DNA of 64,000 nt from Chloroflexota bacterium (lineage in GTDB: Bacteria > Chloroflexota > Anaerolineae > Anaerolineales > Villigracilaceae): the NCBI GenBank assembly GCA_016235445.1, contig JACRLB010000036.1, positions 62,001 through 126,000 of the forward strand, read 5' to 3'. Position numbers and translations under genes: made by a program. This document shows, piece after piece, positions 1 to 64,000 of the stretch. The first letter of the stretch is position 1, and each line of letters starts with the position of its first letter. The notes below the pieces were generated by a model. The model did no database searches. It had not been told where the DNA came from and worked only from the letters and a program-made list of their open reading frames with translations.

Positions 1-59
1 GCAAGACAGCGGGAACTTTTTATTAGGTGAATCCCTCTTTTTTTTGATAAGGAGATTTC

Positions 60-1265
60 ATGAAGCGACTATTGATTCTGATTCTGATTTTTCTAACAGC
101 CTGTTCCCCAGCCCTGACTCCAACCCCCGCCTCCTTCTTTAATCTGACGCCTGCTCCTGCCACCCCCGGCATAGATGCTACGCCCGGGCAGATTCAAACT
201 GAGGCTCTGCCTGTTGGAACAGAATCAACCCCGGGGTTGAAGGAAGAAGCGGGGGAGTTGTATTTCTTTTATCAGCCGCGCCAGCAGGGACAATCCATTC
301 AATTGGTGAAGGTATCTGGCGTCTGCGTTTTTGATTCTGCAAATTGCCCGCCGTTGGAAGTCATCCCCGTTCCATTCCCGTTCAACTTCACCATCAACAC
401 GTTGAGCTGGTCAGTGGATGGGAAGTTTGCCGCGTTCTCGTATTCCGACCAGCCGAGCGGCACGCCCACGAAATTATGGCTGTTCGATGCCGCCGCAAAA
501 ACATGGGCATCACTGGCAGAGTTCCCATACATCGACCCGCCCTTCTGGTCGTCAGATGGATCATGGATCGCCATCCGCACGCAGGATGGGTTGGGCAGTG
601 AGGACGTGTATGTGATTCGACCCGATGGCTCTGAGTTGAAGAGCGTTTCGGCGGCTTTGCCTGTGGAAGGCCGCCCCTACATCATGGATGGCTGGCACAG
701 AGAAAATATCATCATACGTTCGGCTTTGCCCAGCAGTGTTGGAAATATTTATTTGGTTAACGCGGCGAATGGGCAGGCGCGCCCGATGTTCGAGATGCTT
801 TTGACAAAGGCGCAATTTGTGGCCTCACCGGATGCGGGCTTCCTTGCCTACGATGAGTATGATGCCAACACGCAAAATCATATTTTGAAAGTGATCGAGC
901 CTGACGGCGCAAATGCAGTGACGATTGCAAACTTCGCTGGCGGTTCCATTTACCCGCTGGTCTGGTCACCGGACAGCAGTTTGATCGCGTTCAATTATTA
1001 CGGCAGTTTTACCAGCGGCGAACCAACTGCGGAGGTGTACACGGTCACGCGGACTGGTCAAAACCAATCTCTGGTTTACAAAGGCAGGACGGTGGGACGC
1101 CTGCTTTTTTCTCCGAATGGAAAATATTTACTGGTGGAAGAGACAACCTCGATCTCAGGCGGTCATTTGTTTTTGATCAACCTCGCCACGCTGGAACAGA
1201 AAATTTTGCAAGCCCCCAGCCTCTCCACCGATTACGATTGGTACGCGCCATCGTGGAGGCCATAG
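60..1265 (+). CDS. Lipoprotein with TolB/PD40-type beta-propeller
   Basis: The 401-residue product starts with a hydrophobic signal ending in the lipobox LTAC, so Cys15 would be lipidated and the protein anchored outside the membrane. A T/P/A-rich linker follows (residues 16-60). The rest holds recurring blades of the WSxDGxxxAF type (LSWSVDGKFAAFSY, FWSSDGSWIAIRT, VWSPDSSLIAFNY, LFSPNGKYLLVEE), as in PD40/TolB-like propellers. The start is set by AAGGAG seven bases before the ATG. No catalytic residues are visible. A binding or scaffold role is an inference from the fold, and the ligand is unknown. Confidence 0.8.
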   Translation: MKRLLILILIFLTACSPALTPTPASFFNLTPAPATPGIDATPGQIQTEALPVGTESTPGLKEEAGELYFFYQPRQQGQSIQLVKVSGVCVFDSANCPPLEVIPVPFPFNFTINTLSWSVDGKFAAFSYSDQPSGTPTKLWLFDAAAKTWASLAEFPYIDPPFWSSDGSWIAIRTQDGLGSEDVYVIRPDGSELKSVSAALPVEGRPYIMDGWHRENIIIRSALPSSVGNIYLVNAANGQARPMFEMLLTKAQFVASPDAGFLAYDEYDANTQNHILKVIEPDGANAVTIANFAGGSIYPLVWSPDSSLIAFNYYGSFTSGEPTAEVYTVTRTGQNQSLVYKGRTVGRLLFSPNGKYLLVEETTSISGGHLFLINLATLEQKILQAPSLSTDYDWYAPSWRP

Positions 1266-1600
1266 TTTTTAGTACACGGGTCACGCAGAGTTTACGGATT
1301 TTTCTTTTTTGACGGATTGATCCGTGGCTGTACTGAAAATAGACCTTTAACCATAAAGGACACGAAGGAAATCTGAAAGGCATAATTTAGAATCTTGAAG
1401 TTTGACGCACGATAAATTCAAAAACCTTTGTGTCCTTCGTATTTAAAAAAGGTTTTTTCAGTAAAGCCATCCGTTATTTTCGTGACTTCACTGAAAAAAG
1501 GTCTTTCGCTTTTGAACTTCCTTCGTGAACTTGGTGCCCTTCGTGGTTAAAAAAAGGGTTTTTCAGTACAGTCTTCCGTGTCATCCTTGTACGATATGGT
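1266..1600. repeat. Gene-free stretch of nested inverted repeats (CACAAAGGACACGAAG type)
   Basis: No gene is visible. The stretch is a mosaic of related words: ACCATAAAGGACACGAAGG near 1350, CCTTTGTGTCCTTCGTA near 1425, CCCTTCGTGGTTAAAAAAAG near 1540, and CTGTACTGAAAA/TTTTTCAGTACAG near both ends (1328 and 1560). The first and last parts are inverted relative to each other, so the whole could fold back. A related repeat occupies 37404-37638. Confidence 0.6.
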
Positions 1601-2593
1601 TTACTTTCTTTTCACATCCAAAATGGCGATCTTCGTCGAGTGGTTGAACGGGCTGGGGTCGGTGATGGGATTGCCGGTGGCGTTAAAGCCTGTGAAATCC
1701 TGCGGTACGGGAATCAATTCCCTGATTTTCAAATAGCCGTCCTTGCAAAGTTCTTCGAGCGTTTGCATGTATTCCTGTCCGCTCACGTAAAGGGCATTGT
1801 TGATCGCCACAAGATAGCCGCCATCGTTGATGAGCGGGCGGACTTTGTTGATGAGCCTCGCGCTTTCCTTTTCCTGGTCCACCCTGCCTTTGGATGTGAC
1901 CGAGAAGAACGGCGGGTCGATGAGGACGCAATCGAAGAAGGTATTTGTCCGCTTCATATTGCTGACTTGCTCGAAGAAATCTCTGGCGATGAAATTTCCT
2001 TTTTGGATGGGAAAGCCGTTGAGCGTGTAGGAGGTCTTTGCGATATTGAGGAAGTCGCGGTTCAGGTCAATTTGTACTACGCGGTTTGCTCCGCCTGCCA
2101 GAGCGGCCACCCCAAAACTGCCCGTGTAGGCGAAGGTATTCAGCACGGATTTGTTCTTCAAGTTTTCGATGAGCCATTTGCGAAGATTGCGGGTGTCAAG
2201 ATACAGGCTCGAGTCGCGGTTCAAGGTCAGGTTGATGGAATACCAGACGCCGCGCTCTTTTATTTTTCGATCTGGCTCTGTGCCGAAGAGAATTTTCCCG
2301 CGTTTGTCTTCCTGCGTTGCGCCATTTCGTGTTTTGACAATTCCCGCGCGCAACCAGGGTAGGGAGGTGGTTAAGAACTGCATGGCTTCCTGGACGAGAG
2401 ATGCGCCTTCTTCTGGATGGTCGGCATAGTTGTGGAGGACGGCCGTTGCGGCGTACATGTCAATGATGAGATCAGGACAGCCTTCGGTGAATCCGTTGAA
2501 GAGGCGGAAGGCTGATTCGTGTTGTGAGTCCATCAGGCTCAGGCGGGAGGCGATGGCTTTTTCAAGCAGGGATGGGATGGAAGATGTTGCCAT
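1601..2593 (-). CDS. Class I SAM-dependent rRNA (cytosine-C5)-type methyltransferase, RlmI-like
   Basis: The product carries the Rossmann glycine motif NTFAYTGSFGVAALAGGA followed by an acidic binding residue (VVQIDLNRDF) and the catalytic-region motif VLIDPPFF. Together these are typical of the RlmI/RlmK branch that methylates 23S rRNA from SAM. The exact target base cannot be read from sequence. The open frame extends upstream to 2680, but the segment before MATSSIPSLL looks unlike the family, so I place the start at 2593. It is the last gene of a minus-strand run with the two small genes upstream. Confidence 0.8.
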   Translation of the reverse strand: MATSSIPSLLEKAIASRLSLMDSQHESAFRLFNGFTEGCPDLIIDMYAATAVLHNYADHPEEGASLVQEAMQFLTTSLPWLRAGIVKTRNGATQEDKRGKILFGTEPDRKIKERGVWYSINLTLNRDSSLYLDTRNLRKWLIENLKNKSVLNTFAYTGSFGVAALAGGANRVVQIDLNRDFLNIAKTSYTLNGFPIQKGNFIARDFFEQVSNMKRTNTFFDCVLIDPPFFSVTSKGRVDQEKESARLINKVRPLINDGGYLVAINNALYVSGQEYMQTLEELCKDGYLKIRELIPVPQDFTGFNATGNPITDPSPFNHSTKIAILDVKRK

Positions 2594-2693
2594 GCTTTGA
2601 TTGTACTTGATGAACAAACCTGTCAGGTGTACGAGTAATCTTGCGCCGAGGATGTATGCCCAGATATGGGTACGGCGCAAGGATCGACTTGCG

Positions 2694-2915
2694 TCAGACT
2701 TTGATCTTCTGAATATTTTTTGGGTTGAAGATGGAGATTTGCTTTGTCTGCAGGAGGGCCTGCGCTTCGGCGTTTAGCTCCACCCAGTAGAAACTGCGAT
2801 GCTCGGAGTACGGGTCAATTTTGAAGACCGTGCCTTCGTGCCAGCCTTCGTTTTCCCCGAACTTCGCGTCAAGATAAATTTTAACTTTGTCGCCGATTTG
2901 AATGACATCGTCCAT
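2694..2915 (-). CDS. Small conserved-looking SH3/KOW-like protein (73 aa)
   Basis: A 73-residue acidic-to-neutral protein with no signal or membrane segment. The pattern IQIGDKVKIYLDAKFG ... GWHEGTVFKID ... FYWVELN ... ISIFNPKNIQKI resembles a small beta-barrel (SH3/KOW-like) in which a short GDKV strand leads the fold; this is inferred from pattern only. It sits 3 bases after the small membrane protein and 100 bases before the methyltransferase, so the three may be co-transcribed. Function is unknown. Confidence 0.6.
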   Translation of the reverse strand: MDDVIQIGDKVKIYLDAKFGENEGWHEGTVFKIDPYSEHRSFYWVELNAEAQALLQTKQISIFNPKNIQKIKV

Positions 2916-2918
2916 CGT

Positions 2919-3101
2919 TTATTTTCGATGTGCGAACCAGAATAACCCCGCCCCGATGAGCGCAGTAATTGCGCCGTTGATGGCCCATTGCGGGTCGCCG
3001 GTCATAAAACTGCCAGGCAGGATGTTGACGCCTTGCAGAATCCATATGCCGCCAGCGAGGATGAGCAGGATTGCAAGGATTTTTATAATTCTTTTTAACA
3101 T
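2919..3101 (-). CDS. Small membrane protein (60 aa), two predicted TM segments
   Basis: Starting at MLKRIIKILAILLILAGGIW, which is preceded by a good ribosome site (GGAGAAATC before the ATG), the product has two hydrophobic helices: ILAILLILAGGIWIL and AINGAITALIGAGLFWF. They are separated by a short loop with GSFMTGDPQW, and the protein ends in a basic tail (AHRK). The longer frame to 3134 lacks a site and is not used. There is no recognisable family; a membrane location is clear. Confidence 0.6.
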   Translation of the reverse strand: MLKRIIKILAILLILAGGIWILQGVNILPGSFMTGDPQWAINGAITALIGAGLFWFAHRK

Positions 3102-3129
3102 GATTTCTCCACTTTGATTTGGCTTTGAA

Positions 3130-3159
3130 AACACCCTGTCGTTTTTGAGACAGGGTGTT
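3130..3159 (-). terminator. Rho-independent terminator after the LysM gene
   Basis: An 11-bp perfect stem (AACACCCTGTC / GACAGGGTGTT) with an 8-base loop lies 30 bases after the stop codon of the minus-strand LysM gene and is followed by TTTTC in that direction. Confidence 0.75.
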
Positions 3160-3188
3160 GGATGAAAAGCTTTCGCTTCGATCTGGAC

Positions 3189-4352
3189 TTATGGATTGGG
3201 CGTTCCTTGCACGGCGACTCCCACCCAGGTGAAGACTCGTTTGGCGCTGACTGCGCCAGATGCAACCCAGATCGGCTGGTTTTGGTCGTCCACGCCGGCC
3301 TGGCGGACGGGGGTGACCCACCAGCGCAGGACGTGCGCGACGTTGTCTTTCGGGCGGAAGGATGTTGGCACGATGTATTTTGTGTCGGTCACGTAATCTG
3401 TGATGCGGCGGGTCTGGCTGGCGGTGACATCTTCCACGGTGATCTGGTAGGCTTCGCCATCGAGCAGAACGCCGACGGATGCCCATTGCAAGGTGACCAC
3501 GTCATTTGCCAGGGTGAAGGCAGAGCCGTCCGCAGGCAGGAGCAGGTTGGGGGCGGGGTAGGGAGGCGGAAGCGTCGCAGTGGAGGTTGGCCCGGGTGTG
3601 GCGGCGCGCATACAGAGCGGAATCTCTATCGTCGTGCCAAAGAATACGTTGTCGGTTGTCAATCCATTCCATGCTTTGATGGCGTCTGCTGGAACGGCGT
3701 AGTTTAATGAGATGCTGGAAAGTGTGTCGCCATCCTGAACTGTCACGGGGACGGTATCGCAGGCTTGTCGGGTGGCATCCAATGGCAGTGGGGTGTTGGT
3801 TGCTGGCGGCGGGATGGTCGGCGTTGGAAATGGAATCAACAATTTTTGCCCCACGCTGATCGGGCAGGTGGAAGCGAGATTGTTGGCGATGATGATGCTT
3901 TGTACCGAGATTTGAAAGTTGAATGCGATCTGGGAGCAGGAGTTATCGCCTGCGGCAACTATGTATTCAAAAGGCGGCTGGGGTGTGGCGGTGGGGATGT
4001 CTGTTGCGGGCAGGGTTGCGGTGGGGGGGATGGTTGCCGTTGGGGTTTCGGTTGGAGTGCCTGTGATTTCAGGGGCTAATGCGTTTGGGTCTTTTGGCAC
4101 TGCAAAGAATGTAACGGTGGCGGCAATGATGATGACTGTGGCCAGCACACCTAATGCGGCTGGAAGGCTCAGGCGAATCTCCGGCATTCGGCTGGCTTGC
4201 ACCGATTTTTCGGCTTTCTTTACAACGTTCGGCGCAGGCTGGGCGTTGAATTCCGTGCCGCACACGAGACAGCGCGTTGCGTTTTCGCTCAAGCGCGTTC
4301 CGCAAGTGGGGCAGACCTTGGTTTTATTACTGGAAGTGGGTTCTGGTGTCAT
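3189..4352 (-). CDS. Zinc-ribbon, single-TM, two-LysM cell-envelope protein
   Basis: The order of parts is a cytoplasmic zinc ribbon (CPTCG ... CLVCG), one TM helix (about residue 65-90), a T/P-rich linker, LysM-like repeat 1 (YIVAAGDNSCSQIAFNF ... VGQKLLIPFP), LysM repeat 2 (VTVQDGDTLSSISLNYAVP ... TTIEIPLC), a second P/T linker, and a C-terminal beta domain ending in RRITDYVTDTKYIVP and RWWVTPVR. LysM repeats bind N-acetylglucosamine polymers, so it may tie the membrane to the wall; that role is an inference. The start at 4352 is chosen because a TATAAT box ends 10 bases before it, suggesting a near-leaderless mRNA. Confidence 0.8.
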   Translation of the reverse strand: MTPEPTSSNKTKVCPTCGTRLSENATRCLVCGTEFNAQPAPNVVKKAEKSVQASRMPEIRLSLPAALGVLATVIIIAATVTFFAVPKDPNALAPEITGTPTETPTATIPPTATLPATDIPTATPQPPFEYIVAAGDNSCSQIAFNFQISVQSIIIANNLASTCPISVGQKLLIPFPTPTIPPPATNTPLPLDATRQACDTVPVTVQDGDTLSSISLNYAVPADAIKAWNGLTTDNVFFGTTIEIPLCMRAATPGPTSTATLPPPYPAPNLLLPADGSAFTLANDVVTLQWASVGVLLDGEAYQITVEDVTASQTRRITDYVTDTKYIVPTSFRPKDNVAHVLRWWVTPVRQAGVDDQNQPIWVASGAVSAKRVFTWVGVAVQGTPNP

Positions 4353-4402
4353 ACGGGCGGGGATTATACCATTGAACAATTATAGGACTTTAATGCATTC
4401 AA

Positions 4403-5695
4403 CTACGCCGTTTGTGGTTTTGGCATGGTGGTGACGAGGACTTTGTCCACTCGGCGTCCGTCCATGTCGATGACTTCAAAGCGTAAACCGTGCCATTCAA
4501 AGTGATCCGAGGCTTGTGGCACACGTCCAAGGGATACCATCATGAATCCGCTCAGGGTCTCATATTCATCTTCGTGAGGGAGACCATCAAGGTTGAAAAT
4601 ATCTTTGAATTCATCCACTTGCAGCATTCCGTCCAAAAGCCAGGAGCCATCCTGCCGTTGGGTTGCTTGTGGTTCTTCCAATTCGATCTCACCCACGATC
4701 TCTTCGATGATGTCGTTAATGGTCAGCAGACCTTGTAACCCGCCAAATTCATCCACCACTAGAAGTAATTCTGTGCCTTTTTCCTTGAAGATCTCCAGAG
4801 CGCGGGAAGCGAACATGGTTTCAGGGATGAAAAAAGCAGGCTTGAGATGATTTTTTAATTTTATGTCATCGCCAGATAAACTCTGTACCAGCAAGTCGCG
4901 TGATTTGACGATCCCCAGAATGGTTTCCAGTGAGTCTTGCCGTACGGGAAAGCGGGAGTAGTCACTCTCTGCTATCTTCGTGCGAATATCTTCCATGCTG
5001 TCTTCCACATCCAGCCAGACGATTTCTGTGCGCGGAGTCATCAGTGAATAGACCCTCTGATCGCTCAGGCTGAATACCCCTTCGACCATATCCTGTTCGG
5101 CTTCCTTAAACACGCCTGCCTGTGTCCCCTGGCTGATGAGCATTTGCAGTTCTTCTTCCGTGATGGGCGGTTCTGTGGACGGGTTGACCCCCATTAAGCG
5201 CAGGACAAAATTTGTTGCTCCGCTCATAAGTTTGATAAAGGGTGAAAAAATTCTCGAAAGAAAAAGCATTGGCCCGGCCACTACCTGCGCAATTTTCTCA
5301 GGGCTATTAAGCCCCAGTCTTTTTGGCACCAGTTCACCCAGCCAGATGGTCAGGATCGTGATGGACACCACAACAACGCCCAAAGAGATCGAAACGCTGT
5401 ACTCGCCAATGTAGGGGACATTTTGCAGTGCCGCCGCCAGTGACTTTGAAATGGTCGCACCGCCGACCGCACCCGCCAGAACGCCGATCAACGTGATACC
5501 GATCTGAATGGTGGACAGGAAGATATTCGGATCTTCGATCAACTTGATGGCCAGAGCCGATGATTTATTGCCCTCGCTTGCCTGCTGCTGCAAGCGTGCC
5601 TTGCGGGATGCGACCAGCGCGGCCTCTGACATGGCAAGAACGGCATTTACCAGGATCAGAATAAAAATCATTAAAATCTCATTGCCGATACTCAT
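4403..5695 (-). CDS. CNNM/CorC-HlyC family transporter with CBS pair
   Basis: A 430-residue membrane protein. Residues 1-190 form the DUF21/CNNM membrane domain (ILMIFILILVNAVLAMSEAAL at the start, then IWLGELVPKRLGL). Next is a CBS pair that begins at the family signature LMTPRTEIVWLDVEDS and ends near INDIIEEIVGEIE. The C-terminal CorC_HlyC domain carries WLLDGMLQVDEF. Homologues are linked to Mg2+/Co2+ efflux or transport. The old label hemolysin is probably misleading. It is a stand-alone gene on the minus strand; the length is usual for the family. Confidence 0.88.
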   Translation of the reverse strand: MSIGNEILMIFILILVNAVLAMSEAALVASRKARLQQQASEGNKSSALAIKLIEDPNIFLSTIQIGITLIGVLAGAVGGATISKSLAAALQNVPYIGEYSVSISLGVVVVSITILTIWLGELVPKRLGLNSPEKIAQVVAGPMLFLSRIFSPFIKLMSGATNFVLRLMGVNPSTEPPITEEELQMLISQGTQAGVFKEAEQDMVEGVFSLSDQRVYSLMTPRTEIVWLDVEDSMEDIRTKIAESDYSRFPVRQDSLETILGIVKSRDLLVQSLSGDDIKLKNHLKPAFFIPETMFASRALEIFKEKGTELLLVVDEFGGLQGLLTINDIIEEIVGEIELEEPQATQRQDGSWLLDGMLQVDEFKDIFNLDGLPHEDEYETLSGFMMVSLGRVPQASDHFEWHGLRFEVIDMDGRRVDKVLVTTMPKPQTA

Positions 5696-5886
5696 GGTTT
5701 CCTTTTACTAAATATGGGAGATCAAAAAATTATTAAAGCCCTGCAGGCGCGAAAATGGACTCGCGGCAGAAGACAGCCTCATCAATTTGGATGAACAAAT
5801 AATAGGGGGTGGATCGAGAGGAGAGTTTGGATCGGGTTCTATGGGAATTTCGGGCATGATATTTATTGCGTGAGGTTTTTCCGCCC

Positions 5887-6537
5887 TTATTGTACCTGAT
5901 GTGTGAGCCAGTTAAAGACCGGTTTGGCCGGCAAGCCTTCTTTTTGCTTTTTGCGAAGTTCACCGGAGCGGTGGAGTCCAATCCCTTTTTCAATCGCATC
6001 TGGCAGAACTTCACGAAATACATCAAAAAAACTATGAGACAAAAATTCTTCACCGCGGTTGAAAAGCTCGTACTCGATATGCAGCGCAGTCAGGCAGTTC
6101 TCCAGCATGGTGTCAGGTGGCATGAAAACTTTGAAGGGCTTGCGGCTCAAATAGGGCGTTGTTCCCAAAAGGTTGATACTGCCCGCCCACGGATCGCGCG
6201 CGGCAAAATGCACAGCCTTTACGTTGGACATATATAAAGCCCCCATGCAAAGCGGACATGGCTCCATGGTTGTATAAAGCGCCGCTTGATTACATTCTTC
6301 ACGATTCAAGGATAATGATAACAAGGCATTGATTTCAGCATGAGCCAACTCATTATTGAAGACCTGCCCATGCGGAGCGGACGTATCGAGAATGCGATTG
6401 CGCCCGCGCGAGACGACATTTCCACGCGCATCCGCCACCACCGCCCCAATTGGAACCGTACCATTGCAATAGGCCTCCCAGGCCATTTCCAGCGCCGCCT
6501 GCCAGGGCGGCGAAAGCGTGTCCCACATGTCAGCCAT
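5887..6537 (-). CDS. Zinc-dependent nucleoside/nucleobase deaminase (TadA-like, extended C-terminus)
   Basis: The cytidine/deoxycytidylate deaminase signature is complete: AHAE (zinc His66 and catalytic Glu68 from this start) and EPCPLCMGA (zinc Cys94 and Cys97). The core resembles TadA and guanine deaminases, which act on adenosine 34 of tRNA or on free bases. The product is about 216 residues, some 60 longer than usual TadA, with a basic tail, so the substrate is uncertain. Its start overlaps the stop of the small membrane gene by 8 bases, so it is the third cistron after selD. A TTG start at 6549 is also possible. Confidence 0.8.
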   Translation of the reverse strand: MADMWDTLSPPWQAALEMAWEAYCNGTVPIGAVVADARGNVVSRGRNRILDTSAPHGQVFNNELAHAEINALLSLSLNREECNQAALYTTMEPCPLCMGALYMSNVKAVHFAARDPWAGSINLLGTTPYLSRKPFKVFMPPDTMLENCLTALHIEYELFNRGEEFLSHSFFDVFREVLPDAIEKGIGLHRSGELRKKQKEGLPAKPVFNWLTHQVQ

Positions 6538-6679
6538 TCCTTTTATCAATCTTCTTTTCGATGCCTTTCAGCCGCTTGTTCAAACGCGCATACCCGCGTG
6601 AGACGATCAAAGGGATGATGATTGCCAGGACGATCAACCCGCAAGTCAACGCCAATTCCAAAACGCCGATGCGGAACAT
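6530..6679 (-). CDS. Small single-TM protein (49 aa) between selD and the deaminase
   Basis: From MFRIGVLELALTCGLIVLAI the product has one membrane helix and a basic, probably helical tail (NKRLKGIEKKIDKRNG). The start ATG overlaps the selD stop as TAATG, a layout that couples translation, and its own stop overlaps the deaminase start. No family is recognised. The tight coupling makes it more likely to be a real gene than its size suggests. Confidence 0.55.
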   Translation of the reverse strand: MFRIGVLELALTCGLIVLAIIIPLIVSRGYARLNKRLKGIEKKIDKRNG

Positions 6680-7740
6680 TACGCCTCGACCTCCGCGCCG
6701 ACGCCTGATCGAACGTCCCCGATCACCCACGCCCGCTGATTCATTTCCCGCGCCCGCTTCTCAAACGCATCCAGCTTTTCCTTCGGCACGCCAAACAAAA
6801 GTCCCCCGCTCGTCTGCGGATCGAACAACAACATTTGAGCAGGCTCATCTATTTCTTCGCTGAACTTCACCGACTTTTCAAAATACATTTTATTGTCAAA
6901 CGCGCCGCCGGGGAAGATGCCCTTTTCGGCATAACCGCGCGCACCGCCCAGGAAGGGAAGTTTTGAATATTCAATCCGCAGGGAAACTCCCGAAGCCTTT
7001 GCCATCTCCAGCCCATGACCAAGCAAGCCGAAGCCGCTAATATCCGTCCCGCCGCGCACGCCAAATTCCAATGCCAATTCGCTGGCGGTCTTATTCAAAC
7101 GGGACATCCACTCAATCGCCTCGTGGATGTGCGCCTCCTCCACTTTTTCCTGTTTCAAGGCTGTGGTCGTCACTCCGCCGCCGAGAGGTTTTGTCAACAC
7201 AAGCGCATCGCCAACCTGCAACCCGCTTTTGCTGATGACCCTGCGCGGATCCACAAAGCCGATTGCCACCAGCCCGTACTTCGGCTCCTTGTCTTTGACA
7301 GTGTGCCCGCCCGCAATCACCACCCCTGCCTCACGCGCCTTTTCCGCCCCGCCCCGTAATATTTCAGTGGAGATTTCAATGGGGAGATCATCTGGCAAAG
7401 CCGCAATGTTCAACGCCAGAAAAGGCATCCCGCCCATCGCATACACATCCGAGAGACTATTGGCCGCGGCAATCGAGCCGTATTCATAAGCCGTATCCAC
7501 AACTGGGGTGAAGAAATCGGTGGTGACTACGATGGCTTTGTCATCGCTTAAACGCCAAACGGCCGCATCATCCGGGGAGTCCAGACCAATTATCAGGTCA
7601 GGATAGGAGGCGGGGTCGAAGATGTCTTTGATGGGACGCAGAACCTGCGTCAGCGCATCCGCGCTTAGTTTGGACGCTCAGCCCGCACAGGCCGAAAGAG
7701 TCGTCAGGCGAATTTCGCGTCCAGTTTGTGGAATTGGCAT
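6679..7740 (-). CDS. selD: Selenide, water dikinase SelD, itself a selenoprotein (Sec21)
   Basis: SelD makes selenophosphate from selenide and ATP, the selenium donor for selenocysteine and selenouridine. The clear homology (DxxTPVVDTAYEYGSIAAANSLSDVYAMGG, then GGHTVKD, LTKPLGGG, DISGFGLLGHG, DPQTSGGLL) runs upstream of the first in-frame GTG at 7500 through a single UGA at 7678-7680 to an ATG at 7738-7740. The upstream part reads LTTLSACAG-UGA-ASKLSADALTQVLRP. The UGA sits exactly where the catalytic Cys/Sec lies, three residues before the conserved Lys (Lys24 here). With Sec the protein is 353 residues, the normal family length. A SECIS-like hairpin follows the UGA. Two small genes follow by overlap. 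Confidence 0.92.
7652..7680 (-). promoter_or_regulatory. Predicted bacterial SECIS element with Sec UGA in selD
   Basis: The Sec codon UGA is at 7680-7678. Twelve bases later the mRNA forms a perfect 5-bp stem AGCGC/GCGCU (7665-7661 with 7656-7652) closed by the loop GGAU. The loop begins 18 bases after UGA and has G in its first two positions, which matches the known layout of bacterial SECIS hairpins read by SelB. The hairpin is inside coding sequence, as expected in bacteria. Confidence 0.75.
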
Positions 7741-7752
7741 AATATAAAATCC

Positions 7753-7785
7753 AAGTGACAGTCACCTCCAAGGTGACTGTCACTT
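7753..7785. repeat. Perfect palindrome AAGTGACAGTCACCT, copy 1
   Basis: A 15-bp perfect inverted repeat with a 3-base loop lies between the SPFH gene and selD. The same palindrome recurs at 37945-37977 next to unrelated genes. It is not followed by a clear T-run in either direction, so it is better seen as a dispersed repeat than as a terminator. Confidence 0.7.
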
Positions 7786-7792
7786 ATTTTAA

Positions 7793-8807
7793 TTACTGCG
7801 GAATTTCAGGCGCGCCAGGCAACGGCAAAATGAACTGGTTGCCAGTGGGGATAAAGATCGTGGTCACGCCGGGCGCGAGTTTCAAAACATATTGATACTG
7901 CACCAATTCAGGCGTAATGGATTCAGCGATCAAACGGTTGGCTTCCGCCTCTGCCCCTGCCTGAATCAAACGCGCTTCCGCCGCGCCTTGCGCCGCAATC
8001 ACCGCCGCATCAGCCTGGCCTTGCGCCACCTGGCGTGCCTGCTCGGCTTCCTGTTTCTTTTGCTCCACGACAAGTTTGGCTTGCTGTGCCTGCTGTTCGG
8101 CAATTTGTTTTTGTTCCACAGCGGCGGCGTATTCCTCGCTGAAATGAATATCGCGCAGCAGGAAACTCACAAGAACCAGGTCGTTTTCTGCAAACGCTTC
8201 GGTTAATGTTGAATTTATCAACTCTTCCATTTCAGCGCGCTTCGTGCTGACGATTTCTTCCACGCTGTATTGTGAAGCCGCATCGCGAATTGTGTTGCGC
8301 GCGGCGGGGCGCACCAATTCATCCTGAAAGCGGCTTTGCCAGTTGATGTGCAATTCGATGATCTTGGCTGGGTCAATCGAATAGATCACAGACGCGTCAA
8401 TTAAAATTTCCTGCCCGTCTTTTGTGCGCGCGGATCGAATCGTCGCCAACGACCTGTCCTTCACCCGCGGCCGAAGCCATGGTATAGGTCTGGCGCGAAA
8501 TCGGGTACAGGGTTACTTGTTCCGCAAAAGGAATGATCCAACGCAGGCCAGGCTGTAAAGATTCTTCGCGGTAGCCCTTCGCCGCAAACGCTGAAACTAC
8601 AATGCCTCGTTCTTCAGGTTGAATAAAAACGAGCCCTGCGCCAACGGTGGTTAACAAAATTCCCGCCACCAGCAGGATGACTGCCAGCGAACCGAATCCT
8701 TTTGCAGGCTGGTTGCGGCTGGCGCGTACCGCCATTGTGCCGATCACGCCAAGAAATGCGATCCATGCAAGAGTTGCAATACCTTGAATTACACCGGATA
8801 TGTTCAT
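7793..8807 (-). pseudogene. SPFH/prohibitin-family membrane protein, frameshifted
   Basis: The N-terminal part starts at 8807 (MNISGVIQGIATLAWIAF, preceded by GGAGG). It has two membrane helices and the prohibitin-like start VFIQPEERGIVVSAF ... YREESLQPGLRWIIPF, and runs to GQVVGDDSIRA. The remainder (RTKDGQEILIDASVIYSIDP ... then a long E/Q/A coiled coil and a hydrophobic GVTTIFIPTGNQFILPLPG end) is in another frame. The switch falls at 8424-8433 inside a CGCGCG run. Adding one GC pair would restore DDSIRARTKDGQ, so either two bases were lost or the assembly is wrong there. Intact, the protein would be about 338 residues and would scaffold membrane microdomains. Confidence 0.8.
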
Positions 8808-8880
8808 GGTTTCCTCCGAAACATTTTTTGTGATTATAACCCGCTTGCCCGCGCCCCCAATGCGTGTTAACATTTCTCCG

Positions 8881-9639
8881 ATGAAAAACGGCAAAGGTTT
8901 TATTAAAGAAATTTTTTTGGATGGCTCCGCCCGCATCGAATGCCCGCCTGAGTTGATTCCCGCCCCCGGACAATACCTCCTCGCCCACGCACACGCCTCT
9001 GACTTACCGATAGCTGATCCTCTTTTCTTCAGCCACTCAGCGCCGACAGGTTTTTTCTCCGCCCCTACCTCAACCGCATGGATGCCAGGCACAGTTCTCA
9101 ATTTGCGCGGCCCGCTGGGGCACGGATTCTCCATCCCTGCATCTGCCCGCAAAGTGGCGCTCATCGCCTTCGACGATTCCCCCGCCCGCCTGCGCGGATT
9201 GATATCCCCCGCCATCAAACAAAATGCCGAAGTCGTCCTGCTTTGCGATTCGCAAGTTGATGATTTGCCAGAGCTTGTCGAAGTCCAGCCCCTGCAAGCC
9301 ATGCTGGATATTTTCCACTGGGCAGATTACGCCGCCGTGGATGTGGCGCGCGGGAACCTGAATCAGCTAAAGGAAAAGTTTGGGAGACAGAATCAGGCGT
9401 GGGCGCGTCCTGAGCGGCAGTCGAAGGTGCGTCCTGAGCGGCAGTCGAAGGTGCGTCCTGAGCGGCAGTCGAAGGTGCGTCCTGAGCGGCAGTCGAAGGG
9501 CGAGGCGCAGGTCTTAATCCGCACGCAAATGCCTTGCGGCGCGCTCGCCGAATGCGGCGTCTGCGCGGTGAGGATTCATCATCATTGGGAAATGGCTTGC
9601 AAGGATGGCCCTGTTTTCGAGTTGAAGGAAATATTATAA
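8881..9639 (+). CDS. PyrK-like iron-sulfur/FAD electron-transfer protein with a tandem-repeat insert
   Basis: The C-terminus CGALAECGVCAVRIHHHWEMACKDGPVF carries the four-cysteine [2Fe-2S] pattern and the DGPVF end of PyrK, the electron-transfer subunit of dihydroorotate dehydrogenase type 1B. The N-terminal part (FIKEIFLDGSARIECPPELI ... PGQYLLAHA ... LNLRGPLGHGF) looks like a reduced FAD-binding domain. Between the two lies four times the 8-residue unit RPERQSKV. No pyrD is adjacent, so a partner enzyme is unknown. The start is taken at MKNGKGFIKE; no good ribosome site is visible. It is divergent from the SPFH gene. Confidence 0.7.
   Translation: MKNGKGFIKEIFLDGSARIECPPELIPAPGQYLLAHAHASDLPIADPLFFSHSAPTGFFSAPTSTAWMPGTVLNLRGPLGHGFSIPASARKVALIAFDDSPARLRGLISPAIKQNAEVVLLCDSQVDDLPELVEVQPLQAMLDIFHWADYAAVDVARGNLNQLKEKFGRQNQAWARPERQSKVRPERQSKVRPERQSKVRPERQSKGEAQVLIRTQMPCGALAECGVCAVRIHHHWEMACKDGPVFELKEIL
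9403..9498 (+). repeat. Four tandem 24-bp units inside the PyrK-like gene
   Basis: Units at 9403, 9427, 9451 and 9475 each contain CGTCCTGAGCGGCAGTCGAA. Three are identical and the first differs by one base (GCG for GTG). Because 24 is a multiple of 3, the array stays in frame and adds 32 residues (RPERQSK plus V or A). It falls between the FAD part and the iron-sulfur part. Confidence 0.95.
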
Positions 9640-9669
9640 AAAAGCCCCCGCAATTTGCGGGGGCTTTTT
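9640..9669. terminator. Bidirectional terminator between convergent genes
   Basis: AAAAAGCCCCCGCAA/TTGCGGGGGCTTTTT forms a strong GC stem with A-runs and T-runs on both sides. It lies directly after the PyrK-like stop and 5 bases before the stop of the converging secreted-protein gene. Confidence 0.92.
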
Positions 9670-9673
9670 GAAT

Positions 9674-10615
9674 TTAGTACCAGATCCTGAATGAGGTTGT
9701 GGTGGTGGCGCTCAACCCGTTGGCTGTGCATGTCACATCTATGTAAATGAGACTGCCGTATGGCTGGTTGAGGAAGGACAGCGAGACAATGCCCACGCCA
9801 TTGGAGTTGGTTGCGATGCTGGTTGGCTCGGTGCGGCCATCCGGCCAATGCACAACGGCAGTACAGCCCGAATTGGCGATGGGTTGCAGGTTTTGGTCTT
9901 GCACGATCACGAAGATTAGCTGGGTGTCCGTTGCCAGCGTAACCGCCTTCCACGCAAACGCGCGGACTTGTAAATTGGTTGTCACCTGCGGCGAGTTGTC
10001 AATCGGTTTGACCGGGGCCAGCAGGCCGGGGTCTTCGCTGAGTTTGTCGAAGTAAATGCGCCCAAGGTCAGAGACGACGACCCGCTGGCCTTCGTTCTTC
10101 CAGGGCTGCCATTCGAGCCGCGCTTTTTCAAAGTATTGCACGATCTTGTTTTCGTGATATTCGAACCCCGAGATCGGGTAGCCGAATTGGGTCAGGCCGC
10201 CGTATTGATCGAAGAATTCCAGGAATGCAAAACAAACTGAGTAGCCCGTCTGTGCGTACACGCGGCAGGCGAAGGTATTATTTACGTTCAACGGCCCCGT
10301 CGAGACGAAGGTAAGCTCTCCCAGCGTGGTTAACTGAATGCGCTGTCCCTCGGGCAGTTCACCGCGATATTCAAAACGGGCGCGCTGAAAATATTGCACG
10401 GTTTTCCCATCTCTGCTGGTGAATTCCTCAGTGATGGGGTAGCCATACAGGAAGGTTGCATTGGGGTTGGCGTTGTAGTACTTGAGGAAATCCCCTTTTA
10501 CGTTGTGACCCGTCTCGCTAAAATACTTGGAATCCTGGGTTTGCGCGAAGACAGGCGCCCAACTCGCGCTGAGCAGATAGATCGCGGCAAAAAAAGTAAA
10601 AGATCGTCGCAGCAT
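9674..10615 (-). CDS. Secreted protein with two VQYFQRARFEY-type repeats and an Ig-like end
   Basis: A Sec signal peptide (cleavage likely after APVFA) leads into two copies of a roughly 75-residue unit: YFSETGHNVKGDFLKYY ... LYGYPITEEF ... VQYFQRARFEY, and TGYSVCFAFLEFFDQYGG ... FGYPISGFEY ... IVQYFEKARLEW. Each ends in GQRIQLTTLGEL-like text. The C-terminal 95 residues look like a beta-sandwich (Big-1/Ig type) with GCTAVVHWPDGRTEP and NSNGVGIVSLSF. I recognise the repeat as common in Chloroflexota secreted proteins, but its function is unknown. A TATAAT box lies at 10630-10635 on this strand. Confidence 0.75.
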   Translation of the reverse strand: MLRRSFTFFAAIYLLSASWAPVFAQTQDSKYFSETGHNVKGDFLKYYNANPNATFLYGYPITEEFTSRDGKTVQYFQRARFEYRGELPEGQRIQLTTLGELTFVSTGPLNVNNTFACRVYAQTGYSVCFAFLEFFDQYGGLTQFGYPISGFEYHENKIVQYFEKARLEWQPWKNEGQRVVVSDLGRIYFDKLSEDPGLLAPVKPIDNSPQVTTNLQVRAFAWKAVTLATDTQLIFVIVQDQNLQPIANSGCTAVVHWPDGRTEPTSIATNSNGVGIVSLSFLNQPYGSLIYIDVTCTANGLSATTTTSFRIWY

Positions 10616-10727
10616 AATTCACCCGTTTCATTATACCCAGAATATTTTCTCACGACATTACAAACAACTATCTGCAAACCAACTCCTTGATAGCATTTTT
10701 ACCTTCATTTGGCAATGGGGGGAAGTA

Positions 10728-11864
10728 CTAAGCGAGGGCGCGCAGGATTTTTTCTGCCGCATGACCGTCGCCATAAGGATTGGCCGCCTGAGACATCTTT
10801 GCGTAAGCGGATTCATCCTCCAAAAGCCGCTTCGCCTCCTCGACGATGCGGCTGGTTGCTGTTCCTACCAGCTTGAGCGTCCCCGCTTCCACTCCCTCCG
10901 GGCGTTCAGTTGTTTCCCGCAACACAAGGGTTGGGACGCCGAAGGCGGGCGCTTCCTCTTGAATTCCGCCTGAATCCGTCAGAATCAATGTGGCGTGTTT
11001 CATCAGGTGGATGAGCGGCAGGTAATCCAACGGTGGCAGAAGGGTGACATGCTCCACACCTTTGAGCAGTCTGTGAACAGGCTCCTGCACATTCGGGTTC
11101 AAATGGACGGGGTAGACGATCTCCACATCCCCGCGCTTCGCCAGCTCGATCAGCGCCTGACAAATATCTTCCAGCGGCTTGCCAAAATTCTCGCGGCGGT
11201 GGGCGGTGACGAGTATCAGGCGACGAGAAACGAGTGATGAACTGTTACTCGTTTCTCGTTTCTTGTTACTTAAACCTAATTTTTCAAGCAGTTCTGTTAC
11301 ATCATCTGGCTCTGCTTGTTTCGACACATATTGCAGTGCGTCAATGACGGTGTTGCCAGTCACGAAAATCGCCTTTTCATCAACGCCTTCGCGCAATAAA
11401 TTTCCCTGCGACCATGCAGTCGGCGCAAAGTGCAAGTCGGCGGTGACAGTTGCCAGGCGGCGATTGATTTCTTCCGGGAAGGGATGCCACTTGTTGTGAG
11501 TCCGCAAGCCTGCTTCAACATGCCCGAATTTGATCCTTCGGTAAAATGCCAGCAGGGAAGTGGTGACGACTGTGGTTGTGTCGCCAACCGCCAGCGCCCA
11601 ATCTGGGTTAAAGTCAGCTAATACGGGGTCGAGGTGGGTGAAGATGTTCGCGCTGAGTTGCGCAAGGGATTGGTCGTCGCGCATCAAATCCAGGTCGTAA
11701 TCAGGTTTGATCTCAAATAGATTCAGAACCTGATCGAGCATCTGACGGTGCTGGGCGGTGACGCAGACTCGCGATTCGATGCCCTCGGTTTTAGCCAGCA
11801 GGCGGACGATGGGCGCCATTTTTACAGCTTCGGGGCGTGTGCCAAAAATGGAGAGGATTCGCAA
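10728..11864 (-). CDS. wecB: UDP-N-acetylglucosamine 2-epimerase (non-hydrolysing)
   Basis: The enzyme interconverts UDP-GlcNAc and UDP-ManNAc for surface polysaccharide. Family motifs are intact: IFGTRPEAVKMAPIV at the start, HVEAGLRTHNKWHPFPEEINRR, the GNTVID turn, VHLNPNV, and DSGGIQEEAPAFGVPTLVLRE with the UDP-binding end. The start codon is TTG at 11864, 14 bases after wecC, so the pair forms one operon. A stretch of about 15 residues (SNKKRETSNSSSLVSRR) between the domains is encoded by an inverted word repeat (11222-11262) and is foreign to the family. Confidence 0.92.
   Translation of the reverse strand: MRILSIFGTRPEAVKMAPIVRLLAKTEGIESRVCVTAQHRQMLDQVLNLFEIKPDYDLDLMRDDQSLAQLSANIFTHLDPVLADFNPDWALAVGDTTTVVTTSLLAFYRRIKFGHVEAGLRTHNKWHPFPEEINRRLATVTADLHFAPTAWSQGNLLREGVDEKAIFVTGNTVIDALQYVSKQAEPDDVTELLEKLGLSNKKRETSNSSSLVSRRLILVTAHRRENFGKPLEDICQALIELAKRGDVEIVYPVHLNPNVQEPVHRLLKGVEHVTLLPPLDYLPLIHLMKHATLILTDSGGIQEEAPAFGVPTLVLRETTERPEGVEAGTLKLVGTATSRIVEEAKRLLEDESAYAKMSQAANPYGDGHAAEKILRALA
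11222..11262 (-). repeat. In-frame inverted word repeat inside wecB
   Basis: GACGAGAAACGAGT and ACTCGTTTCTCGTTTC form an inverted repeat around an 11-base loop. The reading frame passes through it and gives KKRETSNSSSLVSR, which has no counterpart in usual WecB proteins. Confidence 0.75.
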
Positions 11865-11878
11865 TTTTAGATTTCCAA

Positions 11879-13201
11879 TTAACTATTTACGATTTTGGAT
11901 TTGTTGTCGCCGAGGCGGTGGAATTGGAAGCCGTGATTTTTCCATGCTTCGCCTTCCCAGCCGCTGACGGTATCCACAACGATCCGCGCATTGGTTTTCC
12001 TTGCAATTTCCTGCGGGTCGTAATTTGCAAATTCTGTGTGCCGAACCAGCAGGAGAATCAAGTCTGCATCTTGTAGCGCAGATTCGAGTGAAGGCGCCAT
12101 ATTGATTCCCTGCATGTTTGCATCGGGCTTGAAAGGCTCCCACGCTTTTACCTGCGCGCCTTCATTTTGAAGAATGTGAATCACTTCATTGGCGGGGCTT
12201 TCGCGCAGGTCATCCACATCGGGTTTGTAGGCGAGGCCGAGGGCGGCGATTTTTTTCCCGCTCAGGGAGCCGAGCGCACGTTTGACGATGTCCACTACGA
12301 AATGCGGCTGGGCGTCATTGACCTGCCTTGAATGATAGATGAGCGGGGTGAGTTCGGGCGCGGCTTCTACGAAGAACCACGGGTCCACGCTGATGCAGTG
12401 CCCGCCGACGCCAGGCCCGGGGCTGAGGATCTTTATCCGCGGGTGTAAGTTTGCGAGGGAAATTGCCTCCCAGATATCCACGCCGAATTTATCGGCAAGT
12501 CGGGAGAATTCATTTGCAATCGCGATGTTTACGTCGCGGTGTGTATTCTCCATCAATTTGACCATCTCAGCGGTGGTGGCGTCGGTTTGAACGATTTGTC
12601 CCTTGGCGAAGATGGCATAAAGATCGTGGCCTGCTTCGGCAGATTCGGGGGTGACGCCGCCGATGACGCGGGCGTTTTCAATGAGTTCGCGCATAATTTG
12701 TCCGGGCAAAACCCGTTCGGGAGAATAAGCCAAATGGAAGTCGCACCCAGCTACCAGTCCCGAACGAGCGAGGATGGGCGTCACTAAATCCACGGTGGTG
12801 CGGGGAGGGGAAGTCGACTCAAGCATGACTAGATTTCCCTTCCTCAAAAATGGCAGGATGGATTCAGCGGCGGAGACGACGGCGCGCATGTCTGCCAGTT
12901 TGTATTTCACGCCGTTGTATTCGCCGAAATTGTTTTGCTGAAATGGGGTTGGCACGGCGATGATGAAGGCGTCGGCTTCTTCGGGTTGGGCGGCGGCTTT
13001 GAAGTTGCCCGATGCGATGGCGTTGGTGACTGCATCTTTTAGGCCAGGCTCGTGGATGTGGATTTCGCCGCGGTTGAGGGTTTCGATGATGTGTGGGTTA
13101 ATATCCACGCCGAGAACGTCGATCCCGTGCGCGGCAAAGGTGGATGCGGTGGGCAGGCCAATGTAGCCGAGGCCGATGACACAAATTTTTTGAAAATTCA
13201 C
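11879..13201 (-). CDS. wecC: UDP-N-acetyl-D-mannosamine dehydrogenase (UDP-glucose/GDP-mannose dehydrogenase family)
   Basis: The product oxidises UDP-ManNAc to UDP-ManNAcA, using the product of wecB next to it. An N-terminal NAD fold (ICVIGLGYIGLPTASTFAAHG), the middle dimer helix with VKLMENTHRDVNIAIANEF, the catalytic cysteine in GPGVGGHCISVDPWFF, and the C-terminal UDP domain (LGLAYKPDVDDLRESPANE) are all present. Start is GTG at 13201 with GGAG eight bases upstream, and a TATAAT box at 13234-13239. The last residues (KSKIVNS) are read from a TAAATCGTAAATAG-like word repeat and probably extend the original end. Confidence 0.9.
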   Translation of the reverse strand: MNFQKICVIGLGYIGLPTASTFAAHGIDVLGVDINPHIIETLNRGEIHIHEPGLKDAVTNAIASGNFKAAAQPEEADAFIIAVPTPFQQNNFGEYNGVKYKLADMRAVVSAAESILPFLRKGNLVMLESTSPPRTTVDLVTPILARSGLVAGCDFHLAYSPERVLPGQIMRELIENARVIGGVTPESAEAGHDLYAIFAKGQIVQTDATTAEMVKLMENTHRDVNIAIANEFSRLADKFGVDIWEAISLANLHPRIKILSPGPGVGGHCISVDPWFFVEAAPELTPLIYHSRQVNDAQPHFVVDIVKRALGSLSGKKIAALGLAYKPDVDDLRESPANEVIHILQNEGAQVKAWEPFKPDANMQGINMAPSLESALQDADLILLLVRHTEFANYDPQEIARKTNARIVVDTVSGWEGEAWKNHGFQFHRLGDNKSKIVNS

Positions 13202-13305
13202 AGTGGCTCCAGGAGTATTAATTTAGCCCGATTATTATACAACCAGCCCGCTGGTTTCTATAAAGCGACTTTTGAATATCGTCCCGCGTATATTTGGTTA
13301 AAGCA

Positions 13306-13482
13306 CTGATGTTACGAACAGTAGGGGCGACCCATCCATATTCTTGAAAACCTGATTGCGCAAAAGGCGGGTCGCCCTGTTCCCACAGCGCCTTCCCGCA
13401 CTGGGGGGCAACCCTCCCTTTGAGAATAAACCTCTTGTAATGCCCGGACGGGTTGCCCCTGCGGTAAATCGTGTAACATCAG
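13306..13482. mobile_element. 177-bp MITE-like element with CTGATGTTAC termini and 8-bp target duplication
   Basis: The element starts CTGATGTTAC and ends GTAACATCAG (10-bp perfect terminal repeats), and the repeat continues imperfectly inwards (AGGGGCGACCC versus GGGTTGCCCCT). It contains a second palindrome GGGCGACCC/GGGTCGCCC. It is flanked by TTAAAGCA on both sides (13298-13305 and 13483-13490). No coding capacity. The rest of the 13202-13523 spacer holds the wecC promoter and the nfeD promoter. Confidence 0.8.
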
Positions 13483-13503
13483 TTAAAGCATATCTTCTTG
13501 TTG

Positions 13504-13509
13504 TATAAT
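13504..13509 (+). promoter_or_regulatory. -10 box for nfeD-slipin
   Basis: TATAAT preceded by TTG lies 14 bases before the start codon of the NfeD-like gene, with GGAGG between them. No TTGACA-like -35 is seen. Confidence 0.55.
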
Positions 13510-13523
13510 CAAATGGAGGCACA

Positions 13524-14117
13524 ATGGACTTTCTACTCGAACCAAATATTGCGTATTTGATCCTGCTGGGCGGCGTTTTACTTGGCTTGATGGCGATTGT
13601 TACGCCGGGCACGGGTTTGTTTGAAGTGGGCGCGTTTTTTTGCCTTGCATTGGCGGGCTATGCAGTTTACAACCTCTCCTTTAATGGATGGGCATTGAGC
13701 GTTCTCACATTGAGCATTATCCCCTTTATCTATGCCATTCAAAAACCAAAACGCGAACCCTATCTCGGATTGTCCATTCTTCTGCTGGTGATAGGTTCTG
13801 TGTTTTTATTTAAAGTGGATGGCTGGAAGCCCGCCGTTAATCCCTTCATTGCATTGGTAGCTTCGGGGCTTTTGTCCTCCTTTTTATGGATCGTTGTGCG
13901 GAAGACCATGCAGGCCGCAGGAGCGCGCCCTGTGCATGATCTTGACGCATTGACTGGATTATTGGGCGAAGCCAGGTCGAAAATCCATGAAGAAGGAAGC
14001 GTGTATGTTGCGGGGGAGATGTGGTCTGCCAAAAGCGATAAGGCCATCCCTCTTGGCAGTTCCATTCGTGTGGTTCGTCGCGAGGGTTTTATCCTCGTTG
14101 TTGAAAAAGACGCCTAA
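13524..14117 (+). CDS. NfeD-like membrane protein
   Basis: A 197-residue protein with four to five hydrophobic segments (LILLGGVLLGLMAIVTPG, FCLALAGYAVY, LSVLTLSIIPFIYAI, YLGLSILLLVIGSVFLF, FIALVASGLLSSFLWIVV) and a C-terminal soluble OB-fold-like domain (LTGLLGEARSKIHEEGSVYVAGEMW ... GSSIRVVRREGFILVVE). This is the short NfeD type that pairs with slipins in membrane microdomains. The slipin gene follows after 31 bases, confirming the pair. Start by GGAGG at the usual distance. Confidence 0.87.
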   Translation: MDFLLEPNIAYLILLGGVLLGLMAIVTPGTGLFEVGAFFCLALAGYAVYNLSFNGWALSVLTLSIIPFIYAIQKPKREPYLGLSILLLVIGSVFLFKVDGWKPAVNPFIALVASGLLSSFLWIVVRKTMQAAGARPVHDLDALTGLLGEARSKIHEEGSVYVAGEMWSAKSDKAIPLGSSIRVVRREGFILVVEKDA

Positions 14118-14148
14118 TCATATAGCAACCTAAACAAGGAGAATTAAC

Positions 14149-15048
14149 ATGGATTTTTTAGCGACTGGCGGCACTATTTTTTGCTTTGTTGGAACGTTGC
14201 TGGTCATTGGCTTTATATTTCTTGCCAATGCCATTCGGATTGTTCCTGAATATCAGCGTCTGGTTGTATTCAGGCTTGGTCGTTCTGTCGGAGCAAAAGG
14301 CCCTGGCATTGTGCTTCTCATCCCCGTGATCGACCGCGCCGTAAAAGTGGACTTGCGCGAGCAGGTGCGCGAGATCCCGCACCAAACTTCGATCACAAAA
14401 GATAACGCCCCGATCTCGATTGACTTCCTGTGGTATTACAAGGTTCTTGACCCCACTGAATCAGTGTTGCAAGTCGGTAATTTTGAATCCGCCGCGGCGG
14501 GCATTGCCGCAACCACCCTGCGCGCGGTGATCGGCGGTATCCCGTTGGACGATGTACTTTCAGAACGTGAACATATCAACAACATGCTCCGCACCCGCCT
14601 CGATGAAGTGACCGAGCGCTGGGGCGTGAAGGTGACCAACGTGGAGATCCGCGAGATCGTCCCGCCGCGCGAAGTGCAGGAGGCTATGAACCGCCAAATG
14701 TCCGCGGAACGTATCCGCCGCGCGCTTGTGACCGAATCCATGGGCGATCAGGAAGCCGCAATCAATCGCGCCGAAGGTACCAAGCAAGCCGCTGTCTTGT
14801 CAGCCAAAGGTGAACGCGAGTCCAACATCCTGCGCGCTGAAGGCGATAAGCAGGCACAGGCGTTGCGCGCAGAAGGTTTTGCCGTCGCCTTGGAAGCCAT
14901 CTTCAATGCCGCCAAGAGCGTCGACCAGAAGACGATGACCTTGCAGTATTTTGAAACCCTCAAATCCATCGGCTCAAGCCCATCCACCAAGTTCATCTTC
15001 CCGATGGAATTCACCAGCATGTTGGATAACTTCCTCGGCAAGAAGTAG
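14149..15048 (+). CDS. Slipin (stomatin-like SPFH protein)
   Basis: One N-terminal membrane helix (IFCFVGTLLVIGFIFLANAI) leads into an SPFH domain (RIVPEYQRLVVFRLGR, then IDRAVKVDLREQVREIP, DNAPISIDFLWYYKV, GGIPLDDVLSEREHINNMLR, WGVKVTNVEIREIVPPREV). An A/E-rich coiled coil with repeated RAEGxKQA follows, then a C-terminal hydrophobic end (SSPSTKFIFPMEFTS). It likely acts with the NfeD-like protein upstream. A ribosome site AAGGAG precedes the start. Confidence 0.92.
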   Translation: MDFLATGGTIFCFVGTLLVIGFIFLANAIRIVPEYQRLVVFRLGRSVGAKGPGIVLLIPVIDRAVKVDLREQVREIPHQTSITKDNAPISIDFLWYYKVLDPTESVLQVGNFESAAAGIAATTLRAVIGGIPLDDVLSEREHINNMLRTRLDEVTERWGVKVTNVEIREIVPPREVQEAMNRQMSAERIRRALVTESMGDQEAAINRAEGTKQAAVLSAKGERESNILRAEGDKQAQALRAEGFAVALEAIFNAAKSVDQKTMTLQYFETLKSIGSSPSTKFIFPMEFTSMLDNFLGKK

Positions 15049-15067
15049 CAGAAATTTGTAATACAAT

Positions 15068-15098
15068 AAGGTCTCCCAAATCGGGAGACCTTATTTTT
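15068..15098 (+). terminator. Terminator/attenuator hairpin ending just before the GNAT start
   Basis: AAGGTCTCCC/GGGAGACCTT with a short loop is followed by ATTTTTT and then directly by the ATG of the acetyltransferase gene. It ends the NfeD-slipin transcript. Because it touches the next start, it may also set read-through into the two downstream genes. Confidence 0.85.
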
Positions 15099-15099
15099 T

Positions 15100-15531
15100 A
15101 TGGAAATCATCAAAGCATCCATCTTCGACCTCAATGCCCTTCGCAAACTGGAAAACGAATCCTTTGCAAAAGATGCCTGGCCCCTGTTTGATTTAATTGC
15201 CGTGCTGACCTTCCCTGAAGTGATTCGACTTAAAGCGGTGAAGGATGGCCAAATGGTGGGCTTCATCGCAGGAGACCCGCGTCCTCACGACGGGTGGGGC
15301 TGGGTTGCCACCATTGCAGTTGATCCCCGCTACCAGCGACGCGGCATTGGGAGTGCCTTGTTATATGCCTGTGAAAACAAGCTTGGCGTCCCCAAAGCCA
15401 GGTTAACCGTGCGCCCATCAAACCATGCCGCGATTTCCATGTACGAGAAGGAAGGCTACGTGTCCATCGATCTTTGGAAGGGATATTACAACGATGGCGA
15501 GGACGCCATGTTAATGGAGAAGGAATTATGA
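15100..15531 (+). CDS. GNAT-family N-acetyltransferase (RimI-like)
   Basis: A 143-residue single-domain protein with the acetyl-CoA pyrophosphate loop VDPRYQRRGIGSALLYACE, preceded by the central strand WGWVATIAVD and followed by ARLTVRPSNHAAISMYEKEGY, the pattern seen in RimI-like enzymes that acetylate protein or small-molecule amines. The substrate is unknown. The start directly follows a terminator T-run and has no ribosome site. The stop overlaps the acyltransferase start (ATGA), so both genes are likely translated together. Confidence 0.85.
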   Translation: MEIIKASIFDLNALRKLENESFAKDAWPLFDLIAVLTFPEVIRLKAVKDGQMVGFIAGDPRPHDGWGWVATIAVDPRYQRRGIGSALLYACENKLGVPKARLTVRPSNHAAISMYEKEGYVSIDLWKGYYNDGEDAMLMEKEL

Positions 15532-16532
15532 TGGAGAAAAAATCAAGATTGCAGGAATTCGAGGCGCTGCGCGGGCTATCCATCCTTTTACTCCTTGCCT
15601 TGCACAGCGAAGTGTTCGATGCAGGCGTGTTTGGCTTTGAAGTGGACCCCCTGGCCCAGGTGGTGGCGTCATTTTTGCTTGGTTCGTTTTTCTTTTTGGC
15701 GGGTTTCTTCGCCGAATATTCCCGCCTAAAAACGGACGGGAATATCATTGCTTTCATGAAGTCGAAATTTATCCGCATTTTTCCACCCTATTGGTTTGCG
15801 CTGGCTTTATTCATATTTGTAATTCAATACACGCTCAAGCGTTTTGACACCCTGATGTATGTGTTCAACCTGCAATGGTTGTTTTCGCCTGTCTTTATCA
15901 AGCCGGTTCTTACCATTTGGTATATCAGCGTCCTGGTGGGGTATTACCTTATTTTTGGTGTTCTGCTGTTTTGGGTCAAATCCAACCGTGGCATGTTGGT
16001 TTGGTCGATCATTTTGTTTGCGGCCGCTTATGCAACGAACTTTGCGACTGGTTTGTTCGAACCACGTTTTTTTCAATACTACTTTGTATTTCTGGCAGGG
16101 ATATATTTTTATCGTTTCGAAAGGGAACGAAACACCCTGCTGGGGATGAATTTTTTATACAAGGCGGTTATTGCGCTGATCGTTCTCGTCCTGTTCTGGC
16201 GGGTGGCCTCTGCTGGTTATGGTGTGCTGCATTGGCTTTTTATCCTGAGCGCGGATTTGTTTATCCTCGGCTGGTCGCTGATGTGGTTGTCCATTTTTCG
16301 GACACGGGCAGGGAGTTGGAAGGGCTGGGCCTTCCTTTCCACCGCATCCTTCTTTACTTATTTGTATCATCGTCCCATCTGGTATGCTCTAGACTCGGCA
16401 TTGGGTCTGGAGTCCGGCATACAAAAGATATTCTTTAACCTCATCCCTGGCGCCATGATTGCGTTGGTCGTTGGGTATTTCCTTCAAGTGGGCTATACCC
16501 GTTTGCTTGCCATACTGCGCCTGAAAGGATGA
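15528..16532 (+). CDS. Acyltransferase 3 family integral membrane protein
   Basis: The N-terminus KSRLQEFEALRGLSILLLLALHSEVF carries the ExLRGxA/SI..L.xxH pattern of membrane O-acyltransferases that modify sugars or lipids at the cell surface. About ten hydrophobic helices follow, with the usual positively charged loop FMKSKFIRIFPPYWFAL and a late YLYHRPIWYALD motif. Start at 15528 overlaps the GNAT stop by four bases. The acceptor is unknown. Confidence 0.85.
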   Translation: MMEKKSRLQEFEALRGLSILLLLALHSEVFDAGVFGFEVDPLAQVVASFLLGSFFFLAGFFAEYSRLKTDGNIIAFMKSKFIRIFPPYWFALALFIFVIQYTLKRFDTLMYVFNLQWLFSPVFIKPVLTIWYISVLVGYYLIFGVLLFWVKSNRGMLVWSIILFAAAYATNFATGLFEPRFFQYYFVFLAGIYFYRFERERNTLLGMNFLYKAVIALIVLVLFWRVASAGYGVLHWLFILSADLFILGWSLMWLSIFRTRAGSWKGWAFLSTASFFTYLYHRPIWYALDSALGLESGIQKIFFNLIPGAMIALVVGYFLQVGYTRLLAILRLKG

Positions 16533-16538
16533 AGCAAG

Positions 16539-16699
16539 GTGTGCAAGCAAAGGTTGTCAGGGGAGGTAGATTGTTCGCTGGGCTGTGAACACCCCTCACC
16601 CTGCCCTCTCCCTCAGGGAGAGGGGGAAGTCGACACGGCGAAAAGTCTTCATACTTGGGGTGAGGGAAAGGGGAATCCTGACACCCTTTGCATGCATAC
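16539..16699 (+). mobile_element. MITE-A copy 1 (161 bp)
   Basis: Begins with GTGTGCAAGCAAAGGTTGTC seven bases after the acyltransferase stop and ends with the imperfect inverse CCTGACACCCTTTGCATGCA. The flanks TGAAGCAAG and TAATGCAAG match at 7 of 9 positions, a worn 9-bp target duplication. The core holds CCCTCTCCCTCAGGGAGAGG and no gene. Any frame that runs through it is not a real protein. Confidence 0.85.
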
Positions 16700-16738
16700 T
16701 AATGCAAGAGACGGTGGTTCATTCCACTTTATCGGGTT

Positions 16739-16744
16739 TATAAT
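16739..16744 (+). promoter_or_regulatory. -10 box placing rnd mRNA start at its ATG
   Basis: TATAAT is followed by only eight bases (CGGCTAAT) before the ATG of rnd, with no ribosome site, so the message is probably leaderless. Confidence 0.5.
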
Positions 16745-16752
16745 CGGCTAAT

Positions 16753-17892
16753 ATGTCTGAAACACTCCCATCGCCCGTTTGGGTGAATACATCACAATTA
16801 TTGAAACAAATGGTGGACGATCTTGCCGCGCAGTCTCGCGTGGCAGTGGACACCGAATCCAACAGCCTGCACGCATTCCGCGAGCAGGTTTGTTTGCTGC
16901 AATTTTCATCCTGCAATGCGGATTATTTGGTGGATCCGCTGGCGTTGCGGGATTTGAGTTTGCTTGCCCCAATTTTTGCAAACCCCAAGATCGAAAAAAT
17001 ATTTCACGCCGCTGAATATGACCTAATCTGCCTGCGGCGTGATTTTGGGTTTTCCTTTGCGAATCTATTTGACACGATGCAGGCGGCGCGTGTGCTGGGG
17101 TATCCCGCGGTGGGGTTGGATCGGTTGCTCGGCGATAAGTTTGGCGTAAAAATGGACAAGCGCCATCAAAAGGCAAATTGGGCGGCGCGTCCGTTGAGCC
17201 AGGAGCAGATCCATTACGCGCGTTTGGATACGCATTATCTTTTTAACCTGCGGGATGCTCTGGAACGGGAATTACGCGAGAAGGAAAGACTTGAGTTTGC
17301 CCTGGAGGATTTTTCCCGCGCCTGCCTGGCGGATGAGCAAAGACAAAGAATTAATGGCGGCGCATCATGGGAGCGGTTTGCAGGGCGCAAGGATTTGTCA
17401 CTGCGCGAGTTGACAGTTGTTTCTTTTTTATGCAAATGGCGCGATAAGGAAGCGGAGAAGTTGAACCGCCCGCCGTATAAGGTGGTGATGGATGATGTCT
17501 TTGTGGCGCTGGCTAAAAACCCGCCCGAGCAAAAGGTGGATCTTTCTGCCGCGGGTTTGAGTGAGAAACAGATCAAGCTGTGGGGCGACCAGGTTTTAGG
17601 AGCGATCCGGCGCGGGGCGGAGGCTCCGCTTGTTGAACGGAAGCAGGCCGAACCCAAGAATGATGCGGTTCTTCGTCGCCTTGAAAAATTAAAGGCGTGG
17701 AGAAAAAATGCCGGGCTGGAGATGAAGGTTGAGTCGGATATTATTTTGCCCAAACCGTATTTGGGATTGTTATCTGATAACCCGCCAAAATCTTTGGATG
17801 AACTGCGTGATTTGATGAAGGATACGCCTTCGCGCGTGGAAAAATACGGCCCGCAAATCTTAAAGGTGTTGGGAGTGAAACATGCGAATTAA
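16753..17892 (+). CDS. rnd: Ribonuclease D (3'-5' exonuclease with HRDC domains)
   Basis: The DEDDy exonuclease core is complete: VAVDTESNSLHAF (Asp and Glu), HAAEYDLICLRRDFG (Asp), and HYARLDTHYLFNL (Tyr and Asp). One HRDC domain follows near residue 210-280 (LRELTVVSFLCKWRDKEAEKL). A second HRDC-like domain lies at the C-terminus (LRRLEKLKAWRKNAGLEM ... YGPQILKVL). RNase D trims 3' ends of tRNA and other stable RNA. The stop overlaps the next gene by 11 bases, and that gene also encodes a predicted RNA nuclease; tRNA-Ser follows. Confidence 0.92.
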   Translation: MSETLPSPVWVNTSQLLKQMVDDLAAQSRVAVDTESNSLHAFREQVCLLQFSSCNADYLVDPLALRDLSLLAPIFANPKIEKIFHAAEYDLICLRRDFGFSFANLFDTMQAARVLGYPAVGLDRLLGDKFGVKMDKRHQKANWAARPLSQEQIHYARLDTHYLFNLRDALERELREKERLEFALEDFSRACLADEQRQRINGGASWERFAGRKDLSLRELTVVSFLCKWRDKEAEKLNRPPYKVVMDDVFVALAKNPPEQKVDLSAAGLSEKQIKLWGDQVLGAIRRGAEAPLVERKQAEPKNDAVLRRLEKLKAWRKNAGLEMKVESDIILPKPYLGLLSDNPPKSLDELRDLMKDTPSRVEKYGPQILKVLGVKHAN

Positions 17893-19276
17893 TTTTCACG
17901 GCGCGGCGCATACGGTGACGGGCAGTCAGCATTTGATCGAGATCAATGGGTCGAAGCTGTTGCTGGATTGCGGGTTGTATCAGGGCAGGCGCGCGGATAC
18001 GTATGAACGCAACTTGAATTTCAAGCATGATCCGCGAAAAGTGGATGCGGTGATTCTTTCGCACGCGCATATTGACCATGCGGGTAATTTGCCCAACCTG
18101 ACAAAGCAGGGATATGTAGGAGCGATCTATGCCACCCGCGCAACGGCAGACCTGGCAAGTTTGATGATTCGCGATTCGGGGCGCATTCAGGAATCGGATA
18201 CGGAATTTGTAAACAGGAAACGTGCGCAGCGCGGTGAGGAACCGATCGAGCCGTTGTATACGGAGCAGGATGCGGAAGAGGTTGCGGGGATGTTCAAAGG
18301 CGTGGATTATGTTGAAGCGTTTGAACCCATTCCTGGTGTGATCGCGCGTTTTTACGAAGCGGGGCATATTCTCGGCTCGGCGGGTGTTTCTCTCGAAATC
18401 GAAGAGAAGGGCAGGAAAATCCGCCTGTGGTTTTCTGGTGATATTGGCAGATATAAAATGCCGTTATTGCGTGACCCTGTTTTGCCTGATGCCGCTGATT
18501 ACATGATTATGGAATCAACCTATGGCGATAAATCTCACAGCGATCCTGAGATTGCCTATAGTGAATTTCGTGATGTTGTGAAGCGCACCGTGGAACGCGG
18601 CGGAAAAGTGATTGTCCCTGCTTTTGCGGTGGGACGCACGCAGGAGTTGGTTTTCAATCTAAATCAGATGATGGAAGATGGCGATGTGCCGCGTGTGCCT
18701 GTGTATGTGGATAGTCCGCTGGCGGTGAATGCCACGCAGGTTTTCAAGAATCATCTGGAGTGTTTTGATGAAGAGACGGCTCAATTTGTGCGGGAAGCTC
18801 GCCACCCCGCATTGGATTTCAAGATGCTGACGTATGTGAAGTCGGTGGAGGAATCCAAGGCGCTAAACGAGCGCACGGAGCCTATGGTCATCATCTCTGC
18901 TTCGGGGATGGCGGAGACGGGACGGATCGTTCATCACATCCGCAACAATATCGAGAATCCGAAAAACACGATTTGCATTGTCTCGTGGCAGGCTCCCAAC
19001 ACGATGGGTCGCAGGCTGGCAGACCGTGAGCCGCAGGTCAATATCTTTGGCGAAATATATAAACGCAAATGTGACGTTGCCACCATCGGCGGGCTTTCAG
19101 GCCATGCAGGGCAGGACCTGCTGGTCAAATATGCGACTGGCGTAAAAGACACCGTGAAGCAAATCTTCCTTGTGCATGGCGAGGAAAAACAAGCCATGAC
19201 TTTGAAGAGCCTGTTGAAAGAGCAAAAAATGGATCAGGTGCATTACCCTGACCTGCACGAAGGCGTGGATTTGTAA
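17882..19276 (+). CDS. Metallo-beta-lactamase/beta-CASP RNA nuclease (CPSF/YSH1-like)
   Basis: The MBL motifs are clear: LLLDCGLYQG, SHAHIDHAGNLP (zinc ligands), AGHILGSAGVSLE, WFSGDIGR, then the beta-CASP part with ESTYGDKSH, PAFAVGRTQELVFNL, the A motif in ISASGMAETGRIVHHI, and GGLSGHAGQDLL near the end. The size (464 residues) fits the bacterial stand-alone group related to cleavage-and-polyadenylation factors, expected to be an RNA endo- or exonuclease. Overlap with rnd supports a shared RNA-processing unit. Confidence 0.9.
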   Translation: MRINFHGAAHTVTGSQHLIEINGSKLLLDCGLYQGRRADTYERNLNFKHDPRKVDAVILSHAHIDHAGNLPNLTKQGYVGAIYATRATADLASLMIRDSGRIQESDTEFVNRKRAQRGEEPIEPLYTEQDAEEVAGMFKGVDYVEAFEPIPGVIARFYEAGHILGSAGVSLEIEEKGRKIRLWFSGDIGRYKMPLLRDPVLPDAADYMIMESTYGDKSHSDPEIAYSEFRDVVKRTVERGGKVIVPAFAVGRTQELVFNLNQMMEDGDVPRVPVYVDSPLAVNATQVFKNHLECFDEETAQFVREARHPALDFKMLTYVKSVEESKALNERTEPMVIISASGMAETGRIVHHIRNNIENPKNTICIVSWQAPNTMGRRLADREPQVNIFGEIYKRKCDVATIGGLSGHAGQDLLVKYATGVKDTVKQIFLVHGEEKQAMTLKSLLKEQKMDQVHYPDLHEGVDL

Positions 19277-19290
19277 GGAAGATTTTCGGT

Positions 19291-19296
19291 TATAAT
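19291..19296 (+). promoter_or_regulatory. -10 box of tRNA-Ser
   Basis: GGTTATAAT ends 19 bases before the first base of the tRNA. No convincing -35 is seen at the right distance. Confidence 0.55.
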
Positions 19297-19315
19297 TTCG
19301 CCCGCTTCAAAATTT

Positions 19316-19402
19316 GGGGAGGTGCCAGAGTGGTTGAATGGGATAGTCTCGAAAACTATTGTAGGCTCCGGTCTACCGAGGGTTCGAATCCCTCCCTCTC
19401 CG
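19316..19402 (+). tRNA. tRNA-Ser (anticodon CGA)
   Basis: The acceptor arm GGGGAGG pairs with CCTCTCC. The anticodon arm is ATAGT-CTCGAAA-ACTAT with CGA at 19350-19352. A long variable arm (class II) and the T arm GAGGG-TTCGAAT-CCCTC are present. Class II form with anticodon CGA reads the serine codon UCG. The 3' end is GCA, so the full CCA is not encoded. It lies 39 bases after the beta-CASP nuclease gene. Confidence 0.96.
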
Positions 19403-19403
19403 C

Positions 19404-19446
19404 AAAAAAGACCTGACAGGTTTTCAAAACCTGTCAGGTCTTTTTT
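19404..19446 (+). terminator. tRNA-Ser terminator with 21-bp perfect stem
   Basis: AAAAAAGACCTGACAGG and CCTGTCAGGTCTTTTTT are joined through TTTTCAAAA, making a 21-bp perfect stem and a T-run. The sequence resembles the GACCCTAAAGG-type hairpins found elsewhere in the window. Confidence 0.93.
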
Positions 19447-19591
19447 ATAGACATATTGCCTGATGCAAATATTTCTGGCATTCTTCCACGCTCAAGGAGC
19501 GGGTTAGGCGTAATTGAGCCAGCTTGGAATATATCCCCTCGAAACCGAATCAACTTCCAGCGGGGCGCGAGGCGTTTTCCGACATCCAACT

Positions 19592-19721
19592 TTTCAACTT
19601 TCACCCTGCATCCTTTCCATTGGTCTAATTCCGCAACTAAATTTTTCTGGAGCGCTCATGAGCAAAAAACTAAGAGGCAACCAGATTCGCCAGGACTCAT
19701 AAACTTCTTTGCCAAGTACGG
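19592..19721 (+). pseudogene. Decayed duplicate of the alaS promoter and 5' end
   Basis: This stretch repeats 20354-20493: TTTCAACTTTCACCCTGCAT, the -10 region, GGAGCGCTCATGAGCAAAAA and the first codons (MSKKLRGNQIRQDS versus MSKKLTGNQIRQDF). In this copy the -10 box is TCTAAT instead of TATAAT, and one base is lost after CAGGACT, giving an early stop. It therefore looks like a non-functional relic. Upstream, 19447-19591 shows nothing recognisable. Confidence 0.88.
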
Positions 19722-19728
19722 ATAGAGG

Positions 19729-19734
19729 TATAAT
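19729..19734 (+). promoter_or_regulatory. -10 box of the DUF6883/DUF4926 pair
   Basis: GGTATAAT ends six bases before the ATG at 19741 with no ribosome site, so transcription should begin at or next to the start codon. Confidence 0.55.
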
Positions 19735-19740
19735 TTTCTT

Positions 19741-20073
19741 ATGAGATTGACCAATGCCATCCGCGCTGTTGTGGACATCGAAAAGTTGCGAGACTATTGT
19801 TTGAGCGAAAGTCATCCGCGTGGAAAACATAAGGCGCGCGTTTTTGCAACGGCTTTGGGCTTGACCGCAAGTGATGTTTTGGAATTGCGAGACGCTGTTT
19901 TATCTGCCGTTCAAACGGAAGAAGCGGTTGCCGGCGAACGTGATGAATATGGTCAACGCTATATCGTGGATTTTTCCATGAGGCGGCATGGCAACGAAGC
20001 AGTTGTCCGTAGTGTGTGGATTGTTCGGCAAGGCGAAGATATGCCGCGTTTGACCAGTTGTTATGTTTTATAG
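19741..20073 (+). CDS. DUF6883 domain protein
   Basis: A 110-residue soluble protein whose pattern (AIRAVVDIEKLRDYCL, SHPRGKHKARVFATALGL, LRDAVLSAVQTEEAV, DEYGQRYIVDF, VVRSVWIVRQGEDMPRLTSCYVL) matches what I know as DUF6883. No catalytic residue is established; the conserved R-GKHKARVF and W-IVR-GED-PRL stretches are likely functional. It sits in a small cassette with a DUF4926 gene, 10 bases apart, between a dead copy and the live copy of the alaS 5' end. Members often travel with DUF4926; a toxin-antitoxin-like role is a guess. Confidence 0.75.
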   Translation: MRLTNAIRAVVDIEKLRDYCLSESHPRGKHKARVFATALGLTASDVLELRDAVLSAVQTEEAVAGERDEYGQRYIVDFSMRRHGNEAVVRSVWIVRQGEDMPRLTSCYVL

Positions 20074-20083
20074 GAGAGTTGAT

Positions 20084-20299
20084 ATGAAACAAAAAGTTAA
20101 TTTACTCGATGTTGTTGCATTAACCCAGGAAATCCTTGACCGCGACTTGTCCCTTGGGCAGGTTGGCACTGTGGTGGAGCTACTTGCGCCTGATGTGTAC
20201 GAAGTGGAATTTACCGATAACGAAGGACGCGCCTTCGCTGAATTGGCTTTGCGCGCAGACCAGTTATTGGTCTTGCATTACGAACCTGCGATGGCGTGA
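20084..20299 (+). CDS. DUF4926 domain protein
   Basis: A 71-residue protein starting MKQKVNLLDVVALTQEIL with a strong ribosome site AGGAGAG. The pattern LLDVVALTQ ... LSLGQVGTVVELLAPDVYEVEFTDNEGR ... ALRADQLLVLHYEP matches DUF4926, a small beta-barrel-like domain. It follows the DUF6883 gene by 10 bases and is closed by its own terminator, so the two form a self-contained bicistron. Acting as partner or antidote to the first protein is an inference from gene order. Confidence 0.78.
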   Translation: MKQKVNLLDVVALTQEILDRDLSLGQVGTVVELLAPDVYEVEFTDNEGRAFAELALRADQLLVLHYEPAMA

Positions 20300-20318
20300 C
20301 ATTGATTTTGTTTCCTTC

Positions 20319-20353
20319 AAGTCCCGAATCTGAAACAGGCTCGGGACTTTTTA
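20319..20353 (+). terminator. Terminator of the DUF6883/DUF4926 cassette
   Basis: AAGTCCCGA/TCGGGACTT stem followed by TTTTA, 20 bases after the DUF4926 stop and immediately before the repeated alaS leader begins. Confidence 0.85.
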
Positions 20354-20392
20354 TTTCAACTTTCACCCTGCATCCTTCATCCTTTCCATTGG

Positions 20393-20398
20393 TATAAT
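20393..20398 (+). promoter_or_regulatory. -10 box of alaS
   Basis: GGTATAAT upstream of alaS with about 30 bases of leader, including CGGAG before the ATG. The duplicate copy upstream has this box mutated. Confidence 0.6.
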
Positions 20399-20428
20399 TC
20401 CGCAACTAAAAATTTTTTCGGAGCGCTC

Positions 20429-23251
20429 ATGAGCAAAAAACTAACAGGCAACCAGATCCGCCAGGACTTCATTGATTTCTTCGTCGAGCACGGACATACC
20501 GCCGTGCCGTCCATGTCGCTTGTACCGGGCGGCGACGCTACGCTTCTTTTCACAAACTCGGGCATGGTGCAGTTCAAAGATGTCTTCATCGGCACCGACA
20601 CCAAACCCTACAAACGCGCCGTCGACTCGCAGAAGTGTATGCGCGTGGCAGGCAAGCACAACGACCTTGAAGACGTGGGGCGCGACGACACGCATCACAC
20701 CTTTTTTGAAATGCTCGGCAACTGGTCGTTTGGCGATTACTACAAAAAAGATGCCATCGCCTGGTCATGGCAGTTGCTGACCGATGTCTGGGGCTTGCCC
20801 AAGGATAGGCTCTACGCCACCTGTTTTCAGGATGATAGCGTAGCGTACCCTGTGGGCAAAGGCAACGTGCCGCAAGATGATGAAGCTGCGAACATCTGGA
20901 AGGAACAGCCTGGCTTCGACCCTGCGCATGTTCTCTTCTTTGGGCGCAAGGAAAACTTCTGGCAAATGGCAGAGTTCGGCCCATGCGGCCCGTGCTCCGA
21001 AATCCACTTTGACCTCGGCGAAGAGCGCGACAACCTGCGCGGCACAGACCACGTCTGCGGCGTGAACGGCGAATGCACGCGCTACCTCGAACTGTGGAAC
21101 AACGTTTTCATTCAATACAATCTCTTCGAAGATGGCCGCCTCGAACCGCTTCCCGCCAAGCACGTTGATACGGGCATGGGCTTCGAGCGCATCGTCTCCG
21201 TTTTGCAAGGCGTCGACTCCAACTACAAAACCGATCTCTTCACAGGCTCGCTCGACGTTCTGCGCTCACTCACAGGTAATTCAGTTTCCGAGATGGAAGC
21301 AAACTTCACGCCCTACCGCGTCATCTGCGACCACGCCCGCTCCGCCGCCTTCCTCATCGCCGACGGCGTCGTCCCCGGCAACGGCGGCCGCAACTACGTC
21401 ACCCGCATGATCATCCGCCGCGCCGCGCGCTTCGGAACCAAGATCGGACTCAACGAACCGTTCCTCTCCAAAGTTGCCGAAGCGGTGATTAAAGAATATG
21501 GCGATTTTTATCCCGAACTCGAAAAGAACAAGGCGACCATTTTAGACAACCTGACTCGCGAAGAAGTCCGCTTCGCGCGTACCGTTGAAGCTGGCACTAA
21601 CCATCTACAGAATCTACTCTCCGACCTTCGCTCCCAATCTCCAATCTCCAATCTCCAATCTCTCACCCTCGATGGACACCGCGCCTTCGACCTCTACTCC
21701 ACCTACGGCCTGCCCTTCGAAATCAGCCGTGACATCGCCCGCGAACAGGGACTCGACATTGACGAAGCAGGTTTCACTGCCGCGAAGAACGAACACAGCA
21801 AAGCCTCTGGCGGTGGCAAAGCCATGGGCAAACTCGGCGGCGAAGATTCTGAATACTTTGCTAACATCCTGAAAGACCTGCAAGCGAAGGGCAAGTTAGG
21901 CAAAGATGGTGTGGAGTATGACCCGTATAACGGCGCACAAGTAGACAAGTACACAGGTCTGGAAGTGCTCGCATTGATCGTGAATGGCGAATCGGTTTCC
22001 TCCGCTTCCCTCGATGATCAGGTCGAAGTTATTTTGCCGAAAACTGGCTTTTATCTTGAGTCTGGCGGCCAGGTCAACGACACTGGATTCATAAGATTCG
22101 CGCCGAGCGGGAGTGCAGTCGAAGCGGGCTGGCAAATCGAAGTGACAGGAATGCGCCGCGCTTCGGCTGGCGTGATTGTCCACATTGGCGAAGTCATTTC
22201 TGGTCAACCCAAAGTGGGGGACAAAGCCATCGCCGAAGTGGACGAAATCCGCCGCCACAATATCATGCGCAATCACACCGCCACGCATTTGCTCCACAAG
22301 GCATTGCATGAAATCCTCGGCGACCATGCCCGTCAGGCGGGTTCCCTGGTCTCGCCCACACACCTGCGCTTCGACTTCACCCAACCCGAAGGTATGACCC
22401 CCGAACAAATTGAGCGCGTCGAGAAGATGGTCAACGAAGCGATTGCCGCAGATATGCCCGTGGTCAAAGTGACCAAGTCTCTTGACGAAGCCAAAAAAGA
22501 AGGCGCGATGGCGCTCTTCGGCGAAAAATACGGCGAGACGGTGCGGACGGTCTCTATTCTGGAGTCGGACAGCTTGCTGTCCGACAAAACGCAGGAGCAA
22601 GCTCCTGCACTTCAGAGTAAATATTCCTACGAACTCTGCGGCGGCACACACCTCGACCGCACTTCAGACATTGGCGCGTTCATCATCGTCAGCGAAGGTT
22701 CGGCGGCGGCGGGCATTCGCCGCATCGAAGCCGTCACTGGCCGCGGCGCGTATGAATTGATCGCGAAAAGATTCAAGACCCTCAAACAAACCGCAGGCAC
22801 GTTGAAGTCTTCCATCGAAGAAGTCCCGTTCAAAGTTGAATCTTTGCAAGATGAAATCTCCGAACTCAAAAAAGAACTCGCCAACCTGCGGACACAACAT
22901 GCCCTCACCACCTTCCAGTCTCTAATCTCCAATCTCGAACTTGTTAAAGATATCCATGTCCTCGCCGCCGAAATCCCCGACTCGAACGTGGACACCCTGC
23001 GAATGCTGGCCGACAAGTTCCGCGAGAAATATCCCAAAGCGGGAGCGGCTGTCCTCGTAACGGGATCAACCGTCATCGCGGTCGTGACCGAGGACCTCGT
23101 CAAGCGCGGACTCAAGGCTGGCGATCTCATCACAGGCATCGGCGGCAAAGGCGGTGGACGTCCCAACCTGGCGCAGGGAAGTTTGCCAGATGGAAATGTC
23201 AAAGATGCGCTGGATAAATTGGCCAAGGTTGTGGAAGAGAAATTGAAATAA
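20429..23251 (+). CDS. alaS: Alanine-tRNA ligase
   Basis: Charges tRNA-Ala with alanine. The class II core (GGDATLLFTNSGMVQFKDVF, QKCMRVAGKHNDLEDVG, HHTFFEMLGNWSFGDY), the editing domain with HTATHLLHKAL and CGGTH zinc residues, and the C-terminal DHH-like domain (GAAVLVTG, ITGIGGKGGGRPNLAQG) are all present. At 940 residues it is about 60 longer than usual. The excess comes from four repeat-derived inserts in frame: SQSPISNLQSL, APSGSAVEAGWQ, ESDSLLSDKTQEQAPALQSK just before the CGGTH strand, and QSLISNLELV. Confidence 0.97.
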   Translation: MSKKLTGNQIRQDFIDFFVEHGHTAVPSMSLVPGGDATLLFTNSGMVQFKDVFIGTDTKPYKRAVDSQKCMRVAGKHNDLEDVGRDDTHHTFFEMLGNWSFGDYYKKDAIAWSWQLLTDVWGLPKDRLYATCFQDDSVAYPVGKGNVPQDDEAANIWKEQPGFDPAHVLFFGRKENFWQMAEFGPCGPCSEIHFDLGEERDNLRGTDHVCGVNGECTRYLELWNNVFIQYNLFEDGRLEPLPAKHVDTGMGFERIVSVLQGVDSNYKTDLFTGSLDVLRSLTGNSVSEMEANFTPYRVICDHARSAAFLIADGVVPGNGGRNYVTRMIIRRAARFGTKIGLNEPFLSKVAEAVIKEYGDFYPELEKNKATILDNLTREEVRFARTVEAGTNHLQNLLSDLRSQSPISNLQSLTLDGHRAFDLYSTYGLPFEISRDIAREQGLDIDEAGFTAAKNEHSKASGGGKAMGKLGGEDSEYFANILKDLQAKGKLGKDGVEYDPYNGAQVDKYTGLEVLALIVNGESVSSASLDDQVEVILPKTGFYLESGGQVNDTGFIRFAPSGSAVEAGWQIEVTGMRRASAGVIVHIGEVISGQPKVGDKAIAEVDEIRRHNIMRNHTATHLLHKALHEILGDHARQAGSLVSPTHLRFDFTQPEGMTPEQIERVEKMVNEAIAADMPVVKVTKSLDEAKKEGAMALFGEKYGETVRTVSILESDSLLSDKTQEQAPALQSKYSYELCGGTHLDRTSDIGAFIIVSEGSAAAGIRRIEAVTGRGAYELIAKRFKTLKQTAGTLKSSIEEVPFKVESLQDEISELKKELANLRTQHALTTFQSLISNLELVKDIHVLAAEIPDSNVDTLRMLADKFREKYPKAGAAVLVTGSTVIAVVTEDLVKRGLKAGDLITGIGGKGGGRPNLAQGSLPDGNVKDALDKLAKVVEEKLK
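21631..21668 (+). repeat. CCAATCTCCAATC word repeat inside alaS
   Basis: Four near-tandem copies of CAATCTC/CCAATCTCC encode SQSPISNLQSL between the aminoacylation and editing parts. The same word family occurs at 22917-22937 (alaS), 63514-63555 (mfd), 46731-46745 and 62241-62265. Confidence 0.8.
22559..22612 (+). repeat. Paired palindromes inserted in frame in alaS
   Basis: GTCGGACAGC/GCTGTCCGAC (22564-22585) and GCAGGAGC/GCTCCTGC (22591-22608) stand side by side. They add about 20 residues directly before YSYELCGGTH, in the editing domain. A similarly built pair lies between genes at 41763-41858. Confidence 0.8.
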
Positions 23252-23254
23252 AAA

Positions 23255-23287
23255 TAGCAGGGATACAGCGCCGCTGTGTCCCTGCTA
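23255..23287 (+). terminator. alaS terminator
   Basis: TAGCAGGGATACAGCG/CGCTGTGTCCCTGCTA forms a 16-bp stem with one mismatch directly after the alaS stop. Confidence 0.75.
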
Positions 23288-23296
23288 TAAAATCAA

Positions 23297-23528
23297 TCCG
23301 CCAAAGAAAAAGCCATTCAATCGAATGGCTTTGGCTCATGTGTAAAGAGTGTGCAGGCTGAATCCTCGGACTTTCAAAGAGCAAAAAACTTAACGCGAAT
23401 TACGCAAATGAGGCGAATAACGCGAATTTTTTTCGCGTCATTCGCCTCATTCGGAAAATTCGCGTTAAAAGGTTTTGATCAATTGCACAGAGTCTACACA
23501 TGAGCCATGGCTTTTTCTTTGGCGGGGT
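23297..23528. repeat. Nested inverted repeats around an AACGCGAATTACGC core
   Basis: The outer arms are CCGCCAAAGAAAAAGCCAT and ATGGCTTTTTCTTTGGCGG. Inside are GGCTCATGTGT/ACACATGAGCC, then a core AACGCGAATTACGCAAATGA that pairs with TCATTCGGAAAATTCGCGTT. The same core type lies at 47718-47803. No gene is visible. Confidence 0.75.
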
Positions 23529-23546
23529 TCTCGGGAGTGATGGCTG

Positions 23547-24461
23547 TTACTGCAAAGGCTCGAAAATGCAAACCTGATTTCGACCGCCTTGTTTCGCGTG
23601 GTACAAAGCCTGGTCGGCGGCGTCTATGAGTTTTGGCAGGGTTGGGAATTGTTCGGTGGCCCAGGCCACACCCAGGCTGATATTCACTGAGAAGGATTCC
23701 CCGTTTTCCAATGAAATTTTTGTTTCGGCAATGCGAACCCTTAATCGTTCTGCCACCGAAATCAACTGCTGGGGCTGGGCATCTGGCAATACCAGGATGA
23801 ACTCTTCGCCGCCCCAGCGCCCGGCGCGGTCATATTTACGCAGGTCTGCGGTTAGGGCTTGCGCCACCTGCCGTAAGGTGTCATCGCCAACTTTGTGCCC
23901 GTATTGGTCGTTGACGCTTTTGAAATGGTCGATGTCCATCAGGATGATCCCCAGCGGACGGTCCTTTCGAGCGGCCATGTTGAATTCCGCCTCGGCATAC
24001 TCCTCGATAGCCCTGCGGTTGAGCAGACCTGTCAGCCCGTCGTGCATGGCGAGTATCTCCATTTTTTCGCGCGCCTGAATGAGTTGTTCCTCGAGTTTGA
24101 GGATGCGCGTACCGCTGGCAACCCGCGCCTTCAATTCCCCGCTGTTGAAGGGTTTGGTCAAATACTCATCTGCGCCCGCTTCCAGGCCGAGCACCACATT
24201 GTCCTTGTCGTCCATGGCAGTGAGCATGATGATGTACGTGTACGTTGTCTGCGCGCTTGTCCGAATCTTTTGAACCAACTGCGGCCCGCTCAACCCTGGC
24301 ATCATCCAATCTGTAATGACGAATTGAAAAGGTTCGCGCTGAAACAACTCCCATGCGGCCTGGCCGTCCTCTGCCTCCACAACATCATACCCCGCCTCTT
24401 GCAAGGTCTTTTTGACCATCCGCCTGAAAATCAGTTCATCTTCAACGATAAGTATTTTCAT
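23547..24461 (-). CDS. Response regulator with GGDEF domain (diguanylate cyclase, PleD-like)
   Basis: The receiver domain has the acidic pocket (ILIVEDE), the phosphorylation site Asp51 in FVITDWMMPGLSGP, the Thr/Ala region MLTA and the Lys in EYLTKPFN. A coiled linker (residue 120-140) leads to a GGDEF domain with the active signature RWGGEEF. Five residues before it is RKYD, which fits the RxxD inhibitory site for c-di-GMP feedback. It should make c-di-GMP when phosphorylated. No histidine kinase is next to it, so its partner is elsewhere. Confidence 0.92.
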   Translation of the reverse strand: MKILIVEDELIFRRMVKKTLQEAGYDVVEAEDGQAAWELFQREPFQFVITDWMMPGLSGPQLVQKIRTSAQTTYTYIIMLTAMDDKDNVVLGLEAGADEYLTKPFNSGELKARVASGTRILKLEEQLIQAREKMEILAMHDGLTGLLNRRAIEEYAEAEFNMAARKDRPLGIILMDIDHFKSVNDQYGHKVGDDTLRQVAQALTADLRKYDRAGRWGGEEFILVLPDAQPQQLISVAERLRVRIAETKISLENGESFSVNISLGVAWATEQFPTLPKLIDAADQALYHAKQGGRNQVCIFEPLQ

Positions 24462-24582
24462 AATCTAATGAGTGACTATAGCACCTTATGCGTGGGTTGA
24501 GTCGGTTCTGTATCATAATTTCAATAAACTACAGGAGGAATTTTATCAGACGAATCCGCCCGGTAAAATTACAAGTTAAATT

Positions 24583-24744
24583 GTGTGCAAGCAAAGGTTG
24601 TCAGGGGAGGTAGATTGTTCGCTGGGCTGCAAACACCCCTCACCCTGCCCTCTCCCTCAGGGAGAGGGGGGAGTCGACACGGCGAAAAGTCTTCATACTT
24701 GGGGTGAGGGAAAAGGGGAATGCTGACAACCTTTGCTTGCACAC
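24583..24744 (+). mobile_element. MITE-A copy 2 (162 bp), inserted in the loop of an older palindrome
   Basis: Begins GTGTGCAAGCAAAGGTTGTC and ends CTGACAACCTTTGCTTGCAC, giving near-perfect terminal repeats. The flanks GTTAAATT and GTTGAATT match at 7 of 8. Outside lie ACGAATCCGCC ... AAAATT (24550-24570) and AATTTT ... GGCGGATTCGT (24749-24769), which pair at 17 of 21 positions; the element split a hairpin. Confidence 0.88.
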
Positions 24745-24980
24745 GTTGAATTTTGTCAGGCGGATTCGTATCACAATGACTCATGTCATTTTGAACGGGG
24801 GAACATTCTCGGCAAGCGAACCGTCCACACGGCAGGAACAATAGGCGGCTCTTGGAAACGCCGTCCATCGAAAGGAGAACCTATGACTTAACGTAAACCT
24901 TTTTGAAGTTCAGCGGGACGCCGCCTGCTGGTCTTCCTCGTTTGCCTGTATTCAAAATAAAAATTTCATAGGAGAAGAAA
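24745..24980 (+). other. Long leader of the VWA lipoprotein gene with a two-codon reading frame
   Basis: About 235 bases separate the MITE from the lipoprotein start. They hold GGCGG ... GGAAACGCC-like pairing near 24845-24868 and then a strong ribosome site AAAGGAG followed by ATG ACT TAA (24882-24890), a two-codon frame. A second site (GGAG) serves the real start at 24981. No known riboswitch pattern is recognised. Confidence 0.35.
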
Positions 24981-26552
24981 ATGAAAACCTTACGCAAAGT
25001 CATTGGCTTTAGTGTTCTGCTGTTGCTGTTGTTTGTAACTGCCTGCGGCAGTGCGCCAGCCGCAACGGAAGCGCCAGCTTCCACGGATGATTATTTACCG
25101 CCTGTCGTCGCAACCGAAGCCCCCGCTTTTGAAGCCCCTGCTTCTGCCCAACACAATAGCGGACAACCCCCTTCCACCAACGAGCCGTATGACATGTTCT
25201 TCCAGGACTATGGCGTCAACCCGTCCATAGACACCGAAGATGATAACCTTTCCACTTTTGCATTGGATGTGGACACAGGTTCGTACACCGTCATGCGAAA
25301 TTATTTGAAAGACGGAAATCTCCCGCCGCAGGAATCTGTGCGCGTGGAGGAATATGTCAATTACTTTGATCAAGGCTATGCCAGCCCGCCTGCTCATCAG
25401 GCATTTGGAATTTACATCGATGGCGGCCCATCCCCGTTCACAGAAACGGAACGCTACGATATGCTGCGCGTTGGTATTCAAGGCTACGAAGTGGACGAGG
25501 TTGATCGCAAGGATGCCGCCCTCACTTTTGTGATCGATGTCTCTGGCTCGATGGATATGGACAACCGCCTCGGGCTTGTCAAGCGTTCACTGGAATTACT
25601 CGTCGAGCAACTGCATCGAAGCGACACGGTCAGCATTGTAGTTTATGGATCAGAAGCCCGCGTCGTTCTCGACCCGACGCCTGGTTCTGATTCTGACAGA
25701 ATTCTCGACGCGATTTACAGCCTCCAGCCCGAAGGCTCCACGAATGCGGAAGCAGGTCTGCGCCTCGGCTACGGCATGGCGATGGAAGCCTTCAAGCCCG
25801 CTGGAATCAATCGGGTAATCCTCTGCTCGGATGGAGTGGCAAACGTCGGCGAGACAGAGGCGGAAGCCATCCTCGAAGAGATTCATCGCCACGTCGAACG
25901 CGGAGTCACGCTCACCACCATCGGCTTCGGCATGGACAATTACAATGACACCCTGATGGAGCAACTCGCCGATAACGGCAATGGATTCTATGCCTACGTG
26001 GATGACATGGACGAAGCCCGCAAGTTGTTCATTGATGAGATTACGGGCACATTGCAGACCATTGCCCTGGATGCAAAAGTGCAGGTTGAATTCAACACCG
26101 ATGTAGTGATGCGCTATCGCCTTGTCGGGTACGAAAACCGCGCCGTGGCTGACGAAGATTTTCGCGACAACGAAGTGGATGCGGGCGAGATCGGCGCAGG
26201 GCATTCCGTGACTGCCTTGTATGAAGTCAAGTTGTATCCCGATGCGCGTGGGCGTGTCGCCACTGTTTTCATGCGTTGGGAAGACCCCGATACGCATCAG
26301 ATTGTTGAAATCTCGCAAGATTTCAACACAAGCCAGATTGCGTTTGATTTCGAGGAAGCTGACCCCTATTTCCAACGCGCCGTGGTGGTTGCCGAATATG
26401 CCGAGATTTTGAAGGATAGTTATTGGGCTGAGGAAAGCTCGATGGACGATGTCTACGATGAAGCCCGCCGTGTCAGCGAATATCTTTATCGCGATGACGC
26501 GATGGAGGAGTTTGTGGATTTGGTTCGTGAAGCCCGCAGATTGAGAGATTGA
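24981..26552 (+). CDS. VWA-domain lipoprotein (YfbK-like)
   Basis: The lipobox FVTAC puts a lipid on Cys22, followed by a P/A-rich linker. Residues 75-160 match the N-terminal domain found with this VWA type (FQDYGVNPSIDTEDDNLSTF, ESVRVEEYVNYFDQGY). The VWA domain follows with an intact metal site (VIDVSGSMD, the Thr in GSTNAEAGL, and LCSDGVANVG). The C-terminal DUF3520-like region contains VQVEFNTDVV and LEDPDT-like text. It probably binds other envelope proteins; the partner is unknown. Confidence 0.88.
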   Translation: MKTLRKVIGFSVLLLLLFVTACGSAPAATEAPASTDDYLPPVVATEAPAFEAPASAQHNSGQPPSTNEPYDMFFQDYGVNPSIDTEDDNLSTFALDVDTGSYTVMRNYLKDGNLPPQESVRVEEYVNYFDQGYASPPAHQAFGIYIDGGPSPFTETERYDMLRVGIQGYEVDEVDRKDAALTFVIDVSGSMDMDNRLGLVKRSLELLVEQLHRSDTVSIVVYGSEARVVLDPTPGSDSDRILDAIYSLQPEGSTNAEAGLRLGYGMAMEAFKPAGINRVILCSDGVANVGETEAEAILEEIHRHVERGVTLTTIGFGMDNYNDTLMEQLADNGNGFYAYVDDMDEARKLFIDEITGTLQTIALDAKVQVEFNTDVVMRYRLVGYENRAVADEDFRDNEVDAGEIGAGHSVTALYEVKLYPDARGRVATVFMRWEDPDTHQIVEISQDFNTSQIAFDFEEADPYFQRAVVVAEYAEILKDSYWAEESSMDDVYDEARRVSEYLYRDDAMEEFVDLVREARRLRD

Positions 26553-26559
26553 TTGTGTT

Positions 26560-26602
26560 CATCAAAACGCATCCCCGTAAAATACGGGGATGCGTTTTGA
26601 TG
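26560..26602. terminator. Bidirectional terminator, 20-bp perfect stem
   Basis: CATCAAAACGCATCCCCGTA and TACGGGGATGCGTTTTGATG pair perfectly around AAA, between the convergent VWA lipoprotein and methyltransferase genes. Confidence 0.9.
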
Positions 26603-26613
26603 AATTTTCGAAC

Positions 26614-27396
26614 TTACATTTTCCGCGCCATAAACCAGCCCCAGCCCTGCTCCCCGCGCTGGTTGCGGACGATTTTCTCGTTCCATGATTTACGGATCTC
26701 AGGCATGGAGCCATCCTTTGGAAGTTTATCCAGCTCGATATGCAGGTACTCGCCAAAGAGTTCGGTTTTGTCCATGGCATGTACTTCTACAAAGCCCGCC
26801 TGTTCGATAAGTTTGCCGTAGTCCCTTACCGTGTGCAGATCGTACCCGCGCTGTGCCACGTATTCGAGAAATTCAACGCTGTGCGCGCCTTCGCCCCAGC
26901 AGTAATCTGTGAAGAACAACAAGCCGCCAGGTTTGATCGCGCGGTGGAGCGTTTCAAACAGGCGCGCTTTATCTTCGATGTGCAGGAACGCGTCGCGGCT
27001 GTATGCGACATCGTAGATTGAATCGGCGGCGCTTTCCAGAATATCTCCAAATTCAAAAATGACATGGGAATTGAGATTTAATTCTTGCAGGCGTTCCTGG
27101 GCAATTCCGAGCATGTTGTGGGAGAGGTCCAACCCATGCACGTGCGCGCCATATTCCTGCGCCATGTGGAAGGCAGAGCCGCCGATGCCACTGCCCACGT
27201 CCAGAACTTTCATGCCTGCTTGCAGATTAAGTGATTTGACGATTTCGCGTGTGGTGTCTATCCCGCCTGTGCTGATGAAGTTGTGCCCAAAAATTTTTTC
27301 GTACTTTAGAATCGATTCACGCGTGTACTGGGTTGAATCCAGTTGCGCGCTGTGATCCTCCACCGAGGTGGGTGGGGCGCTGATGAGGATGTCCAT
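26614..27396 (-). CDS. SAM-dependent methyltransferase, phosphoethanolamine N-methyltransferase-like
   Basis: Motif I is VLDVGSGIGGSAFHMAQEYG, followed by VHGLDLSHNMLGIAQERL and the post-I region VAYSRDAFLHIEDKARLF and LKPGG-like AIKPGGLLFFTDYCWGE. The run from YEKIFGHNFISTGGIDTT through to TDYC is the pattern of PMT-type enzymes that methylate phosphoethanolamine (or sarcosine/dimethylglycine). A role in choline-lipid or betaine formation is an inference; the substrate cannot be proved. It lies 27 bases after the HAD gene on the same strand. Confidence 0.8.
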   Translation of the reverse strand: MDILISAPPTSVEDHSAQLDSTQYTRESILKYEKIFGHNFISTGGIDTTREIVKSLNLQAGMKVLDVGSGIGGSAFHMAQEYGAHVHGLDLSHNMLGIAQERLQELNLNSHVIFEFGDILESAADSIYDVAYSRDAFLHIEDKARLFETLHRAIKPGGLLFFTDYCWGEGAHSVEFLEYVAQRGYDLHTVRDYGKLIEQAGFVEVHAMDKTELFGEYLHIELDKLPKDGSMPEIRKSWNEKIVRNQRGEQGWGWFMARKM

Positions 27397-27423
27397 TGTT
27401 TTCCTTTGTGAGTGTGTTGGATT

Positions 27424-28215
27424 TTAGAATGCGAAATCGGGGTTGAAGTCGGTTTGCGTATGCGAGGACGCCCCGTGATCTGCCAGCGCATGAGCGTACG
27501 CGTGAATTTCATCCACTGATTCGATTAATACATCCGCGTATTCGGCCAAATCCCGCGCGGATGACACCCCCGAAAGCACTCCGACAACCAACCCCGCGCC
27601 GGCGGCGCGCGCCATTTTCAAATCGGCGGTGGTATCGCCAACGACCATTACCCTGGCGGGGTCAACTTGTATTCTTTCGCAAATCGTCAAGACCATGTCT
27701 GGCGCGGGTTTGGCTTTGATGCCATCGTCCGCGCAAACCATGGTGGACAGGTATTCTTCGATATCAAAGGCTTCGATCATCGCCTGGGTGGGGGCGCGGT
27801 CGTCGGTGGTGGCGATGGCGATCTTGATTCCCTGGCTGTGCAGTTGACCAAACAGCGCGCGCGTGTCGGTGAACTGTTTTGCCGATATCACAGGGTCGGG
27901 GATACACCAGCCTGCTTCAACCGCCTTTTCCGCTTTTTCTGCGTTCAATCCAAGAGACTGCATCACCTCGACGGTCAAACGGTAGAGCAGGTGCATGGGT
28001 GTTGCCGCCAGTTTGCCATGCGCCAACACTTTCTTGTTCTCGTCATCGTACCCCATGGCGATGCACAAAGGCTCACGGACATTAAGTCCGCTGACCAAAT
28101 GTAACTGTTCCGCCAGATAAACCACCCATCCGCCCCACATGGCGTCGAAGTCAATGAGCGTGCCGTCCTTGTCGAAAATAATTGCATGCGCTTTGAATTT
28201 GTCGAGTTTGTCCAT
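27424..28215 (-). CDS. HAD-superfamily hydrolase (phosphoglycolate phosphatase-like)
   Basis: The HAD motifs are in order: IIFDKDGTLIDF (nucleophile Asp15, acid Asp17), the Thr in IAIATTDDRA, KPAPDMVL (motif III Lys), and MVVGDTTADLKMARAAGA (motif IV). An alpha-helical cap lies between motifs I and II. The enzyme removes phosphate from a small molecule; gph-like activity is only one choice. It is likely co-transcribed with the methyltransferase downstream, perhaps serving head-group phosphate removal, which is speculative. Confidence 0.85.
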   Translation of the reverse strand: MDKLDKFKAHAIIFDKDGTLIDFDAMWGGWVVYLAEQLHLVSGLNVREPLCIAMGYDDENKKVLAHGKLAATPMHLLYRLTVEVMQSLGLNAEKAEKAVEAGWCIPDPVISAKQFTDTRALFGQLHSQGIKIAIATTDDRAPTQAMIEAFDIEEYLSTMVCADDGIKAKPAPDMVLTICERIQVDPARVMVVGDTTADLKMARAAGAGLVVGVLSGVSSARDLAEYADVLIESVDEIHAYAHALADHGASSHTQTDFNPDFAF

Positions 28216-28258
28216 TCACTGCCTTTTTATATGCCTGATTTTTTTATTTTAATTTCTC

Positions 28259-28357
28259 TACCGTACACGCAAACCCTAAAGGTCTCCTTTTCCCTCGCAG
28301 ATTCCCGATTCGCCGAAAAGACCTTTAGGGTTTCTTTGCGAGGAAAATGTACGGTAG
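28259..28357. repeat. Nested palindrome with AAACCCTAAAGGTCT arms
   Basis: The outer arms TACCGTACA/TGTACGGTA enclose AAACCCTAAAGGTCT/AGACCTTTAGGGTTT (15 bp). The inner arms match at 30418-30478 and 39097-39129. It lies upstream of the HAD gene start. Confidence 0.75.
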
Positions 28358-28425
28358 CAAAATTTTAATAACGAGTGCGGATTATAACGCACGTGGCTTT
28401 CCTGTCTGTTCACAAACATGGCAAC

Positions 28426-28604
28426 GGGAGCATGCAAAGGTTGTCAGCCTTCCCCTTTTCCCTCACCCCAAGTATGAAGACTTTTCGCCGTGTCGACTCC
28501 CCCCTCTCCCTGAGGGACGTGTGCCCGTAAGGGTAGAAGGCAGGGTGAGGGTTTGCACAGCCCAGCGAACAATCTATCTCCCATGACAACCTTTACATGC
28601 ACAC
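28426..28604 (-). mobile_element. MITE-A copy 3 (179 bp, long subtype)
   Basis: Inverse orientation. One end reads GGGAGCATGCAAAGGTTGTC (two changes from the usual GTGTG) and the other TGACAACCTTTACATGCACA. It is flanked on both sides by CATGGCAAC (28417-28425 and 28605-28613), a perfect 9-bp duplication. It carries an extra block of about 18 bp containing CACGTCCCT and ACCCTTACG-type sequence, shared with copy 5. Confidence 0.88.
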
Positions 28605-28609
28605 CATGG

Positions 28610-28639
28610 CAACTCCCCGTTCTTATGAGCGGGGAGTTG
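28610..28639 (-). terminator. Hairpin after the ABC transporter operon
   Basis: CAACTCCCCG/CGGGGAGTTG stem, 44 bases after the stop of the substrate-binding protein gene. The T-run is weak on this strand. Confidence 0.55.
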
Positions 28640-28682
28640 TTTACTTGTTTACATGTCTACCCTTCTACCTGTTTTCGCTCCA

Positions 28683-30389
28683 CTACTTAAACTTCCAATT
28701 CTGTGCGCCCCAACTCATACTGCCCCAGGTGTTGAGGGTGTAACCTGTCAGGCTGTCTGCAATGCCGTAGCTATCCTGGAAGAGATAGAGATACACCTGC
28801 GGCAGATCGTCGAGCACGGCCTGTCCCACTTCACAATAGGCGTCCTTGCGGGTCTGCGTGTCAAAACTACTGCCAGCCAGTTCGAGCGCGGCATCTACTT
28901 TGGGATTTACCCAGCGGAAGTAATTTCCGCCCGTGGGGTTTTCAGCAGTGGGGATGCGCGAGGAATGATAGGCATCGAAGTTATACCCCTGCGGCTCGGT
29001 GGTGAAGCCGCGGTCGAAGATCAGCATGTCATAGTCGCCCACGGCGCGCGGAGAGTTGTCTTCATACGCGCCAAAGATGATCGAGAAATCATAGTTCTGA
29101 ATGCGAGCTTCAACCCCGACGGCTTTCAGGTTCTCGACGATGAATTCCTCGGTGAGTTGCAGTGGATCGAAAGCCGTATACCCTTGCAGTTCGAGAGAGA
29201 GGCGCGTTCCATCTTTGGCATACATCGCTCCCTTCGCCACACGGATGCCGTCATCACCCATCACCCAGCCCGCTTCATCCAATAATTGATTGGCTTTATC
29301 AACATCATAACCAAAGGCGCGCGGCAGTTCGCATTTGTACCAGCCATACGCAAATGGATTGGTCGAATCGCCAACACTGCCTTGCATAACATCCTGTTGC
29401 AATGAACCGTAATTGACCGCGCTTGCAATGGCCTGGCGCACGCGGATATCGCCGAGGATGGGGTGCGGCGTTGCGGCAGTTGGGTCGCCATCGAAAGGCG
29501 CGCTCAGGTTGAAGTCAATCGCCATGTTCCAAATACCGGGGATGAGATACTGCTGGGCTTTGCCTTTCAGAAACTCATCGTAATCGGCTTTGAATTCACC
29601 GGGCCACAAATGCACCTGCGCCTCGCCGTTCGACATCATTGCGGTTTGCGCCGCGGGTTCAGGCACGATGACAAAGACCAGCCCATCCAGATAGGGTTTG
29701 CCTTCTTCAAAATAATTCGGGTTGCGTTTGAACGAAATACTTTCACCCGATGCCCAATTATCCAAAATGAACGGGCCAGCCGTAACAGGGTTACGGTTCC
29801 ATTCCCAATTCGCCATATCGGCGGGTTCGCCTGTGGCGTGGCGCGGAAAAAGCCCGTAGGAAAATTGATCGAGATAGCCGGGGTAAGGCGCTGAATATGT
29901 CAAAACTGTAGTCAGGTCATCGGGCGTTTCAACATTGGCGATCAAATCAAACCCGCTTGTGCCAACCAGCGCGCCCGAATCGGGGTTCGACAAAACTTCA
30001 ATCGTGAAGCGCACATCATCCGAAGTCAGCGGCTCACCGTCCGACCATTTCAATCCCTCGCGCAGTTTCCACGTCACCGTCAGGGTATCTTCCGAAAGCC
30101 CGCCGTTTTCGAACGTGGGCAATTCCTGCGCCAGCACGGCCACAAAATCACCGCTCTCGGCAATCGTCGCCAGCCCGGTCATGGATGTAGAATCCGCAGC
30201 CTGGCGGACAATGGCCGCATCAGCCAGATAATAATTGAGCGTGGTCGGTTCTTCCGGCAGGATGAGGGTCACAGTCCCGCCTCCACCTCCGCCCGCGGCT
30301 GGTTCCGTTGCTTCGGCATTCCCTCCGCCTCCGCACCCGCTGAGGACGAGTCCCAGAATCACAAACAGGGTCAACAGTTTTAGTTTCAT
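28683..30389 (-). CDS. ABC transporter substrate-binding lipoprotein, family 5 (peptide/nickel type)
   Basis: The lipobox VLSGC (Cys19) is followed by a G-rich linker, then the SBP_bac_5 fold: ILPEEPTTLNYYL, LTVTWKLREGLKWSDGEPLTSDDVRFTIEVL, VTAGPFILDNW, the RQAIASAVNYGSL block and DEAGWVMGDDGIR. These proteins bind oligopeptides, sugars or amines outside the cell for import. A clear AGGAG site precedes the start. It is the last gene of the operon after two permeases; no ATPase genes are nearby, so they must lie elsewhere. Confidence 0.92.
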   Translation of the reverse strand: MKLKLLTLFVILGLVLSGCGGGGNAEATEPAAGGGGGGTVTLILPEEPTTLNYYLADAAIVRQAADSTSMTGLATIAESGDFVAVLAQELPTFENGGLSEDTLTVTWKLREGLKWSDGEPLTSDDVRFTIEVLSNPDSGALVGTSGFDLIANVETPDDLTTVLTYSAPYPGYLDQFSYGLFPRHATGEPADMANWEWNRNPVTAGPFILDNWASGESISFKRNPNYFEEGKPYLDGLVFVIVPEPAAQTAMMSNGEAQVHLWPGEFKADYDEFLKGKAQQYLIPGIWNMAIDFNLSAPFDGDPTAATPHPILGDIRVRQAIASAVNYGSLQQDVMQGSVGDSTNPFAYGWYKCELPRAFGYDVDKANQLLDEAGWVMGDDGIRVAKGAMYAKDGTRLSLELQGYTAFDPLQLTEEFIVENLKAVGVEARIQNYDFSIIFGAYEDNSPRAVGDYDMLIFDRGFTTEPQGYNFDAYHSSRIPTAENPTGGNYFRWVNPKVDAALELAGSSFDTQTRKDAYCEVGQAVLDDLPQVYLYLFQDSYGIADSLTGYTLNTWGSMSWGAQNWKFK

Positions 30390-30417
30390 TCTCTCTTCTC
30401 CTTTTTGATTTTACAAG

Positions 30418-30478
30418 AGACCCTAAAGGTTTCCTTTGTAAACAGATACTTAATTTTGGAGGAAAACCTTTAGGGTCT
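30418..30478 (-). repeat. AGACCCTAAAGGTTT hairpin between permease and binding-protein genes
   Basis: Arms AGACCCTAAAGGTTTCCT and AGGAAAACCTTTAGGGTCT pair with one bulge. Lying inside the operon, it may shield the downstream message or reduce read-through. Confidence 0.7.
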
Positions 30479-30484
30479 TATCTA

Positions 30485-31384
30485 CTACTGCGTATGAATC
30501 ACATACGGGTCAAACGCATCGCGCAATCCATCGCCGATGTAATTGATCGCCATCACGGTGACGAAGATCATAAAGCCTGGAAAGAACCCGATCCATGGGG
30601 CGCGGAAGACCTGGTTCTGCGCGGTTGCCAGAATACTGCCCCAGGTGGGGGTGGGCGGTTGAACTCCGAATCCCAAATAACTCAACCCTGATTCAGTGAT
30701 GATGGCCGAAGCCATTTGCAGCGTCCCGCTGACCAGAATCGGCCCGATGCAGTTTGGCAGGATGTGCCGAACGATGAGCCGCGCATGGTTTCCGCCCAGC
30801 GCGCGCGAGGCGGTCACAAATTCCTTCTCGCGCAGAACAAGGAACAGCCCGCGCACAAGGCGGGCAGGCCACATCCACGAAAGCGCGGCGATGATGACGA
30901 TGACCACCACAATGCTGTTCTTCAACCACGGAACTTGTTGCTCGCGCAGAAACGCGCCAAGCAGAATCAACACGAAGATGGTGGGGAAGGTCAGGAAGGC
31001 ATCGGTGACGCGCATGAGGACAGAATCCACCCAGCCGCCGAAGTACCCGCTCAATGCGCCCACCAAAACGCCCACAGCGATGGAAATGAATGTTGAAAGC
31101 AGACCAACTGTCAGGGAGACCCGACCGCCGTATAAAATCCTCGAGAAAACATCGCGGCCGAGTTCGTCAGTCCCAAACCAATGCGCGCCGTTTGGTTTTT
31201 CGAAACTGTTGGTGGGTTCCTGGTCTGTTGGGCTGTATGGACTGAAATTTGCAAACACGGCCGCGAACACAAAAAATGTGAGTACCGCGATTGCAATGCC
31301 CGCCAGTTTGTGTTTGAAAAAGCGGCGCATGATCAGCAGGGCCATGTTTTGTTCGCGCATGGGCGCGGCGTTCAACTCACTCAT
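30485..31384 (-). CDS. ABC transporter permease, DppC/OppC type
   Basis: A 299-residue inner-membrane subunit with six helices. The N-terminal OppC_N region (MALLIMRRFFKHKLAGIAIAV) is followed by the loop FGTDELGRDVFSRILYGGRVSL and the EAA-type coupling motif SRALGGNHARLIVRHILPNCI that contacts the ATPase. Its start overlaps the DppB-type stop by 8 bases. The pair forms the channel for the binding protein downstream. Confidence 0.93.
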   Translation of the reverse strand: MSELNAAPMREQNMALLIMRRFFKHKLAGIAIAVLTFFVFAAVFANFSPYSPTDQEPTNSFEKPNGAHWFGTDELGRDVFSRILYGGRVSLTVGLLSTFISIAVGVLVGALSGYFGGWVDSVLMRVTDAFLTFPTIFVLILLGAFLREQQVPWLKNSIVVVIVIIAALSWMWPARLVRGLFLVLREKEFVTASRALGGNHARLIVRHILPNCIGPILVSGTLQMASAIITESGLSYLGFGVQPPTPTWGSILATAQNQVFRAPWIGFFPGFMIFVTVMAINYIGDGLRDAFDPYVIHTQ

Positions 31385-32351
31385 ATTTCACCTGCGGGTT
31401 GAGCCAGCCATACGCAAGGTCGGCGAGAATGTTGCAGAAGATGATGAGCGTGGCGGTAATCATAACCACGCCCAGCAGAACGGGATAATCGCGTCCTTTG
31501 GCGGCATCCCAAAAGAGACGCCCCATGCCGGGCCACGAGAAAATGGTTTCCACAAACAACGCGCCCGCAAAGAGACTCGGCAGGTCGAGCGCGATCAATG
31601 TGACCAGCGGCAGGATGGCGTTTTGCAAAGCATGTTTGTAGTGGACTGTGCGTTCTTTCAATCCCTTTGCCCGCGCCGTGCGGATGTAATCTTCGTGCAG
31701 AACATCCAACATGCTCGAGCGCAGGAAACGCGAGTACCATGCGATCCAGCCCAAACTCAATGCGGTGACAGGCAGAATCAAATGCCAGATCGTATCGAGC
31801 GGGTCGCCTTCCTTGCCGCGCGTGTTCATCCCGCCGACGGGGAAAAACGGTTCGCCTGAAATTGGATTCTTCAACGTCACATAAAAGATGATGATCAGCC
31901 CAAGCCCCAGCCAATAGACGGGGATGGATTGTCCGATGAATGTAACCGTGGTTGTGATGTAATCAAAGAGCGAATACGGTTTGCGTGCCGAAAGAATCCC
32001 AATCGGGATGGCGATCAGCAGGGTGACAAGAAACGAAACGCCGACCAGCAAAAGGGTATTGGGGATGCGTTCGCCAATCATCTCGGAAACGGGGCGGCGA
32101 AACTTGATCGATTCGCCCAGGTTGCCTTTGAACATATCGCCCAGCCAACGCCCATATTGCACGGGCAGTGGGTCGTTCAGCCCAAGCTTTTCTTCAATTG
32201 CTTCGATCTGCTCCTTCGAGATATTGGGGTTTCTGCGCGCGGCAGTCAACGGCCCACCGGGCGCAGAACGCACCATGATAAAAAGCAGTACGCTGATGAT
32301 GAAGAGAATGGGAATGGTTTGCAAAACACGGCGGATGGCGTAATTGGTCAT
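31377..32351 (-). CDS. ABC transporter permease, DppB/OppB type
   Basis: From MTNYAIRRVLQTIPILFIIS the product has six membrane helices, the RSAPGGPLTAARRNP segment typical of DppB, and the EAA-like loop ARAKGLKERTVHYKHALQNAILPLV. I place the start at 32351, not at the longer 32408 frame, whose extra codons (LPITNLSPTYTK) come from the TTACCAATTACC word repeat. It follows the amidohydrolase by 57 bases, most of them that repeat. Confidence 0.92.
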   Translation of the reverse strand: MTNYAIRRVLQTIPILFIISVLLFIMVRSAPGGPLTAARRNPNISKEQIEAIEEKLGLNDPLPVQYGRWLGDMFKGNLGESIKFRRPVSEMIGERIPNTLLLVGVSFLVTLLIAIPIGILSARKPYSLFDYITTTVTFIGQSIPVYWLGLGLIIIFYVTLKNPISGEPFFPVGGMNTRGKEGDPLDTIWHLILPVTALSLGWIAWYSRFLRSSMLDVLHEDYIRTARAKGLKERTVHYKHALQNAILPLVTLIALDLPSLFAGALFVETIFSWPGMGRLFWDAAKGRDYPVLLGVVMITATLIIFCNILADLAYGWLNPQVKYE

Positions 32352-32380
32352 GAGTACCTTTGTGTACGTGGGCGAGAGAT

Positions 32381-32421
32381 TGGTAATTGGTAATTTCAAA
32401 ATTACCAATTACCAATTACTT
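32381..32421. repeat. Inverted TTGGTAATTGGTAA word repeat at the amidohydrolase stop
   Basis: ATTGGTAATTGGTAATTT and AAATTACCAATTACCAATTA are inverted copies. The last residues of the amidohydrolase (KTSNW) are read from it, so the repeat has replaced or extended the gene end. Confidence 0.75.
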
Positions 32422-34013
32422 GTTTTTTTCTCAAACACAACCTTGCCATCCACAATCGTCATCACGGGTTTGGCGGTCAAAATATCTTCCTTCTTCAAAG
32501 CAAAAAGATCGTGCGAGAACAAAACCATATCGGCAAGGCGGCCTTCCTTGATCTGTCCCTTTTCATTTTCCTTGAACTCGGCATACGCCGCATCACGGGT
32601 GTAGCCGATGATGACCTCTTCCAAAGTTAACGTCTGGTCAGGGTCGCTGGGATTCCACTTCTCGCGGTTCATGCCGACGTGCAGGTTGATCATCGGGTCG
32701 TAGGGCGCAACGGGCCAGTCACTGCCGAAGGCAATGTTGTTGCCCGCATTTTTGATATCGCGCCATGCAAACGAAAGCGGCCAGCGTTTTTCTCCAACAC
32801 GCGCAGGCCACACGTCGCCCTCCTTTATGCTGAACGGTGAATGACTGGTCTGCATGGATGGAAGCGCGCCAAGCTGTTGAAAGCGTGGAATATCATCGGG
32901 ATGGATCACCTCGATATGCTCGACACGGTGACGACTATCCCGCCTCCCATTTGACCTTTGAACTGCTTCGTACCCATCGAGCGTTCGCCTCACTGCGGCA
33001 TCCCCACAGCAATGGACGAAGATCTGCAAGCCCATTTTGTCGCACAACTCTGCCATGCGGGTGAAATGCTCCAGCGAGTAAATGCCATCAGGTTTGGCGT
33101 CGGGGTCATCGGCGTATGGCTCAACATTGAGCGCCGTGTAGGATTCCCAGACGCCGTCCATGAAGAATTTGGCCGCGCCGCCGCGTGCAAAGTCTCCCTG
33201 AATCTGCGCCATTTCGGCGGCCTCTTTCAACATCTCTTCGGTGGTTTCTGGTTTGACCCAATACGGAACGTACACCCGCAAGGTTAGTTCGCCGGCATCT
33301 TCCAGCGCGGCGTAGACCATCATCTCTTCCATCTCGCCATTCATGTTGTGAACGCTGGTGACGCCTGTTGCGTTGATCTTTTTGATGGTGTTCAAAAGCA
33401 GTTCACGCTTGCGGGCTTCACTTGCTTCGGGAATCAGGTTTTCCACGAGGCTCATGGCCGTCTCGCGCAGTTCGCCTGTGGCAAGCCCGTTTTCGTCACG
33501 GACGATCACGCCATTGCCGGGCGCATCCACCCCGGGCTGGAAAATACCCGCCATTTCGAGGGCCTTCGTATTCGCCCATGATGTGTGACCGTCATACGCG
33601 TTGATGTAAACGGGTTTGTCGGGGACGATTTTATCCAACTCCTCGCGGCCTGAAATGATGTTGTATTTGATGCCGCGCCCGTCCACCCATTGGCTGGTTT
33701 TATTTTGCTTCTCGAAAGTTTGCAGTGCGTCTTTTAAGCCGTCGAAATCCCTCACTTCGTACAACTGCGCGCCGCCCATGGATATGGAACCCCACAATAA
33801 ATGAAAATGCGAGTCGATGAAACCGGGGGTCACTGTGCGTCCCTGCCCGTCCACAACTCGCGTAGATGAATCCTTGTATTCTTTTGCTTCTTCGTTCGTC
33901 CCCACGAATACGATGCGATTGCCTTTTACAGCGAGCGCCTGCGCGTAAGGCTTCTTTTCGTCGCTGGTGAAAATCTTTGCGTTCTCGATAACAAAGTCTG
34001 CTGTGGTTGGCAT
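32409..34013 (-). CDS. Amidohydrolase family 3 protein (YtcJ-like)
   Basis: A 534-residue metal-dependent hydrolase with TPGFIDSHFHLLWGS (the HxH metal pair), a later His in VEHIEVIHPDD, and FGSDWPVAPYDPM (Asp). These fit the YtcJ/AepA branch that cuts amide or formamide bonds; the substrate is unknown. N-terminal IENAKIFTSDEKKPYAQALAVKGNRIVFVG is the small beta-sandwich part. Being first in the minus-strand run with peptide-type ABC genes, it may act on the imported compound. Confidence 0.88.
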   Translation of the reverse strand: MPTTADFVIENAKIFTSDEKKPYAQALAVKGNRIVFVGTNEEAKEYKDSSTRVVDGQGRTVTPGFIDSHFHLLWGSISMGGAQLYEVRDFDGLKDALQTFEKQNKTSQWVDGRGIKYNIISGREELDKIVPDKPVYINAYDGHTSWANTKALEMAGIFQPGVDAPGNGVIVRDENGLATGELRETAMSLVENLIPEASEARKRELLLNTIKKINATGVTSVHNMNGEMEEMMVYAALEDAGELTLRVYVPYWVKPETTEEMLKEAAEMAQIQGDFARGGAAKFFMDGVWESYTALNVEPYADDPDAKPDGIYSLEHFTRMAELCDKMGLQIFVHCCGDAAVRRTLDGYEAVQRSNGRRDSRHRVEHIEVIHPDDIPRFQQLGALPSMQTSHSPFSIKEGDVWPARVGEKRWPLSFAWRDIKNAGNNIAFGSDWPVAPYDPMINLHVGMNREKWNPSDPDQTLTLEEVIIGYTRDAAYAEFKENEKGQIKEGRLADMVLFSHDLFALKKEDILTAKPVMTIVDGKVVFEKKTSNW

Positions 34014-34051
34014 GTCACTCTCTCTTTCTTTACTTCGATAGTGTCTCGAAT

Positions 34052-34213
34052 GTGTGCATGCAAAGGTTGTCAGGATTCCCCTTTTCCCTCACCCCAAGTA
34101 TGAAGACTTTTCGCCGTGTCGACTCCCCCCTCTCCCTGAGGGAGAGGGCAGGGTGAGGGGTGTTCACAGCCCAGCGAACAATCTACCTCCCCTGACAACC
34201 TTTGCTTGCACAC
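34052..34213 (-). mobile_element. MITE-A copy 4 (162 bp) with perfect 9-bp target duplication
   Basis: Inverse orientation, ends GTGTGCATGCAAAGGTTGTC and CTGACAACCTTTGCTTGCAC. GTCTCGAAT is present at 34043-34051 and 34214-34222, directly touching both ends; this copy fixes the true borders. It lies in the divergent space between the amidohydrolase and mnmA. Confidence 0.93.
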
Positions 34214-34252
34214 GTCTCGAATATACATTAAGTAAGGTGTGAAGGCAAGCGG

Positions 34253-34258
34253 TATAAT
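34253..34258 (+). promoter_or_regulatory. -10 box of mnmA
   Basis: GGTATAAT ends ten bases before the ATG of mnmA, with no ribosome site; the message has almost no leader. Confidence 0.55.
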
Positions 34259-34268
34259 CGCCTTCATA

Positions 34269-35399
34269 ATGGTAAAAGAAAAAGTTGTTGTCGCCATGTC
34301 TGGCGGCGTGGATTCGTCTGTTGCGGCGGCGTTGCTCAAACAGCAGGGCTATGATGTTAGCGGTATGATGCTGAGGTTGTGGTCCGAGCCTGGCAAGGAG
34401 GATTCCAACCGTTGCTGTACGCCTGATGCGATGGCGCAGGCGCGGCGGGTTGCAGGCATTCTCGACATCCCGTTTTACGTAATCGATGCAAAAGATGTTT
34501 TCAAGGAAACCGTCGTGCAATATTTTCTGGATGGGTACGCGCGCGGCGAAACGCCCAACCCGTGTTTGATATGCAACCGCCAGATCCGCTGGACGTTTCT
34601 TTTGAATCATGCTTTGGCTTTGGGCGCGGAATATATGGCAACGGGGCATTATGTTAGAATTCGGAATGCAGAAGGCGGAATGCAGAAGGCGGAATACGGA
34701 ACACGTTCCACGCAACAATTACCAATTACCACTTACCAGCCACTCCGCACGTTACTTCGCGCCGTTGACCACTCGAAAGATCAATCGTATGTTTTGCATG
34801 TCTTGAAACAGGATCAGCTTGCCCATGCGCTTTTTCCGGTGGGGGAGTATCCCAAGCCCGAAATACGCCGCCTCGCATCTGACTTTGGCCTGCCGACTGC
34901 TTCGAGAGCAGATTCCCAGGACCTGTGCTTTCTCGCTGGAGACGATTATCGTAATTTCCTGCAACGCAATGCCGCAGAGATACTCCAGCCTGGCAACATC
35001 GAAACCCGTGATGGTACGGTGATCGGTCAACATAATGGGCTTGCAAATTACACCATTGGACAGAGAAAAGGATTGGGCATTGCGTCGCCTGCCCCGCTTT
35101 ATGTGATTACGAAACACGCACCACGCAACACGCTCATCGTCGGCACACAGGAAGAACTTGGCGTAACCGAAATCACCGCGCGCGATGTCAACTGGATGAA
35201 CGGAGAAACGCCTCGCGAACCTTTCCGCGCGGAGGTGAAGATCCGCTACACGGCGAAGGAGGCTGAGGCGTGGGTCAGCCCAATGGAAGGCAATCAGGCG
35301 TCGGTTAAGTTTGAGGCGCCTGTGCGGGACGCCACAGCAGGCCAGGCGGCGGTCTTCTATCAAGGCGAGGTGATGCTCGGCGGCGGAATCATCATCTAA
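34269..35399 (+). CDS. mnmA: tRNA-specific 2-thiouridylase MnmA
   Basis: Puts the 2-thio group on wobble uridine 34 of Lys, Glu and Gln tRNAs. The ATP loop VVAMSGGVDSSVAAALL, the first catalytic Cys in NPCLICNRQIRW, the second Cys in ADSQDLCFLAGDDY, and GQRKGLGI are intact. Between ATGHYVRI and LLRAVDHSKDQSY about 30 residues (NAEGGMQKAEYGT ... QQLPITTYQP) come from word repeats and are foreign to the family; a second short one is KHAPRNTL. The upstream codons from 34239 lie before the predicted transcript start. Confidence 0.95.
   Translation: MVKEKVVVAMSGGVDSSVAAALLKQQGYDVSGMMLRLWSEPGKEDSNRCCTPDAMAQARRVAGILDIPFYVIDAKDVFKETVVQYFLDGYARGETPNPCLICNRQIRWTFLLNHALALGAEYMATGHYVRIRNAEGGMQKAEYGTRSTQQLPITTYQPLRTLLRAVDHSKDQSYVLHVLKQDQLAHALFPVGEYPKPEIRRLASDFGLPTASRADSQDLCFLAGDDYRNFLQRNAAEILQPGNIETRDGTVIGQHNGLANYTIGQRKGLGIASPAPLYVITKHAPRNTLIVGTQEELGVTEITARDVNWMNGETPREPFRAEVKIRYTAKEAEAWVSPMEGNQASVKFEAPVRDATAGQAAVFYQGEVMLGGGIII
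34660..34742 (+). repeat. Composite word repeat inserted in frame in mnmA
   Basis: GGAATGCAGAAGGCGGAATG in near-tandem, then GGAACACGTTCCACGCAAC, then TTACCAATTACCACTTACCA. Three different word families stand one after another inside one gene. Confidence 0.8.
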
Positions 35400-35403
35400 T
35401 TTA

Positions 35404-35457
35404 CGGAGCGCGGAGTTCAATCCGCTTTTGCGATAACCCGCAGACTGAAGTCTGCGA
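35404..35457. repeat. Paired short palindromes before the S9 peptidase gene
   Basis: GCGGAGTTCAATCCGC and GCAGACTGAAGTCTGC lie 16 bases apart in the mnmA-peptidase spacer, an arrangement like the paired palindromes in alaS. Confidence 0.55.
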
Positions 35458-35482
35458 TCCATAAAACACAGGAGATTACCCC

Positions 35483-37393
35483 ATGAACTATCGAATTGAA
35501 TCACTGATGTCTGCCCGTTTGTTCGTTGTGCCGCAATTTGCGGATGAACGCATTTACTTTTTGAGCAACCTTTCAGGTCATTTGAGTTTGTATGCCATGT
35601 TTTATGGCGGCAGTGTGCCTGAGCCTTTGCTTCCGCCGAATATCGCTTTGCAGAACCCGCATTTGATTGGCGGGCATTCGTTTTATGTTTTTCCTGAACT
35701 GGAAAAAATTCTGGTGATGGTTGATAACAACGGCGATGAAAATTATCAGCCGATGACGATCTCGCTGGATGGCGGTTTCCCTGAGCCTGCTTTCAATAAT
35801 TTCTTCAAGAATTACCGCGTGCATCTCGGCGAATGTGACCGTGACAAGGCGGTTGTGTATTTATTCGCCGAACGCCGTGACAAGCCCATGAATGAAACGT
35901 ATCGCGGTGACTTGAAGACAGGCAAGCTGACGAAGATCGCCGAAAGCGAATGGGGCTTTGGCGTGTCGGCGCACAGCAAGGATCACTCCAGGCTGTTGCT
36001 TGGCACAGGCTATGGCGTGGGTGACAGTGTGTTGTACTCGTGGGTGAAGGGCAAGAAGACCCTGCTGTATGGCAAGCCATTGGAAAAACGCAAGGCTGGC
36101 GAGCAGGTTCCGCTGAATGGACTGGGCAATGCTGTGTTTTCAAAGAGTGGGAAAGGTGTCGTTGTAACTTGCGCCGTATTTGAAGATACGTTTGGTCTTG
36201 GCTATATCAACCTCAAGAAGCCCGGTGAGATACAGCCCGTGAAGTTGAAGGGTGTGGCTCACACGGGCGTGGGTGAGATGGAAAATATCGCCCGTCTGAA
36301 AGATGACCGCTATCTTGTCACCTTTAATATCGATGCCTGTTCCTGGGCGTACGAAGGGATTTTTGACGAAGCAAAACTTGTGATGAATCTCAAGCATGTT
36401 TTGGTGGGGCAGGAACCTTTCGATGGCGGCATGTTGGAGCACATGGATTACGATGCCAAAGAGGATGTGTTCACCTTCTCCTTCTCCACTGCCACTTCGC
36501 CGACACAAATTTATATGATCGAAGACTCGAAGCGCAACGACCTTTCATTGCACACGAACGAAAAAATTCTCGGCATTCCAGATGCGCATCTCTCGAAGGG
36601 TGAGGATGCTTCGTTCATCTCTCATGATGGACTGCGTGTTTCGGCGCGGATGTATCTGCCAGCCAAATCGCTGGGATTCAAAGGCGCGCGCCCGGTCGTG
36701 TATTATATCCACGGCGGGCCGCAGGGACAGGAACGCCCGGACTTCGCATGGTTCTCCATGCCGTTGATTCAATATCTCACCCTGCGCGGATTTGCCGTCT
36801 TTGTGCCGAACGTGCGCGGCTCCACAGGTTATGGCTTGAAATACGTCAAACATGTGGATCGAGACTGGGGCGGCCAGGATCGCCTTGACCACGTCCACGC
36901 GATGACGAAGGTTTTGCCGAAAGACAAGCGCGTGGATGCCAAACGCGCGGCGGTGGTGGGACGCTCCTATGGCGGGTATATGACCTTGATGCAGGCTGGC
37001 AAGCACCCCGATCTGTGGAAAGCCTCGTGCGATATGTTCGGCCCGTATGACCTGATCACCTTTTCCGAGCGCATCCCAGAAACGTGGAAGCCGTATTTCA
37101 AGATCGCCATCGGCGACCCTGCCAAACCAAAGGAAAGAGCAGACTTGATCGAACGCTCACCGAAGACGCATTTGCATAAGATGTCCGCGCCGATGCTGGT
37201 CATTCAAGGCAGGAACGATCCGCGTGTGGTTGCGGCAGAGTCTGAAGACCTCGTGAAGCAGTTGAAAGCCAAAGGCAAGCAGATCGAATTGCTGGTCTTT
37301 GAAGATGAAGGCCATGATGTGCTGAAATACGAAAACCGCGTCACCTGCTACAACGCCATTACCGATTTCTTTGCGAAGCACCTCAAACCGTAG
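35483..37393 (+). CDS. S9-family serine peptidase (prolyl oligopeptidase/acylaminoacyl-peptidase type)
   Basis: A 636-residue cytoplasmic-looking protein: an N-terminal propeller (about residue 30-350), then an alpha/beta hydrolase. The catalytic Ser is in VVGRSYGGYMTLM, Asp in QGRNDPRVV, His in DEGHDVLKYEN; PNVRGSTGYG and YIHGGPQGQ form the oxyanion side. Such enzymes trim short peptides. No signal peptide is seen. The start has AGGAGA upstream. Confidence 0.92.
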   Translation: MNYRIESLMSARLFVVPQFADERIYFLSNLSGHLSLYAMFYGGSVPEPLLPPNIALQNPHLIGGHSFYVFPELEKILVMVDNNGDENYQPMTISLDGGFPEPAFNNFFKNYRVHLGECDRDKAVVYLFAERRDKPMNETYRGDLKTGKLTKIAESEWGFGVSAHSKDHSRLLLGTGYGVGDSVLYSWVKGKKTLLYGKPLEKRKAGEQVPLNGLGNAVFSKSGKGVVVTCAVFEDTFGLGYINLKKPGEIQPVKLKGVAHTGVGEMENIARLKDDRYLVTFNIDACSWAYEGIFDEAKLVMNLKHVLVGQEPFDGGMLEHMDYDAKEDVFTFSFSTATSPTQIYMIEDSKRNDLSLHTNEKILGIPDAHLSKGEDASFISHDGLRVSARMYLPAKSLGFKGARPVVYYIHGGPQGQERPDFAWFSMPLIQYLTLRGFAVFVPNVRGSTGYGLKYVKHVDRDWGGQDRLDHVHAMTKVLPKDKRVDAKRAAVVGRSYGGYMTLMQAGKHPDLWKASCDMFGPYDLITFSERIPETWKPYFKIAIGDPAKPKERADLIERSPKTHLHKMSAPMLVIQGRNDPRVVAAESEDLVKQLKAKGKQIELLVFEDEGHDVLKYENRVTCYNAITDFFAKHLKP

Positions 37394-37403
37394 TTCGTCG
37401 TAA

Positions 37404-37638
37404 CTACTTTGACAATGTCACATTAAAGCTGAAATCAAAGTTCTTAACCACAAAGGTCACTAAGTAACACGAAGGAAACCTTTGGGTTTGGCATTTTGCT
37501 CTCCTCACCTGCACTGCAACACACCTGCCCTGGCGGGCGGTGCCAGGGAACGCAGTGCGGCGCAAGTGTTGTGCCCCTTCGTGAACTTTGTGATAAAAGG
37601 TTTTGAATCCATGCCAAACTGCGAATTCGTCAAAGTAG
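37404..37638. repeat. 235-bp composite repeat bounded by CTACTTTGAC/GTCAAAGTAG
   Basis: The 10-bp ends are perfect inverse copies. Inside are AACCACAAAGGTCACTAAG and CCCCTTCGTGAACTTTGTG (inverse to each other), then a CACCTGCACTGCAAC ... ACGCAGTGCGGCGCAAG module that also occurs inside another repeat at 48611-48652. No gene is visible in 37394-37645. Confidence 0.7.
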
Positions 37639-37645
37639 ATAAAAA

Positions 37646-37924
37646 ATGACGCTTCCAGTCGTTCTGCTTGGGCTGGTCATTGCCTTGTTGGTTGGGTTTT
37701 TATTTCACACCCTGCGCGGTGGAAGCGGCCTGCGCCTGCTTTTGTATCTTGCTTTGAGCGTTTTAGGTTTTGCGCTTGGGCAGTGGGTCAGCATGGCGGG
37801 CGGCTGGAAGTTGTACCTGCTTGGCGCGCTGGATGTTGGCCTGGGTGTCATCGGAAGCATCCTCCTTTTGGCGGCTGGCGATTGGCTCAGCCGCATCGAG
37901 ACGAAAAATAAAAGCGGTGTATAA
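37646..37924 (+). CDS. Small membrane protein (92 aa), three TM segments
   Basis: Hydrophobic segments VVLLGLVIALLVGFLFHTL, LLLYLALSVLGFALGQWV and YLLGALDVGLGVIGSILLLA, with a short charged tail (LSRIETKNKSGV). No family is recognised. The start lies 7 bases after the composite repeat and lacks a ribosome site, so expression is unsure. It precedes a palindrome and the DedA gene on the same strand. Confidence 0.6.
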   Translation: MTLPVVLLGLVIALLVGFLFHTLRGGSGLRLLLYLALSVLGFALGQWVSMAGGWKLYLLGALDVGLGVIGSILLLAAGDWLSRIETKNKSGV

Positions 37925-37944
37925 TCCCCGCCCGTTGCATGAAA

Positions 37945-37977
37945 AAGTGACAGTCACCTTCAAGGTGACTGTCACTT
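37945..37977. repeat. Perfect palindrome AAGTGACAGTCACCTT, copy 2
   Basis: A 16-bp perfect inverted repeat around a single C, the same sequence as at 7753-7785, here between the small membrane gene and the DedA gene. Confidence 0.7.
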
Positions 37978-38005
37978 ACTACACTTTGAAAGCGAGTAAA
38001 AAAAT

Positions 38006-38656
38006 ATGGAAATTGTAAAAAGCTTTGTTGATCTCTTCCTGCATTTGGATGAGTACCTTGCCCAGATCATCTCAGATTACGGCATGTGGACATACGGCAT
38101 CTTGTTCGCGGTAATCTTTGTCGAAACGGGGCTGGTAATCATGCCCTTCCTGCCAGGCGATTCACTCCTCTTTGCGGCAGGCACGTTTGCCGCGTTAGGC
38201 TCGTTGAATATTTGGGGCTTGATCACTTTGTTGATCGCGGCGGCCTTCCTCGGCGACACGGTCAATTACTCCATCGGCCATTATCTGGGCGAACGTGCCT
38301 ACAACATCAAGTGGATCAAAAAGGAATACCTCGACAAGACCCACGCATTTTTCGAAAAGCATGGCGGCAAAGCCATCTTCCTTGCACGTTTCGTTCCCAT
38401 CGTCCGCACCTTTGCGCCCTTCGTGGCGGGCATCGGCAAAATGACCTACGGCTATTTCATCACCTACAACATCGTCGGCGGCGTGGTCTGGGTACTGCTC
38501 TTCACCTTTGCGGGCTATCTATTCGGCAACATCCCCTTTATGAAGGAAAATTTCGAATACGTCATCATCGTCATCATCCTCGTCTCCATCTTGCCGATGG
38601 TGTTCGAGTGGTGGAAGGCGAGAAGAGAATCCAAAGCCGAAATGAAGCAGGCTTAA
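38006..38656 (+). CDS. DedA-family membrane protein (VTT domain)
   Basis: The 216-residue product has the VTT pattern: FVETGLVIMPFLPGDSLLFAAGTFA, then GDTVNYSIGHYLG, the amphipathic KTHAFFEKHGGKAIFLARFVPIVRTFAPFVAGIGKM, and a final TM helix with a basic tail. DedA proteins move undecaprenyl phosphate or other lipids across the membrane; which one this moves is not known. Confidence 0.92.
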   Translation: MEIVKSFVDLFLHLDEYLAQIISDYGMWTYGILFAVIFVETGLVIMPFLPGDSLLFAAGTFAALGSLNIWGLITLLIAAAFLGDTVNYSIGHYLGERAYNIKWIKKEYLDKTHAFFEKHGGKAIFLARFVPIVRTFAPFVAGIGKMTYGYFITYNIVGGVVWVLLFTFAGYLFGNIPFMKENFEYVIIVIILVSILPMVFEWWKARRESKAEMKQA

Positions 38657-38667
38657 TTCAATCACAC

Positions 38668-38721
38668 CGTCCCGAAGGTTTGGGCGAAAAACAACCTTGT
38701 TTTACAGGAACCTTCGGGACG
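38668..38721 (+). terminator. Hairpin after the DedA gene
   Basis: CGTCCCGAAGGTT/AACCTTCGGGACG (13 bp) around a 28-base loop, followed by TTTCG. The large loop makes termination uncertain. Confidence 0.5.
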
Positions 38722-38739
38722 TTTCGCGTAAGTTGAATT

Positions 38740-39105
38740 ATGAAATATCTCAGCATACTTTTTTTTATTTTCATCATTACCATTATCGTCCTTGCCGATA
38801 ACGGAAATATTCCGCCTTTCATTCGTTCACTGTATGATTTTGAAAATGGGGACAAGCTCGGACACCTCATCCTCTACGGCCTCCTGACCTTTTTCATCAC
38901 CCGCGTATTTCTCTCCCCGCTTCCTTCCAAATCTCGAAGCTGGGTGACTCTTTCAGTGGGTCTGATTCTTGCCCTCGGCATCGCCCTCGAAGAATGGTCG
39001 CAGCAATTTTTCTCCGCCCGCACATTTGACCTGCTGGATTTGCTGGCAAGCTATCTGGGCGTGCTTGTCGGAGGCTGGGCGGCGTACAAAATAAAAAGAC
39101 CCTAA
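38740..39105 (+). CDS. VanZ-like membrane protein
   Basis: A 121-residue protein with four membrane helices. The conserved features are FENGDKLGHLILYGLLTFFI in the middle and ALGIALEEWSQQFFSARTFDLLDLLASYLGVLVG at the end, which match the VanZ pattern (GDKxxHxxxY and EExxQ...R..DxxD). The function is poorly known. The stop codon lies inside the terminator stem. Confidence 0.87.
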   Translation: MKYLSILFFIFIITIIVLADNGNIPPFIRSLYDFENGDKLGHLILYGLLTFFITRVFLSPLPSKSRSWVTLSVGLILALGIALEEWSQQFFSARTFDLLDLLASYLGVLVGGWAAYKIKRP

Positions 39106-39129
39106 AGGTTTTCAAAACCTTTAGGGTCT
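39097..39129. terminator. Bidirectional terminator AGACCCTAAAGGTTTT
   Basis: A 16-bp perfect stem AGACCCTAAAGGTTTT/AAAACCTTTAGGGTCT around a single C, between the convergent VanZ and penicillin-acylase-type genes. Same sequence type as at 28271-28333 and 30418-30478. Confidence 0.8.
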
Positions 39130-39141
39130 CGTATAAATATT

Positions 39142-41721
39142 TTACGGCGCTAACACCAAATGCCCTTCACTATCTTTGATGATGGATTCCTGTTCCCACC
39201 ACATGGGATAGTATTTTTCGCCAGCCCAGAGCGGAGCCATATCCGCATAGTGCGGGTGGTAGGCATGGCCGGATTGCCCGGTGGTGTGAACCGTCCATGA
39301 ATTATTCAAGTCGCTGAAATCCACGATCATACGCATGGACGGGAGCCAGTTGGTCTCGTAGCCATCGCGCACCGACCAGCCTGTGGCGTTGACGATGGCA
39401 TCTCCGCCGCCCGTGGGGAATGGCCCGCGGTTGAACAGGTCTTCGATCAGGAATACACCCGATTCGCCCAATGTTCCGTTGCGGAAGGTGGCGGCGTGCA
39501 TATCGCCCCATGTCCACTTTGAAACATCCCTGCCGAACATATCTTTGAGTTCAACCACGCCGTCAGAGAAGGACTTCTTCATAATATCCTGCATTGTCTC
39601 GGCTATGTCAGGTGTAGACTTGTCATCCCAGAATGGGTCGTTGGGATTCTTCGCCAAATTCCGCACAACTTCATTCCAGCGGGAGCCGCCGTCTACCTGG
39701 TAGCGTTCGGGGAGTTCGTCATTGAAGGTGCTTTTCATGAAGGCGCGCCAGAACGCGTTGAACACGGCGGCGCTGGTTGAGTCGACGCGATCTTGATAAT
39801 CCCATTCTTTGAGCGTGTTGAATGCGGTGATGGCGGTTTCATCTTCAAATACGTTCTCGATTTCCATCAATAATGGTACGAAGGTCTCGGCATTTGCGTC
39901 GTACGAATCGCCGTGCATTTGTTGCAGGTAGGGGATGTCGATCTTGCTGTTTGCGCTTTCGATCATATTCACGATGCGGTCTGCGCGGAAGCCGTAATCC
40001 CAATCTTTTGTGATGAGATACGGATAATCATTTGGCGGGACTTGATTGTTTGCGGTGACAATGTAGCCCTCGGCGGGGTTGAAGGCGTAGGGAAGTTCAT
40101 CAAAAGGAATGAAGCCTGTCCATTCATATTCATCCGTCCAGCCGGGGACGGGAAGTGTGCCGTCACCCTTACTGCGAATGGGGACATCGCCAGGCATTTG
40201 ATAGCCGATGTTGCCATCCACATCGGCGTACAGCAGGTTTTGCGCAGGCACGTGGAAGCCACTGGCGGCTGTGCGGAATTCTTCCCAGTTTTGAGCCTTG
40301 TCAAATCCCCAGATCGCTTCAAATGGGGTGGATGGAGTCAGCGCCGTCCACGCAAGCGAGATAACGTAATTTTCAGGCAGTTCAATGCCAGCGCGGTCTT
40401 TGAAAGCCTCAAATTCAGCGTCTTTCGGATCTCCCTGATCTTTGAGTTGGCCGTAATCATAGGAGATGACCGGGCCGTGGCGCGTGGAACGAACCGTGTG
40501 CGCGACCGCTTCGCCGCCGACGACTTCGATTGATTCTTCTCGAATTTCAAAGTCTACCCATTGGCCGTTCACTTCGTATTGATTGGGGTTTTCAGGGTTC
40601 ACTTTTTCGATGTACAAGTCCATCACATCGGGGCCGGTGTTGGTGAAGCCCCAGGCGATCTTGTCATTGTGGCCGATGATGACGCCGGGCACACCCGCAA
40701 AGGAGAAGCCTGCCACTTCAAACGGGCAGTCGGCGGATTTCTCCACGCAATGCAAGCCGATCTGAAACCAGATGGATGGCATTTGAATTCCAAGATGTGG
40801 GTCGTTGGAAAGATAGGGCATGCCTGTGTCGGTCAGCTTGCCGGAGACTGCCCAGGAGTTGGAACCGATTCCATCGCTCCACGGACCAAGCGAGGCGTCC
40901 AGCAATGAAGCGTTGTAGCTGAGTGAATCCAGCGGCAGGGATGAATAGTCAAAAACTGAAGGGGGAAGGTCTGGATTAATAATTGACGTTTGACCTGCGG
41001 CAGGAATTTGATTCACGATGACGGGATGGTCGGCTGGGTATTCGGGGTAGAGTTGGCTCACCTGTTCTGGCGTAAAGGTCTTGAGCAGAACGGCGCGCTC
41101 GATTTCTTCGCCCATGTTGCCGCGCAAATCCCAGGCCATGGCTTTGCCCCATGTCAGTGAGTGGACGGGAGTCCACGCTTCAAGCTCGTAGTCCGGGCTG
41201 AGCAAACCGAGAACGGCATATTCGAGGCTGAGGGCTGTGTCTTTGTGATCTTTGAGATAGGCATTCACGCCGTCTGCGTAGGATTGAAGGGTGGCTCTAG
41301 ACTCGGGGTTGAGAGCTTCGTATTCCGCTTCGGCGGTCTGGCGCCAGCCAAGCGTGCGGAGGAAGGCATCCGTTTCAGCCTGCCCCGCACCGAACATTTT
41401 GGATAGTTCCCCCGAACCGATGTGCCGCCAGGAGTCCATTTGCCAGAAGCGTTCCTGCGCGTGGACGTAGCCCTGTGCAAAGAACAGATCGTGCGATGTT
41501 TCTGCGTAAATGTGTGGAATGCCCATGCCGTCACGATACACATCCACTTTTGCATCGAGGCCGTCCACTTTGATTTCTCCGTCGATTTGCGGGAAGGATT
41601 CTTTTGCCACGTCGTTTGGCAAATAGCTTTTGAAATAAAATCCTCCTCCCGCTCCTGCGATGAGTACCAGAATTAACCCTCCGATGAGAATCTTTCCAAT
41701 CAACTTGCCTGCTTTTTTCAT
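39142..41721 (-). CDS. Penicillin-acylase-family Ntn hydrolase
   Basis: An 859-residue precursor, starting MKKAGKLIGKILIGGLILVL after GGAGGAG, with one N-terminal membrane anchor or signal. The alpha-chain region has VDVYRDGMGIPHIYAETSHDLFFAQGYVHAQERFWQMD. The autocatalytic start of the beta chain is the Ser in GIGSNSWAVSG, followed by LSNDPHLGIQMPSIWFQIGLH. Members hydrolyse amides such as acyl-homoserine lactones or penicillins. The substrate here is unknown; signal-lactone quenching is one possibility. Confidence 0.92.
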   Translation of the reverse strand: MKKAGKLIGKILIGGLILVLIAGAGGGFYFKSYLPNDVAKESFPQIDGEIKVDGLDAKVDVYRDGMGIPHIYAETSHDLFFAQGYVHAQERFWQMDSWRHIGSGELSKMFGAGQAETDAFLRTLGWRQTAEAEYEALNPESRATLQSYADGVNAYLKDHKDTALSLEYAVLGLLSPDYELEAWTPVHSLTWGKAMAWDLRGNMGEEIERAVLLKTFTPEQVSQLYPEYPADHPVIVNQIPAAGQTSIINPDLPPSVFDYSSLPLDSLSYNASLLDASLGPWSDGIGSNSWAVSGKLTDTGMPYLSNDPHLGIQMPSIWFQIGLHCVEKSADCPFEVAGFSFAGVPGVIIGHNDKIAWGFTNTGPDVMDLYIEKVNPENPNQYEVNGQWVDFEIREESIEVVGGEAVAHTVRSTRHGPVISYDYGQLKDQGDPKDAEFEAFKDRAGIELPENYVISLAWTALTPSTPFEAIWGFDKAQNWEEFRTAASGFHVPAQNLLYADVDGNIGYQMPGDVPIRSKGDGTLPVPGWTDEYEWTGFIPFDELPYAFNPAEGYIVTANNQVPPNDYPYLITKDWDYGFRADRIVNMIESANSKIDIPYLQQMHGDSYDANAETFVPLLMEIENVFEDETAITAFNTLKEWDYQDRVDSTSAAVFNAFWRAFMKSTFNDELPERYQVDGGSRWNEVVRNLAKNPNDPFWDDKSTPDIAETMQDIMKKSFSDGVVELKDMFGRDVSKWTWGDMHAATFRNGTLGESGVFLIEDLFNRGPFPTGGGDAIVNATGWSVRDGYETNWLPSMRMIVDFSDLNNSWTVHTTGQSGHAYHPHYADMAPLWAGEKYYPMWWEQESIIKDSEGHLVLAP

Positions 41722-41762
41722 AACTCCTCCGCCGTACATAGTATAAATTTGCAGTCAATCGA

Positions 41763-41858
41763 TATCAGTAGTTCACGAAAGCCTCTGGAGTCAGGTAGCT
41801 TGCTGCCTGAAATATCGATCAGCAAGCTGATCGACTCCAGAATCGTGAAGTACTGAGT
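41763..41858. repeat. Nested paired palindromes in the 252-base spacer
   Basis: The outer arms TCAGTAGTTCACGA/TCGTGAAGTACTGA enclose CTGGAGTC/GACTCCAG, which enclose TCAGGTAGC/GCTGCCTGA and GATCAGC/GCTGATC. The inner layout matches the insert in alaS. A further palindrome GTAGCGCGAGATATTATCTC lies near 41942. No gene is visible in 41740-41991. Confidence 0.75.
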
Positions 41859-41991
41859 ATAAATTCCTTGACGGTCTGCAAATTTTGTTGCCAAACGTAT
41901 TTATTATTTGGGTAGTGGGTCGAAATAAATGTTGGCAACCGTAGCGCGAGATATTATCTCGCGCTACATTATTAACGCAATGACACTACCA

Positions 41992-44505
41992 TTATTTGAT
42001 CTTGCCCAACAGCCGTGGATACCAATACCATAGAATATCTGCGGTGGGTTTGCTGTGAATGGATGAGGATTTATCCTGCAAGGCGGCTGGCATGTAATAT
42101 CCGCGGGTGATGAAGCCGGAGAGCCACGGCCTTCCATTTACGGCATTGAGGATGGCTTCGTAAATATCGGCCTGGTGTTGCAAGTTGAGGCTGACGTTGT
42201 TGATATCGGCATTCGGCCTGTTCAGGGCGTTCCAGTCGAGGCATTTGCCGCTTCCGTCGGATACACAGCCGGTGGCGGCGCCTGCGGCGGATGGGTATTT
42301 TACAGCGAGGATGAGCGGTTTGTTGAGCAGGGAGGCCAGCGGCGCAACTTCATTATCCAAAAGCTGGCCGGCTTCAGCGGCGTAATCTGCTTTGGTGGCG
42401 GTTTGATTTGTGGAGAGCGGCGCAGACCAGAGCAGGTAGATTCCGTCTACATCCTGTAGAAAATTTAGCGGGGTGGCAACGGCAGAGGGTGTGAATGGCA
42501 TGGCCCAGAATATCTGTCCCTTGAAATGAGTGCGTACGTCGGCGATGATGGCTTTCCATTGCGCTTCCACGTCTGCGGGTGTGTTGGATGGGTTGCCATC
42601 GGGCAGGGTTCCGCCGGGGGTTGCGGGAGTTATCCAGTCACCGCCGAGGATGAGGGTTTGCGCGCCTGTTTGGGCGGCGAGGTCTGCATAGTTGACGGCG
42701 AATGCGCGGTAGCGGGTAAACCACGTCAGCCACCACTGTGCATCTCGTGGAGCGCCCAGCCAAAAGGTTGAGGAAGGAGGCGTGGATACGTCCGCATTGG
42801 CGGGGAAGTTGGGAGTCGGGAAGAGGGCAACGTTGAGTCCCAAAGCGCGGGCTTGCGAAATCATGATTGCGGAATCGATCCAGAGCGGGTCCTGGCCTGG
42901 GAGGGTGGCAAAGCGCAGTGGCGAAACGCTGGTGTAGGTCCAGGTTGGGGTGAGCACTGCCAGGTTGGAGCCAAGCGCCTGTGTGTTTGCAAATGCCTGC
43001 GGCGCGTAGTAGGACCAGTTCGGGCGATAGGTTGGTTGAAATTCAACGCCTGCGACAAAACCATTTGCGCGCGCTGTGATGTTTGCCCCAACCAGGGTGG
43101 TTGGCTCGGGGTTTTCAAACCATTTCCATATTCCAACGGTATCCTGCAAATTCTGGGCGATCAGGCTGGTTTGTGCCTGTCTGCCGGTGGGGGCAAAGCC
43201 AATCGTCTGGCCGTCGTCAGCGCTGCCGCATTGTCCGTTGCGGCAATAGCGATAGGAAAAGGAGCCGAGGAAATTAAGCGGGCCGTACAGTTTGTAGGCC
43301 CAGCGATTGTTCCCCAACGGCCACATGGGGATGGGTTCCATCCATCCCCTGACATTGAATTGGATATAAATAATATCTCCGGGCGGGGTAACCGACGGGA
43401 TGATGGTTTCAAAAAGGATGGGGGCCGAATCGCCGACGGACCATGCGACGACAGCGTCTTGAATGGTTTGATCCTGCTCTGGAACAATGAATTCACGCAT
43501 CACCCATTGACCATCCCCCTTGTGCTCTGCGTTCCAAAAACCATCGCCGAGAGTGTATTTGTATTGGATGTACGCGCCAGCCGGCAGGCCGAGCGTGACG
43601 GCGTAACGTCCATCCGCTTGCAGGCTGAGGATGGGCATCCGGTCTGTGTTTGTGTTCACCCCGCCTTGCAGGTCTGCGAAGGTGTTGCCCAACTGCAATA
43701 AATTACCGGCAATGCGGACTGGCACGCCCGGCACGGTGGAGGCAGGCACCGCAACCGTAAATGTAACGCTTACGAGCTTCACCGCTTTCACGCGCAGGTC
43801 AACGATGGTTGTTTGTCCATCGCCCACGGATGCGCCCTGTTCAAACGGCTGGTACATCCCGTCTGGGCTGTAGGCCAGCAGGTTGTGCGTGCCAATGGGC
43901 AGGCCGTTTAATTCAAAGCGCCCCAGCGAGTCGGTGATGTGCTGAACGCCGCCAGCCGTCACCAGCATGTTGGGCAGGGGCGCGCCTGTGTCTGTGTTGA
44001 AGACCTGCCCCAGAACAATGCCCGTGGGGCGTGAATAAGATTTATCCCCCCAATCTGCAACGATGTCGCGCACATCGCCTGGCCCCGCCACAAAATGCAT
44101 TCGATAACGAATGGCCGCGCCAAGGGTGGTATCTTCCACGGCAATGGACGCGCCGCGGCGGCCATAACGATATTTTACAACCGAGTTGTAGGGGAGCGGC
44201 AATGTCGCCGTGTAGGTCAACGAGTCGCGCGCGCTCATCGGGTATTCAACAGGGTTTAGCGAAAGCCCGGTGATTTCATCCATCACGATAATGGTAAGAG
44301 TCTCATTGGCTTGAAGCGGCTCAGGCAGGGTGACGGTGAAATTCGTCTGCGCCATGGCCTGCGGCGTGGCAGATGGAACAACTTCCCCCGGCTCCTGCGT
44401 GGATGGGTTGGAATTAAATAACGATAAAGTACAAGCCTGCCCAACGAGGGCAAGCGCAACCGCCGCACTGATCACATGGCGGGATAATAAGGATTGCCTT
44501 TTCAT
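41992..44505 (-). CDS. Large lipoprotein with starch-binding-like modules and a TIM-barrel-like C-terminus
   Basis: The signal ends in LVGQAC, an atypical lipobox. Residues 50-140 resemble a CBM20-like beta-sandwich (FTVTLPEPLQANETLTIIV ... VVKYRYGR). A carboxypeptidase-regulatory-like domain follows (GIVLGQVFNTDTGAPLPNML). Two more CBM20-like stretches come next (VRIAGNLLQLGN ... IQYKYTLGDGFW, and IQFNVRGWMEPIPMWPLGNN). The last 350 residues look like a glycosidase-type barrel (GFVAGVEFQPTYRPNWSYYA, TLILGGDW, DVEAQWKAIIADVR, FWAMPFT). A carbohydrate-acting role is likely, but no exact family or catalytic pair is assigned. Confidence 0.65.
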   Translation of the reverse strand: MKRQSLLSRHVISAAVALALVGQACTLSLFNSNPSTQEPGEVVPSATPQAMAQTNFTVTLPEPLQANETLTIIVMDEITGLSLNPVEYPMSARDSLTYTATLPLPYNSVVKYRYGRRGASIAVEDTTLGAAIRYRMHFVAGPGDVRDIVADWGDKSYSRPTGIVLGQVFNTDTGAPLPNMLVTAGGVQHITDSLGRFELNGLPIGTHNLLAYSPDGMYQPFEQGASVGDGQTTIVDLRVKAVKLVSVTFTVAVPASTVPGVPVRIAGNLLQLGNTFADLQGGVNTNTDRMPILSLQADGRYAVTLGLPAGAYIQYKYTLGDGFWNAEHKGDGQWVMREFIVPEQDQTIQDAVVAWSVGDSAPILFETIIPSVTPPGDIIYIQFNVRGWMEPIPMWPLGNNRWAYKLYGPLNFLGSFSYRYCRNGQCGSADDGQTIGFAPTGRQAQTSLIAQNLQDTVGIWKWFENPEPTTLVGANITARANGFVAGVEFQPTYRPNWSYYAPQAFANTQALGSNLAVLTPTWTYTSVSPLRFATLPGQDPLWIDSAIMISQARALGLNVALFPTPNFPANADVSTPPSSTFWLGAPRDAQWWLTWFTRYRAFAVNYADLAAQTGAQTLILGGDWITPATPGGTLPDGNPSNTPADVEAQWKAIIADVRTHFKGQIFWAMPFTPSAVATPLNFLQDVDGIYLLWSAPLSTNQTATKADYAAEAGQLLDNEVAPLASLLNKPLILAVKYPSAAGAATGCVSDGSGKCLDWNALNRPNADINNVSLNLQHQADIYEAILNAVNGRPWLSGFITRGYYMPAALQDKSSSIHSKPTADILWYWYPRLLGKIK

Positions 44506-44544
44506 GCTCTCTCCTCGGATATGACGTTCGCTTCGCGCGCCGCC

Positions 44545-45465
44545 CTATCCTGCTGACTCACCATCAGCATCGGCTTCATCCCCGGCATTCTTTCGTTTTC
44601 GCCCGGCGTAGGCGATGTAGCTCAAACCGATACTGATAAAGTATAACAAGATCATGGGCAGCATCACCAGCCCCATGTTGACCGGGTCAATGGTGGGCGT
44701 GACAGCGGCGGCGAGGATGGCAATGATGACCACGGCCAGCCTCCACTGCTCGGACAGGAATTTTGGCTGTACCAATCCCATCGAGGAAAGCAAAAAGATA
44801 ACCAGCGGAAACTCAAAGAAGACGCCGATCCAGATCATCAACCCTGTGACAAATGTAAAATATTCGCGTGCCGACCAGAACTGCGCGATCTTGGTGAAAC
44901 TCCCCAGAAAGGGGAGCGCGGTGGGGAGCATCACATAATAGGTGAAGGCCATGCCTGTGAGAAAAAGCAGGGAGGCAAACGGAATTCCCACCAGTCCAAA
45001 TTTTTTCTCGCGTGGTCTCAGGCCTGGCGCGGCAAAGAGCCATGCTTCCAGCGCGATGTACGGAAAGGCCGCCGCGATTCCTACAGTCATCGAAACGCGC
45101 ATGAAAACGCCGATTTCTTCCGTCACCTGGATGGCTTGCAGTTTTTCCAACCCCTCTATGGGAATGGCGAGGAATGCCATCACATCCTGCGCCACCCAAA
45201 ACGCGGCAATGACCGCAACGGAAAGCGCCACCACAGCCCGCAGGATGTGCATCCGCAGGGCTTCGATCTGGTCCCACAGCATCTGACGGGTGTCGTTGTT
45301 GCTGGTCAGGTCAACGAAGACATCGGCAATTGGGCGTTCGTCCGGTTCGGTGTTGAGAAATTTATGGAATCGGTACACCATCCGAAATGGGAAGGCGAGA
45401 ATATTAAAGACCATGCGGAAGGGAAAGGTCACCACCCGCCACAAGCCCAGGAAAAATTTACGCAT
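44545..45465 (-). CDS. tatC: Sec-independent protein translocase TatC
   Basis: Six membrane helices of the twin-arginine translocon. The first loop and helix (LWDQIEALRMHILRAVVALSV), FMRVSMTVGIAAAFPYIALEAWLFAAPGLRPREKK, and FYVMLPTALPFL-like FTYYVMLPTALPFLGSF are typical. The family Glu is in WDQIEALR and in FFEFPLVIFLLSS. About 60 extra residues with amphipathic repeats (FPFRMVFNILAFPFRMVYRF) precede the usual start. Its start overlaps the tatA/B stop by 8 bases. The C-tail is acidic. Confidence 0.93.
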   Translation of the reverse strand: MRKFFLGLWRVVTFPFRMVFNILAFPFRMVYRFHKFLNTEPDERPIADVFVDLTSNNDTRQMLWDQIEALRMHILRAVVALSVAVIAAFWVAQDVMAFLAIPIEGLEKLQAIQVTEEIGVFMRVSMTVGIAAAFPYIALEAWLFAAPGLRPREKKFGLVGIPFASLLFLTGMAFTYYVMLPTALPFLGSFTKIAQFWSAREYFTFVTGLMIWIGVFFEFPLVIFLLSSMGLVQPKFLSEQWRLAVVIIAILAAAVTPTIDPVNMGLVMLPMILLYFISIGLSYIAYAGRKRKNAGDEADADGESAG

Positions 45466-45883
45466 CGTTTTGCTGGCCGCTTTCGTTTTCTTTTCGTTCG
45501 AGGGTGGTGGGGGTGTTTGCTTTTTTAGCTGGCTCTGGAGGCGTGGGAGTGGCGGTAAAAGGCTGGGAGTGTGGCGGCGTGTTTGGGGTGTGAATCCGCT
45601 GAGGCGTCAGGTTCGAGGCGTTTTTGATTTCCTTCCCAACTTGATTTCCGATGAAGTTGATCTGGCTCAATTCCTCGTTTGCTTCGCGGATCAATTTGTT
45701 GGGCAGGGTTCGCAGTTCGCGTGAAGTCTTCTGGAAAATTTTCCACCCATCGGAGGTGACGATACTGCGCATCCATTTGCCGATGGTCTTGCCCGCTTTT
45801 TGCATGTCTTTGGGGCCAAGCACGATCAATGCGATAATAAGGATAAAAACCAGTTCAGACATTCCAACGCCGAGGATTTCCAT
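45458..45883 (-). CDS. TatA/TatB-family translocase subunit
   Basis: The 141-residue protein has one N-terminal helix with the Glu/Gly pattern MSELVFILIIALIVLGPKDMQKAGKTIGKW, followed by an amphipathic helix and a long charged, P/T-rich tail. The length and the MSELVFILIIALIVLGP form resemble TatB more than TatA. It overlaps tatC, forming a Tat unit, and follows nusB by 3 bases. Confidence 0.88.
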   Translation of the reverse strand: MEILGVGMSELVFILIIALIVLGPKDMQKAGKTIGKWMRSIVTSDGWKIFQKTSRELRTLPNKLIREANEELSQINFIGNQVGKEIKNASNLTPQRIHTPNTPPHSQPFTATPTPPEPAKKANTPTTLERKENESGQQNDA

Positions 45884-45886
45884 GAG

Positions 45887-46348
45887 TTACGATTCCAATT
45901 TTGCTTCGTGGTTGATTCTATTTTTTATGATCTGATGGATTTCATTTTCGTGGTCTGCGAGCGTGCCTAACACGCCGTTGATAAAACGCGGCGCGGAATC
46001 GGAGCCGTATGACTTTGCCAGTTCCACCGCTTCGTTGATGGCTACCTTTACGGGTGTTTCACGCGAGACTGCGAATTCCCAAAAGGCAATGCGTAAAATG
46101 TTGCGGTCGATGGCGGCGATCTGGTCCAGCGGCCATTCGGGCGCATATTTCGATATCAACTGGTCAAGGTCTTGCCGCAGGGGCAGAACGCCGAAGATTA
46201 TTTTCCTTGCAAATTCGGCGAGGTCATCCGAAAGCAAAGTATCTTCCAGGCGTGTTTTCAATACGTCGCCTGGAAGGTGGCTGTCTGCAATATCGGTTTC
46301 GTACAATACTTGCAGGGCGATGGAGCGCGCCCTGGTTCGGGGTTTCAT
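45887..46348 (-). CDS. nusB: Transcription antitermination factor NusB
   Basis: A 153-residue all-helical protein with RTRARSIALQVLYETDIA at the start, LDQLISKYAPEWPLDQIAAIDRNILRIAFWEF in the middle and VKVAINEAVELAKSYGSDSAPRFINGVLG at the end, the NusB signature. It helps antitermination of rRNA operons with NusE. An ATG at 46348 is preferred (GAGG seven bases before) over an upstream TTG; the first codons overlap the stop region of the Gls24 gene. Confidence 0.95.
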   Translation of the reverse strand: MKPRTRARSIALQVLYETDIADSHLPGDVLKTRLEDTLLSDDLAEFARKIIFGVLPLRQDLDQLISKYAPEWPLDQIAAIDRNILRIAFWEFAVSRETPVKVAINEAVELAKSYGSDSAPRFINGVLGTLADHENEIHQIIKNRINHEAKLES

Positions 46349-46350
46349 GG

Positions 46351-46698
46351 TCAAGCCTCACTATCCTCGTAATCGATATCTTCGATGTGGATGTTGACGT
46401 AGCCGACATCCATGCCGACCATTTCCTGGATGGCACGCGCCACATTCTGCTGAACGTTTCGGCTGACTTCGCGAATGTTGATATTTTCCTGGAGGATGAG
46501 ATGAATATCTATGTAGACAGTATTCTCCTCCGTTTCGATGCGCACTCCGTCTCCTGCTCCGCGTTTGAAGAGGCGATTGACTCCGCCTGTAACGGGTGCA
46601 AGCCTGCTGACGCCGGGCACTCCCAGAGCAGAGAGGCGTGCGATGGAGGTTAGTACTTCGGGGGATACGGTGGTTTTGCCTTGGGTGGTTTCTGACAT
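46351..46698 (-). CDS. Asp23/Gls24 family protein
   Basis: A 115-residue protein with VSPEVLTSIARLSALGVPGVSRLAPV, YIDIHLILQENINIREVSRNVQQNVARAIQEMVGMDVGYVNIHIEDIDYE, the full Gls24/Asp23 (DUF322) pattern, here without a membrane anchor. In many bacteria it lies before nusB, as here. A role in envelope or alkaline stress is known for some members only. Confidence 0.92.
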   Translation of the reverse strand: MSETTQGKTTVSPEVLTSIARLSALGVPGVSRLAPVTGGVNRLFKRGAGDGVRIETEENTVYIDIHLILQENINIREVSRNVQQNVARAIQEMVGMDVGYVNIHIEDIDYEDSEA

Positions 46699-46790
46699 GG
46701 CGACTCCTTGTGATGACGAGAGAGGACTGGGGATTGGAGATTAGTTTTGGTCTCTAGTCTCTTTTTATCAGTCTCTGTTTTTATCGATAA

Positions 46791-47549
46791 TTACATCATC
46801 GCCATGCCGCCATCCACGCCGAGAACTTGGCCGGTAATATAGGCGGCTTCGTCGGAGGCGAGAAATGCGGCGGCGTAGGCGATCTCTTCGGGTTTTCCTT
46901 TGCGCGCAAGCGGCACCATTTTGAGGGAGACTGCGAGGGTTTCGGGTGTCATGGCATCGAGGATGTCGGTATCAATAAAGCCTGGCGCAATGGCGTTGAC
47001 GGTGATATTTCGAGAGGCAACTTCACGTGCAAGGGCTTTCGTGAAGGCGATCTGTCCGCCTTTGGATGCGGAGTAATTCGTCTGCCCGGGGTTGCCCATT
47101 TGCCCGGCGACAGACGCGATGTTGATAATGCGTCCAACGCGTTTGCGCATCATGTGCTTGACGGCGGCCTTCGAGCAGTTGAAGGAGCTTTTGAGGTTGG
47201 TGTTGATGACGGCGTCCCAGTCTGCTTCGGGCATCATCATAATGAGTTGGTCGCGGGTAATGCCAGCATTGTTGACGAGGATGCTCAGATCGCCAAAGGT
47301 TTCAATGGCGAACTTGACCAAAATTTCGGCTTGTTTGAAATCGGAAACATCCGCCTGGGATGCGGCGGCTTTCCCGCCTGCTTCCTGAATTTTCTTAACG
47401 ACTTCCTCGGCAGATTCGGGTGATTTGTTGTAATTTACCACCACTGCCGCTCCGCGGGCGGCAAGTTCGAGAGCGATGGCGCGGCCAATTCCACGCGAGC
47501 CGCCGGTGATTAATGCAACTTTGTTTTCTAATGATAGGATGGACGACAT
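46791..47549 (-). CDS. fabG: 3-oxoacyl-[acyl-carrier-protein] reductase
   Basis: A short-chain dehydrogenase of 252 residues: cofactor loop ITGGSRGIGRAIALELA, NNAGITRD, catalytic Ser in IINIASVAGQMGNPGQTNYSASKGG with Tyr and Lys of YSASK, and VNAIAPGFIDTD ... GQVLGVDGGMAMM at the end. The VNAIAPGFI and final GVDGGM forms favour FabG in fatty-acid elongation, using NADPH. A TATAAT box lies at 47570-47575 and AGGAG precedes the start. The spacer to Gls24 (46699-46790) holds GATTGGAGATT-type words. Confidence 0.88.
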   Translation of the reverse strand: MSSILSLENKVALITGGSRGIGRAIALELAARGAAVVVNYNKSPESAEEVVKKIQEAGGKAAASQADVSDFKQAEILVKFAIETFGDLSILVNNAGITRDQLIMMMPEADWDAVINTNLKSSFNCSKAAVKHMMRKRVGRIINIASVAGQMGNPGQTNYSASKGGQIAFTKALAREVASRNITVNAIAPGFIDTDILDAMTPETLAVSLKMVPLARKGKPEEIAYAAAFLASDEAAYITGQVLGVDGGMAMM

Positions 47550-47639
47550 GAAGGAACTCCTGTAATGAAATTATACCCGTTACGGTTGTAAATTGCGGTT
47601 TTATACTGGGTGCGGTCATGAATTGCGGTTTTCCTTTAT

Positions 47640-47860
47640 AACGCAATGCCGCAAAGCCGCAAAGCCGCAAAGATTCAAAGGCTTTTCCTTTACGGCTTTC
47701 TCAAAGTCTGAAAATCTTTAACGCGAATAGCTCAAATGAAACGAATGGCGCGAATTTTTCTGTATTTTCGCGAAATTCACCCAGCTTGCGTAATTCGCGT
47801 TAAGCCTTTGCCATAAACTTGTAAAAGGGTCAAGCTACTTTGAGAAAGCCGTAGCTTTTC
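47640..47860. repeat. Nested repeats: GCCGCAAAG units and an AACGCGAAT palindrome
   Basis: GCAATGCCGCAAAGCCGCAA in tandem at 47642-47675. Then TACGGCTTTCTCAAAGT (47691-47707) pairs perfectly with ACTTTGAGAAAGCCGTA (47837-47853). Inside is TTAACGCGAATAGCTCAAAT and its inverse TTACGCAAGCTGGGT-to-AATTCGCGTTAA part. No gene is visible in 47550-47885. Confidence 0.7.
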
Positions 47861-47885
47861 CTTCGCGCCCTTGCGTAATGAAAAC

Positions 47886-48566
47886 CTAAAGTTTTGGTTT
47901 TATTCCGAAAGCCAGCCCTAAGCCCCCACCCAAGGCAATGACAGCCGCCGCTAAAAATGCATCCTGCCAGAAGCGGATGGGGAAGAGGCGGATGAGGGTG
48001 TCGGAATAATAGAAGAGCCAGGAGTCGCCTTCGAAGAACAGGCTGTGAAACCAGGAGAAAAATGTCCAGAAGATATCAGGGTTGAGCAGAATGCCCGCGC
48101 CCGCAATGAGGCCGAGTGTGACTGCCAAACCAATCATCCACCAGCCGCCGCGGTGGAGGCCTGCCAGATATTGCGGAAGCCAGTTTCCTTTCCATGCAAG
48201 AAGGGCGAGGATTAGGAGAATTGCAAGCGCGATATACCAAGTTATTAGCGACCCTTGCACGACTCTTTTGACATCTGCCATGTGGCTAAGCTCACGCTCT
48301 CCATAAAGCGGAGAACCGTCTGCAAATTTCAAGTCACCGAGATAGGAAATATCTGCGCTGTTGACGAGGTATTTAACCGCGTAGGGCGCCCATTGCAGGC
48401 GGTCTTCTTTGGTGAAGCCGTATTCATCCGCTGGAAAGTATGGCATGTTGTATTCAACGGTGAAGTAAATGGGCGTGAGTAAAATGCGTAATGCCAGCCC
48501 AATCAAGGCGAGAGGGGTGAGGAGGGAAACGAAGAAGGAAAGAATATTGGGGAAGTTGAGTTTCAT
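47886..48566 (-). CDS. DUF1461/TIGR01906-type integral membrane protein
   Basis: A 226-residue protein with five to six hydrophobic helices. The large outer loop after the first helix has EYNMPYFPADEYGFTKEDRLQWAPYAVKYL and ERELSHMADVKRV, the distinctive pattern of this family (also seen in Firmicutes). The late segment FWTFFSWFHSLFFEGDSWLFYYSDTLIRLFPIRFW is also typical. Function is unknown. Confidence 0.85.
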   Translation of the reverse strand: MKLNFPNILSFFVSLLTPLALIGLALRILLTPIYFTVEYNMPYFPADEYGFTKEDRLQWAPYAVKYLVNSADISYLGDLKFADGSPLYGERELSHMADVKRVVQGSLITWYIALAILLILALLAWKGNWLPQYLAGLHRGGWWMIGLAVTLGLIAGAGILLNPDIFWTFFSWFHSLFFEGDSWLFYYSDTLIRLFPIRFWQDAFLAAAVIALGGGLGLAFGIKPKL

Positions 48567-48580
48567 GATTTAGGTTCGCT

Positions 48581-48703
48581 CGTCATTGCGAGGGCGATGA
48601 TCTTTCGCCCGACACTTGCGCCGTACTGCGTTTGTTGCAGTGCAGGTGAGCAATCTCCGAGATTGCTTCGCCGCCAGAAACAAGAGCGCGGCTCGCAATG
48701 ACG
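48581..48703. repeat. CGTCATTGCGAG/CTCGCAATGACG-bounded repeat carrying a nested module
   Basis: The ends are perfect 12-bp inverse copies. The right half has GCAATCTCCGAGATTGC. In the left half lies a 42-bp module (48611-48652: GACACTTGCGCCGTACTGCG ... TTGCAGTGCAGGTGAG) that recurs, split by other bases, at 37504-37569. A related half repeat is at 60342-60376. Confidence 0.7.
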
Positions 48704-48714
48704 ATAAGATTTGT

Positions 48715-50268
48715 CTACTGCAAAAATTCCAACCCACCCTGAAGGACGAAGCTGACGACCATGTCGTTGACGATCCATTCGATGGGGGCGAGATCATCGG
48801 TAAAGACGGTGGTGGTTTCGTAGCCGGGTTTCATGCTGGTAAACGTGGTTGCCATGGTGGTGATGAGCAGGGGATTCAATCGGGTGTCTTGCGAAAGCCT
48901 TGTCATGTTTGCGGCGAAGTTCTCCACTGTGGTTGGCTGTTTGGTGGCGAAGAGCATGGTGTTCAAGGTGCCAGGGATATCCATCACATGCACGGACGGG
49001 AAGGTTTGCGCCATCGTGGTGGCGAGGCCGTCAATCAGGCGGCGGTCGCCGGGGACGGAGCCAACGTTGAGGGTCAGCACCCCATCGTCGGTTAAGTGGG
49101 AGGCGCAAATTTCAAAGAATTCGAGAGTGGTCATGTGTGGGGGAATGTATGGGGGGCGGTATGCGTCAATGGCGATAATGTCATATTTATTTTGACTTCG
49201 ATCAAGATTGAGCCTGCCGTCGCCGATGAAAACATTTAAGTTTGGGAGGTTCAATCCAAAATATTTTTCACCCACTTCCACAATTTTTTCATCGAGTTCA
49301 AAACCATCGATGAGAAGGTCTTCGCCGTAGATGGCGGTGGCTTGTCTTGCGGCTGTGCCAGCGGCGAGGCCAACAATCGCCATGCGTTGAATATCGTCGG
49401 GCGAGCGGTTCGCGTAAAAATATGGGCCAACCGAAAACTGCTCCCACGGGCCGTTGTAAAATAACGTGTCTGGATGATAAATGGAATGAATGCCCTGCCC
49501 GTCGTTCAAGCGCAAAAGTGTGAAGCCGTTGATCTCCTGCACTTGAATGTAGTTGTATGCAGACTCGGCTTCGTAGACCTGCCCGGTGTTATTTTTGAGC
49601 GCCTGCCCTGCGGAAAGAATTGCGATGAGCACAAGCGCGATGGGCATCCAAATTAGTTTGAGCATTTCATTTCTGCCTGCGAATTTTCCAAGACCTGCCA
49701 ACGCAACAAATAACAAAAACAAACCAAAGACTAAAAATGTTTTCGTTGTGCCGATGGTCGGGATGGTGACGAGGGTCGGCAGGAACGTGCCGATGAATGA
49801 GCCGAGCGTTGATGTGGCATAAATTTGCCCGGAGATTTGACCCGCCTTGCTCGCATCGTCCACCGAGAGGCGAATTGCAAAAGGTGAGATCGCGCCCAGT
49901 AATGTGATGGGGATAATAAACAGAATTAACACAGCGATGAATGACCCCGCCATGATACCGACACTCAACGCCTCAAACGCGCTCGCCGCCGACCTGAGAA
50001 CTGGTCCCGCGATATAGGGCACGAGCGCCACTGTGAAAGCCGCCCACGCGAGAATACGGTACATGGCCCCGGGGGTGGGGTTGGCATCTGCCCATTTGCC
50101 GCCGAGGAAATATCCCAGCGTGAGATAGATAAGAATCAACCCGATGATGCTCGCCCAAACCAGGTTGCTCGTCCCGAAGACATTGCCGATGAGTCGGCCT
50201 GCGGTGAGTTCGGCGGCAAGGGTGGTCATGCCTGAGATAAAGACGGTGAAGAGGAGATAGCGTTTCAT
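48715..50268 (-). CDS. Membrane-bound spermidine-synthase-like protein
   Basis: A 517-residue protein with a membrane part of about 7-8 helices (residues 1-225, starting KRYLLFTVFISGMTTLAAELTAGRLIG) fused to a methyltransferase-fold, spermidine-synthase-like domain (IVGLAAGTAARQATAIYGED, GFELDEKIVEVGEKYF, FIGDGRLNLDRS, YDIIAIDAYRPPYIPPHMTTLEFF). In this fused group the usual Asp of the active site (DS/DAY) is kept. Whether it makes a polyamine is not certain. A TATAAT lies at 50296-50301 on this strand. Confidence 0.88.
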   Translation of the reverse strand: MKRYLLFTVFISGMTTLAAELTAGRLIGNVFGTSNLVWASIIGLILIYLTLGYFLGGKWADANPTPGAMYRILAWAAFTVALVPYIAGPVLRSAASAFEALSVGIMAGSFIAVLILFIIPITLLGAISPFAIRLSVDDASKAGQISGQIYATSTLGSFIGTFLPTLVTIPTIGTTKTFLVFGLFLLFVALAGLGKFAGRNEMLKLIWMPIALVLIAILSAGQALKNNTGQVYEAESAYNYIQVQEINGFTLLRLNDGQGIHSIYHPDTLFYNGPWEQFSVGPYFYANRSPDDIQRMAIVGLAAGTAARQATAIYGEDLLIDGFELDEKIVEVGEKYFGLNLPNLNVFIGDGRLNLDRSQNKYDIIAIDAYRPPYIPPHMTTLEFFEICASHLTDDGVLTLNVGSVPGDRRLIDGLATTMAQTFPSVHVMDIPGTLNTMLFATKQPTTVENFAANMTRLSQDTRLNPLLITTMATTFTSMKPGYETTTVFTDDLAPIEWIVNDMVVSFVLQGGLEFLQ

Positions 50269-50338
50269 TGTTTGTCCGTGGAGTAGGATGGAGGGATTAT
50301 ACCCGTACTATATGAATGTCAATTTCAATTATAAAAAA

Positions 50339-50591
50339 CAGGGCTATCGCATCTAAATTGAAATTTTGTCAAATTTTTGTAACGCTTTGTCACATCCTTG
50401 TTTCGCTCCGAGATTTTCGACTCTACAGCCGAAGATTCCGGAGTAAATCGGATGTGGAACATAATCGAATAGGAGTTTTTGTGACAAGCGAGTCAAGCAA
50501 ACTGGGATCAATCTCAAGAAAAACCGATTCGGATTATGCTTTTACCTAATATCTGGCTGTTTTGAACGCAAAATTAGATGCGATTGCCCTG
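50339..50591. mobile_element. 253-bp element with CAGGGCWATCGCATCTAA termini and 10-11-bp duplication
   Basis: The left end CAGGGCTATCGCATCTAAAT and the right end TTAGATGCGATTGCCCTG are inverse repeats. Flanks ATTATAAAAAA (50328-50338) and ATTATAAAAAC (50592-50602) match at 10 of 11. It has no full gene; a short frame through it is not convincing. The rest of the 50269-50815 spacer holds the speE-like promoter and a terminator. Confidence 0.85.
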
Positions 50592-50718
50592 ATTATAAAA
50601 ACAGGACGCACAAAAAGTTTGTAGATGAAATTTGCAACTTTGGCCTCAGGTAGCCACTCCAATCAAAAGCAGTGGGAATGCCTGTGAGTAACAACCTTTG
50701 CGTGATCCTAAAATAATA

Positions 50719-50750
50719 ATAGACCTTCTGACTGATAACAGAAGGTCTAT
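50719..50750 (-). terminator. Terminator of the first secreted paralog
   Basis: ATAGACCTTCTG/CAGAAGGTCTAT around an 8-base loop with T-rich sequence after it on the minus strand, 66 bases after the gene stop. Confidence 0.8.
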
Positions 50751-50815
50751 TGTTGTCTGCATTTAGCAGGTTGGATTTTTTAGCGCTTCAAGGTTTTAGG
50801 GTCTTGTTGCTCCAC

Positions 50816-52810
50816 TCATGGAGTGGGCAGGAAATAATAAGCGACGAACAATTCGGGTCGCGAGAACTGGAAGGCATAGTTGCCGCTGTAGACGGTCAAT
50901 AGGTCTGATACACCGTCAGTATCATCCAATTCGAAGCGGGAACGCAGGTCAATTACGCCGTTCCTGGGGAACTGGTTGATGGCGGTTTTAAAGAATACAC
51001 AGCGATAGAAGCCGTCGACAAGGATGGTGGTCTCGAAGTTGCAGGCGCCCTGATCCGCTCGGTTTTGGAAATCGATCAATTCCAGGTTGGAACTGTTGCC
51101 AAAGTACGGCTTGTTGAGCTCTGTGATGAAATCACCATGAGTGGTGAGCGGGTTGGTACCTGTGACACTAACCTGCTTGACGCGATAGTTCACAGCAGCG
51201 ATCACAGCCTCGGCCGGCAGTGGGTCGGGGCGAGTGTCGAAGCGGCTGAAGAAGCGATAGTCGCGGTTGTTAACATCATCACCGGCGCTCATTGTGATGT
51301 CACTGCTGTTCATGCTACCGCCCAGGTTGGCTGTACTGGTGGATTCAAGTACCCAACCGTCTGAGGCGGGAAGCGAGAAGTAATACTTGCGGATGTATTG
51401 GAAGCGCTGGCTGTTGTCGGTGCTGGTGGAGGCCTGATTGAATACACCAGGCCGGCCGACACTTTCTGCCGCATCACCGGGAATGGTGACAGTGGCTGTA
51501 CATTCCTTGGTCATTTCGAGGAAGGTTACTGTATAGGTTGTCCCACTGCCGCTGATATTCACTGTCGGAGCGCAGTTTGTGTTGAAAGATTCATTTACAT
51601 CGGAGGAATCAAAGCCCGACACTGCTTCGGAGAAAACGGCGGTAAAACTCAACAGGCGGGTGTTGGTTGGATCCACCTGACCCACGGATTGATTTATGGT
51701 GACTGTTACCGGGGTGGAATCTGTAACATCTGTCAAGACCGTGGGGCCGCCCACAGTAGGGAAGCCAGAGGCAGCGATATTGTAGTTGCCGTGTGCAATT
51801 TGAGAGCCACCTGGTGCAGTGACTGTGCCATCTATGGTGAAGGAGCCGTTCGTGCCAGCGGAGACGCCGGTGTAATTGCAGGTGACTGTGCCTGAACTCA
51901 GGACGCAATTTACCGCGTCTGAGACCGAGGTGAAGGTGACACCGGTGGGTTGGGTGGCTGTGATTGTCGGGTTAATTGAACTTCCCGACCCATTATGATA
52001 TGTGTAAGTATAAGTAATGGTTGTTCCAGTTTCAATGGTGGCTGGGCCTGCGGCTTGGATGGCGGGACCGGCAATATTGCCATCAGTGATTTCATCTACG
52101 TACACATAACCGGGATGCCCACCCAATGAACAGCCTGCGGCGGTGATCTCGATGGTAATGTTGTCGCCGGCGTTGACGGGGTGAGCCACACTGGAAACTA
52201 GATCAACATACTGCCAGTTGATATATTTCCAACTATCTGAACCAGAAAAAGTTGGTCCATCCTGCCAGTTCTTACCTGGCTCGTTCACATAGGATGAGAA
52301 ATCATAGATCACATCATTGCCATTGCTAGTATTTATGACCCGTACGCGGAAATAAGGTTTTTCCTCTGCTGTGTGCGGAGTGGCAACCGGATCAACCATG
52401 ACCGCCGCGTAAGTAAAGCGTATGTGAGATAAACTGTCGCTGGGATCAAGCGCTGCGGAGACGGTCTGGGTAATGATATTTGCGTTTTTCGCAAAACCAC
52501 CGCCGGAGTAGGAAGCATCGCTGTTGACCCTTGCTGAGTAATCTCCATACGCTGGGTAAAGGAGATTGCCGCTAGTATGGCCGTCGGAAAAGCTCAAGGG
52601 TCCTGAACCTGAAGTGCCGACAATCACGCTTAAGTCGGTTCCACCCACACCATGAGAGGCGCTGAATCCATTGTTAATGAATGTGCTTTTGATCCAGCCG
52701 GTGAAATCCCCAGTTTCAAAGTTGCCGTTGCTGATTGCCGCAAGCGCGGCTGTGATTACGAGCAATGCGCTACATAGCGCTAAAAGTGTTGAAAAACTCA
52801 ACTTTTTCAT
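50816..52810 (-). CDS. Secreted multidomain surface protein, paralog A
   Basis: A 664-residue protein with a Sec signal (cleavage near ALAAIS) and then a GNFETGDFTGW carbohydrate-binding-like opening with repeated glycines. Next is the EKPYFRVRVINTSNGNDVIYDF beta region, a DUF11-type repeat (TYTYTYHNGSGSSINPTITATQPTGVTF), an Ig-like repeat (LSFTAVFSEAVSGFDSSDVN), and a C-terminal module beginning DGWVLESTSTANLGGSMN. It ends in FSRPELFVAYYFLPTP. It is about 80 percent alike to the next gene by eye. Likely exported to the surface; ligand unknown. Confidence 0.8.
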   Translation of the reverse strand: MKKLSFSTLLALCSALLVITAALAAISNGNFETGDFTGWIKSTFINNGFSASHGVGGTDLSVIVGTSGSGPLSFSDGHTSGNLLYPAYGDYSARVNSDASYSGGGFAKNANIITQTVSAALDPSDSLSHIRFTYAAVMVDPVATPHTAEEKPYFRVRVINTSNGNDVIYDFSSYVNEPGKNWQDGPTFSGSDSWKYINWQYVDLVSSVAHPVNAGDNITIEITAAGCSLGGHPGYVYVDEITDGNIAGPAIQAAGPATIETGTTITYTYTYHNGSGSSINPTITATQPTGVTFTSVSDAVNCVLSSGTVTCNYTGVSAGTNGSFTIDGTVTAPGGSQIAHGNYNIAASGFPTVGGPTVLTDVTDSTPVTVTINQSVGQVDPTNTRLLSFTAVFSEAVSGFDSSDVNESFNTNCAPTVNISGSGTTYTVTFLEMTKECTATVTIPGDAAESVGRPGVFNQASTSTDNSQRFQYIRKYYFSLPASDGWVLESTSTANLGGSMNSSDITMSAGDDVNNRDYRFFSRFDTRPDPLPAEAVIAAVNYRVKQVSVTGTNPLTTHGDFITELNKPYFGNSSNLELIDFQNRADQGACNFETTILVDGFYRCVFFKTAINQFPRNGVIDLRSRFELDDTDGVSDLLTVYSGNYAFQFSRPELFVAYYFLPTP

Positions 52811-53125
52811 ACTTTCTCCAAAGAAAAAAAATAGATTGAATTTGAACGATTATATTGAAACTGAAAGTTCATAGACGTTTCTTGTAGATTTACCTCCGAT
52901 AATAAAGTTCTTAAAAATTAGACAGTACTTAAGTTTCAATTTATCAGGTTTCTTCTCGTTTTTTACTTTCAGAATTGATAGATATGATTACATTTTTGTT
53001 TGTGGTCTTGCATGCATACGACAGGATTAACCCGAATAGTAATCGTTCGTAAAATAGAGGATGGTTTTAATCGTCGGAGATTTTCTTTCCCTGTGTTGCT
53101 ATCATCGGGGGAGAAAAATTTTAAC

Positions 53126-53185
53126 AAAGAAATAAGCAGATACCCCTCGAAGGATTAATTTCGAGGGGTATCTGCTTATTTCTTT
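53126..53185 (-). terminator. Terminator of secreted paralog B, 26-bp perfect stem
   Basis: AAAGAAATAAGCAGATACCC continues to a 26-base arm that pairs perfectly across an 8-base loop (GGATTAAT). It is followed by GTTAAAATTTTT on the minus strand. The remainder of 52811-53238 shows no gene. Confidence 0.85.
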
Positions 53186-53238
53186 CACATGAGTTCAGGC
53201 TTTTATTACCTCATGACTTGCATATCTCACTGAATAAT

Positions 53239-55236
53239 TTAAGGAGTGGGCAGGAAATAATAAGCGACGAACAGTTCGGGCCGCGAGAACTGGAAGGCAT
53301 AATTGCCGCTGTAGACGGTCAATAGGTCGGATACACCGTCCGTGTCATCCAATTCGAAGCGGGAGCGCAGATCAATCACGCCATTTTTTGGAAATAAGTT
53401 TAGAGATACTTTGAAGAATACACACCGATAGAAGCCATCAGGCAAGAGGATGGTGTCAAACTTGCAGGCGCCCTTGTCGGCTAGGTTTTGGAAGTCGATT
53501 AATTCTAAGCTGGAATTGGTGCCGTAATAGGGCTTGTTGAGTTCAGTAATGAGATCGCCGTGCGTAGTGAGGGGATTGGTGCCGGTAACATTAACTTGCT
53601 TAATGCGGTAGTTTACCACTGCGATTACGGCATCCGCGGGTACCGGGTCGGTGCGGGTATCGAAGCGGCTGAAGATGCGGTAGTCGCGGTTGTTGGCATC
53701 GTCGCCCACACTCATGGTGGTGTCGCTACTGTTTATACTGCCGCCAACGTTGGAGGTGGCGGTTGATTCTAGTACCCAGCCATCGGAATTGGGAAGCGAG
53801 AAATAAAACTTCCGAACGTACCGGAATCGCTGGCTGTTATCTGTGCTGGTGGAAGCCTGATTGAGCACACCTGGTCTGCCGGCGCTCTCCGCTGAATCAG
53901 CCGGAATAGTGACCGTTGCCCGACACTCCCTTTTCATATCAGTGAGCGATACGTAATATGTTATTCCGTCTCCGGAATCGGTGACCGTTATCGTGGGCGC
54001 GCACGGCACCGAGAGAACTACATTTATATCCGTGGAATCAAAACCGGTCACGGCTTCGGAGAAAACGGCGGTGAAGTGCAACTGGCGGATGTTGGTTGGG
54101 TCAACTTGACCTGTGGACTGATTGATGGTGACAGTCACTGGAAGGGACGGTACATCTGTAAACACTGTTGGGCCGCCCACTGTAGGGAAGCCGGTTGCAG
54201 CGATGTTGTAATCACCATGTGCAATGGTTGTCCCAGCAGCTGCCAAGGCAATGTCTCCAGAGATTGTGAAACTACCAGAGCCACCTGCAACCATGCCGGT
54301 ATAGTTACAGGTAACCGGGGCCAGGCCGCTGCAATTTATTGGATCGCCTAGGGTTGTAAAGGTAACATTGGTGGGCGGGTTGATAACTATAGTTGGGTCA
54401 ATTGAACTGCTTGAGCCGTTGTTATATGTATATGTGTAAGCAATCGTTGAGCCGGCAGTCGCGGTTGCTGGTCCGCTTGCTTGAATGGTTGGGCCGGCAA
54501 TGTTGCCATCGGAGATTTCATCCACATAAACGTAGCCAGGATGACCCCCAAGAGAACAACCCGCAGCTGTAATTTCCAGCCTGATGCTGTCGCCAGCATT
54601 GACCGGATGAGCTACACTGGAAGCCAAGTCTACATAGGTCCAATCCAAATATTGCCAGAAATCGGCCCCGGCGAATGTTGGGCCATTTTGCCAATTTTTA
54701 CCGGGTTCGCCAACGTAAGAGGAGAAATCATACAATACATCGTTTCCGTTGCTAGTGTTGATGGCGCGCACGCGAAAGTAAGGTTTTTGTTCGGAGGTGT
54801 GAGGTTGGTCAACAGGATTAACCATAACCGCGGAATAAACAAAGCGCACATGCGCCAGGCCATCCCCAGGGAGCAACACTGCCGAATACGTTTGAGAAAT
54901 GATGTTTGCATTTTTCGCAAACCCGCCGCCCGTGTAAGAGGCGTCGCTATTGACGCGGGCTGAGAAATCTCCGTAGGCCGGGTACAGAAGGTTCCCGCTG
55001 GTGTGTGCGTCGGATAAACTCAATGGCCCTGCGCCGGAAGTACCGACAATTACGCTTAAATCTGAACCGCCTGCCCCAAGCGCCGAGCTAAACCCATTGT
55101 TGATCCCTGTGGTTTTAGTCCAGCCGGTGAAGTCACCGGTTTCAAAGTTGCCATTGCTGATTAATGCCAGCACGGATGTGACGACGAGTATTGCGCTGAA
55201 AAGTGCCAGAAGAGATGCCATACTGAATTTCTTCAT
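53239..55236 (-). CDS. Secreted multidomain surface protein, paralog B
   Basis: A 665-residue tandem paralog of the preceding gene with the same layout: signal (ALISNGNFETGDFTGW), a beta region with EQKPYFRVRAINTSNGNDVLYDF, a DUF11-type stretch (IAYTYTYNNGSSSSIDPTIVI), an Ig-like stretch (LHFTAVFSEAVTGFDSTDIN) and a C-terminal DGWVLESTATSNVGGSINSS module. Differences cluster in loops (GAVTATAGS, LSVPCAPTITVTD), fitting an old duplication followed by drift. Confidence 0.8.
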   Translation of the reverse strand: MKKFSMASLLALFSAILVVTSVLALISNGNFETGDFTGWTKTTGINNGFSSALGAGGSDLSVIVGTSGAGPLSLSDAHTSGNLLYPAYGDFSARVNSDASYTGGGFAKNANIISQTYSAVLLPGDGLAHVRFVYSAVMVNPVDQPHTSEQKPYFRVRAINTSNGNDVLYDFSSYVGEPGKNWQNGPTFAGADFWQYLDWTYVDLASSVAHPVNAGDSIRLEITAAGCSLGGHPGYVYVDEISDGNIAGPTIQASGPATATAGSTIAYTYTYNNGSSSSIDPTIVINPPTNVTFTTLGDPINCSGLAPVTCNYTGMVAGGSGSFTISGDIALAAAGTTIAHGDYNIAATGFPTVGGPTVFTDVPSLPVTVTINQSTGQVDPTNIRQLHFTAVFSEAVTGFDSTDINVVLSVPCAPTITVTDSGDGITYYVSLTDMKRECRATVTIPADSAESAGRPGVLNQASTSTDNSQRFRYVRKFYFSLPNSDGWVLESTATSNVGGSINSSDTTMSVGDDANNRDYRIFSRFDTRTDPVPADAVIAVVNYRIKQVNVTGTNPLTTHGDLITELNKPYYGTNSSLELIDFQNLADKGACKFDTILLPDGFYRCVFFKVSLNLFPKNGVIDLRSRFELDDTDGVSDLLTVYSGNYAFQFSRPELFVAYYFLPTP

Positions 55237-55358
55237 TTTTACTACTCCAAAAGAATGAATAATTGAAATTAATAAACTTTGAAAGAGTGTTGAGGTTTTT
55301 CTATTATATGTTCACCTCCGAGGTTGAATAATAGTTCAGTTAGAACTTTCCCTTTAAT

Positions 55359-56350
55359 CAACACCTTCGCCAATTATGGAGTAGCGGAAGGTTGAAAAAC
55401 CGAGCGAATAGCGCCCAACCGGGCGATTTGTTGAAAAATATCAGCCAATAAAATGGCATCAGGTTTTTCCGGAAGCATTTTAATTGTCTCGAAGGCATAT
55501 CGGCAGCCACGATAGTGCGATTTCAAATCCAGGATGCTATATGCAGGATGCTGTTTCCGAAATGGCTGTAATAGTGCATAGCTGAGGTTGACCATAAAAA
55601 ATGAAAGGTTGGCAGCGTTGGTGACTGCGGTCTCTTTAATGTTCATGAAATCTTCCAGACCCCAATATTGCTTGGCATCGCGGAAATTGAATTCGATCTG
55701 GAATCGCAAACTGTAAAACTTGACGATCTTGTCATAGGCAGCCTCCAAGTCAGTGCTGAACAAAACAATATGCGCCTGAATTCCTGTCTTTAGATTGGTC
55801 TTCAGGATAACCACGACATTCAAGAGAAAAGCAAACTCTTTGTTGTAGAACTGACCCTGATAAATTTCGGTTCGCAAGCGATCTTCAGTCGAGGTCTCCT
55901 TCAAGTATTTTGAATTGAGTTGACGGACATTGATCTTCTCGCCATACTTTGCCGGACGACCCGCTTCACTGTATTCACCTTCAAAAACTGGGTAGAGCGC
56001 TACATCGGAACGCATTTTAGAAATCAGATCCAACTTGGTCTGTTTGACCATGAAGGCGCTTGGATAATTGCCGAAATGACCATCCAGCACCACGTATTTT
56101 AGGTTGATGCTCGTCCCAATCGTTTCCAAGAGGCTTTTCAACGCTTTTTGAATCCGCAACAACTCAGCATTGAGTACAATTTCTTCTTTTGACTCATCTG
56201 GCGAAAGGTCGTTTTCTCTAATAGTGGTGCAATGTTTTGTAAAAGTGCTAAAATCTCTGTCATGGGCTTCTCGGTGTAAGTTGGGTTTGGTAGACTTCAA
56301 CTTTACTCGAAAAGCCCTACTTTCTTACTTCGCTTTTGGCGAAGGTATTG
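55359..56350 (-). mobile_element. Decayed IS4-family insertion sequence (992 bp)
   Basis: Imperfect 15-bp ends CAACACCTTCGCCAA and TTGGCGAAGGTATTG, flanked on both sides by TTTAAT (55353-55358 and 56351-56356). It encloses a truncated transposase. The element lies between secreted paralog B and the sugar dehydrogenase gene, so it may have split the original island. Confidence 0.75.
55374..56263 (-). pseudogene. IS4-family transposase, internally deleted and frameshifted
   Basis: The original N-terminus reads MTEILALLQNIAPLLEKTTF from ATG 56263, but the frame then breaks. The longer C-terminal part in another frame has YVVLDGHFGNYPSAF (first catalytic Asp region) and FYSLRFQIEFNFRDAKQYWG, a perfect Y-(2)-R-(3)-E-(6)-K IS4 signature. 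About a third of a normal transposase (the stretch after KTTF) is missing, so it cannot be active. Confidence 0.85.
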
Positions 56351-56459
56351 TTTAATAATACTTTAATACCAATTGAATGAATTCCTTATTGCATCAAAGT
56401 TGCAATTTTACAAATGTTTTTGCTTGTTTTCGCCTTTTGGCCACATCTGAAATATTGGC

Positions 56460-58250
56460 CTATGGCACATAATAGATAATCAATAACTGTGGACGATTTG
56501 CCGCGCTTGCATTGCCGCTGAAAAATCGTATGTAATCTGCGTTATTGTCGTTGTTGTCGACGGTTCCAAACCTCAGCCGAAACTGGGTTGTGCCCACGAG
56601 GTTGATTCTCGACCTTCCAATGTAATTCAGGGATGCGCTATACCAGGCGCCGGATGGCGTTGAGTTAAAGGAGGCAACCGATGATCGGCTTGGGGTTGCC
56701 TGGAAATCAACCAGTTCCAAACCCATGCCTGTACCTAAATAGGGCTTTCGAATATCCACGCGAAGGCCGGCATGTGTGGCAAATGGATCCGTGCCTGTCA
56801 ATCCCTGCTTCTTGATCTTGAGCGTGGCTGAAGTGATGATGGCTGTCTCCGGCAAACTGGAGGTGTTGAAATGCAGGATGCCGCGGAATTGTTTGTTCGC
56901 GGCGTTGTCACCGACGGCGAAGATCGTTGCAGTTCTGTTCAATGAGCCTCCCTTGCTGCTGGTTTGGCTGGATTCGAGCACCCAGCCATCATTTATTCCA
57001 TTGGATTTATAAGTGATTGTAACGGGCGGCGTGGTTTGATACCCGATGCCATATATTTTTCCAGTGGAATAATCGGCCAGGTACAATTCTTTTTGTTCAT
57101 CCTCGCCAAAGGTGGAGACGTAATAAGGCGTGTCCATGGATTGAACAGGGTCCCATGCGGGTGTTGAATTTCTGTAAATGCTGAAAAACATACCCGTACA
57201 ATAATCTGCATAAAAATAATGGCCGTACAGCGATGGGAACGTGGACCCGCGATACACGTAACCGCCCGTTACCGCGCATCCAACGGAATGATCGTATTCA
57301 GCCGCTGGCAGGGTTTTCCCGCTTTGGTCGCATCCACTGGACGGGTTGTAGCATAGACTGCCCTCCATTACCCGCCAGCCGTAATTTTCGCCTCCTGCGC
57401 TAGTGGCAGGTTGAAAATCTATTTCTTCACGGGCGCTCTGGCCTACATCGCCAAGATAAAGATCATGCGTCAGGCTGTCAAAGGAGAAGCGCCACGAATT
57501 ACGAAGACCGTATGCCCAAATCTCTTTTCGGATGTTTGGATCCGGGTTGGAATAAAAGGGATTGGTGGTTGGGATGCCGTATGGGGAACCGCCGTCCACG
57601 TCGATTCGCAAGACCTTGCCCAGGAGCTTGTTTAGATTTTGCGCATTGTTGTTTGGGTCGCCGCCACTGCCGCCGTCTCCTGTCGTCCAATAAAGATATC
57701 CATCCTGACCGAATGCCAGCCCGCCGCCGTTGTGGTTGGAATATGTGGGATGAGCGATGGTGAGTAAAATTAAGCCGCTGGTTGGGTTGGCAATGTTCGG
57801 GTTTGAGGAAACTGTGAACTGTTCCAGAATAAGATTGGAACCGACATTGTCTCCATTCCTTGGGGTGGTGTAAGCTACGTAAAATTTTCCATTTGTGGAA
57901 TAGGATGGATGAAAAGCGAGGGCCAGCAATCCCTGTTCGCCGCTGGTAGATTTAACGATGGCTTGAATATCGAGAAAAGGCGCTGGCAGAGGGATGTCGT
58001 TTTTGATGATTTGTATCCGTCCGGCGCGTTCAATGATAAACAGACGCCCGGAGCCATCGCCTGCATTTGTGATAAATACCGGGTTGATAAATCCGCTGGC
58101 GATTTCCTGGAAGACGATCTTTGACAGATCTAAAGTTTCATTCATTATTTTTTGAGCAGTTCCAGTTTGTTGTGCGGCTTGTGCGGGGTTTGTAGTAAAT
58201 AAAATGGAAACTAACGCGATTACCGAAATAACCTTGATATATCGAGTCAT
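56460..58250 (-). CDS. Secreted PQQ-type sugar dehydrogenase (GSDH family) with shared C-terminal module
   Basis: A Sec signal (ending near PAQA) is followed by a soluble glucose/sorbosone dehydrogenase-type propeller: IASGFINPVFITNAGDGSGRLFIIERAGRIQII, GEQGLLALAFHPSY, HNGGGLAFGQDGYLYWTTGDGGSGGDPNNNAQN, WAYGLRNSWRFSFD, and GDVGQSAREEIDF. These bear the usual His, Arg and Asp of PQQ-dependent sugar oxidases. The last 180 residues (from DGWVLESSQTSSKGGSLN) are a beta module also ending paralogs A and B. It oxidises sugars outside the cell; exact substrate unknown. Confidence 0.85.
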   Translation of the reverse strand: MTRYIKVISVIALVSILFTTNPAQAAQQTGTAQKIMNETLDLSKIVFQEIASGFINPVFITNAGDGSGRLFIIERAGRIQIIKNDIPLPAPFLDIQAIVKSTSGEQGLLALAFHPSYSTNGKFYVAYTTPRNGDNVGSNLILEQFTVSSNPNIANPTSGLILLTIAHPTYSNHNGGGLAFGQDGYLYWTTGDGGSGGDPNNNAQNLNKLLGKVLRIDVDGGSPYGIPTTNPFYSNPDPNIRKEIWAYGLRNSWRFSFDSLTHDLYLGDVGQSAREEIDFQPATSAGGENYGWRVMEGSLCYNPSSGCDQSGKTLPAAEYDHSVGCAVTGGYVYRGSTFPSLYGHYFYADYCTGMFFSIYRNSTPAWDPVQSMDTPYYVSTFGEDEQKELYLADYSTGKIYGIGYQTTPPVTITYKSNGINDGWVLESSQTSSKGGSLNRTATIFAVGDNAANKQFRGILHFNTSSLPETAIITSATLKIKKQGLTGTDPFATHAGLRVDIRKPYLGTGMGLELVDFQATPSRSSVASFNSTPSGAWYSASLNYIGRSRINLVGTTQFRLRFGTVDNNDNNADYIRFFSGNASAANRPQLLIIYYVP

Positions 58251-58414
58251 AAAAAATCCTCTGGATTTTGTTGGCGACGAAGGGGGGATGAGTTTATTAT
58301 AGCTCTAAATGGAATTAAAAAAGGCATGGATTTGACAGCAACTGCCAAATCCATGCCGTGCCAACAGGCGGGCGATAGCTAAAGATTAATTTCAATTACC
58401 TGCTCACCTTACTC

Positions 58415-58594
58415 GTGTGCAAGCAAAGGTTGTCAGGGGAGGTAGATTGTTCGCTGGGCTGTGAAAACCCCTCACCCTGCCCTCTACCCTTACGAGCACA
58501 CGTCCCTCAGGGAGAGGGGGGAGTCGACACGGCGAAAAGTCTTCATACTTGGGGTGAGGGAAAAGGGAAATGCTGACAACCTTTGCATGCACAC
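58415..58594 (+). mobile_element. MITE-A copy 5 (180 bp, long subtype)
   Basis: GTGTGCAAGCAAAGGTTGTC at the left and CTGACAACCTTTGCATGCAC at the right. CCTTACTC occurs at 58407-58414 and 58595-58602 (8 bp). It holds the extra block with CCCTTACGAGCACACGT, as in copy 3. It lies between pyrG and the sugar dehydrogenase in 58251-58719; that spacer also has the hairpin GGCATGGATTTG/CAAATCCATGCC at 58323-58357. Confidence 0.9.
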
Positions 58595-58609
58595 CCTTAC
58601 TCAGTTCAA

Positions 58610-58716
58610 TCCCGAAGGGATGGCAGAATGATAGAAAATTACGTGAACGAATTCCAAATCCCGAAGGGATGATATAGATTTTACGAGCAATGACACCCCT
58701 GCGGGGTTGAAACGGT
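58610..58716. repeat. ATCCCGAAGGGATG repeats before pyrG
   Basis: AATCCCGAAGGGATGGCAGA and AAATCCCGAAGGGATGATAT are two copies of a short hairpin repeat, followed by CACCCCTGCGGGGTTGAAAC. They sit next to the pyrG stop, where one may act as a terminator. Confidence 0.65.
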
Positions 58717-58719
58717 GGG

Positions 58720-60345
<1,626 letters not shown>

Positions 60346-60393
60346 TCATTGCGAAGAGCGCGGCTCGCAATGACGGTGTAAATTGACAAAGAG

Positions 60394-60422
60394 AATGGGG
60401 AGGGCTTTAAGCCCTCCCCATT
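60394..60422 (-). terminator. Terminator of the roadblock gene
   Basis: AATGGGGAGGGCTT/AAGCCCTCCCCATT stem with a one-base centre, 41 bases after the roadblock stop, followed by CTCTTTG on that strand. Confidence 0.75.
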
Positions 60423-60462
60423 TGGGGTTGCGTACTTTTTTGAAGTGAATGTCGTATCTTGC

Positions 60463-60837
60463 TCATCCGACCAGTTTCACTAAATCTTCAGCGGCCCGAC
60501 GCATTTCCAGCAGATACATGCCGAGTTTTGCATCCTGACGCGCCATTGCGGTTAGCACGGCTTCTTCGCCGATGGCGGTCAGCACGATGGCGCCTTTATC
60601 GCCTTTGATGAAAACCTGCTCCAGGCCGCCGCGTCCTAATTCGCCAGAAATGCGCTCGCCGAGGCTGAGCATAGCCGCAGACATGGCTGAAACACGGTCT
60701 TCTTCCACGCCCTGTTGCAAGGCGGAAGCCATGATGAGGCCGTCAACAGAAACAACGGCGGAGGCTTCGATATCGGGTGCGGCCGCCTGTAAATTGCGGA
60801 GGCGATCCACCATTTGGTCTGCGCGGGATTTTGCCAT
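60463..60837 (-). CDS. Roadblock/LC7 domain protein
   Basis: A 124-residue single-domain protein: helix (QMVDRLRNLQAAAPDIEAS), then AVVSVDGLIMASALQQGVEEDRVSAMSAAMLSLGERISGELGRGGLEQVFIKGDKGAIVLTAIGEEAVLTAMARQDAKLGMYLLEM. This is the MglB-like roadblock fold that binds small GTPases. No GTPase gene is next to it, so the partner is elsewhere. AGGAG precedes the start. Confidence 0.9.
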   Translation of the reverse strand: MAKSRADQMVDRLRNLQAAAPDIEASAVVSVDGLIMASALQQGVEEDRVSAMSAAMLSLGERISGELGRGGLEQVFIKGDKGAIVLTAIGEEAVLTAMARQDAKLGMYLLEMRRAAEDLVKLVG

Positions 60838-61024
60838 AACTCAGTCTCCTAGGGAAGCGGGTTTCCCCGCCATAAATGTGATTGAACGGCTAGAGTTTAC
60901 CAGAAAATGAAACATTCGAGAATTGCCTTCGTGATTCAAAGAGAACCCTCTCCTTGTGGGAGAGAGCAGGGTGAGGTATTTTATTTGACCCGTCTTTTCC
61001 TTCATGTTAGACTCAACGGTTGCC

Positions 61025-61624
61025 ATGTTAAATTTATTTTTCGTCTTCCTATTTTTTTTGATTCAAGACTCGCCTGTCAGCATTTCCTCCCCTCAAACAG
61101 GGGACGAATTGCGCGGACAGGTGCAGATCGCCGGCAACATGACCGCGCCGAACTTTTCTTCGGCTGAACTTGCTTTCCAATATTCCGCCTCTTCCTCCGC
61201 CGATAACTGGTTCACCATCCAGACATTCCCCCAGCCTGTGTCCGCTCCCGCCCTCGCTGTCTGGGACACTACCACTATCAGCGATGGCGGCTACACCCTG
61301 CGCCTGCGAGTCTTCCTGCAAGATGGCTCGTTTCAAGATGCCATCGTTTCCGATTTGAAAATCCGCAATGATGTTCCCGTCCCAACAGAAGTGATTCCAA
61401 CCGAAACGCCGCTTCCCCAATTCAACGCCGCAACTTCACTCCCTGCATTAACCAAACCGCCCGCCACAGCCGCCATCAACTATCCATCGCCTGCGCCTTT
61501 GCCCGCCAACCCTGCATCCGTCACAACCTCATCCATCTATTCCACTTTTTCCCGCGCCGCATTAATCGTCCTCGTTTTATTCATCTTCTTCTCACTCATC
61601 CTCCGCCTCCGCAAAAACACCTGA
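61025..61624 (+). CDS. Membrane-anchored protein with Ig-like domain
   Basis: From MLNLFFVFLFFLIQDSPVSI the 199-residue product has an N-terminal signal, an Ig-like stretch (SPQTGDELRGQVQIAGNM ... FQYSASSSADNWFTIQ ... WDTTTISDGGYTLRLRVFLQDG), a P/T/A-rich linker and a C-terminal TM helix (AALIVLVLFIFFSLILRLRK). It is probably held in the membrane with the Ig-like part outside. No family is named. It shares no overlap with neighbours; pth follows after 33 bases. Confidence 0.65.
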   Translation: MLNLFFVFLFFLIQDSPVSISSPQTGDELRGQVQIAGNMTAPNFSSAELAFQYSASSSADNWFTIQTFPQPVSAPALAVWDTTTISDGGYTLRLRVFLQDGSFQDAIVSDLKIRNDVPVPTEVIPTETPLPQFNAATSLPALTKPPATAAINYPSPAPLPANPASVTTSSIYSTFSRAALIVLVLFIFFSLILRLRKNT

Positions 61625-61657
61625 AACTTGAAACATGATACTTGGAACTTGACACCC

Positions 61658-62239
61658 ATGACCGAACCCTACCTCCTCATCGGCCTCGGCAACCCTGGCC
61701 GCGAATACAAAGACACCCGCCACAACATTGGCTTCATGCTCGTTGACCACATCGCCGTCCGCTTGAATGCGCGGGGGATGAAACTGCAATCCAAAGCCAT
61801 TGTCATTTCTGCGCTTTACGAAGAGCGGAAGATTATCCTTGCCAAGCCGCAGACCTACATGAATTTATCAGGTCAATCGGTGCAGGGACTGTTGCACTAC
61901 TACAAGATTCCCTTTGAAAACCTGCTTGTGGCACACGATGACCTTGACCTGCCCTTCGGCACGATCCGCATCCGTCCCACTGGCGGCCCAGGCGGACAGC
62001 GCGGCATGGCTTCCACCATCGAACAGCTTGGCACGAAAGACTTCCCCCGCCTGCGCCTCGGCATTGGCCGCCCCCCCGGCCGCATGGACGCGAAGGATTA
62101 TGTCTTGCAGGATTTCTCCAAAGACGACATCAAACTCCTCCCCGAAATTCTAGACCGCGGAGTGGATGCCGCTCTCACCTTCGTCACTCACGGCCTGAAC
62201 AAAGCCATGAATCAATTCAATGGAACAGGCGAATCGTAA
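61658..62239 (+). CDS. pth: Peptidyl-tRNA hydrolase
   Basis: Frees tRNA from stalled peptidyl-tRNA. The pattern YLLIGLGNPGREYKDTRHNIGFMLVD, the catalytic His in TRHN, KPQTYMNLSGQSV, and HDDLDLPFGTIRIRPTGGPGGQRGMASTIEQLGT all match. The 193 residues are normal for the family. The upstream 61621-61657 is an ACTTGAAACATGATACTTGG word repeat and I see no ribosome site there. The start at MTEPYLL is chosen since the family begins just before the IGLGNPG strand. Confidence 0.95.
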   Translation: MTEPYLLIGLGNPGREYKDTRHNIGFMLVDHIAVRLNARGMKLQSKAIVISALYEERKIILAKPQTYMNLSGQSVQGLLHYYKIPFENLLVAHDDLDLPFGTIRIRPTGGPGGQRGMASTIEQLGTKDFPRLRLGIGRPPGRMDAKDYVLQDFSKDDIKLLPEILDRGVDAALTFVTHGLNKAMNQFNGTGES

Positions 62240-62265
62240 TTCTCCAATCGTAAATCGTAAATCGA

Positions 62266-64000
62266 ATGCATCTTCTTTCTTCCATCCAAAGCCTGGCAGA
62301 GTACAAAAAACTGCTGACCGAACTCGCCGCTGGCAAACCAGCCTCAGGGCTGGGCCTGCCGCGTTCTGCGCGCTTGCCTGTTCTGGCATCCCTGCACGCG
62401 GATTTGAACCAGCCCGTTCTGCTCATCACAGACCGAGCCGACCATGCTTTGGCAATGTTCGATGAACTGGGTTTTTGGACAAAATCTCCGCGCTATTTGT
62501 TTGCGGAGCCGAATCCGCTTTTCTATGAAGAAGCCGCATGGGGAATCACAACCCGCCGCGAACGTTTGTCAGTCCTCACTGCACTCTCTAATTACCATTT
62601 ACCATTTACCAAAAAACCCGAATCCCCGCCGATCATTGTTGCATCAGCCCGTGCGTTGATGACGCGCACCCTGCCGCGGCGCGACTTTCTCAAAGCGTGT
62701 AAAAAACTGTCAGTAAACCAGAACAGCCAACCCGATGGCCTGATGCGTGAATGGGCGAGGATCGGCTACCAGCGTGTGAACACGGTCCTCGAGCCAGGTC
62801 AATTCTCTCATCGCGGAGGTCTCCTTGATATCTGGCCTTCCATCGAATCAAATCCCGTGCGCCTGGATTTCTTTGGCGACGAAATCGAAACCATCCGCAG
62901 TTTTGACCCAGCCACCCAGCGCACGCTTGAGAAGCTGGAGAATGTTCTCGTTACGCCTGCACGCGAATTTTTGGCCGAGACGATGGATGATGCAATTCGA
63001 CTTTCTGAATTTCACATTCCACTGCTTCACCCACAGCCCGCGTCTCTGCTGGATTATCTCCCGCAAAAAACGATGATGATCGTGGACGATCTGAGCCTTG
63101 TGGAAATGATGGCAAATGAGATCGAAGAGCAGGCGGTTAAGTTCAGGCGCGAGAGCATCGAAGAGCAAACGCTTTCTGCGAATTTTCCCGTGCCGTATCT
63201 TCCCTGGTCGGAATTAAATGATTCGCTTGGAGAATTTACGAATCTGGAATTGGCCGATTCGAACAGGCCTGAGATCGGAGAATTGGAGAATTCCCTTTCA
63301 ACGTGTTTTGCTCACGATGAAAGATTTGGCGGCAGGCTCAAGCCATTCATTGATTATCTTGCTTCCATCATGGAGAGCGGCGAGCAGGTCTTCATCGTCT
63401 CTCGCCAGTCGCCGCGCCTGCACGAAATGTGGAACGAACATTATCCCGATTCCGATTTCAAGAATTTGGAATTTATCGAAGCCTCCCTATCCGAAGGCTT
63501 TGTCCTAACCAAACAATCTCTAATCTCTAATCCCCAATCCCCAATCTCCAGTCTTCATGTACCAAGAACTCACCTCATCACCGATTCCGAAATCTTCGGC
63601 TGGGAACGCCCCCAACCCCGCGCGCGCCAGCGGCAGGTTGCAGATACGCCCGAATCGTTGTATGCGGATTTGCAGGTTGGCGACTATATCGTCCACGTGG
63701 ATCACGGCATTGGACGCTTCGCGGGTCTGATTCAGCGACAGTTGGACGGCCACGAAAGAGAGTATCTAGCTGTTGAATACGACCGCAGTGACACTCTCTA
63801 CGTCCCCGTCCATCAAGCGGACAGACTCACGCGCTACGTTGGCGCGGATGGCGGCAAGCCTTCCCTCGATAATCTTGGCGGGCAGGCCTGGGCAGAGACG
63901 AAGTCCCGCGTCAAAGAAGCCGTGCAAAAAGTGGCGGAAGACTTGCTCGATCTGTATGCGCATCGTCAGGTTGTGCAGGGATATGCCTTCTCCGAAGACA
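62266..64000 (+). CDS. mfd: Transcription-repair coupling factor Mfd, N-terminal part (runs off the window)
   Basis: Residues 1-578 are in the window. Features are the UvrB-like N-terminus (PVLASLHADLNQPVLLITD, FSHRGGLLDIWPSI, PVRLDFFGDEIETIRSFDPATQR), and, near the end, the RNA-polymerase-interacting part (GDYIVHVDHGIGRFAGL, EYLAVEYDRSDTLYVPV). Two word-repeat peptides are inserted: ALSNYHLPFTKKP and KQSLISNPQSPISSLHVP. It removes stalled RNA polymerase at DNA damage and recruits UvrA. The start follows CGTAAATCGTAAATCG and has no ribosome site. Confidence 0.95.
   Translation, partial: MHLLSSIQSLAEYKKLLTELAAGKPASGLGLPRSARLPVLASLHADLNQPVLLITDRADHALAMFDELGFWTKSPRYLFAEPNPLFYEEAAWGITTRRERLSVLTALSNYHLPFTKKPESPPIIVASARALMTRTLPRRDFLKACKKLSVNQNSQPDGLMREWARIGYQRVNTVLEPGQFSHRGGLLDIWPSIESNPVRLDFFGDEIETIRSFDPATQRTLEKLENVLVTPAREFLAETMDDAIRLSEFHIPLLHPQPASLLDYLPQKTMMIVDDLSLVEMMANEIEEQAVKFRRESIEEQTLSANFPVPYLPWSELNDSLGEFTNLELADSNRPEIGELENSLSTCFAHDERFGGRLKPFIDYLASIMESGEQVFIVSRQSPRLHEMWNEHYPDSDFKNLEFIEASLSEGFVLTKQSLISNPQSPISSLHVPRTHLITDSEIFGWERPQPRARQRQVADTPESLYADLQVGDYIVHVDHGIGRFAGLIQRQLDGHEREYLAVEYDRSDTLYVPVHQADRLTRYVGADGGKPSLDNLGGQAWAETKSRVKEAVQKVAEDLLDLYAHRQVVQGYAFSED
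63514..63555 (+). repeat. CAATCTCTAATCTC word repeat inside mfd
   Basis: ACAATCTCTAATCTCTAATC then CCCAATCCCCAATCTCCAG encode KQSLISNPQSPISS, with no counterpart in usual Mfd. A second, TTACCATTTACC-type, insert is at 62590-62610. Confidence 0.8.

Follow-up and report, generated by a model that had tools for sequence, protein, structure and literature searches.

The start of alaS is present twice around a two-gene insert

Why does the 5′ end of alaS, an essential gene, occur twice in this Chloroflexota genome, and how did two small genes come to lie between the copies? We addressed this in a 64,000-nt stretch of DNA, hereafter the window, and in pair and alaS loci of other genomes. The alaS promoter and first codons form a direct repeat (Table 1), as the first-pass annotation of this DNA had described; the copies are 84% identical over 141 alignment columns (E 5e-40) and enclose a 631-bp insert holding two genes, DUF6883 and DUF4926. 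The damage reported for the first copy was likewise found, its −10 box having changed from TATAAT to TCTAAT (19624–19629) and a 1-nt deletion leaving 14 codons before a stop. In the right-hand copy, TGGTATAAT is retained in 27 of 28 genus relatives. We propose, with a probability of roughly 0.6, that DUF6883–DUF4926 is a toxin–antitoxin-like unit that inserted in the 5′ part of alaS and left a long target duplication.

Table 1 Features around the alaS start, in window positions
Feature	Position	Strand	Length or basis
tRNA-Ser(CGA), 3′ of the upstream beta-CASP nuclease gene in window and relatives	19316–19403	+	
Leader stretch, before the dead copy in the window and directly before live alaS in the closest relative, G031	19517–19591	+	
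Left copy (T1), frameshifted, with a decayed alaS promoter and ~22 initial codons	19592–19722	+	131 bp
TATAAT upstream of the pair	19729–19734	+	just 5′ of DUF6883
DUF6883, predicted BECR-fold RNase (tRNase-like) toxin	19741–20073	+	PF21814, fold model
DUF4926, predicted SH3-like barrel, likely antitoxin	20084–20299	+	PF16277, fold search
Terminator-like hairpin, resembling the terminator 5′ of alaS in relatives	20319–20354	+	T run, alignment
Right copy (T2), live alaS promoter (TATAAT, 20393–20398) and first codons	20354–20494	+	141 bp
alaS, intact 940-aa alanyl-tRNA synthetase	20429–23251	+	open reading frame

The simplest alternatives are chance, an assembly error or a dispersed repeat. A dispersed repeat would agree with one part of the leader, 20350–20390, being a motif present at seven other places in the same genome. 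However, the copies differ by 12 substitutions as well as indels and are therefore no assembly echo, and against chance or a dispersed repeat stand the alaS codons in both copies and the same layout at a second locus (L167, below). We consider these explanations extremely improbable.

The pair had also been credited with its own −10 box and terminator. The first part held, with TATAAT lying directly 5′ of DUF6883 also in 9 of the 10 other genus copies listed. The hairpin that comes after DUF4926, however, probably belongs to alaS and not to the cassette, because the sequence running from the hairpin into alaS can be aligned to the region upstream of alaS in relatives (77–80% over 201–218 columns in L018, L019, L022, L030, L034 and L035, the L034 match beginning within the hairpin). 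A known RNA element in the leader was rejected, as tRNA alone scored above the Rfam gathering threshold across eight loci.

Genus relatives have a single alaS start

That the cassette entered at the alaS start and that the old start is decaying was largely supported. All 28 genus loci tested have a single alaS start, at one place by DNA comparison as well, and none gave a pair-protein match within the 230–1500 bp of upstream sequence per locus. Applied to the window and to L167, the same test recovers both alaS-start copies; one further genus locus, whose contig ends 1 bp upstream, was left out. Thus, long direct repeats (131 and 141 bp) lie on both sides of the unit, one copy is present at the empty site, and an intact pair is missing from the site in every relative tested.

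In the closest relative, G031, a decayed DUF4926 end, detected as a DNA remnant, adjoins a single alaS start. This approaches the arrangement named as a refutation, the pair without a duplicated leader, but the comparison is not clean, the left flank of that locus being a different gene. The order in G031 is DUF4926 remnant, terminator, leader, alaS, and insertion therefore requires an additional loss of the leader from the right-hand copy of the window. The left flank of the window locus also seems to be rearranged, which counts against a simple insertion; alaS is absent from the 1.5-kb flanks of the beta-CASP nuclease gene in the relatives fetched, and a breakpoint is therefore likely somewhere from about 19450 to 19517.

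The G031 locus, with remnant and terminator upstream of alaS and no second start, is what might be expected had the pair already been upstream of alaS, with an ordinary tandem duplication of pair, terminator, leader and alaS start followed by loss of one pair. Such a history nevertheless takes a duplication and two losses and would have had to recur, both in L167 and beside other genes; pair loci, moreover, carry repeats much more often than random placements do (below). We regard it as distinctly improbable.

A second alaS case lies in another genus

The alaS′–pair–alaS layout of the window recurs in L167, a locus from a different genus. Likeness between its alaS copies is limited to codons 3–32 and their promoters differ, whereas the window repeat includes the promoter. 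With cut points picked after inspection of the data, substitutions crowd toward the cassette in both cases: in the window the final 22 of 131 columns hold 7 of the 12 (p 0.0007), and in L167 the final 42 of 89 columns hold 7 of the 8 (p 0.02). Such clustering is not expected of an exact duplication that simply decayed.

These patterns raise the question of homologous import, in which the pair, already joined to a donor alaS start, entered by recombination in alaS and left copies that are donor–recipient hybrids. The copies are alike in the middle and different at the ends, and the pairs of the window and L167, both at alaS, are sisters in the pair tree (shown without support values). Yet import explains neither the first joining of the pair to alaS nor the recurrence of the footprint at unrelated genes, and the dead copy is closest to the live copy of its own genome. 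We therefore consider import unlikely.

Direct repeats flank the pair at other genes

The expectation that the same pair would lie beside other essential genes was borne out at thrS and recR, genes that are usually essential or conserved and whose ends are repeated there, and at alaS again in the other genus. Direct repeats of 40 bp or longer closely flank the pair at 16 of 89 loci, the window locus included, versus 7 of 594 random placements, which are not independent of each other (Fisher p 2e-10). With one random placement per locus the control frequency was 1/97 (p 4e-5), removal of the two alaS loci gave 14/87 (p 2e-4), and one control gene had repeats at 0/23 loci. Nine repeats are ends of named genes: alaS (L009 and L167), thrS (L105), recR (L104), a DUF5131 gene (L092), an epimerase gene (L186), WecG (L169), an HWE kinase gene (L162) and an inositol phosphatase gene (L157). 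Three more (L124, L158 and L184) are repeats without a gene assignment, and those of L102 and L149, each present in several copies, resemble dispersed repeats; without these two loci the count is 14/89. The 73 loci that have no such close repeat count against insertion, as does the restricted likeness in L167.

Repeats of different loci did not match one another at E 1e-3, and an integron gene cassette or repeats belonging to element ends were accordingly rejected. At L104, identical 41-bp repeats adjoin a 579-bp insert of two ORFs and 9 bp alone, and L158 has identical 48-bp repeats; the pair thus offers examples at several genes, one of them with an insert as small as two ORFs. Neither the L104 insert nor that of the window contains a transposase or integrase. 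Phage carriage was also rejected (no match among 50,697 phage records); 9 of 72,556 plasmid records matched.

Other modules occur in similar settings. At L259 (G005), a site without toxin–antitoxin modules, a 237-aa gene runs directly into a restriction–modification (RM) gene; at L194 (G074) the 3′ end of the 237-aa gene is present three times, with a PIN module and the pair situated between the copies, a comparison that favours insertion. As a second toxin–antitoxin family, genus PIN loci had tight repeats at 6 of 29 (30 fetched, one too short), with crude boundaries, one repeat of 569 bp that may be a gene paralogue and two of just 44–45 bp; this hints that units other than DUF6883–DUF4926 may leave the footprint as well.

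Insertion could account for an apparently rebuilt gene start

In the proposed insertion, the two-gene unit would enter the 5′ part of alaS and the target would be duplicated, here over at least 131 bp; the right-hand copy would keep alaS complete, and the left-hand copy would be free to decay. We infer that the two genes moved together with no transposase involved, and that repeats fall so often at gene ends because an insertion that breaks an essential gene is not seen. Only insertions leaving alaS complete would survive, and the result would therefore look like rebuilding; insertion offers a simple account of this appearance in an essential gene. Integrative elements able to restore the end of a gene, for example in prfC or tRNA genes, also leave the target gene complete, but the 631-bp insert has no integrase and the repeats vary in sequence and length from locus to locus. 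The cases described here bear on the movement of small addictive units that lack a transposase.

Insertion with long target duplication has been described for RM systems (Nobusato et al. 2000; Furuta et al. 2010, as cited in portions of PMC3031569 and PMC3874152), with long, variable direct repeats (order of 100 bp), reported movement that needs no linkage to any known mobile element, and rearrangements. A movement assay with sequencing of junctions in survivors of plasmid loss was made for PaeR7I (PMC3031569). The likeness lies in a self-contained addictive unit between long, variable direct repeats of the target; here, however, the unit is the DUF6883–DUF4926 pair and not an RM system, and several repeats restore resident gene ends. 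Portions of the literature on long target duplication and toxin–antitoxin modules (PMC3031569, PMC2654758 and PMC3874152; subscription journals lie mostly outside it) told of RM systems and of no toxin–antitoxin module.

More tentatively, and as a conjecture that we hold to be rather doubtful, the pair may belong to a group of minimal mobile addiction modules that lack a transposase, a group that would also take in the PIN/VapBC modules and RM genes of the same arrays. Such modules would spread across phyla, insert beside or into gene ends, duplicate ~40–180 bp of target each time and build toxin–antitoxin arrays serially; within rebuilt ends of essential genes (alaS, thrS) they would be hard to delete.

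DUF6883 and DUF4926 resemble a toxin–antitoxin pair

Both window proteins match Pfam profiles (PF21814, E 6e-29 for DUF6883; PF16277, E 1e-19 for DUF4926). DUF4926 lies directly downstream in 112 of 115 DUF6883 matches (113 loci, duplicates included), a conserved two-gene operon as in type II toxin–antitoxin modules. The predicted DUF6883 structure is BECR-like, matching the contact-dependent inhibition (CDI) toxins CdiA-CT Kp342 (6cp9; Z 11.3 over 100 residues) and EC3006 (6cp8; Z 9.3) and, more weakly, RelE (Z 5.4, a level that the tool rates as common). DUF6883 is thus a predicted member of the BECR fold of tRNA-cleaving toxins. Kp342 and EC3006 are listed, in part of PMC9086364, as acting on uncharged tRNA-Ile. 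Unlike these toxins, DUF6883 in the window is a free 110-aa protein with its own start and a DUF4926 partner, rather than the C-terminal end of a CdiA exoprotein, which is large and exported.

DUF4926 is the likely antitoxin; its fold search pointed weakly to an SH3-like barrel (best E 0.018). The pair shares with RelBE, HigBA and BrnTA a small two-gene operon, a patchy distribution and PIN or BrnT modules near some copies, but differs from them in this putative barrel and in toxin and antitoxin roles that are assigned from predicted models. It may point to a predicted tRNA-cleaving toxin family whose partner is unusual. Profile searches of PDB chains gave nothing better than E 0.16 for DUF6883 and nothing up to E 0.1 for DUF4926, PHROGs gave weak matches alone (best E 0.025), and NCBIfam gave no match for the pair. 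In the literature searched, the DUF4926 and DUF6883 names were nearly absent and no report of toxicity or neutralisation by the pair was found.

The suggestion of a toxin–antitoxin-like or defence unit is supported in its first half, through the toxin-like predicted fold; a defence system was rejected, as PADLOC gave no DUF6883 match and a single weak DUF4926 match (E 0.014). A fusion of the DUF4926 end with an Ala leader peptide was also rejected, homologues elsewhere having similar ends. DUF6883 would be the toxic member. Across the pair loci, stops or split matches affected DUF4926 in 2 of 91 (L136 and L157) and DUF6883 in 6 of 96 (L053, L054, L092, L130, L151 and L167), never both genes at one locus; small as these numbers are, the bias toward DUF6883 decay fits DUF6883 as the harmful partner.

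The alaS start is duplicated around a two-gene unit

The first-pass annotation had proposed that the 5′ end of alaS occurs twice in the window, and this duplication proved real: the left, decayed copy (T1) and the right, live copy (T2) of the promoter and first codons are 84% identical across 141 alignment columns. T1 carries TCTAAT in place of TATAAT as its −10 box and has a 1-nt deletion that ends its frame after 14 codons, and an intact 940-aa alaS product (AlaRS) is read from T2. The 631 bp between them hold DUF6883, DUF4926 and a terminator-like hairpin. By sequence comparison, T1 is most like alaS of its own genome; substitutions between the copies are denser near the cassette side, with the cut point chosen after seeing the data.

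Features of the window
Feature	Position	Details
T1, dead alaS 5′ copy	19592-19722	
T2, live alaS 5′ copy	20354-20494	
Dispersed repeat pair	28423-28604 and 34049-34213	89-95% identical
Direct repeats	50820-54762	spacing ~2.4 kb, 72-82% identical

A second case was found in L167 (JAKEFL010000239.1, Anaerolineae), whose AlaRS is 67% identical to that of the window. There, ~33 alaS codons are followed by a frameshifted DUF6883, DUF4926, a terminator and the live alaS. The alaS locus retrieved by a family-level search from this genome is identical to the one in G026, a member of the window's genus, from which we infer that L167 belongs to the same family as the window. In a tree of 550-bp pair sequences, drawn without support values, its pair is sister to that of the window. 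The dead copy again most resembles alaS of its own genome, with likeness between the copies limited to codons 3-32 and promoters and first codons unlike; substitutions are denser near the cassette side, as in the window, again with a cut point chosen after seeing the data. This pattern hints at a role for recombination within alaS, either in spreading the unit or in blending the copies.

A remnant of the pair persists in the closest relative

A genus search covered 57 genomes including the window's own, and an alaS search across genus and order gave matches in 54 of 61 genomes. Thirty loci were fetched, 29 of which come from other members of the genus; leaving out L016, at a contig end, gave a test set of 28. 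All 28 have a single alaS start, T1 and T2 used as DNA queries each matched one place per locus, and TGGTATAAT is kept in 27. No pair protein match was found in the 230-1500 bp of upstream sequence per locus (0/28). Applied to the window and to L167, the same alaS-start test detects both copies.

The closest relative, G031, has an alaS N-part 98% identical to the window's. Upstream of its alaS lie a 45-bp stretch spanning the DUF4926 end (96%) and the same terminator as in the window. Between the two is an insert of 135 bp whose ends are inverted; the locus lacks a second alaS start and the remainder of the pair, and its left flank is a different gene. Since the remnant and the same terminator lie upstream of G031 alaS, the pair was probably already there before the two lineages diverged. 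The insert itself (in L042, the G031 locus) is a small element with ends GGGTGTGTTTCA and TGAAACACACCC and a repeated target, ATTGATTT; one end of such an element was also found upstream of the pair in L099.

Elsewhere in the genus, the tRNA-Ser adjoining T1 sits after a beta-CASP nuclease gene, and alaS is not within the 1.5-kb flanks fetched around that gene in genus relatives. A rearrangement therefore probably ended just left of T1.

Flanking repeats recur at other pair loci

An order-wide search matched 20 of 301 genomes, 19 above the family cut-off, and the best 80 of 202 confirmed candidates from a genome scan were kept as loci. DUF4926 lies directly downstream in 112 of 115 DUF6883 matches (duplicates included). 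Some flanking direct repeat was present at 28/91 units (exact duplicates removed, two loci counted twice) versus 17/258 random placements. Under a strict rule (repeat length ≥40 bp, each copy no more than 400 bp away), repeats flanked 16/89 pair loci versus 7/594 random placements, which are not independent, and 0/23 nuclease control genes. With one random placement per locus, the control gave 1/97 (p = 4 × 10⁻⁵; p = 2 × 10⁻⁴ without the two alaS loci).

Repeats from different loci share no similarity. Nine of the 16 strict repeats correspond to gene ends, the genes being identified by Pfam or AlaRS similarity: alaS (two), thrS, recR, DUF5131, epimerase, WecG, histidine kinase and inositol phosphatase. 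Another (L057) corresponds to the end of a 237-aa gene whose zinc-ribbon matches are weak and fall below the Pfam cut-off, one (L054) resembles a gene start whose full gene was not seen, two look dispersed and three went unassigned. At L104, identical 41-bp repeats abut a 579-bp insert running from 9 bp before DUF6883 to the last codon of DUF4926, whose stop codon is supplied by the repeat. Age, a different route or vertical inheritance could account for the 73 of 89 loci lacking a strict repeat.

The likeliest course is that a break or integration event would have put the unit into alaS near codon 22, leaving a target copy on either side; had no long duplication formed, alaS would be broken and the event would escape notice. 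The unit could subsequently be excised or moved if the copies recombined. According to PMC3874152, mobility of restriction-modification (RM) and toxin-antitoxin (TA) systems is often ascribed to known carriers, but certain RM systems are autonomously mobile, and some insert with long, variable target duplications on the order of 100 bp. The alaS locus appears to record an insertion of a rarely described type, seemingly repeated by this TA-like pair at several genes. Where alaS is concerned, the remaining rivals to insertion are homologous import and tandem duplication.

The predicted DUF6883 fold resembles tRNA-targeting toxins

The DUF6883 structure model (mean pLDDT 96) best matched the CDI toxin Kp342 (Z 11.3, rmsd 2.3, 100 residues), then the CDI toxin EC3006 (Z 9.3); RelE-like toxins rank after these, at levels that may be common. 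Both CDI toxins have the BECR fold and act on uncharged tRNA-Ile, according to PMC9086364. Residues Y19, L21, H25, G28, K31, A32, F35, G71, R90 and W93 are invariant across 44 sequences. DUF4926 is modelled as an SH3-like barrel with weak structural matches. DUF6883 is broken in 6/96 loci and DUF4926 in 2/91, never both in one locus; this higher frequency of breakage leans slightly towards DUF6883 as the harmful partner.

Two target genes, thrS (L105) and the window's alaS, encode synthetases with a tRNA_SAD editing domain. This is probably a coincidence; the DUF6883 model nevertheless looks tRNase-like.

Arrays and further observations

G074 (L194) carries three copies of the 3′ end of the 237-aa gene. 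The first and second enclose a PIN gene (TA-type) with the partner upstream of it, the second and third enclose the pair, and the third is followed by a BsuBI/PstI-Eco57I type RM gene. G005 (L259) shows such a site free of TA modules: there, a gene sharing 85% identity with the 237-aa gene directly adjoins an RM gene that reads as the same one (named by N-terminal similarity only), and the sequence examined contains one copy. G080 (L193) has four copies of a short stretch, 60-91% identical to a reference, lying between a HicB-like gene (below the Pfam cut-off), the pair and a PIN gene, and G032 (L269) has DUF4926 without its partner, with BrnT nearby. L194, L259 and L268-L271 mark a hotspot adjoining an epimerase/GNAT region, with different TA, RM and other modules per species and leftover gene 3′ ends (most genes named by eye).

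Upstream of alaS, L013 (1314-1444) and 19 other loci carry an Ala-rich leader ORF (e.g. MKQNLKQTVVAQAAAATCATCEPATA) followed by a terminator; in many, CGAACCTG could pair with CAGGTTCG of the terminator, and the arrangement is likely an Ala attenuator. The ORF occurs in 22/57 alaS loci, two being duplicates. The 20 aligned leaders are strongly conserved, but a double change affects only 1 of 21 predicted pairs; even when up to 2 mismatches were allowed, a search of the window's genome did not recover the leader pattern. Within the window, the direct repeats listed in the table are probably a tandem duplication.
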